Assembly: GCF_002007605.1 (NCBI RefSeq)
Contig: NZ_CP019799.1
Coordinates: forward strand, 2,170,001 to 2,234,000
Source: Cellvibrio sp. PSBB023
GTDB lineage: Bacteria; Pseudomonadota; Gammaproteobacteria; Pseudomonadales; Cellvibrionaceae
Reading direction: 5' to 3'
Length of the DNA stretch: 64,000 bases
The translations under genes were made by a program, and so were the position numbers. The notes under the pieces were generated by a model. The model was not told the origin of the DNA. It did no database searches and worked only from the letters and a program-made list of their open reading frames with translations. This document shows, piece after piece, positions 1 through 64,000 of the stretch. Numbering within the stretch: position 1 is the first letter of the stretch; every line of letters begins with the position of its first letter.

Positions 1-365
1 AATTGGCACCACGCGTACACAACTCGGGCCACTGGACACAAGCAGGCGCCAGCATCAGCCAGTTCGAATATCACCTGCGCGCCATTGCCGATATGGCCAT
101 CCCTGCACCACAGGTGATAGGTCAAAATGTGATGATCAATTTGATCGGTATCGACTACAACCCACAATGGCGCAACCTGCCCTGTGCACGCACTTATTGG
201 TACGGTAAAGAGGTTCGCCCTGGTCGCAAAGTGGGCCATATCAATATTGTCAGCAATAACATTACCGAGGTACGCGAAACCCTGGTTTTGCTCGGCGACC
301 TGCTGCCCGAACACTACTACCGCGATGCTATCGACTGGAGCCTGAGTGCACTGGAATCGCTCTAA
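1..365 (+). CDS. purK: PurK C-terminal part (5-(carboxyamino)imidazole ribonucleotide synthase), truncated by window edge
   Basis: The frame is open to the left edge and encodes the last ~121 residues of an ATP-grasp enzyme. The opening APRVHNSGHWTQ followed by SQFEYHLRAI matches the family pattern around the catalytic loop of PurK, and the C-terminal HINIV segment is also typical. PurK carboxylates AIR with ATP and bicarbonate in purine synthesis in the cytoplasm. purE normally lies next to it, presumably left of the window. A strong hairpin follows the stop codon at once, so purK is the last gene of its transcript. Identity rests on motif recognition of about a third of the protein. Confidence 0.85.
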   Translation, partial: LAPRVHNSGHWTQAGASISQFEYHLRAIADMAIPAPQVIGQNVMINLIGIDYNPQWRNLPCARTYWYGKEVRPGRKVGHINIVSNNITEVRETLVLLGDLLPEHYYRDAIDWSLSALESL

Positions 366-397
366 CAAAAAGCCGGACTTGTTCCGGCTTTTTGTTA
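364..397 (+). terminator. Rho-independent terminator of purK
   Basis: A 14-bp perfect stem (364-377 with 383-396) overlaps the last bases of the purK stop codon and has a 5-nt loop. The core is GC-rich (AGCCGGA/TCCGGCT) and the 3' arm runs into five T residues. Confidence 0.85.
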
Positions 398-549
398 GGT
401 TTGGTTAATTCTTGCATCTTGTCAGCACCGAAGTGTGATAGTTTTTGCTACCTGTAACGTAACAACAAGCATAGATTTATCCCTTCACTTTGCCGCATAT
501 AGCACAACACCCCAGTAACAGTTACTTTTATGAATAGGAGCTATTTAGC

Positions 550-927
550 TTGACGGACCTTGATCTGAAAATCACACCCCATGAGAATTACCTGCATGTG
601 GATGTACGTGGCATGGGCAATTATGAAAACGCTCTGTTTATGTGGCAGAGCGTGGTCGATGCCTGTGAGCAGTACCAATGCTTCAAAGTGCTTGGCGAAC
701 AATATTTATTTGATTCGGTATCAACCGCGGAAGCGTTTGATCACCCCACCATCTTTAAAAAGGTCGGCATCACCAAAAAATACACATTCGCGTGGGTTGA
801 TAATAATCCACGGACTCGCGAGACCACACAATTTGTCCGCGATGTGTTGGCGAACCGCTCCATTGGTTACGGTCGATTGTTCAACGATGCTGACAGTGCA
901 AAACGCTGGTTACTGCAACAGGATTAG
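550..927 (+). CDS. Small cytoplasmic protein, STAS/SpoIIAA-like (unknown function)
   Basis: Encodes 125 residues from a TTG start. That start is chosen because AGGAG lies at 536-540, nine bases upstream; the nearby ATG at 530 runs into a stop at once. The protein has no signal peptide or membrane segment. Its alternating beta/alpha layout, with an N-terminal LKITPHENYLHVDVRG strand pair, suggests a SpoIIAA/STAS-like fold, but I do not recognise a named family. It stands alone between the purK terminator and a bidirectional terminator. A regulatory binding role is only a guess. Confidence 0.6.
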   Translation: MTDLDLKITPHENYLHVDVRGMGNYENALFMWQSVVDACEQYQCFKVLGEQYLFDSVSTAEAFDHPTIFKKVGITKKYTFAWVDNNPRTRETTQFVRDVLANRSIGYGRLFNDADSAKRWLLQQD

Positions 928-968
928 TACTGCGTTGCAAAGACACAGCCAATAGCCAGCTAATAATG

Positions 969-1007
969 CCCACAAAAAAAGCGCCCTGTAAGCGCTTTTT
1001 TTGTGGG
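969..1007. terminator. Bidirectional terminator between convergent genes
   Basis: A 16-bp perfect stem has arms CCCAC-A7-GCGC and GCGC-T7-GTGGG around a 7-nt loop. The A/T runs give a U-tract on both strands, so it can end the + strand gene at 927 and the - strand gene ending at 1026. Confidence 0.85.
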
Positions 1008-1025
1008 TGAAGACAGTCGCTTTCA

Positions 1026-2753
1026 CTATAAAATCCACACCTCTACACGGCGATTCATGCGGCGCCCCTCTTCCGACTTACTGCTCGCCAAAGGTGCTTC
1101 ATCACCCATGCCACGCGCCACTAACGGATAGATACCGCGTGCAATTAACGCTTGTTCAACAACCTTGGCCCGGCGCAAGGACAATTCACGATCATCTGAA
1201 TTACTCCCTTCGTCATCGGTAAATCCAAACAACTGCACCCGTTTTGGTGCATTGGTTTCCATATATTTCACCAAGCGCTCCAAATCGGTAATCGCCTTGG
1301 TATCCAACTCATCACTACCATCTTTAAAACGAAAGTTAATCGACAAACGCTGTGAACGATTTGTTAACTGGCGCATTTCTTCAGGGTAAAAACTATTGCT
1401 GTAAGGCTGACCGGTTTTAATATTTTGTGAGACCAACCCTATGTCTTCCACAATGCTCTGACCGCGCTCGGTCGCACTGAAGCGCACAAACTCCTCCGCT
1501 TCGGCATTGGTATTTTTTTGCGGCAAATAAAAATACAAGCGACGCGCCAGTGGATAATCTTCTGTACTGACGGTGAAATGCGTGGGTACTATCGCCTTGG
1601 CAGTTTTAGTCGCTGAAATAGCCAATAATTTTGCGCGACGCACATAAGGCAACCCAATAAAACCTATAGCCCCCTCATCCTTTGCAATGGCATCCGACAA
1701 CTCTGTGCTGGATTCAAACCGCTTGGCCGCCAGAGACATGCTGGCTTTTGCAGGGTCCAACACCATACTTTTAAAGGAATCCCAGGTACCGGAATTTTCA
1801 TCCCGTGCATAGAGGGTGATGGGACGATCAGCACCACCCAATTCAGACCAGTTAGTCGTTTCACCGGAAAATATTTTCACCAACTGCGGAATGGATAAAC
1901 TACCGACCGAGTTGGTATTGTTAACAATAATCGCAAGCCCATCCAAACCGATAATATGTTCAGCACCGGGCTCCGTCATGTCGCCCTGCTTACTCATTAA
2001 CAATTCGCGTTCTTGCTCTTTGATCCGTCGTGATGACATGCCCAACTCGGCCTTGGCATCTGATAAATCTGTAAATGCCGTACTGGAACCGTGGGCATGG
2101 ATTTGTACAAACTCGATACGCCCATTGATTTCTGCACTGACTGCTTTTTCAACCGGGCTGTTACCCTGCTCGGTTTTAATATTCGCGCCGCCACGCGCCA
2201 TTAAATAGGATTCAACCAATCGCGGTGCCAACTTCTCGCCAACGGTATTGGAGCCATGCACACGAAACAGCGGAGTTGTCGCACGGGTCAGTACACCATT
2301 ATTCGCCGCTGCAGTATGCGCAAGGGCATTCGCCGGTTTGATATGCGTATCGCTAATTGCCTGGATGACAAATACTTCGCCGGCATTCAGCGGTAAAAAT
2401 GAGCGCAGTAAATAACCGCTTAAGATCAACAATAGCGCACAAGAGATCATGGCAAGGCCAGAAAGTCGAATACCTTTTTTTACTTTTTTAGCGACTTTGA
2501 ATTGTTCACCCTTGTGGGTTGCCGAGGTGATTGAATCTTCAAGTTGACGCACTTCCCATACCAATGCAGTTAACTCAGCGTCATTGGCACTCAGCGCTTT
2601 TTCGAGCAATTCGTGGCGATAGTCTTCATCCTTTAATACCATGTTGAGCGGAATATGCATTTTTAAATGCACCTCGCACAAACGCTTCAAATTCCATAAT
2701 TTATCAACCAGGGCGACGTTATAGTGAATATTCTTATGGGGTTTGGGGGACAT
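1026..2753 (-). CDS. Membrane-anchored PstS-like phosphate-binding domain fused to OmpA peptidoglycan-binding domain
   Basis: The 575-residue protein has three parts. Residues 1-95 are a charged, helical cytoplasmic region of unknown function. One transmembrane helix follows at about 98-118. Next comes a PstS-type periplasmic binding domain (about 165-440) with the phosphate-loop signature VHGSNTVGEKLAP, the segment SSRRIKEQE, and NSGTWDSFK. A C-terminal OmpA domain (about 470-575) carries FTDDEGSNSDDRELSLRRA and the terminal GRRMNRRVEVWIL. OmpA domains hold peptidoglycan, so the binding domain is probably fixed between inner membrane and wall. No pst transport genes are adjacent, which suggests a sensing or scavenging role rather than uptake. 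The architecture is clear; the ligand is inferred. Confidence 0.8.
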   Translation of the reverse strand: MSPKPHKNIHYNVALVDKLWNLKRLCEVHLKMHIPLNMVLKDEDYRHELLEKALSANDAELTALVWEVRQLEDSITSATHKGEQFKVAKKVKKGIRLSGLAMISCALLLILSGYLLRSFLPLNAGEVFVIQAISDTHIKPANALAHTAAANNGVLTRATTPLFRVHGSNTVGEKLAPRLVESYLMARGGANIKTEQGNSPVEKAVSAEINGRIEFVQIHAHGSSTAFTDLSDAKAELGMSSRRIKEQERELLMSKQGDMTEPGAEHIIGLDGLAIIVNNTNSVGSLSIPQLVKIFSGETTNWSELGGADRPITLYARDENSGTWDSFKSMVLDPAKASMSLAAKRFESSTELSDAIAKDEGAIGFIGLPYVRRAKLLAISATKTAKAIVPTHFTVSTEDYPLARRLYFYLPQKNTNAEAEEFVRFSATERGQSIVEDIGLVSQNIKTGQPYSNSFYPEEMRQLTNRSQRLSINFRFKDGSDELDTKAITDLERLVKYMETNAPKRVQLFGFTDDEGSNSDDRELSLRRAKVVEQALIARGIYPLVARGMGDEAPLASSKSEEGRRMNRRVEVWIL

Positions 2754-2844
2754 GGCGCTTCTCGATAAAGAACAGAAGCGCGCACTATAGAAATGAGAGG
2801 TGACAGTTACATGACAAAGCGGTATTACTGGTGGTTATTTACCC

Positions 2845-4071
2845 TTATTTTCCCTCATGCTCACGACGTAACTGACTCAAGCCAGTCTTAATCCAGGTCA
2901 ATAAATCATCGGGAAATAGCGGCTTGGAAAAATAAAACCCTTGTACCAAATCAACACCTAAATCCACAACAACTTGAAAGTCTTCCCGGGTTTCAACACC
3001 TTCTGCAACGGTAGACAGATTGAGTTTTTTAGCAAGTTCAACCGTACTGGCAAAAATAGTTTGTTGTTGCGGACGCGCGGCGGCGCGGTGTACCAAAGAG
3101 CGATCAATTTTTAATTCTGTCGCAGGTACACGTGACAACTGCTGTGCATTCGCAAAACCAGTGCCGTAATCATCGATGGCAATATGGAAACCCTTTAAAC
3201 GCAAACGCGCCAGTGTACGTATCGCACTGGCCAATTCGCCTAGCAAGGCATTCTCTGTAATTTCAAAGGTAATTTCATTAGCAGGCACATCGTATTGCGC
3301 GGCCATTGCACACAACCAATCCACAATATCTATATCAGCAAGGGAGAGGGGCGATAAATTAAAGGCGAGATTAAAACGCAGACCGTATTGTTGCCAGGTG
3401 CGCTTATGCTTGAATGCCTGCTCTAATAAATGCCGCGTTAACGCATCAATCAATCCGTGGCGCTCGGCAAGCGGAATAAAAACACCGGGAGAAATCATTC
3501 CTTTGGTAGGGTGATGCCAACGCGCCAAGGCCTCTACACCACTCAATATTAACCCTTGCACGGTTAATTTGGGTTGGAAGGCCAAGGTCATCTCATTATT
3601 AACAATCGCCTTACTTAACTCTACAGCAGTTACATCTTGCTCGATATCATCTTCAATAGGTTGCAATGCCATTTTGGCATCGTGAATAAAACGCAACAAA
3701 CTGCATTCAAGCGCATCAGGTAATAGTGGTTTCTGAAAGGTTCCCAATACATGCAGGCCATCGGCTTCAGCCATAGTACCTACGCTGGAAATTAAAACGG
3801 GATCTTTTGCACTGAGAATAATAATGCTGGTCGATAATTTTTTTTGTGCAATGGCGCGAATGAGTTCAACCCCATCCATCACCGGCATTTCCAAATCAAT
3901 CAACACAACATCGATTGCCTCATGCTCCAGTATTTGTAAAGCATCCATTCCGTTGGCAGCGCCCAGCAATTGGGCAACCCCCATTTCACGGCATAAATCC
4001 TGCGCATACTGGCGCTGGGTCAAGCTGTCATCAGTAACCAGTACATTTAATTCTTTGATTGTGGATTTCAC
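2845..4071 (-). CDS. Response regulator with EAL domain (c-di-GMP phosphodiesterase)
   Basis: Of 408 residues, 1-125 form a receiver domain (phospho-acceptor Asp in [13 protein letters not shown]). The rest is an EAL domain with intact catalytic motifs: [40 protein letters not shown] and VQGFYFS. An active c-di-GMP phosphodiesterase controlled by phosphorylation is therefore likely, in the manner of RocR/VieA. The start codon overlaps the cheB stop by four bases (ATGA), so it is translationally coupled and is the last gene of the chemotaxis operon. CheA is the obvious candidate kinase, though this is inference. Confidence 0.9.
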
Positions 4072-5114
4072 GCCCTACCTCCCAAAACGGCAGGAATCTG
4101 TGAGAGCGACATCACCTCTTTCGCTGCCCCAAGGCTAATTGCCTCTTTAGGCATTCCGAATACCACACAGGACGCTTCATCCTGCGCAATAGTACGACAA
4201 CCTGCTTGCCGCATTTCTAACAAACCTCGCGCACCATCATCTCCCATGCCGGTAAGGATAATACCCGTAGCATTGCGCCCTGCCGCACGCGCAGCGGAAC
4301 GGAATAGCACATCCACAGACGGACAGTGACGGTTCACGCTAGGGCCACGAAATACCTTTGCAACATATTGCGCACCTGAACGCTGCACCTCCAAATGGTG
4401 TCCGCCCGGCGCAATCAGAACGCGCCCCGGAATTAAACGGTCACCTGACTCGGCCTCTTTAATATCCACCTCACACAAGCCATCCAAGCGTTTGGCAAAC
4501 GCGGCGGTAAATTTTTCCGGCATATGTTGCACCACAGCAATACCTGGGCAAGTGCGCGGAATTTTGCTCAGGATTTCCTCCAGCGCCTGAGTTCCTCCCG
4601 TAGAGGTTCCAATCACAATAATAGAATCTGTAGTCGCCGTCATGGTCACCAAATCCACCGCATGTGCATGCGGAATAGGTTTGGTAACAGCAGCACTGGG
4701 CGCGCGCCGTGCAACATGCGCACCGGCGGCGCCACGCACGGTTTGCCAGAGCAAATGCTTGGCATCCAGCAAAAAATCTTTTACGCCCAATTGCGGTTTG
4801 GTAATGATATCAATGGCACCAGCAGACAGCGCTTGTAGCGACAGCTCCGCACCTTTTTCAGCAAGGGAAGAACATATGATGACTGGCGTTGGCTGCTCGC
4901 TCATCAAGCGACGCAAAAATGTCAGACCATCCATACGGGGCATTTCAATATCCAGCAAAATAACGTCAGGCCACTTTTTTTGCATTTGTTGCTGGGCAAA
5001 AATCGGGTCCGAGGCCGTTGCATAGACATTGATATCAGGTGCTTCATTGAGCACTGCCGTCAGCACCTGACGCACTACAGCCGAATCATCGACTACCAAC
5101 ACATCAATTGTCAT
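4068..5114 (-). CDS. cheB: CheB chemoreceptor methylesterase/glutamine deamidase
   Basis: The 348-residue protein has an N-terminal receiver domain ([13 protein letters not shown]) and a C-terminal methylesterase domain with the catalytic Ser in [11 protein letters not shown], His in [10 protein letters not shown] and Asp in [10 protein letters not shown]. It removes methyl groups from receptor glutamates after phosphorylation by CheA, opposing CheR. It lies 84 bases after cheD and overlaps the next gene by four bases. The ribosome site is weak. Confidence 0.95.
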
Positions 5115-5198
5115 AGCAATTAAGTATTCCAGGGAAATAGGATTAGTATGTTTTTAAGCTGGTATAAGTATTGTCGATCCCTGCCTGATTACAAGGCA

Positions 5199-5705
5199 TC
5201 AATCAGCACTCATTTGATAATGTTTTACCTGAATTTCACCGCTAGTCATAACCATGGTTAATGAGCGGGAGATAGCTCCTCCCACATCTACACGGCATGG
5301 TTTTAGATCCTCTTGTATAAGCCATTCCCGAGCATAGGCAATATTGTCAGAGCCAATAGAGGTTGGGCCGCTATAGGCAAACATATCACCGCCGCCAAAA
5401 AGCCCTATTTGAAATTCCTTTGGATTGCTTACGCGCAACATGGCCAATCTCATTTCCAACAGCGCATTTTGTGCATAACGATAATCTCGCGCTGAAATTT
5501 TACCTTGTGTTGATGCATTTTTTTGCTTTGGTTCTGTTAGCAAATAGTGACATAAACCACCCACTTTTAATTTAGGGTGCCATGCGGTCACAGCCACACA
5601 AGAACCTAACAGCGTTCTTATGTGAGTATAGGCAGTGCCAAAATACAGCTCCCCCGGATGAACAGTACAAGTATCGTACTTGCTAACCACTACCACAGGT
5701 ATCAC
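5199..5705 (-). CDS. cheD: CheD chemoreceptor glutamine deamidase
   Basis: Encodes 168 residues. The CheD signature is present: HPGELYFGTAY, the catalytic Cys in LLGSCVAV, and the catalytic His in GGLCHYLL. CheD deamidates specific receptor glutamines. The listed start is a GTG overlapping the cheR stop (GTGA). A second GTG at 5696 sits eight bases after AAGG and is an equally good or better start. The order cheR-cheD-cheB is the conserved adaptation module. Confidence 0.92.
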   Translation of the reverse strand: MIPVVVVSKYDTCTVHPGELYFGTAYTHIRTLLGSCVAVTAWHPKLKVGGLCHYLLTEPKQKNASTQGKISARDYRYAQNALLEMRLAMLRVSNPKEFQIGLFGGGDMFAYSGPTSIGSDNIAYAREWLIQEDLKPCRVDVGGAISRSLTMVMTSGEIQVKHYQMSAD

Positions 5706-6523
5706 CTTTGTGTCAGCTTATAAACGGCTGGCCTTAGCTGTGAAAAACGATCACTAATACCATGCAGACTTTCTGAATGGCCAACAAACAAGATCCCATC
5801 AGGCTTCAAGGTAGCGGCAATACGTTCAAGGATCTTTGTCTTGTTTTCATTTTCAAAGTAAATCAATACGTTACGCAAGAAAACCAAATCAAACTTGCCC
5901 AGATCAGGAAAATCCTCATGCAAATTCAGCGTGAAAAATTGCACAGCCTGACGTAAATCAGCAATAACGCGAGCATTGCCCTCTTGCGGGCCAACCCCCT
6001 TACGGCAAAAACGACGCAAATATTCTGGCGGAATATTTTTGATGCGCATTTCAGGATAGATGCCCACCTTAGCCTGCTCAATCACCTTCCGGTTTACATC
6101 AGAGCACAACAGCTCCCATGTATTTTGGCAACGATCAGCTAGCAGCATTGCAATACTATAAGGCTCCTCACCCGTTGAGGCAGCAGCACTCCATACACGA
6201 AAATTATTACCGGGTTTTAACTTTGGTAAAATATCATCACGCAAATAATCAAAATGCTTTTGCTCTCGAAAAAAGTAAGTTTCATTGGTAGTAATTAACT
6301 CAAGGGCAAGACTTAACTCACCCTTGCCTTGTGGGCTTTGAATATAACGATAATATTCTTCAAAGCCCTTCATATTGCATGCAGCCAATCGTTTCCATAA
6401 GCGATTACTGAGCAATGCTTTTTTTTGCGGTGGCAAAAATATCCCTAACTTACTTTCAATTAACTGCTGAAATAACTGAAATTCCTTATCCGAAGGCATT
6501 GCATGTGATATTTCATTCGCCAT
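5702..6523 (-). CDS. cheR: CheR chemoreceptor methyltransferase
   Basis: The 273-residue protein has the N-terminal helical CheR domain followed by a SAM-dependent methyltransferase fold. Visible markers are TNETYFFRE, the SAM loop VWSAAASTGEEPYS, FDLVFLRNVLIYF and FVGHSESLHG. It methylates receptor glutamates using SAM. It lies 16 bases after the receptor gene at 6540-8180 and overlaps cheD by four bases. Confidence 0.95.
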   Translation of the reverse strand: MANEISHAMPSDKEFQLFQQLIESKLGIFLPPQKKALLSNRLWKRLAACNMKGFEEYYRYIQSPQGKGELSLALELITTNETYFFREQKHFDYLRDDILPKLKPGNNFRVWSAAASTGEEPYSIAMLLADRCQNTWELLCSDVNRKVIEQAKVGIYPEMRIKNIPPEYLRRFCRKGVGPQEGNARVIADLRQAVQFFTLNLHEDFPDLGKFDLVFLRNVLIYFENENKTKILERIAATLKPDGILFVGHSESLHGISDRFSQLRPAVYKLTQR

Positions 6524-6539
6524 AACCTAACGACTCTAC

Positions 6540-8180
6540 TTAATTGTAACGAACAAAATCCCTATCCAGTTCATCATCGGTCAAGGCTTTACTAGCCGCC
6601 TTACGAGGACGAGAGGCCGTTTGATTGGAAGCTGAGTGATGTGAAGCATTATTGCCTCTAAAACTCCGCGATGCGGATCCATCGTTATTGCTTAATGTGA
6701 AATAGCTAACTGCCTCCTGCAACCGCAATGCCTGAGCACTCAACTCTTCAGAGGTTGAACTCAGTTCTTCAGCAGCAGCGGCGTTCTGTTGCATGGTTTG
6801 ACTAACCTGCCCGATAGCAGCATTAATTTGGTTAACCCCTGCAGACTGCTCAGTAGATGCTGCGGCAATTTCTTGCACCAAATCTGCCGTTTTACGAATA
6901 GAAGGAACCATTTCCTGTAACAATTTACCCGCATTATCTGCTTTGCTAACGGTTTCACCGGCTAATGAGCCAATCTCTTGCGAGGCTACTTGACTACGCT
7001 CGGCCAACTTACGCACTTCGGAAGCAACCACAGCGAAACCGCGACCATGTTCACCCGCACGACCTGCCTCAATGGCGGCATTGAGAGCAAGCAAATTGGT
7101 TTGATAGGCAATATCGTCAATCACGCTGATGCGCTCAGCGATTTTACGCATTGCATCCACAGTGCTTGATACCGCCGCACCACCTGTCGCTGCATCTGAT
7201 GCTGCCTTCTGAGCCATGCCATCAGTCACACTCGCGTTTTCAGTATTTTGAATAATGGACGCGGACATTTCTTCCATTGAAGCAGATGTCTCCTCAACAC
7301 TGGCCGCCTGGACAGAAGCGCCTTTTGCCAAGGACTGCGCTGTTGAACTGACTTCTTCAGAGGCGGAGGCAAGGGCATCTGCCGAACCACGGACTTCAGA
7401 CAAAACCTGCGACAGGGTACTGGACATCTCACGAATAACCGCCAGCATACTTGTTGTGTCGCCAGGTTTGGTCATCACCGTTTGAGTCAAATCACCAGAT
7501 GCGATTTTGGTAATGACTGCGGCAGCATATTCTGGCTCTCCGCCTAATTGGCGAAGTAAGTTGCGAGTAATAACAAAACCAATAATACCCACAGCAATCA
7601 ATGTAATGGTTGCAATTACGATAGAAATCACTACGGCACTTGATTTTGTTGCCAAAGCAGAATTTTTTGCATTGGCTGCCAACTCAACATTGTATTCCGC
7701 ATGATTATCCATCGCTTTAATTACAGCAATACCGTCTTCTCTTGCCTTGGCTAATAATTCACGGGCCAAAGCACCATCATTATTATTCACAGCAGCAATA
7801 ATCCCTGGAATACTGGCACTGTATTTATCAAAAGCTTGCACATCCTCCGAAAGCAGATCTCTATCTCGATTATCAGATATTACTTTTTTGTAGCTTTCCA
7901 GTCCTGCTTGAGCCGCACGTACACCTTGATTGATATCATCAATCATTCCAGGCACTAATGAGGCATCATCGTTTAATACTAATGTAGTAACCCTGATTCG
8001 AACACGCGAAACATCATTCTGTACGTTGGACAATGCCACAATACTTGGAATGATATTTTCATTACTGTAATTGGTTGTATCAAAAACGGAATTGAGTTGA
8101 ACCTGAGCAGAACCAGCTAACAGAATGATACCTATCAGCGCAGTTGCCACTAACAAAGACATTTTTTGTGCGACAGTCAT
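6540..8180 (-). CDS. Methyl-accepting chemotaxis protein with four-helix-bundle-type sensor
   Basis: Encodes 546 residues: an N-terminal transmembrane helix (about 8-26), a helical periplasmic domain (about 27-185) of the 4HB_MCP type, a second helix (about 190-212), a HAMP-like stretch, and a cytoplasmic signalling domain with the hairpin tip [20 protein letters not shown]. The start is supported by AGGGAG six bases upstream. The C-terminus ends DFVRYN and lacks the aromatic xWxxF tether used by CheR/CheB in other receptors. Being inside the operon, between cheW and cheR, it is probably the main receptor of this pathway. The ligand is unknown. Confidence 0.92.
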
Positions 8181-8293
8181 ACAAAGCTCCCTTGGAGTCT
8201 ACAAAATATTTAAATTGGTTAACGATTAAAAACCCATCAAGTACGGCTCATAGAAGCCAACTCACTTGACGAAAAATATCCCTCAAATTTCAC

Positions 8294-8803
8294 CTATTGC
8301 AATTGCGCCTCAACTAAATGAGCCAATTCACGAATCGATAGTGCGCTGTTAGCATCTAACAGCACAATAAATTCATCGTCGCGCTTGGCAATTCCCTGAA
8401 TAAAATCAGCGCGAATATTGGCTCCAAAAGACGGGGCATCCTCAATATTTTCATCATCCATTTCAATTACTTCACTGACTGCGTCTGCAAGCAAACCCAG
8501 CACGTGATTCTGTTCATTGTTTTCTAACTCAACAACAATGATGCAAGTGCGCTTCTGAACTTGTATTGGCTTCCTGCCCAAACGTACCGCCAAATCAATC
8601 ACCGGCACCACTTCACCGCGAAGATTAATGACTCCACGCAAAAAATTAGGCATGAGTGGAACTTCAGTAATACCGTTATACTCAATAATTTCCCGCGTTT
8701 GAGACAACTCCAAACCATAATACTCATGACCAATATTGAACGTCAGGTACTGCTTTATAACTTCCGGGAGATTGCTTTTTTTCGCTTTTCCGGGCTGATT
8801 CAT
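8294..8803 (-). CDS. cheW: CheW adaptor
   Basis: The 169-residue single CheW domain has the hallmarks FLRGVINLRGEVVPVIDL and IVVELENNEQNHVLGLLADAVSEV. CheW links receptors to the CheA P5 domain. The ATG overlaps the cheA stop (ATGA) and is preceded by GGAGGAG, so translation is coupled to cheA. A gap of 113 bases separates it from the following receptor gene. Confidence 0.94.
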   Translation of the reverse strand: MNQPGKAKKSNLPEVIKQYLTFNIGHEYYGLELSQTREIIEYNGITEVPLMPNFLRGVINLRGEVVPVIDLAVRLGRKPIQVQKRTCIIVVELENNEQNHVLGLLADAVSEVIEMDDENIEDAPSFGANIRADFIQGIAKRDDEFIVLLDANSALSIRELAHLVEAQLQ

Positions 8804-11013
8804 GACTGCTCCTCCTGCGCACTCATAGGCAGAGCGCTGTTACGTAGATGTTCTTGATTAATAGCATAGGTAATGAGCTGTTGGATATCCAAAATAAGTG
8901 CGACAGCACCTGTCCCCAATAAGCTGGAGCCTCCAATACCTTTTAATGCCTGGAAAATAGGGCCCATAGGTTTCACTACGGTTTGAATCTCCCCGTGTAA
9001 CTCATCCACTACTATGCCCGCACGTTTTTCACCAAACTGTACAACGACAACTTTTTCACGCTGCACATCAGTACCCTGCAATGAAAATATTTCACGCAGG
9101 CGAATGTAAGGCACTTGTTCACCGCGCAGGTTGACACAGTTTTGTCCGTGAGAATGATTAAGCGAATTCAAATCTACGCATTCGAGAATGGTATTTTGCG
9201 GCACAATAAAATCTATTGCGCCTGCCAGGACGTGGAAGCCATCGATAATCGCCAGAGTGAGCGGCAAACGAATAGTTAAGCTGGTACCAACACCTATTTC
9301 ACTTTCAACTTCAACGCCGCCCTGCAACTCTTCAATGTTACGTTTGACAACATCCATACCCACACCGCGACCGGAGAGATTAGTCACCTGCTCTGCTGTG
9401 GATAAACCAGGGTGAAAAATGAGTTGGAACAGCTCTTGTCGGCTTAAGTGAACACTCTCGTCGAGAATACCGTTAGCAATGGCTTTCTTGCGGATTTTTT
9501 CAACATCCAAACCACCGCCATCATCGTGAATACCAATCACGATATTGCCGGAATCGTGGTATGCGGTGAGTTTAATAGTGCCCTGTGCAGGTTTACCGCG
9601 CGCTTTGCGAACCTCCACAGACTCAATACCATGATCCATCGCATTGCGCACAATGTGCATTAATGGATCATTGAGTTTTTCCACCATGGAGCGATCCAAT
9701 TCGGTTTCAGCACCTTCTATCTCCAACTCAATTTCTTTGTTTAACGTTTTTGCAGTATCGCGCACCACACGTTTGAATTTTTGAAAAGTGTCACCCACCG
9801 GCACCATACGCAGCGTTAATGCTGCATCGCGGATGGCTTCGGTAAACGCCCCCATAGAAGCAACTGCTTCTATCAGCATTGAATCACCCAGCTTGGACGC
9901 CAATAAATCTATACGCTGGCGATTCACAACCAGCTCGCCAATTAAATTAATCAAGGTATCCAAACGCTCGGCATCTACACGAATAAAGCGATTTTCCGGG
10001 CTGGATTTTTTCTCGACAATTTTCTTTTGCTTATCCAATGCCGCAGTTACAATCTCCGGCGCTACCGCTTCACCTTTCACCAGAATATCGCCAAGCATAC
10101 TGACCGGACTTTGGTTTTTGGCTTGTAGCTTTTGCGTTTCCAGCGCAGCGTCCAGCTCCTGATAACTAATAGCATGGCTTTTTACCAAAATCTCACCCAA
10201 GCGTTTGCTATCTTCCGGTAAAGATTGGATTAATTTGACATAGGCTTCGATATTGCTACGCGGGGGAATGATGGTGATATCGGAATCATCGCGCACAAAC
10301 ATGAAGGCATCTTCAATTTGCTGCTGCGTAACTGAACCGGTGAGGGCAATTTCAAAACCCAAATACAATTGCTCTGGATCAAACTGTTCAACATCCGGCA
10401 AATGATCGGTAATGGTTGTGATATGCGTAATTTCGCCCAGAGTAGACAGAAAGCGCATGATCGACAGCGGGTCCATACCATTGCGCAACAAATCCGGGCC
10501 AAAGCGCACAGAAATATGCCAGGACTCACGCTCAGCTTCACTCACTAGTGACTTAATGTAATCAGCCTGCAATGTGGATGTTGGCTCTGCAAGCTCGGTA
10601 TTGCCTGTGTTTGCTACAGCACTATCCTCTAACCATGGCTGCAAAGAACCCAACAATGCTTGCCCATTGGCGAGACACTCATTGTCGTTAGCACGATCAT
10701 GCCTGGCATTTTCAACCAGTACCGCAATATGGTCGCGACAGGGCAGCAACAAACTAAGCAGATCGCTGGTAATAGTAATTTTATTATCACGCGCACGATC
10801 CAATACATTTTCAACAATGTGCGTAAAGCGCACTATGTCATCCAAACCAAAAAGACCCGCAGAGCCTTTTATGGTATGGGCCGCACGAAAAATTTCGTTA
10901 ATCGTTTCCGGGTCAGTATCGCCATCATCCAACCGCAGCAATGCTGCTTCCATGGAGTTGAGCAAATCATCAGCTTCGGCAAAAAACGTTTGTAAGGCAG
11001 CATCAAGATTCAT
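8800..11013 (-). CDS. cheA: CheA histidine kinase with an inserted MshEN-like tandem motif
   Basis: The 737-residue protein contains, in order: a P1 Hpt domain with phospho-His46 in IFRAAHTIKGSAG; a region at about 165-250 starting SVRFGPDLLRNGMDP, seen in some CheA proteins in the P2 position; two 24-residue motifs at 271-294 and 306-329 (RLGEILVK... and MLGDILVK..., both ending in Q); the P3 dimerisation helices; the ATPase domain (HIVRNAMDHGIES, GRGVGMDVVKRN); and a CheW-like P5 domain. It autophosphorylates and passes phosphate to CheY, CheB and possibly the REC-EAL protein of the operon. GAGGG supports the start. Its stop overlaps cheW. Confidence 0.94.
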   Translation of the reverse strand: MNLDAALQTFFAEADDLLNSMEAALLRLDDGDTDPETINEIFRAAHTIKGSAGLFGLDDIVRFTHIVENVLDRARDNKITITSDLLSLLLPCRDHIAVLVENARHDRANDNECLANGQALLGSLQPWLEDSAVANTGNTELAEPTSTLQADYIKSLVSEAERESWHISVRFGPDLLRNGMDPLSIMRFLSTLGEITHITTITDHLPDVEQFDPEQLYLGFEIALTGSVTQQQIEDAFMFVRDDSDITIIPPRSNIEAYVKLIQSLPEDSKRLGEILVKSHAISYQELDAALETQKLQAKNQSPVSMLGDILVKGEAVAPEIVTAALDKQKKIVEKKSSPENRFIRVDAERLDTLINLIGELVVNRQRIDLLASKLGDSMLIEAVASMGAFTEAIRDAALTLRMVPVGDTFQKFKRVVRDTAKTLNKEIELEIEGAETELDRSMVEKLNDPLMHIVRNAMDHGIESVEVRKARGKPAQGTIKLTAYHDSGNIVIGIHDDGGGLDVEKIRKKAIANGILDESVHLSRQELFQLIFHPGLSTAEQVTNLSGRGVGMDVVKRNIEELQGGVEVESEIGVGTSLTIRLPLTLAIIDGFHVLAGAIDFIVPQNTILECVDLNSLNHSHGQNCVNLRGEQVPYIRLREIFSLQGTDVQREKVVVVQFGEKRAGIVVDELHGEIQTVVKPMGPIFQALKGIGGSSLLGTGAVALILDIQQLITYAINQEHLRNSALPMSAQEEQS
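10027..10203 (-). other. MshEN-like tandem 24-residue motif pair inside CheA
   Basis: CheA residues 271-329 hold two copies of the pattern (R/M)-L-G-(E/D)-I-L-V-K-x9-L/V-x-x-A-L-x-x-Q, each exactly 24 residues, separated by 11 residues. MshEN domains (c-di-GMP binding, in MshE/PilB-type ATPases) use two such 24-mers, usually 5 apart. The Gly at motif position 10 is replaced in both copies and Arg1 is lost in the second, so binding may be weakened or lost. Confidence 0.5.
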
Positions 11014-11025
11014 TGTCGATCCCTC

Positions 11026-11337
11026 TTAGGATTCAAGTGAAAATTGGGAGGAGAGATCGAGCTTGGTCAACACTGCATCGACAATTTCATTGCTTTTTGT
11101 AATAAACACCGTTTTATGGAGCTTGGCGAAAAACACCTTCGTAAATAGTAGAAGCTGAACACCGGCGGTATCTATTTCACTTACGTTATGCAAATCCAAT
11201 GCGATTTTATCGGTGAGTCGTTCGTGATCAGCAAAGATTTCCGCTTTGCTTTCAGTGACATTATAAATAGTGAGATCACCTTCAAAGGAAAGCGTGGTGG
11301 TTTCCCTATTTTTTTTGCGTGTAATTTTCATGTTCAT
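11026..11337 (-). CDS. STAS-domain protein of the chemotaxis operon
   Basis: The 103-residue single STAS domain resembles anti-sigma-factor antagonists. The loop EIDTAGVQLLL places a Thr where SpoIIAA has its phosphorylated Ser. It sits between cheY and cheA, 12 bases before the cheA start, so it is co-expressed with the kinase. STAS proteins in similar che operons are thought to tune phosphate flow or act as a sink, but no partner kinase is visible here; that role is inference. Confidence 0.85.
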   Translation of the reverse strand: MNMKITRKKNRETTTLSFEGDLTIYNVTESKAEIFADHERLTDKIALDLHNVSEIDTAGVQLLLFTKVFFAKLHKTVFITKSNEIVDAVLTKLDLSSQFSLES

Positions 11338-11392
11338 AATCCATCAGGATAGTGTGTTAACAAGATCATCCTTACAAAAAAATAGCTGCAAA

Positions 11393-11755
11393 TTAAATCA
11401 GCATGGAAACAGCCTGCAGCATTTGTTCCGGGCGAAAGGGTTTTACAATCCAGGCTTTTGCACCAGCTGCCTGGCCTTCACGTTTTTTCTCGTCGGCACC
11501 TTCGGTGGTCAACATGATTACTGGCGTAAATTTATAGGCTGGCTTTTGTTTCATTTCTTTCACAAAGGTAATGCCATCCATATTGGGCATATTGACATCG
11601 GAAATAACCAGATTAATTTTTTGCCCATCAAGTTTGTTCAGTGCATCCTTTCCATCACTGGCCTCTACCACACTATAACCAGCACCCCGCAGCGCAATAC
11701 CCACGACCTGACGCACGCTGGCAGAATCATCAACCACTAAAATAACTTTGGACAT
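11393..11755 (-). CDS. cheY: CheY single-domain response regulator
   Basis: The 120-residue receiver domain has the acidic pair in VVDDSASVRQ, phospho-acceptor Asp in VISDVNMPNMDG, Thr in MLTTEG and Lys in WIVKPFRP. AGGGAG lies six bases before the ATG. Its place directly before STAS and cheA makes it the operon's output regulator. Whether it acts on flagella or on another output cannot be told from sequence. Confidence 0.93.
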   Translation of the reverse strand: MSKVILVVDDSASVRQVVGIALRGAGYSVVEASDGKDALNKLDGQKINLVISDVNMPNMDGITFVKEMKQKPAYKFTPVIMLTTEGADEKKREGQAAGAKAWIVKPFRPEQMLQAVSMLI

Positions 11756-11765
11756 TCACGACTCC

Positions 11766-13013
11766 CTAAAAAAAGGTAATTTCAGAATTGCTTGGACTTT
11801 TGGAATGATCGCCACCGCGATGTACATCAACCTGCTCTAAAGTGGTGTAGGTTTTTTGTACCGCACGCAGCCAATCATTGATATCAATTGGCACCACCGT
11901 TTCACCGTGGCGAATGCGAGTTTCCTGTTCAGAGATCGCACCCACCAGCTTTTCCATATCATCAGTGACATGACTAAGGATCTGACTCACCCGATCCTGA
12001 AACTGCAAATTAACCAATACTTCTTCCACACTGGCTTGCACAGCGGAACTTTCATGTTCCAATGTCTGTGCCGATTGCATAATGCTTTCACTGGAGCGCT
12101 GGAACTGCTCAAGCACTTGCGTAATGGATGCCTCGGATTTACTCAGGCGAGAATTATCTTCCGCTGCATATTCTGTGGTGCGCTCCAGCGTGGTTTGCAG
12201 CACAGAATTCACCTGTTCAATACGGCGTCCGATACGCGCCCCGGTTTCACCCGAGCGAGTTGACAGGGTGCGAACCTCATCCGCCACTACCGCAAAACCA
12301 CGCCCGTATTCTCCGGCACGGGCAGCTTCAATTGCGGCATTTAAAGCCAATAAATTGGTTTGCGATGCAATGCCGGCAACATCGGCACTCATGCCACTGA
12401 GTTCAACAGTAATTTTGGATAAGCCGGAAATTTCGCCAAGTAGCTCATCGCGCTGGCTGATTGCCTGGCGTAATGTTTGGGTGATGTCATTCAATTCTGT
12501 ATTGGCAAAATGAATCACGCCCCCCAAGCCTTTTTCACCACTCATACTGCTGGCCGTGCTGGATGAACTGGCCACCGCCGCTTGCAAGCGCTGGTGAATG
12601 TCGGAGAAACGTCCAACCAATTCAGTGATACTGGATTCCAGTTGATGCCGCGCCAATTCAGTTTGACGCTGCCACAAGGGCAAGACTTCACGAATTAATT
12701 GCTGATAATTTTCCAACAGCGGTTTGTAATTTTGTGCAACCGCCAGGTTAGATTCAGCCTGTGCCAAATCACTACCCAATTGCGCGGCGCGCCCGGCTAA
12801 TTGGTTCACTGAATAAATGCCAATGGCTGCAGCGACAACCACCACCATGAGTGCCAGCAACTTCCACACACCAGAAATCGAACCTAAAAAAATCAGTAGC
12901 AATGCCGCTGCGACAAGTCCACCTAAACTGCTAATCAATAGCAGGTGCGAATTCGAGCGAGATGAGTTTGCATAGGCACCAGAACTGGCACCATAAGATT
13001 GGTTGCTGCGCAT
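11766..13013 (-). CDS. Chemoreceptor without a periplasmic sensor domain
   Basis: I choose the ATG at 13013 (415 residues) over the in-frame TTG at 13016, with GGA eight bases upstream. Two back-to-back transmembrane helices (about 26-46 and 50-70) leave almost no periplasmic loop. A coiled coil leads to the receptor tip [20 protein letters not shown]. The C-terminal [15 protein letters not shown] stretch occurs in a group of small receptors. Any sensing must be cytoplasmic or within the membrane. It is the first gene of the che operon, ten bases before cheY. Confidence 0.88.
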
Positions 13014-13101
13014 CAAATTTATCCATGAAGCCGAAGAGCATTGAAAGAAAAAACAAGAAAGAACTTATCGCTACATCAACGTGGTAGCGGCAGGCAAATT
13101 A

Positions 13102-13130
13102 GTTATAGTCGTACACCTGAAGAGTGTCAA
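13102..13130 (-). promoter_or_regulatory. Sigma-70 promoter of the chemotaxis operon
   Basis: On the minus strand a consensus -35 TTGACA (13130-13125) and a -10 TATAAC (13107-13102) are separated by exactly 17 bases. The predicted transcript start near 13095 leaves a leader of about 80 bases before the first receptor gene. Nothing resembling a sigma-28 promoter was seen here. Confidence 0.75.
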
Positions 13131-13221
13131 AAAAATATATTTGCCGAATGATCCAAATGAAGAATCATTGCAGTAGAGCGACTTTCATATAATAAAAATT
13201 AACAGGGCAGTCGCATTCGGT

Positions 13222-13263
13222 AAAAAAAAAACGCCCAACCTTGCTAAGCGTTGGACGTTTTAA
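13222..13263 (-). terminator. Terminator of ppc
   Basis: An ACG-x-CCAAC / GTTGG-x-CGT hairpin with one mismatch is followed, on the minus strand, by a run of nine T residues (13222-13230 on the plus strand are A). Confidence 0.75.
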
Positions 13264-13295
13264 AAAAGCTAAAACACAACATTAAACCAGCATAA

Positions 13296-15911
13296 TCAAC
13301 CCGTATTGCGCATACCTGCGGCAATACCCGCCATGGTCACTTTCAGTGCACGTTCAAGGTCAGGGCTAATGGTTTCGCTGCTGCGGTAGCGCTTTAGCAA
13401 TTCAGCCTGTAAATAGTTGAGTGGGTCAACGTAAGGCTTACGCACTTCCAGTGACTGACGCAACATTGGCTCGTCGGCTAACAGCACATCCTGCTTCTTC
13501 ATTGTATTGATCAAGGTTTCCAGCGCTTTCAAATCGCCACGCAATTCTTCGCCCAAACCGCGATACTCAACCGGCACCAACTGTTGCTCATAATAAGTGC
13601 AGATTGGGCCGTCGGCTTTACCGATAACCATTTCCAACAAGTCGAGGAAGCTGGAGAAGAATGCCCAGTTGCTGATCATGTCTTCCAGCAATTGCGGGTC
13701 ATTTTGCAGGGCGTATTCAAATGCCTGACGAGTGCCTAACCAGGCCGGTAAATTTAAACGCACTTGTGTCCAGGCAAATACCCAAGGAATAGCACGCAAA
13801 CTTTCTACACCACCGGTGGATTTACGCTTGGCCGGGCGACTACCCAGTGCCAACAAACTTAACTCTTGCTCAGGCGTGAGGTTGCGGAAGTAGGGAACAA
13901 AATCTTTGTGACCGCGTACAACGGCGCGATAGGCCTCCAGACTGGCTTTACCCATGCGCTCAATCAGATCGCGCCATTCTTGTTTGGGCGCGGCGTTAGG
14001 TGACATGGTGGCACGCAGGGTTGCCGTTACGTAAGACGATAAGCTGCTAAATGCAACACGCGGCAAACCAAACTTGTAGCGAATCATTTCGCCCTGCTCG
14101 GTCACGCGAATACGGCCTTTTACGGAGCCGGGCGGCTGCGATGCCATGGCTTTTTCTACCGGGCCGCCACCGCGACCAACGGTACCGCCACGGCCGTGGA
14201 ACAGCACCAGCGATACCGCAAACTTGTCGGCAAGTGCGACCAGTTTTTCCTGCGCTTTGTATTGCGCCCAGGTAGCGGCGAGCTTGCCCGCATCTTTCGC
14301 GGAATCGGAATAGCCGATCATGACGGTTTGTTGTTGCGCTGAATACTGTTGATACCACTCCAGATTCCACAAACGCTCCATCACAATCGGCGCGCGGTCC
14401 AGGTCATCCAAGGTTTCAAACAGTGGCACAACAGGCATATTCCAGGTCATGCCTGACTCTTTCAACAAGAGTGCAACCGCGAGCACGTCTGACGGCTGCT
14501 GTGCCATGGAAATAACGTAATGAGAGAGGATTTCGCGCGGCTCTTGCGCCACAACACGGCAAGTCGCGAGTACTTCAGCAGTTTCATCGCTCATTGGCCA
14601 GGAAGCAGGCATCAATGGACGCTTGCTGGTGAGCGCATCCAACAGAAACGCTTGACGCTCTTCTTCTGACCAGGCGCGATAGTCACCAATCTCCAAATAC
14701 TGCACCAACTCATCAATTGCCTGCACATGGCGATCGCCATCCTGACGTACATCGAGCGGTACCAGGTTGATGCCAAAGCAGTGTACGCGACGGATGGTAT
14801 CGACCAGCGGGCCATTGGCGATGTGCGGCAGACCGACATCGTTCAATGAGCGGAAGCAGAGCATTAATGGTGCGAGCAGATCTTCGCGACTGGTGATCAG
14901 GTCTGCGGGCACTTCTACCGAACGGCCTTGCAGGCGCGCCTCGGCCCACTCCAGGGTGGATTGGATGCGCTGACGCAGATCGTACATGGCATCGCGGTAA
15001 GGAGTAGTAGAGTCGGGGTAGCGGGCGCGAAGCTCGTCGCTGGCTTCGCTCATACTCAGGTCACCGCCCAGGCTGTACACATCGCGTGAGTAGAGTTCTG
15101 CTGCCATCCAACGGCCTAGCAACAGGACTTCACGGGTAATTTTGTGAGTGACATTCGGATTGCCATCACGGTCGCCGCCCATCCAGGAATAGAATTTGAT
15201 CGGGCGAATATCCACAGGCAAATGCGCGCCCAGGTGACGTTGGGTCAAGCGATCCAGGTGGCGGATAAAATCCGGCACGGCCTGCCATAGGCTGTTTTCG
15301 ATAACAGCAAAGCCCCATTTGGCTTCATCCACAGCCGTAGGACGTGTGGTACGAATCTCATCGGTAGCCCAGATTTCTTCCACCAGACGGTGCAAGCGGC
15401 CACGCAGTTTGTCTTGTTCAAATACCAGCAGGCTGGGGTTTTGGCGATCAGCAAGCGTATCGACTATCTGGTCGTATTTGCGGATCAGGGTGCGGCGAGT
15501 CACCTCAGTGGGGTGGGCGGTCAGCACCAGCTCAATACGCAGCTTATTAATAAGTTCGGTGAGGGCATCTTTGCCCTGTGCAGCGGCAAGCTCGATAATC
15601 AATGCTTGCAGCTTGTCTTCGGCCTCCGCTTCGGCGCTGGAAAAGTATTCCTGGTCGGCGATATTAGCGAGGTTAAGGAATTGATTAAACGCACGGACTA
15701 TAGGCAGGATGCTTTGGTCATCAAGACTGCTGAGCATAGCCACCAGCGGTGCAGAGTCACCGTTTTCAGCTTTGTTAATCGCCTTACCCAGTTTGCGAAT
15801 TCCTTCAACTTTGGAAAACAGCTCTTCACCCTCGTGGGCGTGAATCGTTTCACCTAATAGTTCCCCTAGCAGGCGTACGTTTTCGCGCAGGGTTTCAGGT
15901 AGTTTTAACAT
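13296..15911 (-). CDS. ppc: Phosphoenolpyruvate carboxylase
   Basis: The 871-residue protein is full length for bacterial Ppc. Both active-site signatures are clear: VLTAHPTEVTRRT (catalytic His) and IGYSDSAKDAGKLAA, plus the glycine loop FHGRGGTVGRGGGPV and the invariant C-terminal ...RNTG. It makes oxaloacetate from PEP and bicarbonate to refill the TCA cycle. I take the ATG at 15911 (GGAG eight bases upstream) over the GTG two codons earlier. It is a single-gene unit with its own terminator and a 580-base upstream region. Confidence 0.96.
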   Translation of the reverse strand: MLKLPETLRENVRLLGELLGETIHAHEGEELFSKVEGIRKLGKAINKAENGDSAPLVAMLSSLDDQSILPIVRAFNQFLNLANIADQEYFSSAEAEAEDKLQALIIELAAAQGKDALTELINKLRIELVLTAHPTEVTRRTLIRKYDQIVDTLADRQNPSLLVFEQDKLRGRLHRLVEEIWATDEIRTTRPTAVDEAKWGFAVIENSLWQAVPDFIRHLDRLTQRHLGAHLPVDIRPIKFYSWMGGDRDGNPNVTHKITREVLLLGRWMAAELYSRDVYSLGGDLSMSEASDELRARYPDSTTPYRDAMYDLRQRIQSTLEWAEARLQGRSVEVPADLITSREDLLAPLMLCFRSLNDVGLPHIANGPLVDTIRRVHCFGINLVPLDVRQDGDRHVQAIDELVQYLEIGDYRAWSEEERQAFLLDALTSKRPLMPASWPMSDETAEVLATCRVVAQEPREILSHYVISMAQQPSDVLAVALLLKESGMTWNMPVVPLFETLDDLDRAPIVMERLWNLEWYQQYSAQQQTVMIGYSDSAKDAGKLAATWAQYKAQEKLVALADKFAVSLVLFHGRGGTVGRGGGPVEKAMASQPPGSVKGRIRVTEQGEMIRYKFGLPRVAFSSLSSYVTATLRATMSPNAAPKQEWRDLIERMGKASLEAYRAVVRGHKDFVPYFRNLTPEQELSLLALGSRPAKRKSTGGVESLRAIPWVFAWTQVRLNLPAWLGTRQAFEYALQNDPQLLEDMISNWAFFSSFLDLLEMVIGKADGPICTYYEQQLVPVEYRGLGEELRGDLKALETLINTMKKQDVLLADEPMLRQSLEVRKPYVDPLNYLQAELLKRYRSSETISPDLERALKVTMAGIAAGMRNTG

Positions 15912-16490
15912 GAGCACTTCTCCAACAATCGATAAGAGGAAGATAAACAGAGAATCAAACAGTGACGGGATTAACCGCCGCTGGCCAGATCATCAGCCAA
16001 TGGGCGCAGCGAAAGGTATAAAAGCTGCGAAATCTGTGCCTAATTGATAAAAAAGACACCGGGCTTAACACCGCGTGCTATAACGGCGGCCGCGCAGATT
16101 ACAAAGACACCCTCGGGGATGCAATAGCCAGTTGAAAAACCCTAGGGCATCACCCCAAAAAATGCGCAATATTTACGCGCAAATTGCCGCAAAAAGCGCT
16201 ATGCAACGTTATGTAGGATCACACAAAGCCTGAAGGCTGTGCACAACTTCCCTTGTCCCGCCCACAACAGATCACCATCCTCAAGGGTAGCGGTAATAAT
16301 AAACAACCTGCACCAAAAACAACCGCATTGCCGTAGAAAAGCCGGAGTTACATCCTAAAAAGATCCACAGCGAAGTATCCACAGAAGCTGTGAATAACTC
16401 TGTGCATGACCCTTTGGTAATGGGGCGCAGGGCTGATTATTACTGGTGTGGCGCCAGGTGTTCAATTCCTGCACGTCATTATTTCACTGT
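15912..16490. other. Long intergenic region upstream of ppc with DnaA-box-like cluster
   Basis: No gene is visible. The region holds an imperfect hairpin GGGGATGC...GCATCaCCCC near 16116-16160. A 48-base cluster resembles DnaA boxes (TTATNCACA): GTATCCACA at 16375-16383, TGTGAATAA at 16389-16397 (a perfect box on the minus strand) and TGTGCATGA at 16401-16409. A further TGTGCACAA lies at 16238-16246. The ppc promoter must lie in its left part but no clear -35/-10 pair was found. Confidence 0.4.
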
Positions 16491-17381
16491 TCAGGAAAGG
16501 CTCAACATGGCCTTAAAGCGTTCGCGATAACGGCGTGACAAGGTGAGCTGTTGCCCATTGCGCAAGCGCACCTGATAGTCGCCACTATCCAACGCCTCTA
16601 TATCCTGTACCTGCCCCAGGTTGATAATTGTTGAACGGTGAATACGGGCGAAATGGGCTGGCAATAGCTTTTCCAACTTATCCATGGTGATGCGCATGGG
16701 GTAGACGCTGCCTTTTATATGTAGATTGGCGTAGTTACCAGAGGCCTCCACCCATTCAATATCCGCCGTTTGAATCAGAAATTCCCGCCCCAGCTTTTTA
16801 ATCAGCAGACGCTCGGGTGGCGATTCAGGCTCAGGCGTCTCGCTCTCTGCACTGTCTGCCAGATAGCTCGCCTCGCCCTGTAACCGCCGGGCGATAAAGC
16901 GATAGCCCACAATGATCAGCGCCAGCGTCAAATAGGCTTGGGCGTCCTTGCGGTATTCATAGAAAAACTCGACCGGCAGATCACCAAACTCATAGCTGGC
17001 GCCCATGGCGCGATACCAGAGCTGGCGAATCGTCACCATGCCGCTGACATGCAGTACAGAAAACGGCACAGTCGCTATGAGATGTACCAACAAGCGCCAT
17101 TTGAGCGCCAGTTGACTGATCCAGCGATCATTCAGCCACAGCACCAGCGGGATCAACAGCAACAGCACCATGCAGCTGGATATTTCCCAACAAAACGGTT
17201 CCCACACAGGAATAGTCCCACCGCTGCGCCGCACTTCCATCAGGGTAGTGGTTGCCAGCACCACTACATTCACACTGAACCAACCCACCAACAGCGCGGC
17301 ACCCCAAGCCCATTGATGCGCTAAAAAATGCCGGATTAACAGCGATTGCAGGTGAGTCGATTGGGAAGGGGAATGAGTCAT
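16491..17381 (-). CDS. Membrane-bound LytTR-family transcription regulator
   Basis: I place the start at the ATG at 17381 (296 residues); a GTG three codons upstream is possible, and neither has a strong ribosome site. The N-terminal half has four hydrophobic helices (about 20-45, 65-85, 95-118, 150-165). The C-terminal ~100 residues are a LytTR DNA-binding domain: FLIQTADIEWVEASGNYANL, then FARIHRSTIINL and a final LTLSRRYRERFK. Such proteins bind direct repeats in promoters and receive signals through the membrane. It is divergent from the acyltransferase gene at 17559, a plausible target. Confidence 0.88.
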   Translation of the reverse strand: MTHSPSQSTHLQSLLIRHFLAHQWAWGAALLVGWFSVNVVVLATTTLMEVRRSGGTIPVWEPFCWEISSCMVLLLLIPLVLWLNDRWISQLALKWRLLVHLIATVPFSVLHVSGMVTIRQLWYRAMGASYEFGDLPVEFFYEYRKDAQAYLTLALIIVGYRFIARRLQGEASYLADSAESETPEPESPPERLLIKKLGREFLIQTADIEWVEASGNYANLHIKGSVYPMRITMDKLEKLLPAHFARIHRSTIINLGQVQDIEALDSGDYQVRLRNGQQLTLSRRYRERFKAMLSLS

Positions 17382-17558
17382 GCTGATCACTGTCGATTGG
17401 GGTGCGCGAATGTCGGGTATTGCCTGGCTTTTCGCAACCTGGGTTCATCACAAGGGGCGTCCGTTCATCACATTTCCTTGTAGAACAATCACTTGGTAGC
17501 ACCACTGCCCTGCGGGTTTACCTAGCATAGCGTTTTTGTATTCCTAAAGGCATGCACC

Positions 17559-18791
17559 ATGACACAAGCACATTCCGTCTTAACGGCACATCAGCCCGAT
17601 AGCCATTCCCCGCTCCCACGCCCCTATACGCAGGCTGAGTTTCACCGGCAGCGATTGGTTGAGCTGGACTGGCTCAGGGTGTTGGTATTTGGCCTGTTAA
17701 TTTTTTACCACACCGGCATGCTTTACGCCGAAGGCTGGGACTATCACTACAAAAGCACTTATACCAGCAAACTGCTCACCAACATCATGCTCTGGTCAAA
17801 CCAGTGGCGTATGTCGCTACTGTTTTTAATCAGCGGCGCGGCGATATCCTTTTTAATCGCCAAACAGCCTTGGGGGCAATTTATCCGTAAGCGCATTCCC
17901 CTGCTTTTATTGCCACTGTTGTTTGGCATATTGGTAGTGGTAGTTCCACAGGTTTATGTGGAAGCGAACAGCAAAGGGTTAATCAACCTCACTGACTATT
18001 GGCATTTTTGGCACATCTACCTGGATCAAACCAGCGCTGAATTTGCTCCACACAAAACCTTGGGCCAACTCCACCTCACCTGGAATCACCTCTGGTTCTT
18101 GCCTTACATACTGGCCTATACATTGATCTTGTGGGCGCTCTACCCGCTGATAACTTCCCGCGCATGCGCGCCAGTGTGGCGATGGCTCAGCAGCAAATGC
18201 ACCCTGAGCCTGGTAGTGCTGGTACCTGTAGTGCTATTTCATGGCATCGGCTGGTGGCTCTACAGCAAATACCCCACCACCCATAATTTTGTCGAGGATT
18301 GGTACAACCACGCGCGCTCCTTGTTGTGCTTTGTACTGGGCTTCGCACTGGTGCGGATGCCGCAAGTATGGAGTCAATTCGCATCGATACGCTGGCACTT
18401 GCTGCCCATCGCCTTATTAACCTACGCCTATACCCTGTTTGCGTTTAACGGCGGCTCCCTGGGCGATAACAGAATCGCACAGGAAATCAACGGCTTTATA
18501 TGGTCAGCCAACGGCTGGTTGTGGATACTCACCATCATCGCCTGGGCACAACATTGGTTTACCTTTAGCAATCCATTGCTGAAATATTTAAACAGCGGTG
18601 TGTATTGTTTTTATATCTTGCACCAGACACTGATCATTGTTATTGCCTACTTTGTAGCACCCCATAAAGTGGGCCCAGTACTTGAACCACTGTTGATCAT
18701 CAGCGCTGTTGCAATCGGGTGCGTGGTGATTTTTGAAGTGGTTAAACGGCTTCCGGTGGTGCCGGTGCTGTTTGGGATTCAGAAGAAATAA
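17559..18791 (+). CDS. Integral membrane acyltransferase (acyltransferase-3/OpgC-like)
   Basis: The 410-residue protein has about ten transmembrane helices. The N-terminal LDWLRVLVFGLLIFYHTGM carries the Arg and His expected in acyltransferase-3 enzymes, and MSLLFLISGAAISFL follows as in OpgC-type proteins. The family transfers acyl or succinyl groups to glucans, sugars or lipids at the inner membrane; the substrate is unknown. AAGG lies eight bases before the ATG. It is divergent from the LytTR regulator. Confidence 0.82.
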   Translation: MTQAHSVLTAHQPDSHSPLPRPYTQAEFHRQRLVELDWLRVLVFGLLIFYHTGMLYAEGWDYHYKSTYTSKLLTNIMLWSNQWRMSLLFLISGAAISFLIAKQPWGQFIRKRIPLLLLPLLFGILVVVVPQVYVEANSKGLINLTDYWHFWHIYLDQTSAEFAPHKTLGQLHLTWNHLWFLPYILAYTLILWALYPLITSRACAPVWRWLSSKCTLSLVVLVPVVLFHGIGWWLYSKYPTTHNFVEDWYNHARSLLCFVLGFALVRMPQVWSQFASIRWHLLPIALLTYAYTLFAFNGGSLGDNRIAQEINGFIWSANGWLWILTIIAWAQHWFTFSNPLLKYLNSGVYCFYILHQTLIIVIAYFVAPHKVGPVLEPLLIISAVAIGCVVIFEVVKRLPVVPVLFGIQKK

Positions 18792-18800
18792 CAGGTCATG

Positions 18801-18853
18801 GGCGTGTGACTATTCAAAACAGGAGATTAACCCTTCAACAATAGTCACACGCC
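18801..18853. terminator. Long inverted repeat between convergent genes
   Basis: A 14-bp perfect stem (18801-18814 with 18840-18853, GGCGTGTGACTATT and its complement) encloses a 25-nt loop. It lies just after the acyltransferase stop and overlaps the end of soxR, so it can fold in both transcripts. There is no T-run, so factor-independent termination is uncertain. Confidence 0.45.
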
Positions 18854-19318
18854 ATCATCAGCGCGCTCAAGGATACGCGCTCCCGGGCCTTGGGCGCCGA
18901 GCACATCATCGGGGTTGCGCAAAGGGCAATCCCGAAGCGATAGACAACCACAACCGATACAGCTATTCAATTCATCCCGCAAGCGCTGCAATTTTTGTAT
19001 CCGTTCGTCCAGGCTCTCGCGCCATTTTGCAGCGGCGCGGCTCCATTGTGCTTTACCGGCTTTGGCTTCCGGTTGATATCGCCCCAGCACACGCTCTATT
19101 TCCCCTAAAGGTATTCCCACACGTTGCGCCACTTTAATAATCGCAATATAACGCAACACACTGGGAGCATAGCGCCGTTGATTGCCCGCATTGCGAATGC
19201 TCACAATTAACCCCTTAGCCTCATAAAAATGCACGGCAGATACCGCCACACCACTGCGCGCAGCCACTTCACCCACACTCAGTTCACGCTCACTGCACAT
19301 CTTGTGTTTTGTCACAGC
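18845..19318 (-). CDS. soxR: SoxR redox-sensing MerR-family regulator
   Basis: A MerR-type helix-turn-helix ([20 protein letters not shown]) and dimerisation helix are followed by the [2Fe-2S] cluster motif [12 protein letters not shown], which is diagnostic of SoxR. Oxidation of the cluster by redox-cycling compounds switches the protein to activator. The frame extends to 19366 but would cross the SoxR operator. The GTG at 19318 has GAGG nine bases upstream and gives 157 residues, close to known SoxR proteins (an ATG at 19300 is the other option). It is divergent from the NTF2-like gene at 19414 and shares its operator. Confidence 0.93.
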
Positions 19319-19320
19319 TA

Positions 19321-19351
19321 TTGACCTCAAGTTAACTTGAGGTTTTATAGT
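19321..19351 (+). promoter_or_regulatory. SoxR-activated promoter and operator
   Basis: The palindrome CCTCAAGTTAACTTGAGG (19325-19342) is identical to the core SoxR box of E. coli soxS. It sits between a -35 TTGACC (19321-19326) and a -10 TATAGT (19346-19351) with a 19-base spacer. That overlong spacing is the hallmark of MerR-family activated promoters. It points rightward to the gene starting at 19414, with transcription predicted from about 19358. Confidence 0.92.
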
Positions 19352-19413
19352 GCAATCACTTTGCATTCATGACAAGCGCACTCACCTACCCATGCACCCC
19401 AGAGGTACTCACT

Positions 19414-19896
19414 ATGCTGGATCAACCGGAAAATATATTGCATGAAAAAAATGAATTATTGGTAACACGATTCCTGACATCAATCTTCAAACATCAGATC
19501 ACAGGGCAGGAAAAAACAGCATTATTCTCCAACACCTTGATGGATACATTAAGCTGTCAGGGGTTTCCGGAATTCAACCCACAAACATCGACCGAACTCA
19601 GTGGGTTTTTAAACTATCTCCTGGATGTATTCAGGCAGCCAACTATCAGTATCAACACCATCACAGCTGATGACACCACGGTACTCATTCACTTTCGTAT
19701 CCAAGGGAATCATCACGAAGAGTTCATGGGGCTTACCGCATCCTGCGGCAAGCTGTTATTAACAGCCCATATTCGCTTCACATTGCGGGAAAACAAAATC
19801 AGTGAAATATCTATGTACAACAAGCATGTTTCCTTAACCACTAATAAGGGCTACACCTACGAACTCACCAATCAGCAAGATCCCATACCGCAGTAG
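19414..19896 (+). CDS. SnoaL/NTF2-like protein under SoxR control
   Basis: The ATG at 19414 is chosen because AGAGG lies eight bases upstream and it follows the predicted SoxR transcript start; the longer frame from 19369 has no ribosome site. The 160-residue product has no signal peptide and shows the cone-like alpha+beta pattern of SnoaL/NTF2 proteins, with an N-terminal helix pair and a C-terminal sheet (LTASCGKLLLTAHIRFTLREN). Such folds bind small hydrophobic ligands or act as isomerases and cyclases. Control by SoxR suggests handling of redox-active quinones or phenazines. The reaction is unknown. Confidence 0.7.
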   Translation: MLDQPENILHEKNELLVTRFLTSIFKHQITGQEKTALFSNTLMDTLSCQGFPEFNPQTSTELSGFLNYLLDVFRQPTISINTITADDTTVLIHFRIQGNHHEEFMGLTASCGKLLLTAHIRFTLRENKISEISMYNKHVSLTTNKGYTYELTNQQDPIPQ

Positions 19897-19950
19897 CTCA
19901 TCTACACTTGCCCGAAACTTGTAATATAATATATCTTATTCCCACATTCA

Positions 19951-19985
19951 CTCGCACAGCACACATCACCCTGTGCGAGCCCTTT
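19951..19985 (+). terminator. Hairpin after the SoxR target gene
   Basis: A 9-bp perfect stem CTCGCACAG/CTGTGCGAG (19951-19959 with 19971-19979) is followed by CCCTTTGTATTT, a weak T-rich tract. Confidence 0.55.
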
Positions 19986-20194
19986 GTATTTACTTGATAC
20001 CAAAGGGATTTTCACAAATAACGATAAAAGTAAAACAACCCCGGCGTTCTGCGAAAACACCGACGAAATGTAATAACAAACAATAATCTTTTGATTATGC
20101 GCAGAACCCATCGCCTGCTTTGCAAATAACGCGTTTTTTATCGGCAATGATTTGTAAAGTTTTGAAAAATTAAATGTTATCAGGAGATAAATTT

Positions 20195-21142
20195 ATGCAA
20201 CGGCAATTCACGATGTTTTTGCGGTCAATGCTATTCGGTGTAGCTTGTTTAAGTAGCGTCGCCACCTTCGCACAAGATGGAAAAATGTATCCCATAGAGG
20301 CACCCGCTGAGCCGGGCGCAATTCCATTAAATACCGGTGGAGTGGAAAATCAGCCCGCACAGGAATCCTGGTTTCGTCAATGGGGCGACCCAATGGCGAG
20401 AAACATCACCAAAGCCACACTGACGCCCTTTCTCGCTGACCCTAAAAAAGCCAACGGCACCAGCGTGATTGTTGCACCAGGCGGCGGCTTTATGTGGTTA
20501 TCCATGGCGAATGAAGGCTGGGAAGTTGCCGAAGCGCTCGCTGCACGCGGCATTAATGCGTTTGTATTGAAATATCGCCTGCAACCTACCGCCGATTCAC
20601 TGGAAGCATTTGAAACACAAATGAACCAGCGTTTTGCCGAAGCTGCAAAGCCGGCAAGCGATGATAAATCCGGCGAGAAAAAATCAGGCACCGACAGATT
20701 ACAGCGCAATTTGGATAATCAACTTGCCGACGTGGAAGCCGCCTATGCACTGATTAACAGTCGCGCCAAAGAGTGGAATGTAGATATGAAAAAAATCGGC
20801 ATGATGGGCTTTTCTGCCGGCGCCGGATTAACCATGGCAACTACATTGCAATCCAAAAAAGTGAAGCTGGCGTTTATCGCGCCCATTTACGGCGGGATGA
20901 ATGCCGTAGATGTACCTAAAGACGCACCACCCATGTTCGCTGCCATTGCCGTTGACGATTTTTTATTCCACGGTGAAACCGGCCTGATCAAATCCTGGTA
21001 CGACGCAAAAATCCCTGTGGAATTTCACCTCTATCAAAACGGCGGCCACGGCTTCGGCTTGGGCAACCCGGATCGCACCAGCAACAAATGGTTTGATTCT
21101 TTCATCTACTGGCTTGAAGTAAACGGCTTTGTGAAACCTTAA
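20195..21142 (+). CDS. Secreted alpha/beta hydrolase (acetylxylan-esterase-like)
   Basis: The start at 20195 has AGGAG eight bases upstream. A signal peptide ends at about residue 27 (ATFA-QDG). The mature enzyme (315 residues in all) has an oxyanion glycine loop APGGGFMWLS, the nucleophile elbow GFSAGAG and a catalytic His in NGGHGFGLG, with an Asp in the AVDDFLF region. This resembles periplasmic acetylxylan esterases and related lipases. In a carbohydrate degrader, deacetylation of plant polysaccharide is a likely role. It is monocistronic with its own terminator. Confidence 0.8.
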   Translation: MQRQFTMFLRSMLFGVACLSSVATFAQDGKMYPIEAPAEPGAIPLNTGGVENQPAQESWFRQWGDPMARNITKATLTPFLADPKKANGTSVIVAPGGGFMWLSMANEGWEVAEALAARGINAFVLKYRLQPTADSLEAFETQMNQRFAEAAKPASDDKSGEKKSGTDRLQRNLDNQLADVEAAYALINSRAKEWNVDMKKIGMMGFSAGAGLTMATTLQSKKVKLAFIAPIYGGMNAVDVPKDAPPMFAAIAVDDFLFHGETGLIKSWYDAKIPVEFHLYQNGGHGFGLGNPDRTSNKWFDSFIYWLEVNGFVKP

Positions 21143-21156
21143 TTTATTATCACCAG

Positions 21157-21187
21157 TAAAGTCCGCTGTTATAGCAGCGGACTTTAT
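21157..21187 (+). terminator. Terminator of the esterase gene
   Basis: An 11-bp perfect stem AAAGTCCGCTG/CAGCGGACTTT (21158-21168 with 21175-21185) with a 6-nt loop is followed by ATT. Confidence 0.8.
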
Positions 21188-21249
21188 TCATTAAGCACGG
21201 CATTAATCGACAACTGGTTTAACGCTTATTCATTTCTCCTGCAAAAAAC

Positions 21250-22059
21250 TCACATCTCCCTTTCAATAAAAAATCCCGCCGCAATCCAGGCTTGTTTTAC
21301 TTCTGTTTGCCATGAGTGAGCGACAAGTTTCAATGGTTTAGCTGTCCAGTGCGCAATAGCGTCCAGTGCGTGACTGATTTTATTGCCGTCGCGCAGTATT
21401 TCCAAAAAGCGAAATTGCACGGGGGTGACAGGAAAGGTTGCTGTTTGAAAGTCGCGGCGCAATATCACCGCATGGGATAACATTTTTGGTGGAAAATCCG
21501 GCGTGCGGCCAGCACGAATTTCATGATAATACCAGGCAACAGGATAACCATAGGTGGCGAGTGTGAGGCAGGGTTGCAATACCAATTCATCGTCCGGCGC
21601 GTTCAGCTCCGGCCACTCACCGCCTTCATGGCCGGGAGCGTCGAATAGACGGAATAACTCGCATTCATAGCGGGTTAAATCCACCATAAAGTCGATCCAG
21701 TCTTCGCGTTGATCGTCAGGTAAATCGCGGTCGGGTCTTGTGTCCTCCAGCCATGCGGAAAAACGATTACCAAGGTCATAAAGCGTATAGCTGTTGGATG
21801 GGCAAGCCTCCAAATAACAATCCGCAAAATCGTTAAACACATCCGCGCCTAGCGCGTAGTGCGTGGCAGGAAATTGTTCACTGAGACATTGGCGTAAACG
21901 CAGAATATAGCTGCGTTGGTAAATCGCAAGGCACGCGGATGCATTTATGTTTGCGCCGGGCAAGAGGGTATCGTTAATACTGTGTGAATTAGGTGCGGCA
22001 GGGTCTAGCAAAGCATTGAGGAACCGGTGCTGTAAGCTATCCAGTGAGGCTGTCGTCAC
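21250..22059 (-). CDS. DUF2063 (HvfC/BufC-type) partner of the MNIO enzyme
   Basis: The N-terminal half shows the DUF2063 pattern: LQHRFLNALLDP, ACLAIYQRSYILRLRQCLSEQFPATHYALG, then FADCYLEACPSNSYTLYDLG. Members of this family act with MNIO (DUF692) enzymes in maturing Cys-rich peptides, probably by recognising the precursor. The frame reaches ATG 22074, inside the previous gene. The GTG at 22059 has AGGAGG six bases upstream and is preferred (269 residues). That site is formed by the last codons of the MNIO gene, whose stop lies one base away, so translation is coupled. Last gene of the operon. Confidence 0.85.
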   Translation of the reverse strand: MTTASLDSLQHRFLNALLDPAAPNSHSINDTLLPGANINASACLAIYQRSYILRLRQCLSEQFPATHYALGADVFNDFADCYLEACPSNSYTLYDLGNRFSAWLEDTRPDRDLPDDQREDWIDFMVDLTRYECELFRLFDAPGHEGGEWPELNAPDDELVLQPCLTLATYGYPVAWYYHEIRAGRTPDFPPKMLSHAVILRRDFQTATFPVTPVQFRFLEILRDGNKISHALDAIAHWTAKPLKLVAHSWQTEVKQAWIAAGFFIEREM

Positions 22060-22060
22060 T

Positions 22061-23014
22061 TCAGGCCTCCTCATACAAACGGCTGCCGCTCATCACATCG
22101 GGCACCATAAAACCGAGCGGAGTGGAAAACCCGCCATTATTTGCTGTTTGTTGTTGGATCGGTTGCGGATTCATATCGCTTATCGCTGTTGCTGCAATCC
22201 ATTCCCGCGCACGCAATACTTCTGCATGAAGTTGCTCAAAGGGCGGTACATCGCCATCCCACTCCAATAAGGTAGCCGCGCCTGCGGATCTGTGCCAAGC
22301 AGTGTGAAATAGCCGCCACACATCGTCACATACGGGGCCATCGTGGGTATCAATAATATGTGTGCCGCAATGTTGATGACCTGCAAGATGCAATTGCACT
22401 ACAGAATCAAACGGAAATTCATCAAGGTAAGCCTGCGGATCTGTGCCCGCATTAAAACAACTGACGTATACATTATTGATATCCAACAGCAAGCGACAAT
22501 CCGTTGCGGCGCAAAGTGCACGCAAAAATTGTGGTTCGCTGATAGTTGAATGCCGAAAACGCACATAAGTGCTGGGGTTCTCCAACACCAACGGGCGCTG
22601 GAGAATATCCTGCACTTGATGCACACGGGGAATCAGATGCTGAAGTACGTCTTCGTTGAGCGGCAATGGTAAAAGGTCGTGACTGTTGAGCCCCAGCACA
22701 CCAGTCCAACATAAATGATCGCTCACCCAACGCGGCTGGATTTCATCAACTAATTTTTTTAACCGGTGCAAATAATCCAGGTTGAGAGGATCAGTGCTGC
22801 CAATCGACATAGAGACGCCGTGCAATACTATTGGATAATGCTCTGCAATCCGTCGCAACATAGCGCGGGGGCGACCACCTGAATCCATAAAGTTTTCCGA
22901 GATAGCCTCAAACCAATCAACGGGCGGTTGCTCGCGCACAATATGTTCAAAGTGAACATTGCGTAAACCCACGCCCAATCCGAGTTGGTAATTCCCCCGA
23001 TCTATTTGTTCCAT
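22061..23014 (-). CDS. MNIO-family multinuclear iron oxidase (DUF692)
   Basis: The 317-residue TIM-barrel enzyme has the family's metal-binding and active-site motifs in order: GVGLRNVHFEHI, DWFEAISENFM, VLHGVSMSIGS, WVSDHLCW, LENPSTYVRF, LLLDINNVYVS, HLAGHQH, IDTHDGPV and LLEWDGDVP. Known MNIOs use two or three iron ions and O2 to modify Cys residues of ribosomal peptides (for example to thiooxazole or oxazolone/thioamide), often giving copper binding. It lies 14 bases after the ferritin-like gene, whose Cys-rich tail is the likely substrate, and is coupled to DUF2063. Confidence 0.92.
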   Translation of the reverse strand: MEQIDRGNYQLGLGVGLRNVHFEHIVREQPPVDWFEAISENFMDSGGRPRAMLRRIAEHYPIVLHGVSMSIGSTDPLNLDYLHRLKKLVDEIQPRWVSDHLCWTGVLGLNSHDLLPLPLNEDVLQHLIPRVHQVQDILQRPLVLENPSTYVRFRHSTISEPQFLRALCAATDCRLLLDINNVYVSCFNAGTDPQAYLDEFPFDSVVQLHLAGHQHCGTHIIDTHDGPVCDDVWRLFHTAWHRSAGAATLLEWDGDVPPFEQLHAEVLRAREWIAATAISDMNPQPIQQQTANNGGFSTPLGFMVPDVMSGSRLYEEA

Positions 23015-23028
23015 TCACCACTCCAACA

Positions 23029-25050
23029 TTAACCGCAACTATTGGCACCGCTCATACCACTGGCGCCACAGGCAGTCATACCTTCACCACTGTAAGTTTC
23101 GATCCACTCCATGGTTGGGCCATTGCTGAAAAGTTCCTGGTGCGGCACCGGCGACGGTGTTTTGGGCAACGAAGGATTATCCTTGCGTAAGGTCGGCCAG
23201 GTTTTTTCTTCAAATACTTTGCGCGCGCGTTTCCATACACCTTTTCCGCGATTGGGGCCGTCGGTGCTGAAGCGTTCTGCATTAATCGGTGTTGCACAGG
23301 AACCCAGCGTTGCGCATTCATTGTGTGCAGGATGATCCTGTTCTTCAGCCGTACCATAAAGCCCACAACCACCTTGACCGGCGCAATCATTTTTTACATG
23401 GCAAGTGTGATCAGACACATTTGGCTGCGATGGATCCGCGTAGTTATATTCCAGTGCAGTGGAACAATAACCTTGGCCAGCACAATTATTATCGCGCGTG
23501 CGCCCCTGGCCTTTACAGTGATTCAACCCCATGCAGGCGTGGCGCACTTCATCTTTACCCACGGCAGCAGGTGGATTGGCAGGAAACTTGGGCACACCTT
23601 TGAATTTTTCCAGTTGTGGATTGGCGACATCCGGCCAGAATGCACTCACATCAGGCAAAGTTGGAATCATCTTGATGTAATCATCCAAATAAGCCGCGGT
23701 ATACCAAGGCTCAGTACCAAATTGCGCGCGAAAGTTGTTACACAAACTGGTGAGATTACTAAACGCCTGATGGCGATGCCCCAAATTAATATTTTCAAAT
23801 GTCGGCGCGAGGTTATAAGTAATGTTATTTTCCTGAAAGGTGACCGTCCTCATTTGCTGAATGACTTTATCGAGAATCCAAATCATTGAGCGGTGCAAGG
23901 ATTGATTGAAATAACGCTTCTGGTTATGCGGCTCCTGCAAAAAAATACTTTCAGTCATGATCAACATGTATTGATACAAACCACTGACCACATTCGCCAA
24001 TTCGGCATAACCCGGCAGATAGGAAGCTGCCACAGGATTATCTGGAAAATTAAATACCACGCCACTCAAATCCGCCGTACTGACCGGTTGCTTTGCAGCA
24101 GCAGGCGGTTTGGGGTGCTTGGGCAGTTTTTCACTTTTAGGATCATAACCTTCAATTTGCGATTGCAAGGTCAGGAATTTGAAGTAGTGGGATAATTCTT
24201 GATGCGATGGATCATCAAATTTAGCAGGGCCAAATCCTTCACCTTGCGCATCAATCGTTTGTATCGCTTGCAGTGCCTGTTCACGCGAAGTAATGGCCAG
24301 TAGCTGGGATTTACCCGCATGACTATCCTCGCGGCTCATATAAGCCGCTGCATGGGCAGCGGAATTTTTCTCCGGCGGCGCCTGGTGTTTATTAAAACTG
24401 TGTTCGGGATAAACTGTATCAATATTATTAGGTGAATAATTGGTTGGCTGAATCTGACGCAATGTTTCGCCCCGATGGAAGTCCTCATCCTTCATATGCT
24501 CAGAGCAAATAATGCAACGCACATAGGAATAAATCTGGCCGATAGTTTTCCACGCACCGCCTTCCGGTGGCGCATCGGATGCTGCCGGGTATTCAATTTC
24601 AAGGAAGTGCCAGAGTTGTTCTACCGATAATTTTGAAAGAGGCAAGGCCAAGGGTTTTGCATCCGGCCCAAGCTTGGTGTGACCCGGCAAATTGGTTGGG
24701 TAAGGGCCAGGGGAATGCAGGTACATCTGCGGCATTTGCCCCAGTGAAAAAAGCACATTGGAAGACAGCGACATGTGCAGCATTTCTTCCACCGCCACAC
24801 TCATGATGGCAGCACCAGCGCGATCAGCAAACTGTGAGAGCGATGTGTCGGGGAACCCGGTGGGTGTACGGTTAATCGAATAATAAGTGAAAAGGTAAAT
24901 AGGGATGGTTGCCAGCTCCACCTCAATCGCCACCTGCAAATGCGATTTCAATTCAGCCAGCGCCTGTTCGCGTGTCCAGTGATCATTAATATGTTTCACT
25001 AAACGTTTTTCGGCTGGTGTCAGCCGTTTTACATGATCGGCGTAATTCAT
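23029..25050 (-). CDS. Ferritin-like (VioB/RebD-type) protein with C-terminal Cys-rich CX5C repeat tail
   Basis: I start at the ATG at 25050 (AAGGA seven bases upstream), giving 673 residues; the frame extends 23 codons further. Residues about 30-290 are a ferritin-like domain of the iminophenyl-pyruvate dimer synthase type, with helix signatures AIEVELATIPIYLF and VAVEEMLHMSLSSNVL (Glu43/45, Glu88/89 and His92 likely metal ligands). A middle helical region follows. Residues 504-673 hold eleven Cys, nine of them in CX5C spacing within repeated N-x-C-(A/K)-G-Q-G motifs like those of bufferin-type MNIO substrates. There is no signal peptide. As first gene of an operon with MNIO and DUF2063, it is probably the modified substrate, not merely a neighbour. 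Confidence 0.82.
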   Translation of the reverse strand: MNYADHVKRLTPAEKRLVKHINDHWTREQALAELKSHLQVAIEVELATIPIYLFTYYSINRTPTGFPDTSLSQFADRAGAAIMSVAVEEMLHMSLSSNVLFSLGQMPQMYLHSPGPYPTNLPGHTKLGPDAKPLALPLSKLSVEQLWHFLEIEYPAASDAPPEGGAWKTIGQIYSYVRCIICSEHMKDEDFHRGETLRQIQPTNYSPNNIDTVYPEHSFNKHQAPPEKNSAAHAAAYMSREDSHAGKSQLLAITSREQALQAIQTIDAQGEGFGPAKFDDPSHQELSHYFKFLTLQSQIEGYDPKSEKLPKHPKPPAAAKQPVSTADLSGVVFNFPDNPVAASYLPGYAELANVVSGLYQYMLIMTESIFLQEPHNQKRYFNQSLHRSMIWILDKVIQQMRTVTFQENNITYNLAPTFENINLGHRHQAFSNLTSLCNNFRAQFGTEPWYTAAYLDDYIKMIPTLPDVSAFWPDVANPQLEKFKGVPKFPANPPAAVGKDEVRHACMGLNHCKGQGRTRDNNCAGQGYCSTALEYNYADPSQPNVSDHTCHVKNDCAGQGGCGLYGTAEEQDHPAHNECATLGSCATPINAERFSTDGPNRGKGVWKRARKVFEEKTWPTLRKDNPSLPKTPSPVPHQELFSNGPTMEWIETYSGEGMTACGASGMSGANSCG
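23032..23541 (-). repeat. Cys-rich repeat tail (putative MNIO substrate region)
   Basis: These codons encode residues 504-673 of the ferritin-like protein. Cys lie at 506/512, 523/529, 550/556/562, 579/585, 661 and 672. The unit H-x-C-x3-N-x-C-(A/K)-G-Q-G occurs twice (from 504 and 548), and each is followed by a further C-x5-C pair. The protein ends ...ANSCG. Confidence 0.75.
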
Positions 25051-25435
25051 CTGCTGTTCCTTCTTCTGATATATACGGTTGGTTAAGAGGCACTTAAAAC
25101 TTATTATTTTATTAACCAAGGAAAGACGTTGATGGCGTATTAGCCGTCATAATCATTTCCCTGATGATATTGAAGTTGCAACACCGCCCGAGTGTCTCAT
25201 GCAAACAAGAGGCTATCTATTACAGGTTATTACACAGGGAAAGTTCATTCGACGACTAGAGGATCATTGCAGCGGTTAGTACGGTGCTCCATTCGGGTTT
25301 AAATTGGAAGATCAGGCAATCATGCCGGATTTTTGTGTATCCCAAATAACAGACCGAATACTTAACATAACAAGCATCGGGACAGCCCGCCTTAAAGCAA
25401 CTTTATATCCAGCTCAACTCATGAGGAATTCCGTT
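25051..25435. other. Divergent intergenic region between the ferritin-like/MNIO operon and the SDR gene
   Basis: About 385 bases with no convincing gene. It must hold both divergent promoters, but I see no clear -35/-10 pair, repeat or metal-regulator operator. The rightward frame from 25304 is only an upstream extension of the SDR gene. Confidence 0.5.
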
Positions 25436-26167
25436 ATGTTAACCAACAACGCAAAAATCATATTGATTACCGGCGCGAGCAGTGGGATCGGCGAAGCAAC
25501 TGCAAAAGTGCTGGCAAAAGCAGGCCATAAAGTCATGCTAGCTGCCCGCCGTATTGATCGACTTGAATTACTTGCAAAAACCATCACACACGATGGCGGA
25601 ACCGCAAAAGCTTACGCACTTGATGTAGTCTCCCGCGATAACTTCACGGCTGTGGTTGCTGCAATCACTGAGGAATTTGGACCAGTTGACGTATTGGTTA
25701 ATAACGCAGGCCTTATGCCACTATCGCCAATGGGGACACTCAAAACCAACGAATGGGATCAAATGATTGATGTGAATATCAAAGGCGTCCTAAACGGAAT
25801 TGCATCTGTTTTAACATCTATGGAACATCGCGGCGGCCACATAATTAATATCGCTTCCATTGCAGCCCACAGTGTATTTCCAACCGCCGCTGTTTACTGC
25901 GGAACAAAATTTGCCGTTCGCGCTATTTCAAACGGCTTACGTATGGAATCCAAAAAAGTACGAGTGACGATTTTTTCTCCTGGCGTTGTAGAAAGCGAAT
26001 TAGCTCACACCACAACCGACACCGCAACAAGAGAATGGCTTGAGGATTTTCGTAAAGTGGCGTTAAAACCAGAAGCCATTGCCAACGCAATCGCTTACGC
26101 CATTGAGCAACCAGAGGGTGTCAATATTGATGAATTGATTGTACAACCAACTCAATCAAGCTATTAA
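25436..26167 (+). CDS. SDR-family NAD(P)-dependent oxidoreductase
   Basis: The ATG at 25436 has GAGGA eight bases upstream and starts a 243-residue classical short-chain dehydrogenase. The cofactor loop TGASSGIGEA, NNAG, the catalytic Ser in IINIASIAAH and the Tyr-x3-Lys motif YCGTK are all present. The Arg pair in LAARRIDR after beta-2 favours NADPH. The substrate is unknown; the closest pattern is the YdfG/clavaldehyde-dehydrogenase-like group. It is monocistronic, with a hairpin after it. Confidence 0.88.
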   Translation: MLTNNAKIILITGASSGIGEATAKVLAKAGHKVMLAARRIDRLELLAKTITHDGGTAKAYALDVVSRDNFTAVVAAITEEFGPVDVLVNNAGLMPLSPMGTLKTNEWDQMIDVNIKGVLNGIASVLTSMEHRGGHIINIASIAAHSVFPTAAVYCGTKFAVRAISNGLRMESKKVRVTIFSPGVVESELAHTTTDTATREWLEDFRKVALKPEAIANAIAYAIEQPEGVNIDELIVQPTQSSY

Positions 26168-26177
26168 TGCATACCAT

Positions 26178-26210
26178 ACACATTGCCAGCTTAACCTGCT
26201 GGCAGTGTGT
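26178..26210 (+). terminator. Stem-loop after the SDR gene
   Basis: A 13-bp stem with one G-T pair (26178-26190 with 26198-26210, core TGCCAGC/GCTGGCA) and a 7-nt loop lies 10 bases after the stop. There is no T-run, so its role in termination is uncertain. Confidence 0.5.
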
Positions 26211-26313
26211 ATCCACGATCCGCCGATGCTTTCGCTTATTTACGGGTTTTGGCGGCACGATGCTGAGCAAAGTAGAAGGATGATTTTAATGTTGAATCTA
26301 TCTATTTTTTATC

Positions 26314-26327
26314 GTAGTCGCTTGTTA
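26314..26327 (-). repeat. attC-like 3' sequence, copy 1
   Basis: The minus-strand sequence TAACAAGCGACTAC overlaps the stop codon of the DUF4304 gene and matches the copy at 29046-29059 over TAACAAGCGACT. It resembles the 5' half (R''-L'') of integron attC sites. No matching 3' half was found, so it is not an intact attC. Confidence 0.35.
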
Positions 26328-26804
26328 TATCTTTTCTAAGTGAATACATGCTACACCAGCGTTAGCTGATTCTTGCATGTCATTAAATGTTAATTCAGCT
26401 TGTGTATTGTATATTTTTAGCAACTCTGATGCGGCAAGCTTGTAAGCAGGTATATAAATTAACACCCCAAGCATAAATTTAAACCAATGATCCATATTTT
26501 GCTTTTTAGATATTCGTTTATTTCGTGAGCCAAGCCTTTGGCTACGAATACACTTAAGCTTGCCTGAGCGAGCAGCATAAAAGTTTTCTATTGGCTCGAC
26601 TATAGACAAATTTACCGCAAAGCTTCCGCCCCACTTGTTAAATTGGACTTCTAATATTTGGTGCTGTCCGTTTATGATTCGCTTATATGTTGAATTTCTA
26701 CCCATCCAACCTTGAGCTTTCAAAAACGGATCAACATGAGACTTCAAAACCAGCCTCATTCGATCATTTGTTTCTTTAATTTTTAGATTGAAAAATGTAT
26801 GCAT
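26325..26804 (-). CDS. DUF4304-type accessory protein
   Basis: Encodes 159 residues, AT-rich compared with its neighbours. The N-terminal half (VDPFLKAQGWMGRNSTYKRI, then ILEVQFNKWGGSFAVNLSIV) resembles the DUF4304 family, whose function is unknown. A hydrophobic patch LGVLIYIPAYKLA lies near residue 115. No good ribosome site precedes ATG 26804; the Met at codon 16 is an alternative. The TAA stop is embedded in ATAACAAGCGACT, as is that of the accessory gene at 29057, which hints at a gene-cassette origin. Confidence 0.6.
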   Translation of the reverse strand: MHTFFNLKIKETNDRMRLVLKSHVDPFLKAQGWMGRNSTYKRIINGQHQILEVQFNKWGGSFAVNLSIVEPIENFYAARSGKLKCIRSQRLGSRNKRISKKQNMDHWFKFMLGVLIYIPAYKLAASELLKIYNTQAELTFNDMQESANAGVACIHLEKI

Positions 26805-27158
26805 AATATTCGCTGGTATAACGAAACCGTAGAAAAAACCAATAACTACTGAATTTACTTACAGCCAATTGATTAATAATTTATTGGCTCACTTTGTCCA
26901 ACTACTTTCTGATTTTCAACCAACCATGCCTAAGTAACGCAATATAGTCAGAAAATGATTTGATCTTTTCGCGACATTCGCAACTTACAAGAGCTGCTTG
27001 GTCACGATGATGTGAAGACCATACATATTTATATTCAAGGGAAGCCTGGTCTATTCGTTACACCCTTTTGTGTCTTGACTAATTGTCATATTATAAGCCC
27101 TCTGCACCCGAATCCTGTTCGGAAATGCTGGCTTCACATCAATAACGAGGATTACACA
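26805..27158. other. Intergenic region upstream of the GH43 gene
   Basis: About 350 AT-rich bases between the divergent DUF4304 and GH43 genes. No gene or RNA is evident. The rightward frame from 27012 is an upstream extension of GH43 and lacks a ribosome site. TTGACT near 27074 and TATTAT near 27090 are too close together to form a promoter. Confidence 0.45.
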
Positions 27159-28871
27159 ATGAAAAAACTCATCGCTGCACCCCTGATGGGACTTGCAGCC
27201 CTGCTTAGCGGCTGCGATTCAGCCAACACCACAAGCGACACATCCAACTCCACTGCAGCGGCAGTCAGCTCTCCAGCCGCAGAGAAAACGGCTCGTTTCA
27301 CCCAATTTATTTATCAAGGTGAATCCCAGGAAAAAGTGACTCTGGGTGAAGGCGAATTCCGCAACCCAATTCTGTCTGGTTACGCACCCGATCCAACGGT
27401 AGCGCGTGTAGGTGATGATTACTATGTAGTTCCGTCTACTTTTACCCACTTCCCGGGTTTGCCCATTTACCACTCCAAAGACTTGGTGAACTGGATCCCT
27501 ATCGCTAACGCCATCGACCGCCCCGATCAACTTAACTTTATGAATATCGGCGTATCACGCGGTATTTTTGCACCCGACCTTTCTTATCACGACGGCACCT
27601 ACTACATCGCCACGACCTGTGTGGATTGTGGTGGTAACTTCGTAATCACCGCCAAGGACATTAAAGGCCCTTGGTCAGAGCCGCACTGGCTGGGCTTTGA
27701 AGGTATCGACCCTTCCATCCACTGGGATGACAGCGGCAAAGCCTATATCGTCAATAACGGCGCGCCCAATGAAGAACCTCGCTACGACGGCCATCGCGCT
27801 ATCTGGATTCAGGAATTCGATTACAAAAACCTCAAAATGGTCGGCGAGCGCAAACAGCTGATCAACGGCGGCGTGGATATTTCCACTAAACCGGTGTGGA
27901 TCGAAGGCCCGCACATCATCCAGCGCAATGGCTACTACTACATCACCGCAGCCGAAGGTGGCACCAGTGTGCATCACTCACAAACCATCTTCCGCGCGGA
28001 CAACGTACTCGGCCCCTATGTACCTGCCGAACACAATCCTATCCTCACCCAGCGTGACCTGGATGTTGATCGTAAGGACCCAATCATTGCCGCCGGCCAC
28101 GCCAAGTTTGTGCAACTGCCCAATGGCGACTGGTGGGCGACCTTCCTCGCTATTCGCCCTTACGACCGTGACATGTTCAACATAGGCCGTGAAACTTTCT
28201 TATTGCCTGTGTACTGGGAAAACGACTGGCCTTACATGCTGCCACCGGGTGAGCGCATTCCTTTCACTCACAAAAAACCCGCACTGCCCGAGCAGCCAGC
28301 CGCGGAGATTCCAACCTCTGGCGACTTTGGCTACACCGACAACTTTGACGGCAATGCATTGGGTGTGAGCTGGATGGGCATTCGCAACCCAATCAAGCCG
28401 TTTTATGAAGTAAAAGACCAAGGCCTCAACCTTGCATGCCACGGCGGATTGGGTGATCTTGCGAAAGTGCCAAGCTATGTTGGCCGCCGCCAACAGCACC
28501 ACATTGCGGAATTCACCACTACCCTTAGCTTCAACCCCGCTGCTGAAGGCGATGCCGCAGGACTTGCCGCTGTGCAGGACGACCGCCACACGATGTTTGT
28601 CGCCCTGACCCGCCTCGACGGCAAGGATCAGGTTGCCCTCTTCCGCCGCCAAGGCACAACCAAAGACACGCTAATCAAGGCGACCCCGATCAACAAAGCT
28701 AAAGACGTAACCCTGACACTGGCTTTCAACGCCGGTAAAGCCAAGGCCTACTACGAAATCGACGGCCAACGCCAACTGCTCGTCGACAATGTGGACGCCA
28801 CCAACCTAAGCACCAATGTATCGGGCGGGTTTGTCGGCACCATTGTTGGACCTTACTGCACCAGCAACTAA
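27159..28871 (+). CDS. GH43 glycoside hydrolase lipoprotein (beta-xylosidase/alpha-arabinofuranosidase type)
   Basis: GAGG eight bases upstream fixes the ATG at 27159 (570 residues). Residues 1-18 are a lipoprotein signal ending LLSGC, so the enzyme is membrane-anchored. The five-bladed propeller (about 70-380) shows the GH43 triad: base Asp in YAPDPTVARV, pKa-setting Asp in GIDPSIHWDDSG and acid Glu in VWIEGPHIIQ. Residues about 400-570 form a beta-sandwich like the C-terminal domain of GH43 beta-xylosidases (DNFDGNALGVSWMGIRNP). It likely trims arabinoxylan oligosaccharides at the cell surface. Monocistronic, with a strong terminator. Confidence 0.9.
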   Translation: MKKLIAAPLMGLAALLSGCDSANTTSDTSNSTAAAVSSPAAEKTARFTQFIYQGESQEKVTLGEGEFRNPILSGYAPDPTVARVGDDYYVVPSTFTHFPGLPIYHSKDLVNWIPIANAIDRPDQLNFMNIGVSRGIFAPDLSYHDGTYYIATTCVDCGGNFVITAKDIKGPWSEPHWLGFEGIDPSIHWDDSGKAYIVNNGAPNEEPRYDGHRAIWIQEFDYKNLKMVGERKQLINGGVDISTKPVWIEGPHIIQRNGYYYITAAEGGTSVHHSQTIFRADNVLGPYVPAEHNPILTQRDLDVDRKDPIIAAGHAKFVQLPNGDWWATFLAIRPYDRDMFNIGRETFLLPVYWENDWPYMLPPGERIPFTHKKPALPEQPAAEIPTSGDFGYTDNFDGNALGVSWMGIRNPIKPFYEVKDQGLNLACHGGLGDLAKVPSYVGRRQQHHIAEFTTTLSFNPAAEGDAAGLAAVQDDRHTMFVALTRLDGKDQVALFRRQGTTKDTLIKATPINKAKDVTLTLAFNAGKAKAYYEIDGQRQLLVDNVDATNLSTNVSGGFVGTIVGPYCTSN

Positions 28872-28888
28872 TACAAGGGTTGATCGGA

Positions 28889-28923
28889 AACTAAAACGCC
28901 GGGCTTTGCCCGGCGTTTTAGTT
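28889..28923 (+). terminator. Terminator of the GH43 gene
   Basis: A 16-bp perfect stem (AACTAAAACGCCGGGC and its complement) with a TTT loop and a T-rich 3' arm lies 17 bases after the stop codon. Confidence 0.9.
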
Positions 28924-29006
28924 ATCAGCCAAGCCATCTATTTCCCAGCAGATGTAAGCAAGGCGACCATATTTAATGCCATGGTGCGTGATAATTGCGA
29001 ATAGCA

Positions 29007-29062
29007 GGCTAACTAAATTTGTGCTTCAGGTATTGATTTTCTACCACAGTCGCTTGTTATGC
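29007..29062 (-). repeat. attC-like site, copy 2, after the HEPN-like gene
   Basis: Read on the minus strand, GCATAAC (29062-29056) begins a 56-base segment ending GTTAGCC (29013-29007). The spacing and end sequences fit a small integron attC (RYYYAAC...GTTRRRY, with one mismatch in each). The stop codon of the gene at 29057 lies inside it. The inner arms do not pair well, so it is degenerate or coincidental. Confidence 0.35.
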
Positions 29063-30220
29063 TTCACTTACACTCACTCGAAAATCAGCCATATTATCTG
29101 AAAATAGTGATCCTAACCTTCCACTTGCTGGGTTATAGCCAAGTTCACTATTTGCCATGATGTATTCAACTTGTTCCTTTAGATCTTTAGAAAGGTGGTC
29201 AAGTATGAACTCTATGAAGTTAGCAACAACCGCATGATCATCAAAGATCGTTTTGTATTTGACAGAGTCTAGGGAAATGCCCATTGCGCTTTGCCACATA
29301 TCCTCATAACCGACAAATACAGGGACTTTGCCTTTGAAATATACCTCGCCGATTTTTAACTTATTTACCTCTACGTTGCCGTGAAGCAAGTCATTTCGTT
29401 CATTCATTAATGTATGGAATCTCTTGCATACATCGTTTGTGTAATCAATCGGGCGTGTGAATCCCATGCAATTTAAATGAAGTGATTGAACTCGAATATC
29501 TATCTGCTGACGTATGGTGTTTTGAAAAAGTCTCTCATTTTTTTTGATCTCAGGTTTCGCCAGCACAAAAATAAGTAGATTAATAAACGATTCCGCAAGC
29601 ACGGGGAGCATCGAGCGAAGTCCAAAAGTTATACCTATCGCGTTATCGTATTTGTCTCGGACATATTTCCAATTTTCTTTCAGTTTTGGTAGATTCTCCT
29701 CGTTAAATTTTACGAGTTCTCTATCTTCTTCAATATTTACATCAAGGGCGCTTAGTGACTTTATATTTTTGGTTATGACAGATTTGATGCGGTGATATGG
29801 ATTTAAGAATCGAGTCCAGTTTTCAAGCTCTACTCGAACCGACTTCATGGATTTACCATAGTTCTTAAAATCTGACTTTATTTGCTGAATAAAATCTTCG
29901 AACGTTAGACCTTTACCGTCGTGCTCGCCAATGAGATGTACCTCGGTTCGAAAATTGTGCCCTTGAATAGAAACTATTCCGTACTCACCTGCTAATGACC
30001 ATTCCCAGTGAATTAGGTTATCTGACGAGTCATTTCTCAAAAAGTTTTGAAGACCATTTGGGTTACCGTATTTAGCTTGTAAATAACAGTAAAGATCAAT
30101 TGGCTTAATCTCGTTTGTAAACTCCCAAATTATCGCCTTCTTCGGTAACTTATCACCAGTAATAATCTTTACAAGGCAACTCGGGTGAACAGCCTCTAAT
30201 CCAAGAAAATAGCTTTCCAT
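29057..30220 (-). CDS. Unknown accessory protein with HEPN-like RxxxxH motif
   Basis: Encodes 387 residues in AT-rich DNA unlike its surroundings. I recognise no named family. A beta-rich N-terminal part (to about 125) is followed by long helices. The segment LMNERNDLLHGNV near residue 275 matches the Rx4-6H signature of HEPN domains, common in RNA-cleaving toxins and antiphage proteins. Sequences like GTTAGCT just upstream (30245-30239) and an attC-like segment downstream suggest a mobile cassette. It is monocistronic. A defence role is possible but unproven. Confidence 0.6.
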   Translation of the reverse strand: MESYFLGLEAVHPSCLVKIITGDKLPKKAIIWEFTNEIKPIDLYCYLQAKYGNPNGLQNFLRNDSSDNLIHWEWSLAGEYGIVSIQGHNFRTEVHLIGEHDGKGLTFEDFIQQIKSDFKNYGKSMKSVRVELENWTRFLNPYHRIKSVITKNIKSLSALDVNIEEDRELVKFNEENLPKLKENWKYVRDKYDNAIGITFGLRSMLPVLAESFINLLIFVLAKPEIKKNERLFQNTIRQQIDIRVQSLHLNCMGFTRPIDYTNDVCKRFHTLMNERNDLLHGNVEVNKLKIGEVYFKGKVPVFVGYEDMWQSAMGISLDSVKYKTIFDDHAVVANFIEFILDHLSKDLKEQVEYIMANSELGYNPASGRLGSLFSDNMADFRVSVSEA

Positions 30221-30476
30221 TACTTACAGTCTCGATAGAGCTAACAGTTTATTCAAAAGCCTGATCCATATATTTACGAACACCAATCCACTTTACCTTA
30301 CAGAAATATACCTAACCATCAGTAAGTTAGATTGAAGCAAAAAAATAAATCTGTAGATATACGGTTCAATATATTTGGAAATATACGGCGATTAAATTTA
30401 AGGGACTACATTCCACCTTGGACACAAAGCGGCTCTTAAAGGCAGTTACAGTTCGCGACCACAAAAGCAACACACC

Positions 30477-30902
30477 TTATTTTTCTGCAACCTTTGGTGG
30501 CGGTGCCTGACCTTCTATTAATGACAGATTCCCATCAAAGCATGCCCATGCAGGGGCGCTTTTTGTCCAGATATTCATGGTGGGGGAAATTGATGAGGGG
30601 TCGTCCAGAGTACCGATTCGCACTACGGTGTATTGTGGTCTTGCGGATGAATTGGCGAACAGGTGGGAGCCGCAAGTTGGGCAGAAGCGGCGGCGGATTT
30701 GGTTGCCGCTTTCGGCAACACTAATGAACTCACTCAGCTCGCCATTAATAGTGAGTGAATCTGTATCCACTACGGCATTTACTGTGCCGTTGGAGGCAAT
30801 GTGCTGACAGTCCTTACACCAACAGACACGTGCCGCAATGGGTTCGCCAGTAAAATGATAACTCACGGCTCCACAAAGACATCGCCCACTGCGTTCAGCC
30901 AT
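30477..30902 (-). CDS. GFA-family zinc protein (CENP-V/GFA domain)
   Basis: The 141-residue protein has the ordered zinc-binding Cys of the GFA fold: GRCLCGAV near residues 7-12, CWCKDCQH near 27-34 and FCPTCGSHLF near 74-83. The family was named after glutathione-dependent formaldehyde-activating enzyme, but most members have no proven reaction. No formaldehyde dehydrogenase gene is adjacent. Monocistronic. Confidence 0.88.
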   Translation of the reverse strand: MAERSGRCLCGAVSYHFTGEPIAARVCWCKDCQHIASNGTVNAVVDTDSLTINGELSEFISVAESGNQIRRRFCPTCGSHLFANSSARPQYTVVRIGTLDDPSSISPTMNIWTKSAPAWACFDGNLSLIEGQAPPPKVAEK

Positions 30903-30999
30903 ATAGCACCCTTGCCCCTTTACGTCGGAATAATAAAAACCTAATTAAAGACTATTACACTCCAACTCGCCAACGGCAATTACCGGATATTACATTGGA

Positions 31000-31389
31000 T
31001 CAAAGTACCAATGCTTCCAGCGCTTTTTTGTTTTCCGGGCTAAGGCTGTGATTCAGATTCATCACAATCTCCGCCAGCTGTTTTTCCTCTGCTGTCGTGG
31101 ATTCTGCTTCACTGACGACAGTTAAGGTGGCCACATCATCGGCTTTGGCTTTGTGTTCAACGTTTTTAATTGCCTTGGCAATAGCGCGTGTGGCTTCGCT
31201 GTTGCTTTTGTCTTCACTGATCGCCGCTAGCGTTGCCTTGTGCTCGGCAGAGGGGTAATGATTCAGTTCGGTCAGAATACGCGCCATGGTGGCAATCGCA
31301 TTAGACTCAGCGAATGACATTGGGGCAATGACCAATAGCGCGAACAAAGCAATAACGGCGGCGGATAAGGTAGAGGTTTTGCGTTTCAT
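31000..31389 (-). CDS. Small exported helical-repeat protein, unknown
   Basis: Encodes 129 residues with a clear Sec signal peptide cut after about residue 27 (MSFA-ES) and GGAG eight bases before the ATG. The mature part is built from three similar ~31-residue helical units, roughly I-x-x-x-L/V-x-H-x-x-S/A-x-E-x-K...L-x-x-I/V-S-E, starting near residues 37, 70 and 103. It has no Cys and is rich in Ala, Glu and Lys. I do not recognise it; a periplasmic binding or stress role is possible. Confidence 0.7.
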   Translation of the reverse strand: MKRKTSTLSAAVIALFALLVIAPMSFAESNAIATMARILTELNHYPSAEHKATLAAISEDKSNSEATRAIAKAIKNVEHKAKADDVATLTVVSEAESTTAEEKQLAEIVMNLNHSLSPENKKALEALVL

Positions 31390-31545
31390 TTTTAGCTCCT
31401 ACTTAGTTATGGTTGGAAAAGTTTAATTAAAACTTGGATATAGGGCGGTGCTGATTATGGCACAGCCAAGTTGAACTTGGGTATCGCTTGAGCCGCTGTT
31501 CGGAAATCTTTGACGCAGCTCACCTAATTCAAGCTTATGGCATTA

Positions 31546-31585
31546 AAAAGAAAAATCCCCCGCAGAATTAACTGACGGGGGATTC
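31546..31585 (-). terminator. Terminator of the nitrate reductase gene
   Basis: Stem ATCCCCCG/CGGGGGAT (31555-31562 with 31576-31583) is followed on the minus strand by TTTTTCTTTTT. Confidence 0.8.
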
Positions 31586-31614
31586 AAGGGATTACACAGG
31601 ATTACGCCTTAGGG

Positions 31615-34600
31615 TTAATACACATCGCGCAAGTAGCGCTTATCCATATTCAACTTGCGGATGTAATTCACGGTTTCCACTTCATCGAATTTGCCGTAGT
31701 GCTGGATGATATCGCGCAGGGCTTGATCCACATCTTTTGCCATGCGGCTGGCATCGCCACAGACGCAAAAGTAGGCGCCCTCTTCCAACCAATGCCAAAT
31801 TGCTTCGCCTTGTTCGCGCATGCGATCTTGCACATAAATTTTTTGCGTTTGGTCGCGCGAGAAGGCGAGGCTTAATTCAGTCAGCACGCCGTCTTTTTGG
31901 AATTGTTGGATTTCATCCTGATAATAAAAATCGCTGGCGGCATGTTGTTCGCCAAAGAAGAGCCAGTTTTTACCTTGATGTCCACGCGCTTGGCGCTCTT
32001 GCAAAAAACCACGGAAGGGTGCGACACCGGTGCCGGGGCCAACCATGATTAAAGGAGTATCGCCATTTTCCGGCACGTGAAAATGTTTGCTGGGTTGTAC
32101 AAAAATGGGGATATCGATACCTGCTGCGCGATCCGCTAAAAAAGTAGAGGCAACGCCTTTACGGATTTTTTTGCTGTCGCGGAAGCGTGTGTAACGCACC
32201 GCAGAGACGGTGAGATCAATACGATTCGGTTGTGCTTTGCTGCTGGAGGCGATGGAATATAAACGGGGTTGCAGGCGTTTTAACAGGGGAATTAATTCAT
32301 CAACACTAGCGCGAATGGGGAACTCTTGCAGAATATCGACTAGCTGGCGACCATAGAGCCAATCTTGCAGTTCTTTTTTATGTTCCGCATCCAACAGGGT
32401 TTTTAATTCGCTACTGTTACTGCGCTGCGCAATAAAATTCAGCGCCTCCAAACTCGGGCGGCAAATTTCATAATTATCGATCAGCGCTTGATGCAAAGGC
32501 TTTTCCTGGGTGTCCACCACCACGGGAGCGGCAGCATTGAGGTTTAATGCTTGCTCCAACTCAAACACATAATCGGGGCAATTTTTTGGCCAGACACCCA
32601 GCGCATCACCCGCTTCATAGGTAATGCCCGAATCGCCCAGATCAAAACCGAACTGGCGAACATCTTTGCCGGAGCCATCTGCATTTAAGCGTTTATTTAC
32701 CACCAAACGCGCTGCGTAGGGATTGGCTTTGGTGTAGGCAATGGGTGTATTGATGGCGGATGTACTGCTAGTCATGGGCAATGGCTGGTTCTCTGCGGGG
32801 GCATTGGTTGCCGATATTAAAGGCGCTAATTGTTCACTGAGCTTAGCAAACCATTCCGCGGCTGGCGATTCAAAATCCGTATCGCAATCTGTTCTGTCTA
32901 CTAACGCCCTTGCGCCCAAGCCTTGCAAACGCGCAAATAGTTTTTTGCCGTGACCACAGAATTGGTCGTAATTGGAATCGCCCAAGGCCAACAGTGCGAA
33001 TTGCAATTTATTCAACGCCGGTGTGGAATCGTTGGTTAATTGACTCCAGAAATCACCACCACTATCGGGTGCATCGCCATCACCAAAAGTGCTGGTGATA
33101 AACACGGCGAGTTTAGCGGCGGCCAATTTTTCCACGGAATAATCATTCATGGATTTGACTGTCACCGCCCAACCCTGCGCCGACAATTGCTGCGCGAATT
33201 TCTCCGCAAGCGTTTCTGCATTGCCGGTTTGTGATGCCCAGAGCAACAATAGTTCTGGCTTGACTTGAGTAGCGGCTGGCGCATTCACCCCCACAGAAGC
33301 GACACCAAGCGGTAGCACATGGCTAAACATACCAGCAAGCAAACCGTTTACCCAGGTGCGATGAGCAGGATTAATTGGCGCATCAGCAGGCAGCGCGGGC
33401 ACAGCGGAAATTAATGTAGCGCTGGCTTGGAGACCACTGATATAACCGGCCAGATAAGTGCGCTCTGCTTCAGAAAAATTCGGAGCAATAGCTTCTACCA
33501 CACCGATTTTTTCGGCGAAGGTTTTAATCAAGGTCATGCTGGTTTCCTTACCTATAGCGGCATAGGCCATAGGGATTTCATACTCGTAGTCATGCGAATC
33601 AGAGTTCTCTGCAGAATCTATCTCCATAGATTCAACAAACACCTCGACGCGCTTAAGTGTAACCGCAGCAACTTTTAATTCTGGCTGCTGCGAAATCGCG
33701 TCGATTTTATCGCTGGTAACCGCGTTGATGCAGAGATTATCGCCGTAGACATCGTTCCAATGGATGGGCGCGAAACAACAGCCGGGTTGCACACGATCTG
33801 TCACCACGGCGGGCAAAATCGCGTAACCGCGACGAGAGCGAATTTCCACTTTGTCTTTGTTCTTGATGCCCAGCTCGGTTGCATCTTGTGGATGAATCTC
33901 CACAAAGGTGCCGGGATTTAATTTATTGAGCGTGGGAATTTTTCCGGTTTTGGTGAGTGTGTGCCATTGGTGCTGCACGCGTCCGGTATTCAGAATAATG
34001 GGGAATTCGGCACTGGGCATTTCCGCCGCTTCCACATGGGGGCGCGGGTGAAAGATGGCTTTGCCGGAATCGGTTGCAAATTGAATTAACGGCTTGCTGC
34101 CATCGGCTTCCATTTTCAGCGGCTGGTTAATACCAGTGTTTAAATAGCGGATGGGGTTACGCGTGGAATTTTCATCTGCACAGGGCCATTGCAGTGGCGC
34201 TTCGCGTAGGCGAGCGTAATTGACGCCGCGCAAATCGTAACCGGTTTTGGGGTTGTAACTTTGTTTGATTTCTTCAAACACTTCGGCGGCAGAATTAAAA
34301 CTGAATCCCTCACTAAAACCCATTTCGCAGGCAACGCGCGCGATAATCTCCCAATCAGCCCTGGCGTCGCCCGGTGGCGAAACCGCTTCTTGCATAAGCG
34401 TGATATTGCGCTCGGAGTTGATCATCACCCCTTCGGCTTCTGCCCATAAAGCGCCGGGCAATAAAATATCGGCATAGCGATTGGTTTCGGTGTCGAGAAA
34501 CGCATCTTGCGCGATCACTAATTCTGCACACTGTAAACCTTCAATCACCATTTTGCGATTGGGCACAGAGGCAACCGGATTGGTACAAATGATCCAGCAG

Positions 34601-35823
34601 GCTTTTATTTCTCCCGCCGCCATACGCTCAAATAAATCGACAGTGCCTTTGCCAAGCTTGGTGCTGATACTACCAGGCGCAATGCCCCACATCTGCTCGA
34701 TAAATTCGCGATCTTTTTCTACCAATAAGGTGCGCTGACCCGGCAAGCCCGGCCCCATATAACCCATCTCGCGCCCCCCCATGGCATTGGGTTGACCAGT
34801 GAGCGAAAAAGGGCCACTGCCGAGGCGACAAATTTTCCCCGTCGCTAAATGCAAATTGCAAATCGCGTTGGTATTCCAGGTGCCGTGGGTGCTTTGGTTT
34901 AAGCCCATGGTCCAGCAGGTCATAAACTCGGGAGCATTACCGATCATGTCAGCCGTTTTAATTAATTGCTCAACGGAAAGACCGGTAATTTCGCTCACTT
35001 TTTCCGGTGTGTAATCGGCTAAAAATTCCGGAAACCTTTCCCAACCTTGGGTGTACTGCGCGATAAATTCCGCATCAGTTTTACCATTTTTGTGCAGTAA
35101 AAATAACAAGCCGTTTAAGAACGCAAGGTCGGTGCCGGGTTTGATGGGTAAATACACATCGGCCTTATCAGCGGTTGTGGTGCGACGTGGGTCAACCACA
35201 ATTAATTTCGCACCGGCTTTGACGCGATCCATCATGCGCAAATACAAAATCGGGTGGCAATCCGCCATGTTGGCGCCTATCACCAAAAACAAATCGCTGT
35301 GATCAAAATCCTGATAGGAACCGGGTGGTGCATCGGAGCCGAGCGAGAGCTTGTAACCCGCGCCCGCGCTCGCCATACACAGGCGCGAGTTGGACTCGAT
35401 ATTGTTGGTACGTAAAAAACCTTTGGCGAGTTTGTTGGCGAGGTATTGGGATTCAATCGACATCTGCCCCGACACGTAAAAACTGATGGCATCAGGGCCG
35501 TGCTTATCCAGAATGTCACGCAGGCGTTTCGCGGTAGTACTGATCGCCTGCGCCATGGGTGTCATCACCGGATCACGATTGCGCTCACTGCGCACAAAGG
35601 CGGATTCCATGCGGCCGGAGTTGGTAAGCGCCTGGGCGCTGGTTTGGCCTTTGGTGCACAGGCGGCCAAAATTGGCGGGATGGTTTTTATCGCCCGTGAC
35701 CTTGGTGATTTTTTTACCGTCGGTTTCCAACACCATGCCGCAACCAACGCCGCAGTAAGGGCACACGGAACGGACAGACTTAGGGACGCTATTGGCAGAT
35801 TTTTTAGCAACAGACTCAGACAT
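31615..35823 (-). CDS. Single-chain assimilatory nitrate reductase fused to CysJ-type FMN/FAD/NADPH reductase
   Basis: The 1402-residue protein joins two enzymes. Residues 1 to about 720 are a NasA/NarB-type molybdopterin oxidoreductase with the [4Fe-4S] motif CPYCGVGC (Cys21, 24, 28 and one near 56) and a likely Mo-ligand Cys in NSRLCMASAG. After a linker, a flavodoxin domain starts near 857 (LLLWASQTGNAET, TSTFGDGDAPDSG). A CysJ/cytochrome-P450-reductase module follows: FAD site RLYSIASSSK, NADPH site MVGPGTGVAPFRGF, end YLRDVY. Electrons can thus pass NADPH-FAD-FMN-FeS-Mo within one chain to reduce nitrate to nitrite. GAGGAG ten bases upstream supports ATG 35823 over 35841. A sigma-54 promoter precedes it. 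No nitrite reductase or transporter gene is adjacent. Confidence 0.92.
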   Translation of the reverse strand: MSESVAKKSANSVPKSVRSVCPYCGVGCGMVLETDGKKITKVTGDKNHPANFGRLCTKGQTSAQALTNSGRMESAFVRSERNRDPVMTPMAQAISTTAKRLRDILDKHGPDAISFYVSGQMSIESQYLANKLAKGFLRTNNIESNSRLCMASAGAGYKLSLGSDAPPGSYQDFDHSDLFLVIGANMADCHPILYLRMMDRVKAGAKLIVVDPRRTTTADKADVYLPIKPGTDLAFLNGLLFLLHKNGKTDAEFIAQYTQGWERFPEFLADYTPEKVSEITGLSVEQLIKTADMIGNAPEFMTCWTMGLNQSTHGTWNTNAICNLHLATGKICRLGSGPFSLTGQPNAMGGREMGYMGPGLPGQRTLLVEKDREFIEQMWGIAPGSISTKLGKGTVDLFERMAAGEIKACWIICTNPVASVPNRKMVIEGLQCAELVIAQDAFLDTETNRYADILLPGALWAEAEGVMINSERNITLMQEAVSPPGDARADWEIIARVACEMGFSEGFSFNSAAEVFEEIKQSYNPKTGYDLRGVNYARLREAPLQWPCADENSTRNPIRYLNTGINQPLKMEADGSKPLIQFATDSGKAIFHPRPHVEAAEMPSAEFPIILNTGRVQHQWHTLTKTGKIPTLNKLNPGTFVEIHPQDATELGIKNKDKVEIRSRRGYAILPAVVTDRVQPGCCFAPIHWNDVYGDNLCINAVTSDKIDAISQQPELKVAAVTLKRVEVFVESMEIDSAENSDSHDYEYEIPMAYAAIGKETSMTLIKTFAEKIGVVEAIAPNFSEAERTYLAGYISGLQASATLISAVPALPADAPINPAHRTWVNGLLAGMFSHVLPLGVASVGVNAPAATQVKPELLLLWASQTGNAETLAEKFAQQLSAQGWAVTVKSMNDYSVEKLAAAKLAVFITSTFGDGDAPDSGGDFWSQLTNDSTPALNKLQFALLALGDSNYDQFCGHGKKLFARLQGLGARALVDRTDCDTDFESPAAEWFAKLSEQLAPLISATNAPAENQPLPMTSSTSAINTPIAYTKANPYAARLVVNKRLNADGSGKDVRQFGFDLGDSGITYEAGDALGVWPKNCPDYVFELEQALNLNAAAPVVVDTQEKPLHQALIDNYEICRPSLEALNFIAQRSNSSELKTLLDAEHKKELQDWLYGRQLVDILQEFPIRASVDELIPLLKRLQPRLYSIASSSKAQPNRIDLTVSAVRYTRFRDSKKIRKGVASTFLADRAAGIDIPIFVQPSKHFHVPENGDTPLIMVGPGTGVAPFRGFLQERQARGHQGKNWLFFGEQHAASDFYYQDEIQQFQKDGVLTELSLAFSRDQTQKIYVQDRMREQGEAIWHWLEEGAYFCVCGDASRMAKDVDQALRDIIQHYGKFDEVETVNYIRKLNMDKRYLRDVY

Positions 35824-35853
35824 AGGCTTGCAACTCCTCATTGGGAGGGGTTT

Positions 35854-35869
35854 AGCAATGCCTATGCCA
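35854..35869 (-). promoter_or_regulatory. Sigma-54 (RpoN) promoter of the nitrate reductase gene
   Basis: The minus strand reads TGGCATAGGCATTGCT, with TGGCA and TTGCT at the exact -24/-12 spacing of sigma-54 promoters. Transcription would start near 35843 and give a short leader holding the GAGGAG ribosome site. Nitrogen control through NtrC is the expected mode; no well-formed NtrC site was found upstream. Confidence 0.75.
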
Positions 35870-36114
35870 GTGACTGAGCGCCATCGGAAAAGTCACTTAA
35901 GCTATTGATTTAAAAAAGTAAATTTATTACACAGGGCTAAAAAGTGAAGGCGGGCGGGACAATAACCTTAGGTAGTGAATTATTTTTGCCTCATACCAAT
36001 GCAATATTTCACTCGACGGGCACTGGTTTGTTGTTGATTGGTGCAAAAGGCGGTGCGCGCAGTATTTATTACTTGCCGCACGCCTGCCATTTTCGCACCA
36101 AAATAGACCAGCAA

Positions 36115-37800
36115 TCAGGTTTTAAACTGCCCAACCAGTTGTTGCAACTCGGTACCGACGCTGGCCAGTTCGTCGCCCGATTGATGTGAACGCGCTGCGT
36201 AGCCTCCCGCCGATTCGGTAGCATCCGCAATTACGTGCATGCTTTGGTTGATGGATTCAATCACCTGGGTTTGCTCTTCAGCGGCGGTGGCGATTTGTAA
36301 GCCGCGCTGGCTGATGGTGCTGACTTGCTGGTCGATAGCGCTGAGCGCATCCGAAGTAGCGCAAACCATCTGTACCGAGACATCACCTTTGGCCAGACTG
36401 CGTTTGATCGACTCGCTGGCACCTGTCGTGCTGGCTTGCAGGCGCTGGATCATGCCCTGGATTTCCTCTGTTGATGCCTGGGTGCGCGCCGCCAATGCGC
36501 GCACTTCATCTGCCACTACTGCAAAACCGCGCCCCTGTTCACCAGCCCGCGCCGCTTCAATGGATGCGTTGAGGGCGAGCAAATTGGTTTGCTCGGCAAT
36601 GCCGCGAATCACATCCGACACGGCGCCAATGCCATTCACATCCTGCTGCAACTGCTGCAAACCGTCGGTATTGAGCTTCACTTCTGATGAGAGCGCCTGG
36701 ATGTTATCGATAGATTTGGCGGCAGTGGACTGCGCATCTTTGGTGGTGACCTCAGCCAGATTGGCGGCCGCTGCCGCTTCTTGCGTGCTGCGGGCGACTT
36801 CAACAGCAGAGGCTGCCATTTCGTTAATCGCACTGGCGACCTGCAGGGTTTGCTCGCGCTGCTGATCCAGGGTTTTGTGGGTGGCGCTGGTGTCTTGCGA
36901 GAGCTGCTGGCTGATGCTGGCCACCTGTTGGGTGAGCTGCTGGATACGCTGAATCATGCCGTGAATGGAATCCACAAAACTGTTGAAAGCCACAATAACC
37001 GCGCCGATTTCATCGTTGCTGGTGCGCGTGAGGCGACGGGTTAAATCGCCACCGCCGCGCGCTATGTCTTCAAGGCTGCGCACCAGCCCGTTAAGTGGCG
37101 CCAGGGTTTTATTGGCGATATATACCGCCAGCAGCGCAATCGCACCGAGCAGTACCAACGCCGCAACAAAGACCCACATAAGGGTGGCAGTAATATGCTC
37201 ATCGGCCACCGCGCGCGCCGAGGCAACGGCGTCATCGATGCTATCGATATAAAACCCGGTGCCCAGCATCAGGTTCCACTTATCCAGCCAAATGGCGTAG
37301 CTGAGTTTGGGGTAAGCGGTATCGCCCTGCCCCAAGCGCGGAAAATGGTAGGTGACAAAACCGCCACCCGCCTGCCCCTGCTTGACCAGCTCGTTGATCA
37401 GGAAAACACCATTAACATCTTTATAATCGCGGAAACTGTCGCCAATACGCGCGCTGTCGCTGCCGGAAAATACCCGCACCGAGCTGCCATCGTAGCCAAA
37501 GTAGTAGCCATCTTTACCGTACTTCAATTGTTTCAGCAGGGCGATGGCCTGGTCTTTTTCGGCGGATTCGCCCTTGGGCGCGGCATCGTAGAGGGGTTTG
37601 ATCAGCGAGTTGGCAATATCCAGGGAGTTGCGCAATTCGGTTTTATGGGCGTTGAGCAGGGTGTCGCGCAGTATCTCCATATCCTTGCTGACAACGTCTT
37701 GCATACGGGCACTAACCAGTGCCAGGAGCACCACTAAAATCGCAATGCCCGGCACCAACCCGAGCAAAATCAACTTGTATTTCATCGACATGGAACCCAT
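36115..37800 (-). CDS. Chemoreceptor with single Cache sensor domain
   Basis: GGAGG eight bases upstream supports this start. The 561-residue protein has a transmembrane helix (about 10-30), a periplasmic sCache_2-type domain (about 35-185; [18 protein letters not shown], then [19 protein letters not shown]), a second helix (about 198-220), HAMP and a signalling domain with the tip [20 protein letters not shown]. sCache_2 receptors often bind small organic acids; the ligand here is unknown. It is monocistronic and divergent from the PilZ gene. No pentapeptide tether is seen. Confidence 0.92.
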
Positions 37801-37976
37801 GCGCGATCCTCCAGAATATTGTTATTGTGGTTTCAGTAGTAGACTTATATGCCATATTGTTATTACGACCAATTGTAACCGGTCTCACCCGAACGGCCAG
37901 TTATTCAGACGAAAAGATCTAAAATCGTCTATATTCAATTACATAGTTATAATCGACCATTCCTCATGGCACTTTA

Positions 37977-39818
37977 ATGACCCAGCAAACAGAGATTCAC
38001 TTACTGCTGAAAAAACTGGCGGTGCCGACACAAGACCTGGCGCAGTTGAGCTTTTGTCGCGGCCCCAAAGAAGCCCAAATTAAAGAGTGGCTGCAAAGCC
38101 TGCCCTTGACCCAGGCCCAGCAAGTCAGTGCCCAGATTTATACCGCTGTCCATGAGATCAGCCGTATATCACTGGGCAGTGAGCAACGACTGGCGATTTT
38201 GGAGCTGCTGCGCATTCCGGTACATCACACCCTGAATGGTTTGGCGCGCAAGTATTTAAACCAACCGCTGATCCTGCCCGATGCCGCCCTGAAAACCGCG
38301 ACCATCGCCCAAGCCATTCAAAAACACTTTCTCAATGGCTATTTGATTTTAGTGCGCCAACTGTGCCAACAACCCGAGGCCAAAAAAGAGGCGCAAGACC
38401 TGCAAGCGCTGGTGATCTCCCGCGCGCTTACCGCCCTTAGCCTGCTGCTGCTGCGCTCTTACCAACTGTATTTACCTATCGCCAGCCAGGTGTGGAACGA
38501 AATCCATACCCTATACCAACTCGCCTGTGCACTGGATGTGGCGCAGTTGCCGGTTGATGATCGCCTGCCCCACCAGCAACAGCTAAAAACCATTCACAAC
38601 CACTACTTGCGCCTGCTACTGCTTGCCACAGCGCGCGCTAACCAGTTGCGGCAGGATGAAATCGAAAATACCTACAACCTGCTGGAAACCCTGGCGCCCA
38701 GCGCCGAGCTGGATGATTACAACCCCGATGGCAAAGAAAACCTGTTTGTGGTGCTCACCAGCAGCAATCGCCCCCCCTTTTACAAATCCCATTGGCGCCC
38801 GGCAGCGACAACAGATACCCGTGCGGCACTGGAGCTGCGCACCGAGCAGTTGATCGGCAAGTTGGGTGAACTCTACAAAAGTGCTGGCGACAGCAATGGC
38901 GATGCCGCCAAGCCGGTAGCACTCAGTGCAGCGCTGGCCAAGCATTTGGAACAGGCCTGGAGCCATTTGGCGCTACGCAGCTTTGAGCGGCAGGATGTGA
39001 ATGCCGACATTGAGGTCACTGTCGGTTTGACCAATATCCATTTTTATCTGGCGGGTGAGCAGGCGTTTAACGTGTTTCTCAATCGCAGCAATGGCGTTGC
39101 GGGCGCGCCGGAAAAAGGCGATATCTTCCAAAAACGCGGCGTACAACTGAAGCAGGGCAATACCTTGAAGGTGGATGACCCCTGGGGTGACGCTTTTGAT
39201 ATCAAAGGGACGGCACTGGAAGGGCGGGCCTTGCCTACGCTGAATATCGAGAAAAAACTGCTGGAACGTGAGCAAGTGGATTATCAGGGCCAGCATCCTA
39301 TTTATAAGGTGCCACTGGTGGACCGCAGCCTGGGTGGTTACGGCCTGGAATGGCGCAGTGAAATTCCGGTGCAGGTGCGCGCGGGCGAACTGCTCGGCCT
39401 GCGCGAATACGGCCGCAATAAATGGTCGATTGGCGTGGTGCGCTGGGCCCATCAAATCAAAGGGGCAACGCAATTGGGTATCCAGATCCTGGCGCCCCAG
39501 GCCGTGCCCGTTGGCATTGCGATAGTGCATAAAACCGGTGGCTTCTCCGAATACCTGCGCGCCCTGCAAATTCCGGAATTGCGCGCTGTTAACCAACCGG
39601 CGAGTTTGATTACCAATGCCGTGTCCTTCCATGAGTACAACAAGGCGCGCCTCTACTGCCAACCGACGCCGGGTGTCTCCTATAGCGGCGATAAATCCAT
39701 CCAGCTGACCCAGCGTTTGTTTGCTACCGGCGCTTTTAGCCAGTTTGGTTTCCGTGAACTCATGCCAACGGCTGGCGAATCCCCCGCTAAGGATGATTTC
39801 AACTCGGTATGGGAATAG
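37977..39818 (+). CDS. PilZ-domain protein next to fimX (c-di-GMP effector)
   Basis: The 613-residue cytoplasmic protein has a large helical N-terminal part (to about 450) and a C-terminal PilZ-like domain with the motif DRSLGGYGLEW, matching the (D/N)xSxxG c-di-GMP signature, then WSIGVVRWAHQ. A -10 TATAAT at 37948-37953 is a probable promoter element; the ribosome site is weak. Its placement before fimX and serB matches the Pseudomonas order. FimX works with PilZ-type partners in type IV pilus control, so a role in twitching is the best guess. Confidence 0.78.
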   Translation: MTQQTEIHLLLKKLAVPTQDLAQLSFCRGPKEAQIKEWLQSLPLTQAQQVSAQIYTAVHEISRISLGSEQRLAILELLRIPVHHTLNGLARKYLNQPLILPDAALKTATIAQAIQKHFLNGYLILVRQLCQQPEAKKEAQDLQALVISRALTALSLLLLRSYQLYLPIASQVWNEIHTLYQLACALDVAQLPVDDRLPHQQQLKTIHNHYLRLLLLATARANQLRQDEIENTYNLLETLAPSAELDDYNPDGKENLFVVLTSSNRPPFYKSHWRPAATTDTRAALELRTEQLIGKLGELYKSAGDSNGDAAKPVALSAALAKHLEQAWSHLALRSFERQDVNADIEVTVGLTNIHFYLAGEQAFNVFLNRSNGVAGAPEKGDIFQKRGVQLKQGNTLKVDDPWGDAFDIKGTALEGRALPTLNIEKKLLEREQVDYQGQHPIYKVPLVDRSLGGYGLEWRSEIPVQVRAGELLGLREYGRNKWSIGVVRWAHQIKGATQLGIQILAPQAVPVGIAIVHKTGGFSEYLRALQIPELRAVNQPASLITNAVSFHEYNKARLYCQPTPGVSYSGDKSIQLTQRLFATGAFSQFGFRELMPTAGESPAKDDFNSVWE

Positions 39819-40174
39819 CTCGTTATGAAAATAATAGGCTGAGGCTGTAATAGCGTGTAGTTGCCCCGGTCAATGTAAAAGCGCATGATTTTTTGGCAAA
39901 AAATCAAAAGGCTCGACCAGCTCGCATAAACCGATGATAAGGTTGAGCCAGTCGATGATTTAAGTAATATAGCCACAGGGTAACGCCGGTCGACGCAAGT
40001 AATTCGCGACACATGGTAGGGTTTTTCGACTTATCGGCACAAATTTGTCACATCACATTAAAAATGCACTGCCGAACGCAGTAAAGCCGCCTGATCCAAC
40101 CTGCGCGCCGGATAAAACGCGCTATAGTCAGAGTCAGGCCGCGCGGCCAGTTCGCCAGACAATAGAATGGACAT
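39819..40174 (+). other. Intergenic region between the PilZ gene and fimX
   Basis: About 355 bases without a gene. It contains a small hairpin GATTTTTT/AAAAAATC at 39887-39905, which may act as a weak terminator, and a second stem GGCTCGACC/GGTTGAGCC (39910-39918 with 39941-39949). No clear promoter for fimX was identified. Confidence 0.45.
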
Positions 40175-42280
40175 ATGACTAGTTACGATACGATTCGACT
40201 GCTTATTCTGAACAACCAGCGTTCAGAGGCAGAGCGCCTTATAAGTATGCTGCACGCCTCCGGTCACCCCTGCCGTGCACAACACGTTGACAGCGAAGAA
40301 GCGCTGGTCAAACTGCTGCAAGAACAGAGTTGGGATCTGTTGATTGGCAACATGGATACCACCACGCCAACACCTGCCATAGCCATCAAACAAATCCGCC
40401 GCCTCAATAAAGATGTTCCCGTCATACTGCTCTATGAAATCGATGAAGATGAAAGCCCCTTTGCGGTAGTAGAAGGTTTGCGCCTGGGTGCTGCCGATGT
40501 CATCAATCTGGATGACGATCAACACCTGCTATTGGTTATTGACCGTGAATTGCAAAACCGCGAACAGCGTCAGGCGCGCCGCAATACTGACCGTCGCTTT
40601 CGCGAGGCCGAGCGCCGCAGTCAACAATTATTGGACAGCTCCCGCGATGCTATCGCCTTTATTCAGGATGGTCTCTACCTCTATGCCAATGAATCTTTTG
40701 CCGAGTTATTTGGCTATGAAGCGCGCGATGCGATTGAAGCTATGCCGATCATGGACATGGTGGCTCGTGGCGATCAGGCGCGCCTGAAAAACTTCCTCAA
40801 GGATTTTGTGTTCAAGGGCGATGACGCAGAATCCAGCAGCGTGTCCTTTACCGGTTTAAAAGAGGACGGCAGCGAAACCCATATCGACCTGGAAGTATCA
40901 CTGGTCACCTACGACGAAGAACCCTGCATCCAGTTCCTTGCGCGCGCCGCGACAGCGACCATAGTGCAAACCAACAACGAAGAGTTGGAAGCGCAGCTCA
41001 AACAAATCAAATGGCAGGATGTAGTCACCGGTGTATACAACCGCCAATACTTGCTCAATAACCTTGAACACATCATCGACAATGTCGACGAAAAACAGCA
41101 TTCCTGCCTGATGTATATCGAGCTGGATCATTTCAGCGAACAGATTAAAAACAGTTTCGGGGTTGCCGGTGCCGATTTGGCATTGGTTGACATAGCCACC
41201 CTGCTGCGCAGCAAAGCCAATACCAGCGACACCATTGCCCGCTTGGGCGATTCCACCTTTGCCATCATCAGCCACAACCTGAAAGCGGACGCGGCGGTTA
41301 ACCGCGCCCAGCAGCTATGCAAAGATCTGGAAGGTCACATCATTGAGATCGATCACAAAACCCTGCAGGTCACCTGCAGTATTGGCATATCGCTGATCAA
41401 CGAGACCAGCACCAGCACCAATACAGTGATTGAGCAAGCACGTCAGGCGATGGAAAAAGTCCGCGCCAAAAATGGCAATAGCGCCATGCTGTTTGAGCCG
41501 GAAGCGCCCTCGGGCGAGATCAAGATCGACATCAACAATGTGCTGCAACAAGCGCTGGCTAATGATCGCTTCCGCCTGTTGTTTCAGCCGATTATCAGTC
41601 TGCGCGGCTCCGATGAAGAATATTACGAAGTCTACTTGCGTATGCTGGATGAAAGCGGCACGGAGATTTCACCCAACCTGTTTTTTGAAGCGGCATCCAA
41701 CATCAGCGCCTGTACCAAAATTGACCGCTGGGTGATTTTGGAATCCATCAAAATGTTGTCCCAGCATCGCGCTAAAGGCAATAAAACCAAACTCATCCTC
41801 AATATCAGCCGCCAATCGCTGTGCGATGAATCCTTAATTCCCTGGTTGGGCGTTGCCTTTAAAGCCGCCAAATTGTCACCTGACTCTGTGGTATTCCAGG
41901 CGCGGGAAATTGATGTCACCAACCATTTGAATGCCGCCAAACACTTTGCCGATGGTGTTAAGAAGCTCAACACTCACTTCTCCATCAGCAACTTTGGCTG
42001 CTCACTCAACCCGTTCAATACGCTGTCCCATGTACCCGCCAGCATGATCAAGGTAGATGGCTCTTTCACCAGCGATATTCAAAACAACAATGAAAGTCCG
42101 GAAACACTCATCCAGTTGATTGAGAAGTTGAATCAGGAAAGTAAGATTACGCTGGTGCCCTTTGTCGAAAATGCCAGCGTACTATCCACCCTGTGGCAGG
42201 CAGGTGCGCATTACATTCAGGGGCATTATTTGCAGGAACCCACTCAGGGGATGAATTACGACTTTAATATGGAGTCGTAA
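40175..42280 (+). CDS. fimX: FimX-like degenerate GGDEF-EAL c-di-GMP receptor
   Basis: The 701-residue protein is ordered REC-like (about 5-125), PAS (about 150-265), GGDEF (about 285-440) and EAL (about 455-701). The catalytic sites are broken. The GGDEF loop reads RLGDSTFAI. The EAL motif is EVYLR, the DDFGTG loop is SNFGCS and AEGVET is replaced by VPFVENA. Gln in YIQGHYLQ and Lys in MIKVDGS remain. This pattern matches FimX, which binds c-di-GMP without hydrolysing it and places type IV pili at the cell pole. Next to serB, as in Pseudomonas. The ribosome site is weak. Confidence 0.88.
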   Translation: MTSYDTIRLLILNNQRSEAERLISMLHASGHPCRAQHVDSEEALVKLLQEQSWDLLIGNMDTTTPTPAIAIKQIRRLNKDVPVILLYEIDEDESPFAVVEGLRLGAADVINLDDDQHLLLVIDRELQNREQRQARRNTDRRFREAERRSQQLLDSSRDAIAFIQDGLYLYANESFAELFGYEARDAIEAMPIMDMVARGDQARLKNFLKDFVFKGDDAESSSVSFTGLKEDGSETHIDLEVSLVTYDEEPCIQFLARAATATIVQTNNEELEAQLKQIKWQDVVTGVYNRQYLLNNLEHIIDNVDEKQHSCLMYIELDHFSEQIKNSFGVAGADLALVDIATLLRSKANTSDTIARLGDSTFAIISHNLKADAAVNRAQQLCKDLEGHIIEIDHKTLQVTCSIGISLINETSTSTNTVIEQARQAMEKVRAKNGNSAMLFEPEAPSGEIKIDINNVLQQALANDRFRLLFQPIISLRGSDEEYYEVYLRMLDESGTEISPNLFFEAASNISACTKIDRWVILESIKMLSQHRAKGNKTKLILNISRQSLCDESLIPWLGVAFKAAKLSPDSVVFQAREIDVTNHLNAAKHFADGVKKLNTHFSISNFGCSLNPFNTLSHVPASMIKVDGSFTSDIQNNNESPETLIQLIEKLNQESKITLVPFVENASVLSTLWQAGAHYIQGHYLQEPTQGMNYDFNMES

Positions 42281-42364
42281 ATCCCCCCTGCCCCCCCCTT
42301 TTTCAAAGGGGGGATTTTTAGCTCCTCCCTTTGAAAAAGGGAGGTTGGGAGGGGAGGGATTCTT
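42281..42364. repeat. Paired palindromic REP-like element, copy 1
   Basis: Two hairpins lie between the convergent fimX and serB genes: a C8-TTTTTCAAA-G6 type stem (42291-42313) and CTCCCTTTGAAAAAGGGAGG (about 42324-42343). They are framed by outer complementary arms AATCCCCCC and GGGAGGGATT. The layout matches the copy at 51724-51796. It probably also ends both transcripts. Confidence 0.75.
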
Positions 42365-43592
42365 AAAGCAACTTGTCGCGTTCGCGGAAGCCCAGCAGAT
42401 ACAAAATTGCATCCAGGCCGAGATTGGAAATATTGTGCTCAGCAGAGGCCTTTACCAGCGGTTTTGCGCGGAAGGCAACGCCCAAACCGGCAACACTGAG
42501 CATGGGCAAGTCATTGGCGCCATCGCCCACGGCAATCACTTGCTCCAAGGCGATACCTTCCTGTTTAGCCAACATTGCCAGCAACTCTGCCTTGCGCTGA
42601 CCATCCACCACCACACCTTTTACTTCGCCGGTTACCTTGCCATCCACTATGTCCAGCTCATTGGCATAGACATAATCGATTCCCAGTTTGTCTTGTAAAT
42701 AGCGGCCAAAATAATTAAACCCACCGGACAGAATTGCCGTTTTGTAGCCCAGTTTTTTCAACGAGGAGATGAGTTTCTCGGCGCCTTCATTCAAACGCAG
42801 TTGCGCCGCAATACCGGCCAATACCGATTCATCCAACCCTTTGAGCAAGGCCATGCGGCGCGCAAAACTCTGTTTGAAATCCAATTCACCGCGCATCGCC
42901 GCCTCGGTGATTTCAGCAACCTGCTCGCCTACTCCGGCTGCCTTGGCCAGCTCATCAATTACTTCGGCATCGATCAGGGTGGAGTCCATATCAAAACAGA
43001 CCAACCGGCGATTGCGGCGGTAAACGGTATCGCGTTGGAAGGCGACATCCACATTCAGTTGTGCCGAGAGATCCATAAAATCGGCGCGCAGTGCCGCCAT
43101 GTCTGCCGGTGTGCCGCGCACGGAAAACTCCACGCAGGCACTGCCGCGCGCCAAGTCTTCAGCATTGAGTTCCGCCAGGGAAACACGGCCCGACAAGCGA
43201 CTGATAGTGTCGATGTTCAAACCGTGCTTGGAGGTAATTGCCGTCAATTCTGCAATCATGGTGGCATCAATCTGGCGCGCCAGCAGCGTCACTATGTGGC
43301 GGGTCTTGCCCTGCTGGTCGGCCCAGTGTTCATAGCTTTCGGGGGCGATGGTTTGAAAACGCACCTGGATATCCAGTGCGTTTGCTGCCTGCTGGATCGC
43401 CGCCAACAATTGTGCGCGGGTGTCGGTTGAAACACGCAGTTCAACCAAAATGCCGAGCGCCAGGGTATCGTGGATAACCGCCTGGCCTATGTCCAGTATG
43501 CGCGCGCCAACCTGGGTCAGGGTTTTGGTCAGGGCGTGGGTAACACCGGGTTTGTCTTGACCCGATGCGTTAATCAAGAGAATTTCGTTCAC
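42363..43592 (-). CDS. serB: Phosphoserine phosphatase SerB
   Basis: The 409-residue protein has two N-terminal ACT-like regulatory domains (about 1-85 and 95-175) and a C-terminal HAD phosphatase with DMDSTLIDAE (nucleophile Asp), ILSGGFNYF and the magnesium site VGDGANDLPMLSVAG. It hydrolyses phosphoserine in the last step of serine synthesis. The start is a GTG with GAGG close upstream. It is divergent from a YtjB-like gene, the same pairing as serB-ytjB in enterobacteria. Confidence 0.95.
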   Translation of the reverse strand: MNEILLINASGQDKPGVTHALTKTLTQVGARILDIGQAVIHDTLALGILVELRVSTDTRAQLLAAIQQAANALDIQVRFQTIAPESYEHWADQQGKTRHIVTLLARQIDATMIAELTAITSKHGLNIDTISRLSGRVSLAELNAEDLARGSACVEFSVRGTPADMAALRADFMDLSAQLNVDVAFQRDTVYRRNRRLVCFDMDSTLIDAEVIDELAKAAGVGEQVAEITEAAMRGELDFKQSFARRMALLKGLDESVLAGIAAQLRLNEGAEKLISSLKKLGYKTAILSGGFNYFGRYLQDKLGIDYVYANELDIVDGKVTGEVKGVVVDGQRKAELLAMLAKQEGIALEQVIAVGDGANDLPMLSVAGLGVAFRAKPLVKASAEHNISNLGLDAILYLLGFRERDKLL

Positions 43593-43651
43593 AATGCCTC
43601 ACTAAAATAGGGTCCAGATAAGCATCTGGCCGGGGCGCCGGGATAAAGCGC

Positions 43652-43739
43652 GCATTCTAGCCGAATTACTCTCGCCTCACAGCAGCTTCTATGATGAAAC
43701 GCAGGTTTCGCCAAGGCACAGCAACTTAGGCTAGAATGC
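43652..43739. promoter_or_regulatory. Symmetrical divergent -10 elements of serB and the YtjB-like gene
   Basis: An 11-bp perfect inverted repeat GCATTCTAGCC (43652-43662) / GGCTAGAATGC (43729-43739) places an identical TAGAAT -10-like hexamer on each strand, 66 bases apart and pointing away from each other. The -35 boxes are weak, so this is tentative. Confidence 0.4.
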
Positions 43740-43908
43740 AATTCCGCGCGACAGCACCAAGGAACAGTTTGCAACTAATCACCAGTAGCGAACTCTCATG
43801 AACACTGGTCGCCGGTGGATAGATCGACCCGCCTTACACAGACTGACTCTGGCAGGATCCGGAGTTGAACCATGAACGCACAGATACGCGCACGGACTTA
43901 ACAACAAG

Positions 43909-45054
43909 ATGGCCTTATTAACAACCTACAAAACCTACCCGCAATTAACCCTCTGCAGCCTGCTTATTATTGTTCTGGGGCTCCTGGGTGCATGGGCTTA
44001 CCACAGCAACGGCGAGCAAAACCAGCGCGAGCAAATTGGCCTTTATGGCCAGGTGCTTGCCAATAGCGCCGCACGTCAGGCCGTTAACGCCACTTTGCAA
44101 CAGGACCTGGTCAGCCTTCAAGCGATCCTGCTGGAAGTGGGCCAATACCCGAATGTGATCGGCGCCACCATTCACAATGTGGAAAACAAACTCCTGGTGC
44201 AAAGTGGTTTTAAACCCAATCAGGTGATTACCGGTCGCCGCTACGATTTCTCCGCGCCTATTGCCCTGCACAATAACGTCGCCGGATATCTGGAAGTCTC
44301 ACTTGATGTGCCGCGCCACACCGAGCGGGATTACCGTTTTTATCTGGTATGGATGGCCAGCCTCTGTATTTCCTTGCTCATTATTTGGTGGTCGATCCAG
44401 CGCCAGTGGTGGTCACACTTGAAAGAAAAACTGCCCAGCACCAGTGAAATCGTCACTGCTGTGGTAGAAAAAATGCCCACCATTGAGGATGTCCCCGAAC
44501 CCGAGCCGGAAGCGCCCAAACAAGTGTCTGTGCGTTTGAGCCTGGAAATCGTCAACATGAGCAAACTCTACCAACAACTCAACAGTGAGAGTTTTGCCAG
44601 TGTATTGCGCCGCTTTGAAAAACAATTGCAAGGTGTGTTGAATTTGTACAACGGCCAGCGCCAAATGTTATCCGGCGAAACACTGATTATCGATTTCACC
44701 GGCGAAGCCTTTTACGAGTGCAGCTTTCGCGCCGTGTGCGCAGCGCAGCTGTTGAGCAACCTCGCCACCAAAAACCCCAGCCCGCGCTTGCATTTGGCGG
44801 CGGCAGTGCATGAATTATCTGCACCGGTGAGTTCCAATAAATCGCTGCTGAAAGATTTTGTGGTGCAGCACAACAATTATTTAAAACCCGACAAAGGCGA
44901 GATTTTGATTAGCCAACGCTTGATTGATGCCGACTTGCAGGAGCATTTGGATATTATCAGCGACAGCGGCAAGCTCGTCGGTTTAAAAGCTCCCTACGCA
45001 TCACTGCTGGCAAAACAGGAAGATCAACTAACTGCCGCCGCAACACCGTCATAA
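43909..45054 (+). CDS. AhpA/YtjB-like membrane protein
   Basis: Of 381 residues, an N-terminal transmembrane helix (about 14-32), a periplasmic domain (about 35-140; QDLVSLQAILLEVGQYPNV) and a second helix (about 143-162) resemble the YtjB/Smp (AhpA) family. The C-terminal cytoplasmic part (about 205-365) has a beta-alpha pattern reminiscent of class III nucleotide cyclases (VRLSLEIVNMSKL, LYNGQRQMLSG) but without recognisable metal-binding Asp residues. The function is unknown. Divergence from serB supports the family assignment. The ribosome site is poor. Confidence 0.7.
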   Translation: MALLTTYKTYPQLTLCSLLIIVLGLLGAWAYHSNGEQNQREQIGLYGQVLANSAARQAVNATLQQDLVSLQAILLEVGQYPNVIGATIHNVENKLLVQSGFKPNQVITGRRYDFSAPIALHNNVAGYLEVSLDVPRHTERDYRFYLVWMASLCISLLIIWWSIQRQWWSHLKEKLPSTSEIVTAVVEKMPTIEDVPEPEPEAPKQVSVRLSLEIVNMSKLYQQLNSESFASVLRRFEKQLQGVLNLYNGQRQMLSGETLIIDFTGEAFYECSFRAVCAAQLLSNLATKNPSPRLHLAAAVHELSAPVSSNKSLLKDFVVQHNNYLKPDKGEILISQRLIDADLQEHLDIISDSGKLVGLKAPYASLLAKQEDQLTAAATPS

Positions 45055-45080
45055 CACCTGTCATATCCACAGCGTCATGA

Positions 45081-45131
45081 CTGTCACAGACTTGTCATGA
45101 TTTCATCACCGAAGTGTCACAGCACAGTCAT
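45081..45131 (+). promoter_or_regulatory. PHO-box array upstream of olsF
   Basis: Five heptamers lie on an exact 11-base period: CTGTCAC (45081), TTGTCAT (45092), TCATCAC (45103), GTGTCAC (45114) and CAGTCAT (45125). The first pair fits the 7-4-7 PhoB box (CTGTCAT-N4-CTGTCAT). A further CTGTCAT lies off-phase at 45058. PhoB binding would induce olsF when phosphate is scarce. Confidence 0.7.
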
Positions 45132-45160
45132 AACCTCAGCGCATCAGTCCTGCTCAGGTT

Positions 45161-46948
45161 ATGACTACCATGCTGAATATCGAACAATCCATTACCAATA
45201 AATTCCCCGGCTTTACCCAACAAGCGCCCATAGTGCGCAATTCCACCCTCAGCATTTTGCGCAAGCTCACGCACGAGCGCGAGATCAACGCTTTTTTGCG
45301 CGAGCACCAAGGCAATCGCGGTATCGATTTTATTGATCGCATTTTTGATTACTTTAATTTCAGCTACAGCGTTTCCCAGCGCGAGCGCAATAATATTCCT
45401 GCACAAGGGCGCGTGGTGATTATTGCCAATCACCCCATAGGTTCGCTCGATGGTTTGGCGCTGGTTCGCTTGATCAGCGAAGTGCGCAAGGATGTCAAAA
45501 TTATCGCCAACGATATGCTCATGACCTTTGAGCCGCTGCACGATTTACTGCTGCCGCTCGACAACATGACGCACGCATCCTACAAGCAAAGTTATAAAAA
45601 TATCCTGCAAGCATTAAACGACGATCAAGCGGTCATTATTTTCCCCGCTGGAGAAGTCTCCCGCGCTAGCCCCAAAGGCATTCGCGATGGCAAGTGGCAA
45701 GCGGGCTTTCTGCATTTTGCACGCAAAACCCAGGCGCCAATTCTGCCAATTTTTGTCTCGGCCAAAAATTCACTGTTGTTTTACAGCGCCTCCATGATTT
45801 TCAAACCATTGGCAACAGCGCTGCTCGCCCATGAAATGTTTAACAAGCAATCGGCAGAAATTAAATTTCGCATTGGCGAGGTCATTCCCTACCCATCGCT
45901 GGAATCCGATCACCTGGCAGACAAGGCATTAATCAAACGCCTTAAAAAGCATGTGTATAAAATTGGCAAAGGTAAAGCGACAAAAACCAATCAACCAACG
46001 CCATTTATTACCGAAAAAACCATCGCCCACCCGGAAGATCGCGCTGCGTTAAAAAAAGAATTTAACAATGCCCAACTCATTGGCAGCACGCGTGACAATC
46101 ACAAAATATTTTTATGCGACTACAAACAACACCCGGTGGTATTGCGCGAAGTGGGCCGGTTGCGCGAGCAAACCTTTCGCTTGGTGGGAGAAGGCACTGG
46201 CAGCCGCCGCGACCTGGACAAATACGATCACTACTATCGCCACCTGGTGCTGTGGGATGAGGATAAACTTTGCATCGCCGGTGCTTATCGCCTGGGTGAA
46301 GCCCACAAATTGCTGCAGAAAAAAGGTGCCGATGCACTCTACACCAATGAATTATTTGATTTTCATCCAGCGCTCACGCCCTATTTGGAACAGGGACTGG
46401 AATTAGGTCGCAGCTTTGTACACCCGGATTACTGGGGCAAGGCCAGTTTGGATTATTTGTGGCAAGGCCTTGGAGCCTACTTAAACCATACGCCAGAAGT
46501 TCGCTATGTGTTTGGGCCGGTGAGTATGAGCGCACACTACCCGCCCGCACTGCGCGATTTATTGGTGTTTTATTATGAGCGCTACTACCAAAAATACGCG
46601 GGCGATAGCAGCGAAACCCTGGCCGAAGGCAAACACCCACACCATATTGAGGAAGATGCGCTTATCCATTTGCAGCAGCGTTTTGCCAACCTGAACGCCG
46701 AACAAGGTTTTGCCGTGTTGCAAGACGCGTTTTCACAAGCCGACCGCAAAATTCCGGTGCTTTTCAAGCAGTACGCTGCACTCTATGAAGAAGGTGGCTA
46801 TCACCTGCTCGCCTTTAGTGTGGATTCGGAATTTGGCAATTGTGTAGATGGTTTATTCATGGGCGACCTGCACAGCATGAAAGCCGCCAAACGTGCTCGT
46901 TACCTAGGCGCTGATTCATCAACAACAGGAGAAAAATCCGCGGGCTGA
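45161..46948 (+). CDS. olsF: OlsF bifunctional acyltransferase for ornithine lipid synthesis
   Basis: The 595-residue protein fuses a PlsC/OlsA-type O-acyltransferase (about 60-270; catalytic NHPIGSLDGLALV, then IIFPAGEVSRASPKG) to an OlsB/GNAT-type N-acyltransferase (about 305-560; LREQTFRLVGEGTGSRRD, LELGRSFVHPDYWG). By analogy with OlsF of Serratia, the C-terminal half acylates ornithine and the N-terminal half adds the second acyl chain, giving a phosphorus-free membrane lipid. The upstream PHO boxes fit this role in phosphate starvation. An ATG three codons later is an alternative start. The 3' end overlaps the convergent gene by 49 bases. Confidence 0.88.
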   Translation: MTTMLNIEQSITNKFPGFTQQAPIVRNSTLSILRKLTHEREINAFLREHQGNRGIDFIDRIFDYFNFSYSVSQRERNNIPAQGRVVIIANHPIGSLDGLALVRLISEVRKDVKIIANDMLMTFEPLHDLLLPLDNMTHASYKQSYKNILQALNDDQAVIIFPAGEVSRASPKGIRDGKWQAGFLHFARKTQAPILPIFVSAKNSLLFYSASMIFKPLATALLAHEMFNKQSAEIKFRIGEVIPYPSLESDHLADKALIKRLKKHVYKIGKGKATKTNQPTPFITEKTIAHPEDRAALKKEFNNAQLIGSTRDNHKIFLCDYKQHPVVLREVGRLREQTFRLVGEGTGSRRDLDKYDHYYRHLVLWDEDKLCIAGAYRLGEAHKLLQKKGADALYTNELFDFHPALTPYLEQGLELGRSFVHPDYWGKASLDYLWQGLGAYLNHTPEVRYVFGPVSMSAHYPPALRDLLVFYYERYYQKYAGDSSETLAEGKHPHHIEEDALIHLQQRFANLNAEQGFAVLQDAFSQADRKIPVLFKQYAALYEEGGYHLLAFSVDSEFGNCVDGLFMGDLHSMKAAKRARYLGADSSTTGEKSAG

Positions 46949-47823
46949 AACCAGTAACGCGGATTAGAGAAATCCGTATCTACCGGCAAGAAAGGGTTGG
47001 AAATATGCACTGTGTGTATATGCGTGATGGTTTTATTGAGCGGAAACACATGGCGGGTCAGCGGGTGTTTTTCCATATAAGCCAGAAACTCGCCCTCATC
47101 GATTAATCTTTCCAATCCTTGCTCAATCCACTGTGCCAACATTTCGTTATCGCGCCGCACAAAAAAATAAATCGCAAAGGGATAATGCAACACCATGGAT
47201 TGATACTCCACCAACTCCGGATAAGTGGCTGCGCGCTGCGCCAATTCCGATGTCGCTTCGTAATAGCCGCGCGGAAAATAATCGCAGCGTTTGGCAACCA
47301 CTTGCTGGTAAAGCCCTTCCAACACCGCTACCTCAGTCACACGGAATGCGGCAGCGCGCATAATATCCACATCAGGCCAGTCAAGCCCCTGACAAGCCAG
47401 ATAAGGTTTTAATCCGTTACCAGTGCTGATGGCATTGAACTCCGCCTGACGATCGGCGCGAATAATAAACCGGCGATAGCCAATCAAACCGCGATCCAGG
47501 GGGATACGAATCGCACGCAGTTTTTGCTCGCGTTCGATGTTAGTGCCCATCCAATAGACATCAATCATGGTGCCGCGATTCAATTCATAGGTAGCTCGCC
47601 CCTGCTCCATCATCACCGTTTCCTGCAAGGCGGGCACCGGGCGGCCAGCAGCGCCTTTTTCCAGCGCCAGGCGCAGCAGCTGCAAATAATAACTTTGGGC
47701 TGCCTGGGAATCGGGTTGGGGTTTGGGAATCTTTAATACCGTCGGAACCTTGTCCACCGCCGCACCGGCTTCACCAAGTAAAGCCACCAGTAAACAGAGT
47801 AAAACACCAGCCCCTAATCTCAT
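46900..47823 (-). CDS. Periplasmic solute-binding-like protein
   Basis: The 307-residue protein has a signal peptide cut after about residue 21 (EAGA-AV). The body resembles family-3 amino-acid-type periplasmic binding proteins (two-lobed PBP-II fold; RATYELNRGTMIDVYWMG, KRCDYFPRGYYEA). There are no transporter genes nearby, and such orphan proteins often act as sensors or have lost transport. The ligand is unknown. It overlaps olsF tail to tail by 49 bases. Confidence 0.7.
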   Translation of the reverse strand: MRLGAGVLLCLLVALLGEAGAAVDKVPTVLKIPKPQPDSQAAQSYYLQLLRLALEKGAAGRPVPALQETVMMEQGRATYELNRGTMIDVYWMGTNIEREQKLRAIRIPLDRGLIGYRRFIIRADRQAEFNAISTGNGLKPYLACQGLDWPDVDIMRAAAFRVTEVAVLEGLYQQVVAKRCDYFPRGYYEATSELAQRAATYPELVEYQSMVLHYPFAIYFFVRRDNEMLAQWIEQGLERLIDEGEFLAYMEKHPLTRHVFPLNKTITHIHTVHISNPFLPVDTDFSNPRYWFQPADFSPVVDESAPR

Positions 47824-48043
47824 CGCCCACCGCTCCCCTTCGCAAACCTAATCCATCAATTAGCTGAGTCTAGCCCTATAAACCGCAAACAGCCTATGCA
47901 ACCACACGCTATCAATACAACAAACCGAATATTTTTTGTGCGCCGTGTTTTCTGCCGAGATAGCGCAGAGCCAGTACAGAGTTGCAATCAAAGGAAAAGT
48001 ATAGGTTAATCCCCCTTAATTTCCTGACCTCACAGAGTTTTGT

Positions 48044-49450
48044 ATGCACATTCATATCCTCGGTATTTGCGGCACTTTTATGGGCAGCCTTGCCCAACTC
48101 GCCAAAGCCCTCGGCCACCGCGTCACCGGCAGCGATGCCAATGTTTACCCGCCCATGAGCACCCAACTGGAACACGCAGGCATAGAACTGATTCAAGGTT
48201 TTGACCCACAATTCCTACAGCCGCCCCATATGGAAACGACGCCGGATCTGGTCATCATTGGTAATGCCATGAGCCGTGGTAATCCCAGTGTGGAATATGT
48301 ACTCAATCAAGGAATTCCCTACACCTCCGGCCCCCAGTGGCTGCGCGATCACGTATTGCAAGGTAAATGGGTCATGGCCGTGGCGGGCACCCATGGCAAA
48401 ACAACAACCTCTTCCATGTTGGCGTGGATTCTGGAATACGCCGGAATGGAACCGGGCTATTTAATTGGTGGCGTCACTAAAAATTTCCCCACCTCGGCAC
48501 GCTTGGGTGGAACGCCGTTTTTTGTAGTAGAAGCCGATGAATATGACAGCGCCTTTTTTGATAAGCGCTCCAAATTTGTTCACTACAATGCACGCACGGT
48601 GATTTTAAATAACCTGGAATTTGATCACGCCGATATCTTTCCCGATCTCGCCGCCATCCAAAAACAATTCCATCACTTGGTGCGCACCGTTCCCAACAAT
48701 GGCTTATTAATTTCGCCGACCAATGACAAAGCCCTCGCCGAAGTCATCCAACAAGGTTGCTGGACACCGCAACAACAATTTGCCGTTATTGATAACGAGA
48801 AAACCGAACAAGAAAATTCTGCGGAATGGCAAGCCAAGTTATTAGCCGCTGACGGTTCAGCATTCGCGGTTCTACATAAAGGTGAAAAGGTCGCACAAGT
48901 ACATTGGGCACAAACCGGTATCCACAATGTCAATAACGGCTTGGCCGCCATCATCGCCGCACGCCATGTAGGCGTTACACCGGAGCACGGCGCAAAAGCC
49001 TTGGAACAATTTGCCGGGGTAAAACGCCGTATGGAAATGCTGGCGGATGTGCACAGCATCAAAGTCTACGACGACTTCGCCCACCACCCCACCGCGATTA
49101 AAACCACCCTCGCCGGTTTACGCGCAAAAGTCGGCGACGAAAAAATTATCGCCATCATCGAACCCCGCTCCAACACCATGCGCATGGGTGTACACAAAAA
49201 CGCCCTCAACCAATGCTGCACCGACGCCGACGATGTACTTTGGTATCAACCCGCCAACGTAGATTGGGCCATGGACGACATCGTCAACAAAAGCCCCGTC
49301 CCCGCAAAACTCTTGCGCGATTTGGATGAATTAATTCACTGCGCGATTTCGCTGAGCGAAGCCAATACCCATATTGTGATTATGAGTAATGGTGGTTTTG
49401 GTGGGGTGCATCAGAAGTTGATTGAGCAGTTGACGAAGCATGCTTTATGA
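48044..49450 (+). CDS. mpl: Mpl murein peptide ligase
   Basis: The 468-residue Mur-ligase-family enzyme shows the N-terminal MHIHILGICGTFMGSLAQLAKALGHR, which separates Mpl from MurC, plus the ATP loop AGTHGKTTTSSML and the binding motifs EADEYDSAFFDKR, LNNLEFDHADIF and DFAHHPTAIKTTL. It joins recycled L-Ala-gamma-D-Glu-meso-DAP tripeptide to UDP-MurNAc in the cytoplasm. In Pseudomonas it neighbours ubiX; here about 2.3 kb of other genes separate the two. Confidence 0.95.
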   Translation: MHIHILGICGTFMGSLAQLAKALGHRVTGSDANVYPPMSTQLEHAGIELIQGFDPQFLQPPHMETTPDLVIIGNAMSRGNPSVEYVLNQGIPYTSGPQWLRDHVLQGKWVMAVAGTHGKTTTSSMLAWILEYAGMEPGYLIGGVTKNFPTSARLGGTPFFVVEADEYDSAFFDKRSKFVHYNARTVILNNLEFDHADIFPDLAAIQKQFHHLVRTVPNNGLLISPTNDKALAEVIQQGCWTPQQQFAVIDNEKTEQENSAEWQAKLLAADGSAFAVLHKGEKVAQVHWAQTGIHNVNNGLAAIIAARHVGVTPEHGAKALEQFAGVKRRMEMLADVHSIKVYDDFAHHPTAIKTTLAGLRAKVGDEKIIAIIEPRSNTMRMGVHKNALNQCCTDADDVLWYQPANVDWAMDDIVNKSPVPAKLLRDLDELIHCAISLSEANTHIVIMSNGGFGGVHQKLIEQLTKHAL

Positions 49451-49476
49451 AAAAATGAACATACAAGGACTGATAC

Positions 49477-49950
49477 ATGGAAGCAATAAAACACTATAAA
49501 TGTCTCACCGATCTCAAGAAAATCATTTCCGAGCTAGGTGATATCAAATCAAGACAAATCATTCAAGGAAACCACCCAACACTTTATAAAGATAAAAGTG
49601 AAGGTAAATATAGGACCGTTCTTGGAATTAGAATTTGCGATTATAGATTCTCACCTGATGAAAAATGGGTACTTCCAGACAATCAAATGGGATTATCATT
49701 TTCTGCCACGTGGGAAAACCTTAAGTTTGTTCACGGCATGTTTTCCAAGGGCAAGAAGCCCGTCGATGTATTTTGGGTTCTGTCAGAAGCAGATATTCCG
49801 CCGGGGTTAAAGTTTGTCGAAGATGAAACTAACCAAGGCCATTATTTTTTAACGGTAACAGAACAAATGCTAGTCGAACAGTTAGTTGCAAAACTTAAGC
49901 TCGTATCCTACAGATTATCTGTTATTAAAGGAGGTGGGAGAGCAATATGA
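49477..49950 (+). CDS. Candidate Tse2-like (ADP-ribosyltransferase-type) toxin
   Basis: Encodes 157 residues, AT-rich, with AAGGA eight bases before the ATG. The second half, GLSFS then VFWVLSEADIPPGLKFVED followed by HYFLTVTEQMLVEQL, follows the layout of Tse2-type toxins (G-x-S-h-F, a (D/T)-IP-x-GL strand, D-x-HY, then a helix). There is no secretion signal or trafficking domain. The stop overlaps the next start by four bases, as in toxin-antitoxin or effector-immunity pairs. The family call is from pattern recall only; an unknown cytoplasmic protein remains possible. Confidence 0.5.
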   Translation: MEAIKHYKCLTDLKKIISELGDIKSRQIIQGNHPTLYKDKSEGKYRTVLGIRICDYRFSPDEKWVLPDNQMGLSFSATWENLKFVHGMFSKGKKPVDVFWVLSEADIPPGLKFVEDETNQGHYFLTVTEQMLVEQLVAKLKLVSYRLSVIKGGGRAI

Positions 49951-50255
49951 TTCAATTTAAACGTTACCCTCATATCGCCGATTTACTTGAATACTATATC
50001 GAGTCCAAAAAAAGAAATGATATTAGTGAGATTTACAGAAACGGCATCAAGAATGAAACAGATGCTGAAGTATTTTGTAAATTTATTTGGGATGTAGTGG
50101 AAAGCATACATTCAGACAGCGAGCTAGAAATCTTAGTGCTGGGTAATACAGATAACACAGACATGCTGCCCGATCTAGCGTATGAAATAACCAATCAAAT
50201 GAAACAAACAGGTTATTATTCTATTTGGGAGGCAACACTTGACCAGCAAGAGTGA
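49947..50255 (+). CDS. Small acidic partner protein (candidate antitoxin/immunity)
   Basis: Encodes 102 residues, acidic and largely helical, with no membrane segment. GGAGG lies upstream inside the preceding gene and the ATG overlaps its stop (ATGA). I do not recognise the family. Size, charge and coupling suit an immunity or antitoxin role for the upstream protein, but this is inferred from context alone. Confidence 0.5.
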   Translation: MIQFKRYPHIADLLEYYIESKKRNDISEIYRNGIKNETDAEVFCKFIWDVVESIHSDSELEILVLGNTDNTDMLPDLAYEITNQMKQTGYYSIWEATLDQQE

Positions 50256-50943
50256 GAAGAAAAGTACATCACGTGAGAAATTAGGCTTTGGTATGAAATA
50301 TACGCTAGCAGTGGTTATCTCAATTCTAGCTATCTGCGCCTTGTGCTTTATCTCTGTAAGCGTGGCCATACACTTTTCACCGCCATTACAACCAATGTTT
50401 GATCAGGAACGATTGGGTCAGCTTGGGGATTTTTTGGGTGGAACGCTAAATCCAATTTTTGGGTTTGCAACAGTGTGCCTTTTATTGTGGTCGGTATTCA
50501 TACAAAGAAAAGAGCTTTCACTAACGAGAGCTGAGCTTAAAAGATCAGCTGCAGCTCTTACTGACCAAGTAAAACTAGCAACAGATGAATATAACAGAAA
50601 ACAACTTGATGCCTACCTTCAGCTTCTTGAACAAAGCTATGAAAGACTCATAAGCGAAAAAGTCATTAATATACCGAACAATTTAATAGAGGGTGATGGT
50701 ATAGAAAGCCAAAAAAGTATTAAAGAGCTGATTGACTATTTAACTAATTCAAAAAATGAAACAGCTTTTTCGATCACCGAATTAATCACCAACGAAAAAA
50801 AATTGAAATTAATCTCAATCACACATGAAATATACAATACGTTGGAAGAGCTAGTATCAATAAGTCGTTCAAATGCAATAAGAAGTTACCTTACATTCAA
50901 AAAGCTAAAATATGACTCAGATTTGTCTTTTCTAAGAATTTGA
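50239..50943 (+). CDS. PutAbiC-like membrane protein (putative phage abortive infection)
   Basis: A TTG start with GGAGG about eight bases upstream gives 234 residues and overlaps the previous gene by 17 bases. Two transmembrane helices (about 20-42 and 70-90) flank a loop with LGDFLGGTLNPIFGF, followed by a coiled coil rich in RAELKRS. This matches the layout of the putative abortive-infection family PutAbiC. The C-terminal ~100 residues are helical and unassigned. Third gene of the AT-rich island between mpl and ubiX. Confidence 0.6.
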   Translation: MTSKSEKKSTSREKLGFGMKYTLAVVISILAICALCFISVSVAIHFSPPLQPMFDQERLGQLGDFLGGTLNPIFGFATVCLLLWSVFIQRKELSLTRAELKRSAAALTDQVKLATDEYNRKQLDAYLQLLEQSYERLISEKVINIPNNLIEGDGIESQKSIKELIDYLTNSKNETAFSITELITNEKKLKLISITHEIYNTLEELVSISRSNAIRSYLTFKKLKYDSDLSFLRI

Positions 50944-51084
50944 AATACCAAAGGAAGGAACTCTTCAATTACCCCCCATCCCCCTATATCATTACCACTT
51001 GTGTAAAACCTCGGTCATTACCAGCAAACAGTGCCAAAGAGCCTGTCATAAAACCCCATTTCTACTTTTGAGAGAGCTTTTTAG

Positions 51085-51723
51085 ATGAAAATTGCATTAA
51101 TGAACGAATTCAGCCAGGCCGCGAAGAACGCGATTGTGTTGCAGCAATTGGAAAGTGTGGCAGCCGAGCAGCAGCACAGTGTTTATAACGTGGGCATGAG
51201 CGATGATAACGATCATTACCTGACCTATATTCACCTTGGCATTATGGCTAGCTTGCTGTTGAACTCCAAAGCAGTGGATTTTGTTGTGAGTGGTTGCGGT
51301 ACAGGCCAAGGGGCGATGATGTCGCTCAACGCGCACCCAGGTGTATTCTGCGGTTATTGCATTGAACCAACCGATGCCTATTTGTTTGCGCAAGTGAACA
51401 ACGGCAACGCACTGGCACTGCCCTTTGCCAAGGGTTTTGGTTGGGGTGCCGAGTTGAATATTCGCACCATTTTTGAGAAGGCATTTACCGGTGTGCGCGG
51501 TCAGGGTTACCCCGCAGAGCGCCGCGAATCGCAAGTGCGTAATGCCGGTATTCTGACCAATGTGAAAGTGGCAACCGCTAAAAACTATTTGGATGGCTTG
51601 CGTGCTATAGACCAGGAACTGGTAAAAACTGCTGTAACCGGCGAACGCTTCCAGACTTGCTTCTTTGAGAACTGCCAGGACGATAGCATCCGTGCATTTG
51701 TAAAAGACGTATTGGGAAAATAA
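51085..51723 (+). CDS. RpiB/LacA/LacB-family sugar-phosphate isomerase
   Basis: The 212-residue protein has the fold signature VDFVVSGCGTGQGAMMSLN, with the catalytic Cys in SGCGTG, and an N-terminal MKIALMNEFSQAAKNA. The family interconverts ketose and aldose phosphates (ribose-5-P, galactose-6-P and others). It is longer than E. coli RpiB (149 residues), so the substrate may differ. It precedes a palindromic repeat and ubiX. Confidence 0.82.
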   Translation: MKIALMNEFSQAAKNAIVLQQLESVAAEQQHSVYNVGMSDDNDHYLTYIHLGIMASLLLNSKAVDFVVSGCGTGQGAMMSLNAHPGVFCGYCIEPTDAYLFAQVNNGNALALPFAKGFGWGAELNIRTIFEKAFTGVRGQGYPAERRESQVRNAGILTNVKVATAKNYLDGLRAIDQELVKTAVTGERFQTCFFENCQDDSIRAFVKDVLGK

Positions 51724-51796
51724 ATCTCTCCCCAACCCTCCCTTTTACAAGAGGAGGGTTAATTCCCCCTTTGTAAAAGGGGGCTAGGGGGATTCA
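51724..51796. repeat. Paired palindromic REP-like element, copy 2
   Basis: Two hairpins, AACCCTCC...GGAGGGTT and CCCCCTTTGTAAAAGGGGG, are framed by outer arms ATCTCTCCCC and GGGGGATT. Same plan as the copy at 42281-42364 with diverged arms. It starts at the stop codon of the isomerase gene. Confidence 0.75.
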
Positions 51797-51822
51797 CTTT
51801 TAACCGCAACAGGGACACAAAC

Positions 51823-52473
51823 ATGACCCAACTACCAACGCCACGCACTATTACCCTTGCCATTACCGGCGCCTCGGGTGCGCAGTATGGCCTGCGCCTG
51901 TTGCAGTGTTTATTGGCGGCCGATTGCAAAGTCTATTTGATGATCTCCAGCGCTGCGGAAGTGGTTATTCGCACTGAGACCGATCTGGACTTGCCGCGCG
52001 ATTTGGAAGAACAACAAGCCATGCTTTGTGCCATGTACGGCGCCGATGAAGAGCAACTGCAACTACTCGCCAAAGATGACTGGTTTGCCGCTGTGGCCTC
52101 TGGTTCAAGCTCGCCCAGCTCAATGGTAATTTGTCCCGCAAGCGGCGGAACACTTTCAGCCATTGCCCATGGGGCCAGCAATAATTTGATTGAACGCGCC
52201 GCCGATGTAGCCTTGAAAGAACGCCGCAAATTAATTGTGGTACCGCGCGAGACGCCCTATTCAGAAATCCATTTGGAAAACATGCTCAAGCTGACGCAAA
52301 TGGGGGTAATTGTATTGCCCGCCAGCCCCGGTTTTTATATGCAGCCGCAATCTGTAGAAGAGTTGGTGGATTTTATTGTGGCACGCATTTTGGATCAGCT
52401 CGGTGTTGCACAGGATTTAATGCCGCGCTGGGGGAAGATTAAGCGCGCTGGAATCTGCCGTAATCTCGCCTAG
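51823..52473 (+). CDS. ubiX: UbiX flavin prenyltransferase
   Basis: The 216-residue flavoprotein shows [47 protein letters not shown] and [20 protein letters not shown], all hallmarks of UbiX. It prenylates FMN to prFMN, the cofactor of the decarboxylase UbiD in ubiquinone synthesis. A palindromic repeat separates it from the isomerase gene. Confidence 0.95.
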
Positions 52474-52512
52474 ACTTGAAGGGTCTCACCCCTTCTAATA
52501 ATAGGAGATGAA

Positions 52513-54837
52513 ATGGCCTTTGCAGAATCCCCCGCCTGCTTAGCCTTTACATTTACTGCCTCAGCAGCGGCGAGCTGCAATATTGAGCGCTGCGACCCCA
52601 CTTGTGCGGATATTTTTGGTATTCAGGGTCAAGTGCCCATTACCAACACAGACTTTCCCTTTCACCGTGTAGATGCCCCCTATCACACCGAACTCTATAT
52701 TCTGCTCAATCAGCTAGGCTACGGCGAACGACGCTTTGTAGAACTGAATTTCAGCATTACCCATAACGATCAACTGCATTGGTTTTTATTGCAAGCAACG
52801 CCTGCAAATGGGAATACAACCGACAAGTTTCGTGCAAGTATTTTTGCCGTCAGCGAGCAATTTGCCCGAAAGCAACAAGTCATCAATACCGCTAATTTTT
52901 TTATGCATCTGCTGGATCAATTGCCTGACCGGTTTTACTACAAAGACCGGCAGTCGCGCTATTTGGGTGGTAATCGCGCCTGGCGAGAACAACATCAAAT
53001 CAGCGATCTGCACAGTTGGATAGGCAAAACCGATTTTGATTCCCCCAGATTTACCCGCGACCAAGCCGAACAATTATTTCGCGAAGAACAAACCATGATG
53101 GATTCCGGCATTGCCATTCGTGCACGCGAAACCATCACAGGTAAAGATGGCCAACTCTACTATGCCGATACCATTAAAACGCCGGTGTACGATGATCACA
53201 ATCACATGGTTGGCTTGGTTGGTTTAACGCGCGACATAACCCAGCAAGTCAAAACCGAACAAGCACTCGCACAAGCCAAACAACAAGCCGAACATGCAGC
53301 GCAGGCAAAAAGTGCTTTTCTGGCGATGATGAGCCATGAAATTCGCACACCCATGAACGGTGTAATTGGCTGTGCATCGCTACTGGCAGACACGCCCTTG
53401 AATGAAGAGCAGCAGCAACTGGTAAAAACGATTCAATCCTGCGGAGAAGGTTTGCTAGTTATTATTAATGACATTCTCGACTACTCCAAGATTGAAGCCG
53501 GACAAATCCAGTTGGACATTCATCCATTCGAACTGCGCGAGTTAATTGAGGATGCACTGGAACTCTGCAACAAAAGCATCATCCATAAAAACCTGGAATT
53601 AAATTATTACATTGAACCGGATGTGCCGCTCTATTTGGAAGGTGATTCCTCGCGCTTGCGTCAGGTATTGCTCAATCTACTCAGCAATGCGGTGAAATTT
53701 ACCGAGCGCGGCGAAGTGACATTGCACATTCGTCTGGAAGAAAAAAATACCGATGAAAATCGCTGCATTTTATTATTCAGCGTAAAAGATACAGGCATTG
53801 GTATTAGTGCAGAGCAACAGGCCAACTTATTCCAGGTATTTACCCAAGCCGATAATTCCATCACCCGCAAGTACGGTGGCACCGGGTTGGGCTTGGCAAT
53901 ATCCAAAAAAATTATCGAGCAAATGGGTGGTAATATTTGGATCAAAAGCCAACCGGAGCAAGGCAGTACATTTTTCTTCAATGCCCAAATGCTCTACGAC
54001 GATAAACACCCGGACGAATACGCTGCTGACAGCCAACAACTACAAGGCTTGCATGCACTGATCGTGGACGACAATGCGACCAATCGCAAAATATTGGCCG
54101 CCACCTTAATGCAATGGGGTATGCGAGCTGTAGCCTATGCCTCACCTGAAAATGCACTGGAAAATATCAAATTGGGCAATCAGTTTGATGTGGCCATACT
54201 CGACCAATGCATGCCAGGTATGCAAGGTAGCGAATTGGCGCAGGCAATTTATCGTGTGCAATCCAATAATCCATTGCCCGTTATTATCCTTAGCAGTGCA
54301 TGGGAAAAGCGCGGGGAATATCAGGAGCAGAACTGCATCTATTTACAAAAACCAACACGCAACAAAGACCTTTTGCGCAGCTTGCTGCGCACCCTGCATT
54401 TAAGCAATGAAAAAACACAGATCGGTGATACCACTAAGCCGGTAACCCTGCGAAAAACACGCATTCTCGTCGTAGAGGACAACAGCGTAAACCAAATGGT
54501 TATAGTGAAAATGCTGTCTAAATTGGGCTATATCAATATCACCGCTGTCGCTGATGGTACAGAGGCCATTAATATCTGCCGCAAAATGCCAATCGATATT
54601 ATTTTGATGGATATCCAAATGCGTATTATGGATGGCTACACCGCCACCGAAAAAATCAGGGCACAACAAAACGCCGGCGCTCAGCCCTGGATCATTGCAC
54701 TCACAGCTGGTGTACAACAAGCAGATACCGAACGCGCCTTTGCGGCTGGTATGAATGCCTTTGCAACCAAACCCATCCAACTGCAGGATCTGGATCAAGT
54801 ATTAAAGCAAGCCGAAATACACAACACACATCGTTAA
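52513..54837 (+). CDS. Hybrid sensor histidine kinase with two receiver domains
   Basis: AGGAGA lies five bases before the ATG. The 774-residue cytoplasmic kinase has an N-terminal PAS-like region, a clear PAS domain (about 130-245; [20 protein letters not shown]), HisKA with phospho-His in [18 protein letters not shown], HATPase with [13 protein letters not shown] and [10 protein letters not shown], and two receivers ([10 protein letters not shown]...[10 protein letters not shown] and [10 protein letters not shown]...[12 protein letters not shown]). No transmembrane helix is seen, so the signal is intracellular. No cognate regulator is adjacent. The divergent half of its surroundings is a chemoreceptor. 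Confidence 0.92.
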
Positions 54838-54850
54838 TGATTAATCCACA

Positions 54851-56476
54851 TTACAAACGAAATGAACTGGCAATATTACGTTGCCGCTCCGCCAATTGAG
54901 ACAGGTTATCGGTAGCATCGCGCAGGTCTTTCATTCCATTCAAACTCTTATCATTTAGCGCTGTCATACCACGCAAATTCGACTCAAAAGCATGGGTCAC
55001 ATTGCGTTGTTCTTCCGCACTGCTCGCAATGTCCGCATTCATGGAGTAAATCTCTTCCACCGCCGACGAGAGGTTTCGCAACAAATCAGCAACCACTTGC
55101 ACATCAGACACGCCAGCATTTGCTTCTTCGCGACTAAAATACATTTCTTTTACGACTTCTTGTGTACTACTTTGCAATCGCTCAATCATCTGCTGAATTT
55201 CAGTGGTTGAGTTACCCGTTTTACTGGCAAGATTTCGCACTTCATCAGCAACCACAGCAAAACCGCGCCCCTGCTCTCCTGCACGTGCAGCTTCGATAGC
55301 GGCATTTAAGGCCAGTAAATTGGTTTGCTCGGCAATACTGCGAATCACATCCAATACGCGACCAATTGTATTGCTCAATTGATCCAACTGACTGACTTTT
55401 TGTGCAGCAGAATCCATTCGGCCAGCAACCTGCTCAACACGATGAATATAGGTTTTCATGTTTTCAATACTTTGTGAACTGGCATCACGCATCCGTTCAA
55501 CACGATCCAGGGTTTCACTCGAACTACGCGATACATTATCAATAGCATCACTCATCTGTGACATACCAGAATTAAGCTGCTGCCCCATATCACTTTGCCG
55601 ATTAAGATTCTCCACACCGCTACGACTAATTTGTGCACTTTGCAATGCAGCGGAAGATAACAATTCCGAAGACTCCTGCAACTGCTCAACTATCTCGCGA
55701 AAGCGCAAAAACATTGCATTGAGTGTGTTTGATAACTTCTCAAATTCATCATTGCTATGTGCGCTGAGGCTCACCGCCAAATTCCCATTTGCTGCTTCGC
55801 GCACACTACAAAGAATAACACCTATGCGCTGACGGACCTCCCGAATAACACCTAAAGTAAGAAAGCCAACAACCAATAGAATAATCACAACCGTTGCAAG
55901 AAAATAAGCATAATAGCGCTGTAACTTTTCTTTTGATTCCTTTTCCAGTTGCACTTTGTGATCAGCAGCAAAGCCAATTAACTCCTCAACCGCTGAACGG
56001 TTCTGTTGATAAAAACTATCAAGTTTTTGTTGCGAAGCATCCATCGCCACATCATCGGCCTTTGCTAAGGCAGGCATAAAGTGCTGTTGCACTTCATCAT
56101 AAAAAGCACGAGCAGGAATTGCCATTTTATTGATAATTAATTCTCGTAATTGCTCTGGGATGTTCTCGCTCGACCAGCGCTTTTGACCTGCTTCAAACTC
56201 TTCCCGCGTTTGCTTAAACCGAGCAATAAGTGCATCTCGCTCTGCGGGGACTGAGGTACGCATCTGCCGGATAAGTAGTGCAGCCTCAACAATATATTGC
56301 GGCGGCGGTAGCACATCAGCGACCAAATCATTACTCCGTATCACGTCGGCATAAAGCTTACTGCCAATTGTCACACTACCAGCAGACACAAATGACTGGT
56401 AGGCAAGCAGCATTAACCCGGTTACAACGGCAACCAGAAGCCCATACAACAGTTTTCCTAACGCTATATTTGACAT
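54851..56476 (-). CDS. Chemoreceptor with helical periplasmic sensor
   Basis: Encodes 541 residues: a transmembrane helix (about 8-28), an all-helical periplasmic domain (about 30-185), a second helix (about 190-212), HAMP and a signalling domain with the tip [20 protein letters not shown]. The ligand is unknown. It ends 13 bases from the hybrid kinase stop, facing it. A GGAG lies about 13 bases before the ATG, rather far. Confidence 0.9.
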
Positions 56477-56641
56477 CGCCGACTTATATCTCCTAATAAT
56501 CCTTACAAACTGATCTATTAAGGCTAGTCAACTTAGCCCCTACGTCAATCGACAATAGAATATATCTATACGCATATTGGGACGCTCGCAAACATAGTGA
56601 TTCTGGTAAACTAAAACTTTGTTTTATATCAGGATTTCTCC

Positions 56642-57538
56642 ATGCCGCTCCCCCCAAAAGTCCGCATTGTTGAAGTTGGCCCACGCGATGGCTTGCAAAA
56701 TGAAAAAATCGCCATCCCAACTGGCATTAAAATACAATTGATAGAAAATCTCGTTGATGCAGGCCTGATCTATATTGAAGCAGGCAGTTTTGTGAACCCC
56801 AAATGGGTGCCACAAATGGCCGATAGCGACGAGGTATTCACTGGCATTTCCCGCAAACCCGGCGTGACTTACGCAGCGCTCACGCCCAACCTGCAAGGTT
56901 ATGAACGCGCGATTGCCGTTAACGCTAATGAAGTCGCCATATTTGCAGCAGCATCCGAAGCCTTCAGTCAAAAAAATATTAATTGCTCCATCAGTGAAAG
57001 CATCCAGCGCTTTCAAACCTTGATTGATGCAGCAAAAACGCAACAGATTCCTGTTCGCGGTTATATCTCCTGCGTTGCAGGCTGCCCCTATTCAGGTGCG
57101 GTTGATGTGCACACCGTTGCGAGTATCGCAAAAGAATTATTGGCCATGGGCTGCTACGAAATTTCCCTGGGCGATACCATCGGCGTGGGCACTGCCGGGC
57201 AAATAAAAAATCTGATTGAAACACTCGCGCGCGATATTCCCATCGAAAAAATTGCTGCGCATATGCACGACACCTACGGGCAGGCACTTGCGAATATTTA
57301 TGCCGCGCTGGAGATGGGCGTAAGCGTGATTGATTCGTCTGTCGCCGGTTTAGGCGGCTGCCCTTATGCAGCGGGCGCGACCGGTAATGTCGCTACGGAA
57401 GATGTAGTGTATTTACTCAATGGATTGGGCATTGAACACGGCGTGAACTTGGAAAAATTAATTCACGCAGGCAACACCATCAGCATCGCATTAAATAAAT
57501 CGAGCAACTCAAGAGTTGCGAAGGCAATGAGTAAATAA
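56642..57538 (+). CDS. mvaB: Hydroxymethylglutaryl-CoA lyase
   Basis: The 298-residue TIM-barrel lyase has [13 protein letters not shown] at the N-terminus, the metal His pair in [10 protein letters not shown] and the catalytic-Cys loop [15 protein letters not shown]. It splits HMG-CoA into acetoacetate and acetyl-CoA in leucine breakdown. The other leucine-pathway genes are not adjacent. AGGA lies seven bases upstream. Its stop overlaps the next ATG by one base. Confidence 0.95.
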
Positions 57539-57843
57539 TGATGACCAACGAAATCGAACAACAAATCAACCTGGAAACCGCACAAATTCACTGGCATGAA
57601 CTACAACGTTTTTTCGCCAGCGGCAACGCCATCTCCGTAGATCCAACATTGGATTTAACCCATGTTGCTGCACAAATCGTTGCGGATAACGCCGCACAAA
57701 TAAAACTCTGGATGGATGCAGGTTTGGTTGATGCAGTAAAAGATACCCAAGCGCAATTGTGGTACGAGCAAAATGCGTTAGTGTGGGCAGTGGTGATAAA
57801 ACCTTGGGTGTTGGTGCAGCCGATAATTAAACAAACATATTAA
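57538..57843 (+). CDS. DUF2288 family protein
   Basis: The 101-residue protein matches the DUF2288 pattern: LETAQIHWHELQRFFASGNAI, LDLTHVAAQIVADNA, and the ending VWAVVIKPWVLVQP. It is cytoplasmic with no known function. The start overlaps the mvaB stop (TAATG), so it is translated from the same mRNA. An ATG one codon later is an alternative start. Confidence 0.85.
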   Translation: MMTNEIEQQINLETAQIHWHELQRFFASGNAISVDPTLDLTHVAAQIVADNAAQIKLWMDAGLVDAVKDTQAQLWYEQNALVWAVVIKPWVLVQPIIKQTY

Positions 57844-57845
57844 CT

Positions 57846-58292
57846 ATGTGCAGCATCCGCCGAGCCACCAAAGACGACGCCGAAGCTATTGCCAATTTGT
57901 ACCGCGAGCTAAATACGCTTTCGCCTGTTTCAGTATTGCCGGAAAGAATTGACGCAGTAGCAAAAAGCAGCAACACCTACTTGCTAGTATGCGATGATAC
58001 GGGTGAAATTATCGCTACCGCACTCGTGTGTTTGTGTCAGGATGTCATGTTCGAAAACCAGCCTTTTGGGCTCGTTGAAAATGTCGTGGTTAGAGCCGAC
58101 TGTAAACGCGCAGGTATCGGCAAAAACATGATGGATTACATAGAGGCATTTTGTTTGGAGCAGGATTGCTCCAAGATCGTGCTACAGACCAGCAGCGGAA
58201 ACCGGAATGCACGGGATTTTTATACGGCGATGGGTTACGACCCGGATGCTAAAATCGGCTTTATTAAATATCGTCGCTATTTCTCACGATAA
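57846..58292 (+). CDS. GNAT-family N-acetyltransferase
   Basis: The 148-residue single GNAT domain has an N-terminal IRRATKDDAEAIANLYRELN, the acetyl-CoA loop VVVRADCKRAGIGKNMMDYIE and the C-terminal RNARDFYTAMGYDP. The substrate is unknown. It begins three bases after the DUF2288 gene, making a probable mvaB-DUF2288-GNAT operon. Confidence 0.88.
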   Translation: MCSIRRATKDDAEAIANLYRELNTLSPVSVLPERIDAVAKSSNTYLLVCDDTGEIIATALVCLCQDVMFENQPFGLVENVVVRADCKRAGIGKNMMDYIEAFCLEQDCSKIVLQTSSGNRNARDFYTAMGYDPDAKIGFIKYRRYFSR

Positions 58293-58324
58293 ATGTCATT
58301 TTTTATCATCAAGGACAACACAGT

Positions 58325-58738
58325 ATGAACCTTACCAGCTCCGGCGTCGCACTGCGCTTTCTATTTGCACTCTTGCTTGTACTACTCAGCTACAACCCAA
58401 GTGGCTACTCGTATTTTCACTGGGTATACAACTCACTGAGCGATATCACACCTTATATTGTTATCGCTGGTTTAATTTTGCTAATTGGTTGGGGCGTTTA
58501 CATCAAAGCCACCCTCAATTCACTCGGTATTGTCGGCATTCTGGTATTGGCAGCCTTATTTGCCAGTTTAATCTGGTTGTTTATCTACTGGGGCTTTTTG
58601 AGCGTAACCGATATTTCCGCCATGGCATGGGTAATTGAAGTACTACTCGCCGCCCTACTCGCTGTAGGTATGTGCTGGTCGCACTTCACTCGCCGCATGA
58701 GCGGGCAAGTGGATGTGGATGAGATTGAAGATAAGTAA
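58325..58738 (+). CDS. DUF6524-like membrane protein
   Basis: The 137-residue protein has four predicted transmembrane helices (about 8-26, 41-60, 64-86, 97-117) and a short acidic cytoplasmic tail. The N-terminal ALRFLFALLLVLLSYNPSGYSYFHW is typical of this uncharacterised family. AAGGA lies upstream of the ATG. The function is unknown. Confidence 0.75.
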   Translation: MNLTSSGVALRFLFALLLVLLSYNPSGYSYFHWVYNSLSDITPYIVIAGLILLIGWGVYIKATLNSLGIVGILVLAALFASLIWLFIYWGFLSVTDISAMAWVIEVLLAALLAVGMCWSHFTRRMSGQVDVDEIEDK

Positions 58739-58792
58739 TTATTACGCCACGATGAACTGTCAAAGCAGTTCATCATATGGAATAACTTCACT

Positions 58793-59872
58793 ATGGATAC
58801 ATTGATTGCTCCGGTAACACTCGCCCCCGTCAACATAATTCACATCGTTTACTTGGCTATCGCATTATTCGGACTCGTCGTCATAGGCGATAAAGCACGT
58901 ATTAGCAGTTTGCGGATCATATTGCTACTTGTTGTATTGTTACTGGCATTTAATCTGCTTGAAGAAAACGGTATTTTCCTTGCCACATCTTTAATTACGC
59001 CTATTTTTACATTAGGTTTCGGTCCGGCGTTTTACTGGTTTTGCCGCCAGCTGGTTTACGGTGATTCTCCCAGCAGTAAAAAAATACTGCTGCATTTATC
59101 ACCGATGTTGCTCGCACTCGCTTTCACTCAATGGCCGCAAGCAGTTATCGCAATAGGCAGCCTGAGTCAAATTATTTACCTATCGCTCGCCCTGCGCTTA
59201 ATTGGCCGCTACCACAAAGTCACAGTACAAACCTGCTCCAATCCAGAAGATGTTTCCATTCACTGGATGACATGGATACTCGTCTTACTTTTATTGCTAA
59301 TGCTGCAAGATTTAGTTCGGCTTAACTTGCAACCCTTAGCATCTATTGAATGGTTAAAACGTTGGTATTTTTTAAACACCTGCGTTTATGCAACACTCAC
59401 CAGCTACTTGATTGTGATGGCTATACGACAGCCGGAGCTGTTTGAGAGGTTTGGTCAGCTTGAATTTCTCGCTGAGAAGACAGAAGAGGCTGTATCACTT
59501 GACGATCAAAATGCAATTTCACTCTTTCAGAAAGTAGACAGTACTATTCGCAAGCATGAGCTATTCAAACAACCCAGATTCAGCCTGCGTGATCTGGCAA
59601 CTGAAACAGGTATCCAGGAAAAAACCTTATCATGGATAATCAATCACGGAGCGAAGAGGAACTTCTCTGAATATATCAACCAATTACGAATTGATGCAGC
59701 CTGCACACAACTCATTGAAACTCCGCCCAAGACAGTATTGGAGATCGCCTTCGCCGTTGGTTTCAACTCCAAATCAACCTTTAATGCTGTGTTCAAAAAG
59801 CAAACAGGGTTGACGCCTAGCCAATTTTGTAAAACATCAGGGTTCATTACCGATATAAACTGCGAAAAATGA
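58793..59872 (+). CDS. AraC-family regulator with membrane-embedded N-terminus
   Basis: The 359-residue protein has about seven hydrophobic helices in its first 215 residues and a C-terminal AraC-type double helix-turn-helix (about 255-355; FSLRDLATETGIQEKTLSWIIN, then VLEIAFAVGFNSKSTFNAVFKK). Such regulators sense a signal in or across the membrane. An imperfect 22-base palindrome lies right after its stop and before the S41 peptidase gene, a plausible target site. Confidence 0.88.
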   Translation: MDTLIAPVTLAPVNIIHIVYLAIALFGLVVIGDKARISSLRIILLLVVLLLAFNLLEENGIFLATSLITPIFTLGFGPAFYWFCRQLVYGDSPSSKKILLHLSPMLLALAFTQWPQAVIAIGSLSQIIYLSLALRLIGRYHKVTVQTCSNPEDVSIHWMTWILVLLLLLMLQDLVRLNLQPLASIEWLKRWYFLNTCVYATLTSYLIVMAIRQPELFERFGQLEFLAEKTEEAVSLDDQNAISLFQKVDSTIRKHELFKQPRFSLRDLATETGIQEKTLSWIINHGAKRNFSEYINQLRIDAACTQLIETPPKTVLEIAFAVGFNSKSTFNAVFKKQTGLTPSQFCKTSGFITDINCEK

Positions 59873-59873
59873 A

Positions 59874-59895
59874 GTCCGAAATCATGATTCCGGAC
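59874..59895. promoter_or_regulatory. Imperfect palindrome upstream of the S41 protease gene
   Basis: GTCCGAAATCA-TGATTCCGGAC is a 22-base inverted repeat with one mismatched pair. It could be an operator or a small hairpin. It lies 58 bases before the next start codon. Confidence 0.4.
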
Positions 59896-59952
59896 GACAC
59901 CCACTATCTCACACCTAAATATTGCAGCTCTACCGAACACTAGGAGCATGCA

Positions 59953-61257
59953 ATGAACCATATTCACACCATATTGATTATTCTTTGCTGTGTAATTACC
60001 AGCACAGCCTCATCATCGAGCAATACCGATTATCTCGCTAGCGCTAATGATCTACTGAGTACCAAAAAAATAGAACAATGGCGCAACGATATTGATTTTA
60101 TGCAGCAGCAACTAGAACAGCATCATATTCACCTGCACCACACAATCAAGGCTGATGCTTTTAATAAAGAAATAATGAAAATTAAGCAGCAATTACCGTT
60201 GTTAACGGAAACCAACCTGATCATTGCGTTAATGCGTTTAGTAAAACAAGTTGGCGACGGTCACACACAATTTGCGTATTGGGGCGGCAAGCATCATCGA
60301 TTTCCACTAGTGTTTAGAATATTTGACAACGAATTACGGCTAATTGGTATTGCCGAAAAACACCAACACTTACTGGGCGCCACACTTGTTGCGATTGATG
60401 ATATTCCTATCGAAAAAGCACGTGAGCTTATTATTCCAATCCTTCAAGGTGTCGAAAATATTCATTCAGAAAAGCAACGCCTCAGTGAAACCATTACAGT
60501 GGCAGAAGTCCTTCATGGGCTAAAAATCACCAAAACACTGCAGCAAGCCAACTTCACGTTAAAACTGCCCACAGGAGAAGAACATCAACTCAGCTTGAAA
60601 AGTTTATCTGTGCAGCAGTTCCAACAGCAAACAATGGCATCGCTTACCCCATCTGGCCCAGAGCATTTTATTCAACACAAACTATCAACTGAGGGCATAG
60701 ACCTTCACTTCAGTAAAAATGGTCAAATTGCCTATCTGGATTTTCGTCGCTACCCAACATTTTCGAAGATGGAAAGCTTTGCAAAAGATCTTATTGACCT
60801 ATTGCGCAAACAGGAAACACGTGAGGTGATCATTGATTTACGAAACAATGGTGGCGGTGACTTTTTTGTTGGACTTCATCTCGCATGGGCATTGATTCTG
60901 GTCGACAACTTGAATTGGCGTGATGGTATGTATGTATTAATTGACCGAAAGACGTTCTCTGCCGCCATGAGCAATGCAGCACAATACAGACAATTACTGA
61001 ATGCGAGATTAGTAGGTGAACCGACGGGAGCAAATCCTGTCGGCTACCAAGATGCGGGCACATTCTCACTGCCACACTCTAATTGGACAGTGTTGTATTC
61101 AAAACGCCTTTACCGGTTTCAGGATTCAGTAAGCGCAGGTGTTGAACCCGATATAAAAATCGAGCTTGATTGGAACGCCTACCGAGCAGGTAAAGACAAT
61201 CAACTTGACTGGGTTTTAAATGATATTAGAGCTCGGCATCAAATTAATTCGCACTAG
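59953..61257 (+). CDS. S41-family (C-terminal processing-like) periplasmic peptidase
   Basis: GGAG lies six bases before the ATG. The 434-residue protein has a signal peptide (about 1-20), a helical cap, a degenerate PDZ-like middle (LLGATLVAIDDIPIEKA) and an S41 catalytic domain with VIIDLRNNGGGDFF and the Ser region IDRKTFSAAMSNAAQY. This matches the tail-specific protease superfamily, in which Ser and Lys form the active site; I could not place the Lys with certainty. Substrate unknown. The 3' end overlaps the convergent esterase by 14 bases. Confidence 0.8.
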   Translation: MNHIHTILIILCCVITSTASSSSNTDYLASANDLLSTKKIEQWRNDIDFMQQQLEQHHIHLHHTIKADAFNKEIMKIKQQLPLLTETNLIIALMRLVKQVGDGHTQFAYWGGKHHRFPLVFRIFDNELRLIGIAEKHQHLLGATLVAIDDIPIEKARELIIPILQGVENIHSEKQRLSETITVAEVLHGLKITKTLQQANFTLKLPTGEEHQLSLKSLSVQQFQQQTMASLTPSGPEHFIQHKLSTEGIDLHFSKNGQIAYLDFRRYPTFSKMESFAKDLIDLLRKQETREVIIDLRNNGGGDFFVGLHLAWALILVDNLNWRDGMYVLIDRKTFSAAMSNAAQYRQLLNARLVGEPTGANPVGYQDAGTFSLPHSNWTVLYSKRLYRFQDSVSAGVEPDIKIELDWNAYRAGKDNQLDWVLNDIRARHQINSH

Positions 61258-62119
61258 TCATATCCCGCTCCAGTCCACTTGGCCCGGCGGGCTTTTTGGT
61301 TTTCCATACCCAGATCAGCCCGCGTGCATAGCCATCGCCTTTTACGCCGGTATGATCAAGCCCGTCCATGGTGTAGTTCAACAACGCCAGCCCTTGGTAT
61401 TTGCGTGCAGCAAGTTGCTTTTGGAAGTGGATGATGGGGTCGCGAAAGGCGGGGTATTCGCTTGTGCCATAGGAAACGAACATACGCCCGTTTAAGGTTT
61501 TATGCTGTTTGGCGTAGTTATTATCCAGTGCGAAAAGCGCTTGGTTATCCCACTCCACGGCGGGACTCAGGGCGATGAACCCTGAGAAAAAATCAGGGGC
61601 TTGGTAGGCGGCGGTGATTGTGAATAGCCCGCCCAAAGAATTGCCCGCAATCACGCGATCCGTTTTTTCACCGCGATATTGGCGTTCGATCAGCGGGGCA
61701 ACTTCGGTTTTAATAAATTCCAAAAATGCATTGGCTTTACCCGATTTTTCATCCATCGCAGTAAAGGTGTAATCCAGACGCCGCTCTTTGCTGTAATTCG
61801 CCGAGTCAGGGTACGACAGGCCCACCATAATAAATTCAGGCACTTGATTGTCGTAAATCAGGTTGCCATAGGTAGAGACAACCAGCGGCGTATCCCAATA
61901 GGCATCGAGGTAATACAGCACCGGGTATTTTTTATCGGGATGTGTTTTATAGCTGGACGGATACACCAGAACCAACTCGTGATCGCGCCCGGTATTTTTT
62001 GAATGGATGGAAATAATTTCGGTGTTGTGCAACACAAACTGTTTTGGTGTTTGCTGCGCTATGGCCAGCGGTACCAAGCCACACAACAGCAACACTGCCA
62101 GCACATATTGTTTATACAT
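61244..62119 (-). CDS. Exported esterase D-like alpha/beta hydrolase
   Basis: The 291-residue protein has a signal peptide (about 1-21, ending AIAQ). The sequence LVYPSSYKTHPDKKYPVLYYLDAYW and the nucleophile elbow VIAGNSLGGLFT place it in the esterase D/IroE-like family. A likely catalytic His lies in MDGLDHTGV. Members hydrolyse siderophore esters, feruloyl esters or thioesters; no siderophore genes are nearby. AGGTG lies upstream of the ATG. Confidence 0.82.
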   Translation of the reverse strand: MYKQYVLAVLLLCGLVPLAIAQQTPKQFVLHNTEIISIHSKNTGRDHELVLVYPSSYKTHPDKKYPVLYYLDAYWDTPLVVSTYGNLIYDNQVPEFIMVGLSYPDSANYSKERRLDYTFTAMDEKSGKANAFLEFIKTEVAPLIERQYRGEKTDRVIAGNSLGGLFTITAAYQAPDFFSGFIALSPAVEWDNQALFALDNNYAKQHKTLNGRMFVSYGTSEYPAFRDPIIHFQKQLAARKYQGLALLNYTMDGLDHTGVKGDGYARGLIWVWKTKKPAGPSGLERDMTSAN

Positions 62120-62152
62120 AGTTCACCTATCCATTCAGTTTGTTGTGCTCAA

Positions 62153-62740
62153 TTAACGTTTGTTGTGCAGTTCCCAGGTTTCCATCTTTTTCTTTTCACT
62201 TTTACGCAACAATACATAAGTCGCACCAACCCAGCCGTGGCGTTTTTGTGCCGAGTGAAATGCCATGACTTCATCTAACTGCGGCAGCCAATGGGCAATA
62301 CAACTTTTTAATTGTGCCGGCTGCTCACGCCCCTCACCTTTACCATGGGTAATTAAAGCGCAGCGAATATCGTTACTCATGCAATCTTTCACAAACTGAA
62401 ATACCGCAGTGCGCGCTTGCTCAACCGTCATGTGATGCAAATCCAGTCGCGCATCGATTTGGTACTTACCCATACGCAAGCTGCGATAGACACCGTGTTG
62501 CACACCGTCGCGCTTGAACTCAATCACAGCGAGCGGATCAAGCGGTTCAATATATTCGCCAGAAAGAAAGTTTTTATCTTTGGCGAGTTCAGCCGTCGCG
62601 GCTTTGCGACGGGTTTCAATACTGGTTTTATCTGTATGCGGCGACGCAAGTACAACTTTTTCTTCAACCTTGATGGGTTTTACATCTTTCATTTGGGAGA
62701 GAAAGAAATCGGTATCGTTGCCTGAATTGTGGGTAGACAT
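62153..62740 (-). CDS. Smr-domain nuclease-like protein (SmrA/YdaL type)
   Basis: Of 195 residues, the first ~75 are charged and extended. The C-terminal half is a stand-alone Smr domain with RLDLHHMTVEQARTAVFQF and ALITHGKGEGREQPAQLKS, the LDLH and HGKG motifs of the MutS2-related family. Smr proteins cut nucleic acids and some act on stalled or colliding ribosomes. The cellular role here is unknown. Confidence 0.87.
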   Translation of the reverse strand: MSTHNSGNDTDFFLSQMKDVKPIKVEEKVVLASPHTDKTSIETRRKAATAELAKDKNFLSGEYIEPLDPLAVIEFKRDGVQHGVYRSLRMGKYQIDARLDLHHMTVEQARTAVFQFVKDCMSNDIRCALITHGKGEGREQPAQLKSCIAHWLPQLDEVMAFHSAQKRHGWVGATYVLLRKSEKKKMETWELHNKR

Positions 62741-62778
62741 AAGCAGAGATCTGAACAGCCATTGAGGATATGGAATTG

Positions 62779-62819
62779 TAAAACAAAAGGCCGCCCTTGT
62801 GAGGCGACCTTTTGTTTTA
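62779..62819 (-). terminator. Terminator of acs
   Basis: A 17-bp stem with one mismatch (62779-62795 with 62803-62819; TAAAACAAAAGG...CCTTTTGTTTTA) has A/T-rich outer arms and can work on either strand. It lies just after the acs stop on the minus strand. Confidence 0.75.
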
Positions 62820-62871
62820 CGTATTACGCTGAGCGCGCGATTATGTACACACCCACTTATTTACCGCACCG

Positions 62872-64000
62872 CTATTGATTTGCGCGATTGGCAATCAGCT
62901 CATTTACTACGGCCGGATCAGCGAGGGTTGAGGTATCACCCAGTGAGTCCAGTTCATTGGCGGCGATTTTGCGCAAAATGCGGCGCATGATTTTGCCGGA
63001 GCGGGTTTTTGGCAGGCCAGGTGCCCATTGGATTACATCCGGACGGGCGATAGCGCCAATTTCTTTTACCACCAGGGCCAGCAATTCTTTTTTCAATTCA
63101 TCGCTGGGCTGTTCGTCTGCCATCAGGGTTACATAGGCGTAGATGCCCTGACCTTTGATGTCGTGGGGGTAGCCAACTACCGCCGCTTCGGCAACCTTGT
63201 CGTGTAATACCAGCGCGCTTTCCACTTCAGCAGTGCCCATGCGGTGACCGGAAACGTTCAACACATCGTCCACACGACCGGTGATCCAATAATAACCATC
63301 GGCATCGCGACGGGCACCGTCGCCGGTGAAGTAGTAGCCAGGATAGGTGCTGTAGTAGGTATCGATGCAGCGTTGATGGTCGCCAAACACAGTGCGGATC
63401 TGGCTTGGCCATGCAGCTTTAATACAGAGGTTGCCCTCGCCTGCGCCGATCACTTCTTTGCCTTCCGCATCTAGCAACACAGGCTGCACACCAAAGAAAG
63501 GGACAGTGGCGGAGCCGGGTTTGAGGTCAATCGCGCCGGGCAATGGTGTCAGCATGTGAGCGCCGGTTTCGGTTTGCCACCAGGTATCCATAATCGGACA
63601 ACGGCTGTCGCCGACGACACGGTAGTACCACTCCCAAGCTTCGGGGTTAATTGGCTCGCCCACGCTGCCGAGGATTTTCAGGCTGGCGCGCGAAGTTTTG
63701 GTGACGTAATCGTTGCCTGCGCCCATGAGTGCGCGAATCGCAGTGGGTGCGGTGTAGAAGCTGTTTACGCCGTGCTTGTCGATGACTTGCCAGCAGCGTG
63801 AAGCATCGGGATAAGTGGGCACACCTTCAAACATGAGGGTAGTCGCGCCGTTGGTGAGTGGGCCATAGACGATGTAGCTGTGACCGGTCACCCAACCTAC
63901 GTCGGCGGTACACCAGTAAACGTCGCCTTCCTGATAATCGAACACGTACTTGTGGGTCATGGCCGCTTGCAGCAAGTAGCCGCCGGTGGTGTGCAATACG
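62872..64000 (-). CDS. acs: Acetyl-CoA synthetase, C-terminal part, truncated by window edge
   Basis: The frame stays open to the right edge and encodes the last ~376 residues of Acs. Visible motifs are [18 protein letters not shown], the acetate-pocket [38 protein letters not shown] and the C-terminal [15 protein letters not shown], whose Lys is the regulatory acetylation site. Acs activates acetate to acetyl-CoA through acetyl-AMP. The N-terminal ~270 residues lie outside the window. Confidence 0.95.

Follow-up and report, generated by a model that had tools for sequence, protein, structure and literature searches.

Organization of the operon

The window analyzed here is a 64,000-nucleotide stretch of the Cellvibrio sp. 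PSBB023 genome. Positions 21250–25050 contain, on the minus strand, a compact three-gene operon that encodes a ferritin-like protein, an MNIO and a DUF2063 partner, with the following features.

23029..25050 (stop included), minus strand: ferritin-like protein, putative MNIO substrate, 673 aa; open reading frame, PF12902 124.8 bits
24163..24939, minus strand: PF12902 ferritin-like domain, residues 38–296; Pfam match, E45, E89xxH92 and H288 conserved
23032..23541, minus strand: Cys-rich tail, residues 504–673, 11 Cys; invariant Cys and alignment to BufA2-type precursors
23464..23535, minus strand: BufA2-like core, residues 506–529, CMGLNHCKGQGRTRDNNCAGQGYC; NCBIfam BufA2 match below cut-off, and hhalign
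22061..23014, minus strand: MNIO, BufB-type, 317 aa; PF05114 356.1 bits, MNIO_BufB 360 bits
21250..22074, minus strand: DUF2063 protein of 274 aa, putative PME type 1 partner; PF09836 64 bits

A sequence-only reading had proposed three coupled genes of these kinds, and the coordinates bear it out, with Pfam scores above the cut-offs for PF12902, PF05114 and PF09836 (22.3, 25 and 27.2 bits, respectively). The ferritin-like gene starts at the ATG at 25050, just after AGAAGGA, and its mechanical open reading frame opens at a TTG at 25119. A gap of 14 bases separates it from the MNIO gene, the end of which is overlapped by 14 bases of the DUF2063 gene; a GTG at 22059 is an alternative possible start of the latter. 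The order ferritin-like, MNIO, DUF2063 is the same in 11 of 11 relatives (L010 is cut by a contig end, and the frame of L013 is interrupted), where the first gap measures 4–53 bases with the starts chosen. A scan of the operon for promoters and terminators gave results near chance. Besides the three genes, the flanks of 14 compared loci share one upstream family in 4 loci and two other groups in 2 each. No metal-homeostasis family recurs among these loci, and conserved metal genes adjoining the operon were therefore rejected.

The ferritin-like domain, the MNIO and the DUF2063 partner

E45, E89xxH92 and H288 of the PF12902 domain are retained in all 18 aligned proteins and are likely ligands of a ferritin-like di-metal site. 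The domain and these residues are shared with 3hl1 (CC_0557) and other PF12902 proteins; VioB also contains a PF12902 domain. The sequence match to the solved structure 3hl1 is weak (E 7.8e-5). An AlphaFold model built from ten close orthologues was poor (mean pLDDT 49.4), and Foldseek with this model returned 3hl1 as the best match at E 2.4e-3, with none at 1e-3. An altered third-helix residue, Gln at 172, was considered as a hallmark of the tailed proteins and rejected, since it occurs in tail-less relatives too.

The MNIO scores 360 bits against NCBIfam NF050167 (BufB, bufferin maturase), over the curated cut-off of 310, and the related enzymes of L034 and L043 score 353.5 and 341.6 bits; against the ChrH model, it reaches 45 bits (cut-off 600). 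All 31 aligned MNIOs retain H65, H100, E145, N181, H209, D222, H224, E251 and D253, in agreement with the family motifs noticed earlier. We take these residues to comprise the metal site, with ligand roles known from work on MbnB and TglH, and the proposed catalytic Asp. In the tree, the window enzyme belongs to a 13-member clade, and the closest relatives of this clade are encoded beside small BufA2-type precursors (support 81/91). PMC13097082 proposes a catalytic Asp for MNIOs and a rule that ties a pocket residue to Cys-Lys substrates. In the window enzyme, the pocket residue adjoining this Asp is Gly, whereas Cys-Lys enzymes have Asp there; Gly fits the tail, in which Lys hardly ever follows Cys.

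The DUF2063 protein is a putative PME type 1 partner, a class expected to combine DUF2063 with an RRE-type C-terminal domain: PF09836 scores above cut-off, and the C-terminal part matches NGO1945_C at 22 bits, just below the cut-off of 27. Its score against the HvfC model is 56 bits, below the cut-off of 142.

Relationship of the Cys-rich tail to BufA2-type precursors

None of the 11 Cys in the tail varies among the 11 tails aligned, and conservation is 78% in the tail versus 72% in the whole ferritin-like protein. The sequence-only reading had described bufferin-like CAGQG repeats at the end of the protein. The motifs are present, as two CAGQG (523–527 and 556–560) and one CKGQG (512–516), but they do not form a regular tandem repeat. 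Moreover, C-x-G-x-N-x-C-K-G-Q-G and N-x-C-A-G-Q-G occur in both the tail and BufA2-type precursors. The NCBIfam BufA2 model NF050166 matches residues 495–530 at 20.6 bits (E 3.8e-4), below its cut-off of 60, and the relatives L003 and L012 at 19.1 and 18.6 bits; the ferritin-like protein of L043 has no NCBIfam match whatever. Comparison of the tail core with BufA2 units by hhalign gave 94.7% over 24 columns.

The closest relatives of the tail that were found are exported BufA2-type precursors of Acidobacteriota, encoded with MNIO and DUF2063 genes (L084, L085 and L086; scores 132–150), and the MNIOs of these loci are the enzyme group closest to the clade of the window enzyme. These precursors differ in being small (120–145 aa when read from the first ATG), in their hydrophobic N-termini and in lacking a ferritin-like domain. 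None of 500 shuffles, and none of 500 that held each Cys in position, attained the score of 150 with the L084 precursor, and 500 further shuffles gave the same outcome. Among Cys-kept shuffles, 0 of 500 reached the score for the exported precursors L083–L086 and for L045, and 2 of 500 for L061; the tails of L007, L012, L034 and the diverged L043 likewise gave 0 of 500 against L083–L085. The L007 tail is an exception in that a five-unit BufA2 model missed it (rank 1129 of 1989 scored), yet it aligns to the Acidobacteriota precursors. Collectively, these alignments show that the tail is homologous to BufA2-type bufferin precursors, weakly against the curated model and clearly against the Acidobacteriota precursors.

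Other identities were also considered. A relationship of the tail to HvfA/EGKCG was rejected because the score was matched or exceeded by 78 of 500 plain shuffles and by 65 of 500 in which the Cys were kept, and membership in TIGR04222 (MNIO-associated membrane proteins) was rejected since this model is not among the NCBIfam matches up to E 1. A Pfam search with the tail alone gave no matches.

Linkage of the tail to MNIO and search for another precursor

Tail-bearing ferritin-like loci were found 17 times, in two diverged lineages, and all 17 are followed immediately by genes for an MNIO and a DUF2063 protein; they comprise the window, the 11 relatives, L034, L043 and L099–L101, several of them closely related among themselves. 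In contrast, 0 of 22 tail-less ferritin-like loci in two phylum samples have an MNIO nearby, a count that includes three weak partial PF12902 matches (G509, G529 and G643) and eight Acidobacteriota proteins classed by absence of a match, the C-termini of both sets not having been read, as well as G854 (795 aa, 7 Cys in the last 170 residues), which the model of full-length tailed proteins does not match at E 1e-5. The two-sample contrast contains four tailed loci, of which G000 and G066 are the sample centers and were known beforehand, and G555 and G713 are new. The flanks at L042, L056 and L059 are cut by contig ends. In genome-wide checks of 17 Pseudomonadota genomes, the linked MNIO is the sole MNIO in G066, G067, G555 and G713, with the limit that MAGs such as G066 and G067 may miss genes.

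Between the ferritin-like and MNIO genes, the 14 bases leave no room for a small precursor, and none is found among the open reading frames of at least 80 aa listed beside the operon. A separate small precursor within or adjoining the operon was therefore rejected on grounds of intergenic space. Elsewhere in the genome, neither a BufA2 nor a DUF2282 precursor was matched, which led us to reject these as the true substrate; the second MNIO of the genome sits with its own HvfA-like precursor. The sequence-only reading had seen no small precursor and had named a separate one elsewhere as evidence against itself. No candidate of at least 80 aa is listed beside the operon, and none of the known BufA2 or DUF2282 families was found in the genome; a precursor of another kind may exist.

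In a plasmid collection, 53 records matched; identity stayed below 60% throughout, and no match spanned 80% of the ferritin-like protein. Among these records, L032 carries a tail-less PF12902 protein near a tryptophan halogenase and Ebo genes, and L033 one near a GMC oxidoreductase.

The ferritin-like protein might instead assist the MNIO by tailoring, as a chaperone or by supplying iron, while the true substrate is a small precursor from another locus; its tail would then bind metal via free thiols. A survey warns that proteins encoded before MNIO genes may be enzymes and not precursors (PMC12452194), and the position of L032 and L033 among biosynthetic genes fits such a role. This alternative is improbable, given a tail homologous to precursors, a gene upstream of the MNIO gene as precursor genes are, the invariance of all Cys, the lack of another BufA2 or DUF2282 precursor and the 0 of 22 count for tail-less relatives. 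The earlier proposal that the tail is the MNIO substrate is supported by the precursor homology, the linkage and the missing rivals, and from these sequence comparisons, the tail is very probably the substrate.

The cassette is absent from 20 of 20 same-genus genomes and 36 of 36 further family or order genomes, and it occurs in 4 of 398 genomes of a Burkholderiaceae-centered sample, where a tail search gave only the four loci already known. Such a scattered distribution would suit a decaying, horizontally moved cassette with little function in its present host. The three intact frames, the retention of every tail Cys, a G+C content of 49.1% that is usual for the window (48.2%) and the same operon in distant genomes make decay highly unlikely.

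Absence of a recognizable signal peptide

Within the first 30 residues, the best 12-residue hydropathy is at most 0.58 in the window protein and 10 relatives, compared with 1.7–1.9 in four exported precursors and 1.32 for the window protein read from the TTG start. By this simple hydropathy test, used without a dedicated predictor, no Sec signal peptide or hydrophobic N-terminus is recognizable in the window protein and the 10 relatives. The product would consequently stay in the cytoplasm, in keeping with its cytoplasmic appearance in the earlier reading, and we consider a cytoplasmic location quite likely. A BufB–BufC pair seems to recognize its substrate partly through the signal peptide (PMC12452194); in light of this, the absence of one speaks against modification of the tail by the adjacent MNIO and partner.

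Comparison with known systems

The BufA2/BufB2/BufC2 bufferin system (captophorins; NF050166, NF050167) has a BufB-level MNIO and a DUF2063 partner in common with the window operon, and its gene order of precursor, MNIO and partner is the same in the window, the 11 relatives, L034, L043 and L099–L101. Unlike BufA2, the window precursor is a 673-aa ferritin-like protein that has no recognizable signal peptide and scores under the BufA2 cut-off. Its tail is also almost devoid of Lys after Cys, and Gly replaces Asp in the enzyme pocket.

Bufferin-type segments attached to other domains are known: Buf1 with cytochrome c and FGE-sulfatase, MerC with Buf1 or Buf2, and Buf_EGKCG with an EF-hand (PMC12452194). 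The window protein resembles these fusions, which differ in being counted as signal-peptide or membrane proteins with a periplasmic bufferin part. The main text of PMC12452194 names no ferritin partner. Bufferin fusions are thus already known, and the ferritin-like protein appears to be a new fusion partner. According to PMC12636315, the ChrH-type MNIO of the MelA1 system modifies the C-terminus of proteins over 30 kDa, as proposed for the window; that system differs in its MNIO subfamily, its CPACGMG motif and its secreted TPR protein.

Proposed model and implications

The best explanation, which we hold with good confidence, is that a PF12902 protein has acquired a BufA2-type precursor domain at its C-terminus by fusion, and that the adjacent MNIO and DUF2063 partner modify this domain in place. 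Points against it are the low score of the tail with the curated BufA2 model, the missing NCBIfam match of L043, the failure of the five-unit model with L007, the missing signal peptide and the lack of a conserved metal-homeostasis gene next to the operon. With a precursor-like tail beside a modifying enzyme pair, the cell probably equips a large protein that lacks a recognizable export signal with a metal-binding tail made by chemical modification. The DUF2063 protein would guide the MNIO, which would oxidize part of the tail Cys to 5-thiooxazoles; the Cys of N-x-C-A-G-Q-G are the likeliest sites. The characterized DUF2063-dependent MNIOs install 5-thiooxazole, and their peptides bind copper (PMC13097082). 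By analogy, thiooxazole is the likely modification, and copper, probably as Cu(I), is a reasonable, somewhat less secure assignment for the metal.

The tail could also be the substrate of a different chemistry, namely, a non-thiooxazole change or a non-copper metal, such as a site for iron or zinc, a redox switch or a disulfide-rich fold with few Cys changed. Iron would fit the ferritin-like domain, the fusions of bufferin-like segments to MerC hint at other metals, and Buf1 is changed at its central Cys only (PMC12452194); moreover, the Gly/Ala pocket residue is unlike that of other BufA2-type enzymes. Set against the precedent of the characterized enzymes, these possibilities together are rather unlikely.

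Under the copper-binding thiooxazole model, the ferritin-like part would serve as a scaffold and might be a di-metal oxidase next to the tail, an oxidase role that we regard as doubtful. A cytoplasmic scaffold or possible oxidase with a copper tail would buffer or detoxify a redox metal. A more speculative and rather unlikely extension is a self-contained cytoplasmic metalloenzyme with MNIO-made thiooxazole ligands, in which the copper-loaded tail cooperates with the di-metal site in electron or metal transfer; the bufferin domain would then be a built-in cofactor instead of an exported metal sponge, possibly invented twice.

If the model is true, thiooxazole chemistry extends beyond small exported copper peptides to a ferritin-like protein that is large and not exported. 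The system departs from the published correlation in which DUF2063-dependent MNIOs serve signal-peptide precursors, and it therefore offers a natural case for learning how BufB and BufC recognize substrates that lack a signal sequence. The paired loss of the acidic pocket residue and of Lys after Cys provides a testable rule for which Cys are modified, and the two diverged tailed lineages are natural replicates.

Organization of the operon and its genome background

The three window genes lie on the minus strand from 25050 to 21250, spaced by a 14-base gap and then a 14-base overlap:

23029-25050 (-): first gene, ferritin-like protein of 673 aa, PF12902 domain at residues 38-296
22061-23014 (-): second gene, MNIO, PF05114
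21250-22074 (-): third gene, DUF2063 protein, PF09836

The tail of the ferritin-like protein (residues 504-673) contains 11 Cys. Its first Cys block reads C506-MGLNH-C512-KGQGRTRDNN-C523-AGQGY-C529 and its second C550-HVKND-C556-AGQGG-C562, followed by C579-ATLGS-C585 and by C661 and C672 close to the C-terminus. A hairpin 3' of the DUF2063 gene (AGTCCGCTG...CAGCGGACT, about 21158-21185), spotted by eye and not listed by the pattern scan of the window, is possibly a terminator. Outside the operon, a MerR-family regulator (18845-19366, minus strand), which we take to resemble SoxR, has a C-terminal CIGCGC...CPLRNP segment.

The window protein is the single PF12902 match in its genome (G000; 4.7 Mb, one contig), which encodes two MNIOs. 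The second has its own exported-looking precursor of 116 aa with KCGE/EGKCG motifs, which scored above the cut-off of the HvfA-family domain (77.3 vs 19.5 bits) and below that of the HvfA equivalog (45.5 vs 95 bits):

L002 1480-2678 (G000, about 1.31 Mb): second MNIO, DUF2063-like partner and HvfA-like KCGE-repeat precursor

The tail is conserved in a patchily distributed cassette

Close relatives were sought by pattern scan in 84,980 species genomes, which yielded 11 loci, hosted by two Lysobacterales bins, Paracidovorax, four Burkholderiaceae, Thalassospira, one Asticcacaulis bin, an Oceanospirillales bin and an Acidobacteria bin. The order ferritin-like gene, MNIO gene, DUF2063 gene is kept in all 11. 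None of 56 relatives of the window genome at genus, family or order level carries the cassette, the distribution of which is patchy. When the window tail was aligned with those of ten scan loci (L013, with an interrupted frame, was left out), all 11 Cys were kept in 11/11 tails, and the tail was better conserved than the whole protein (mean column identity 78% vs 72%).

The gene immediately upstream of the ferritin-like gene recurs in 4 of 14 loci and encodes a protein of 350-450 aa; those scanned (L006, L007, L011) matched the THAP4 heme-binding barrel below threshold:

L006 4590-5942: upstream gene
L007 4820-5875: upstream gene
L008 4584-5945: upstream gene
L011 4584-5942: upstream gene

The tail resembles bufferin precursors

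Four loci of the Acidobacteriota-centred sample (L083-L086) encode small, exported-looking proteins consisting of the tail-like part alone, with hydrophobic N-termini and units such as CAGKNGCKGQGACATKDNTCAGQNGCKGKGGC. RRxF occurs in the N-termini of three of the four, two of them among L084-L086, where it perhaps marks Tat signals. In three of the four the C-terminus is GGCAVP or a near variant, resembling GSCATP of the window tail. Two of the three tested (L083-L085) passed the NCBIfam BufA2 cut-off, L083 reaching 53.7 of 60 bits. At L084-L086, a DUF2063 gene and an MNIO 52-56% identical to that of the window lie alongside; neither gene was found within the 11.5 kb of L083.

We compared tails and precursors against 500 shuffles per comparison, with every Cys held in place. 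The window tail aligned to L083-L086 with scores of 132-153, reached by 0/500 shuffles each (best 80-91), and more weakly to the typical BufA2 precursors of L061 (75; 2/500) and L045 (67; 0/500). With the HvfA-like precursor of G000, no alignment signal rose above shuffles. For the tails of L007, L012, L034 and the diverged L043, 0/500 shuffles reached the score against L083-L085 in each case; against L045, the signal was weak or absent for L007 (5/500) and L043 (47/500). With a five-unit BufA2 model, all 2000 shuffles of the window tail ranked below the genuine window tail and nine of ten further tails; the tenth, that of L007, was not recognised (rank 1129). Alignment of the tail with BufA2 units by hhalign gave 94.7%. 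The window tail remains under the curated BufA2 cut-off (20.6 bits, E 3.8e-4, vs 60) and is the sole BufA2 match in G000, where DUF2282 gave no match.

Precursor and fusion forms coexist in the Lysobacterales genome of scan locus L003, because the following locus was found there too:

L061 6324-7133 (-): BufA2-like small precursor with 12 Cys; MNIO 52% identical to that of the window

The tail coincides with an adjoining MNIO

PF12902 occurred in 17 of 398 genomes of the Pseudomonadota sample, three of which (G000, G555, G713) had a tailed protein with an adjoining MNIO. The other 14 showed no MNIO within the flanks fetched; genome-wide, 11 lack any MNIO, and G612, G819 and G854 carry MNIOs elsewhere. 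The Acidobacteriota-centred sample gave matches in 13 of 297 genomes, comprising the already known member G066, eight ferritin-like loci lacking a nearby MNIO, and the four small tail-like-only proteins. Both samples combined, an MNIO adjoins 4/4 tailed vs 0/22 tail-less loci, the latter including three weak partial PF12902 matches. No MNIO besides the linked one was found in G066, G067, G555 and G713.

A full-length ferritin-like model matched 12 of the 398 Pseudomonadota genomes and added the full-length member L034. The ferritin-like protein of L043 is strongly diverged (30% identity over 117 N-terminal residues), with a tail still recognisable; MNIO and DUF2063 genes are present at both loci. 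A search of 348 genomes of the order of L043 found proteins of this type in four, the genome of L043 among them; the other three (L099-L101) are of the same genus and all have both genes. Collectively, 17/17 tail-bearing loci, the window included and several closely related, have MNIO and DUF2063 genes.

MNIO phylogeny and active-site pocket

At 360 bits, the window MNIO lies above the BufB cut-off of 310 bits, and the L034 and L043 enzymes pass it too. A tree built from 34 MNIOs unites the 13 main-lineage enzymes in a single clade (100/98); next to it, with moderate support (81/91), are three Acidobacteriota enzymes of small BufA2-type precursors. The L043 enzyme falls outside, its position unsupported; a previous tree without Acidobacteriota rows grouped it with the others (89/90). 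The tail label requires two changes on the 34-enzyme tree. The tail may still have arisen once; the L043/L099-L101 lineage is perhaps an independent fusion.

FonB-Asp249 has been proposed as catalytic base, and the residue after it for selectivity around the modified Cys, being Phe in Lys-Cys enzymes and Asp in Cys-Lys enzymes (PMC13097082). The Asp is conserved in the MNIOs of tailed loci, and Gly follows it in 13/14 and Ala in 1/14 (L043). Enzymes of BufA2-type precursors in our set have Asp (L045, L061), Ala (L046, L086) or Glu (L084, L085) there, and the L002 enzyme, with its HvfA-like precursor, has Phe. The residue after Cys in the window tail is Ala, Gly, Met, Ser or His, with Lys at C512 alone. 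We infer that the pocket residue pairs with the residue following the tail Cys, a pattern that the window tail fits.

Proposed modification of a ferritin-like protein

On the model of BufB and BufC, the DUF2063 protein would present the tail to the MNIO, which would oxidise selected tail Cys, most likely to 5-thiooxazole. In related peptides this group binds copper (PMC13097082; PMC12452194), and another MNIO subfamily modifies the end of folded proteins, namely the 34-kDa MelA1 and GFP with a 7-residue tag (PMC12636315). The ferritin-like product is probably cytoplasmic, since the window protein and 10 relatives have no hydrophobic N-terminal stretch; start codons in the L043 lineage are unsure. 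DUF2063 partners correlate with Sec-signal precursors (PMC12452194), whereas the window system pairs such a partner with a substrate candidate having no recognisable Sec-type N-terminus. The ferritin-like domain probably still binds metal, because E45, E89xxH92 and H288 are kept in 18/18 proteins (6 tailed, 12 tail-less). Oxidation, storage and scaffolding are its candidate roles.

Bufferin domains fused to cytochrome c and FGE-sulfatase, MerC and EF-hands have been described, and proteins, too, suggested as MNIO targets (PMC12452194). The word 'ferritin' is absent from the main texts of PMC12452194, PMC13097082 and PMC12636315, an unremarked supplement entry being possible. Among the matches listed, none reported a fusion of ferritin(-like)/PF12902 with DUF692/MNIO, DUF2063, bufferin or captophorin; in the matched text of PMC8224329 (DUF692 and ferritin), ferritin stands in a reference title alone, and DUF2063 and ferritin both occur in PMC7907618.
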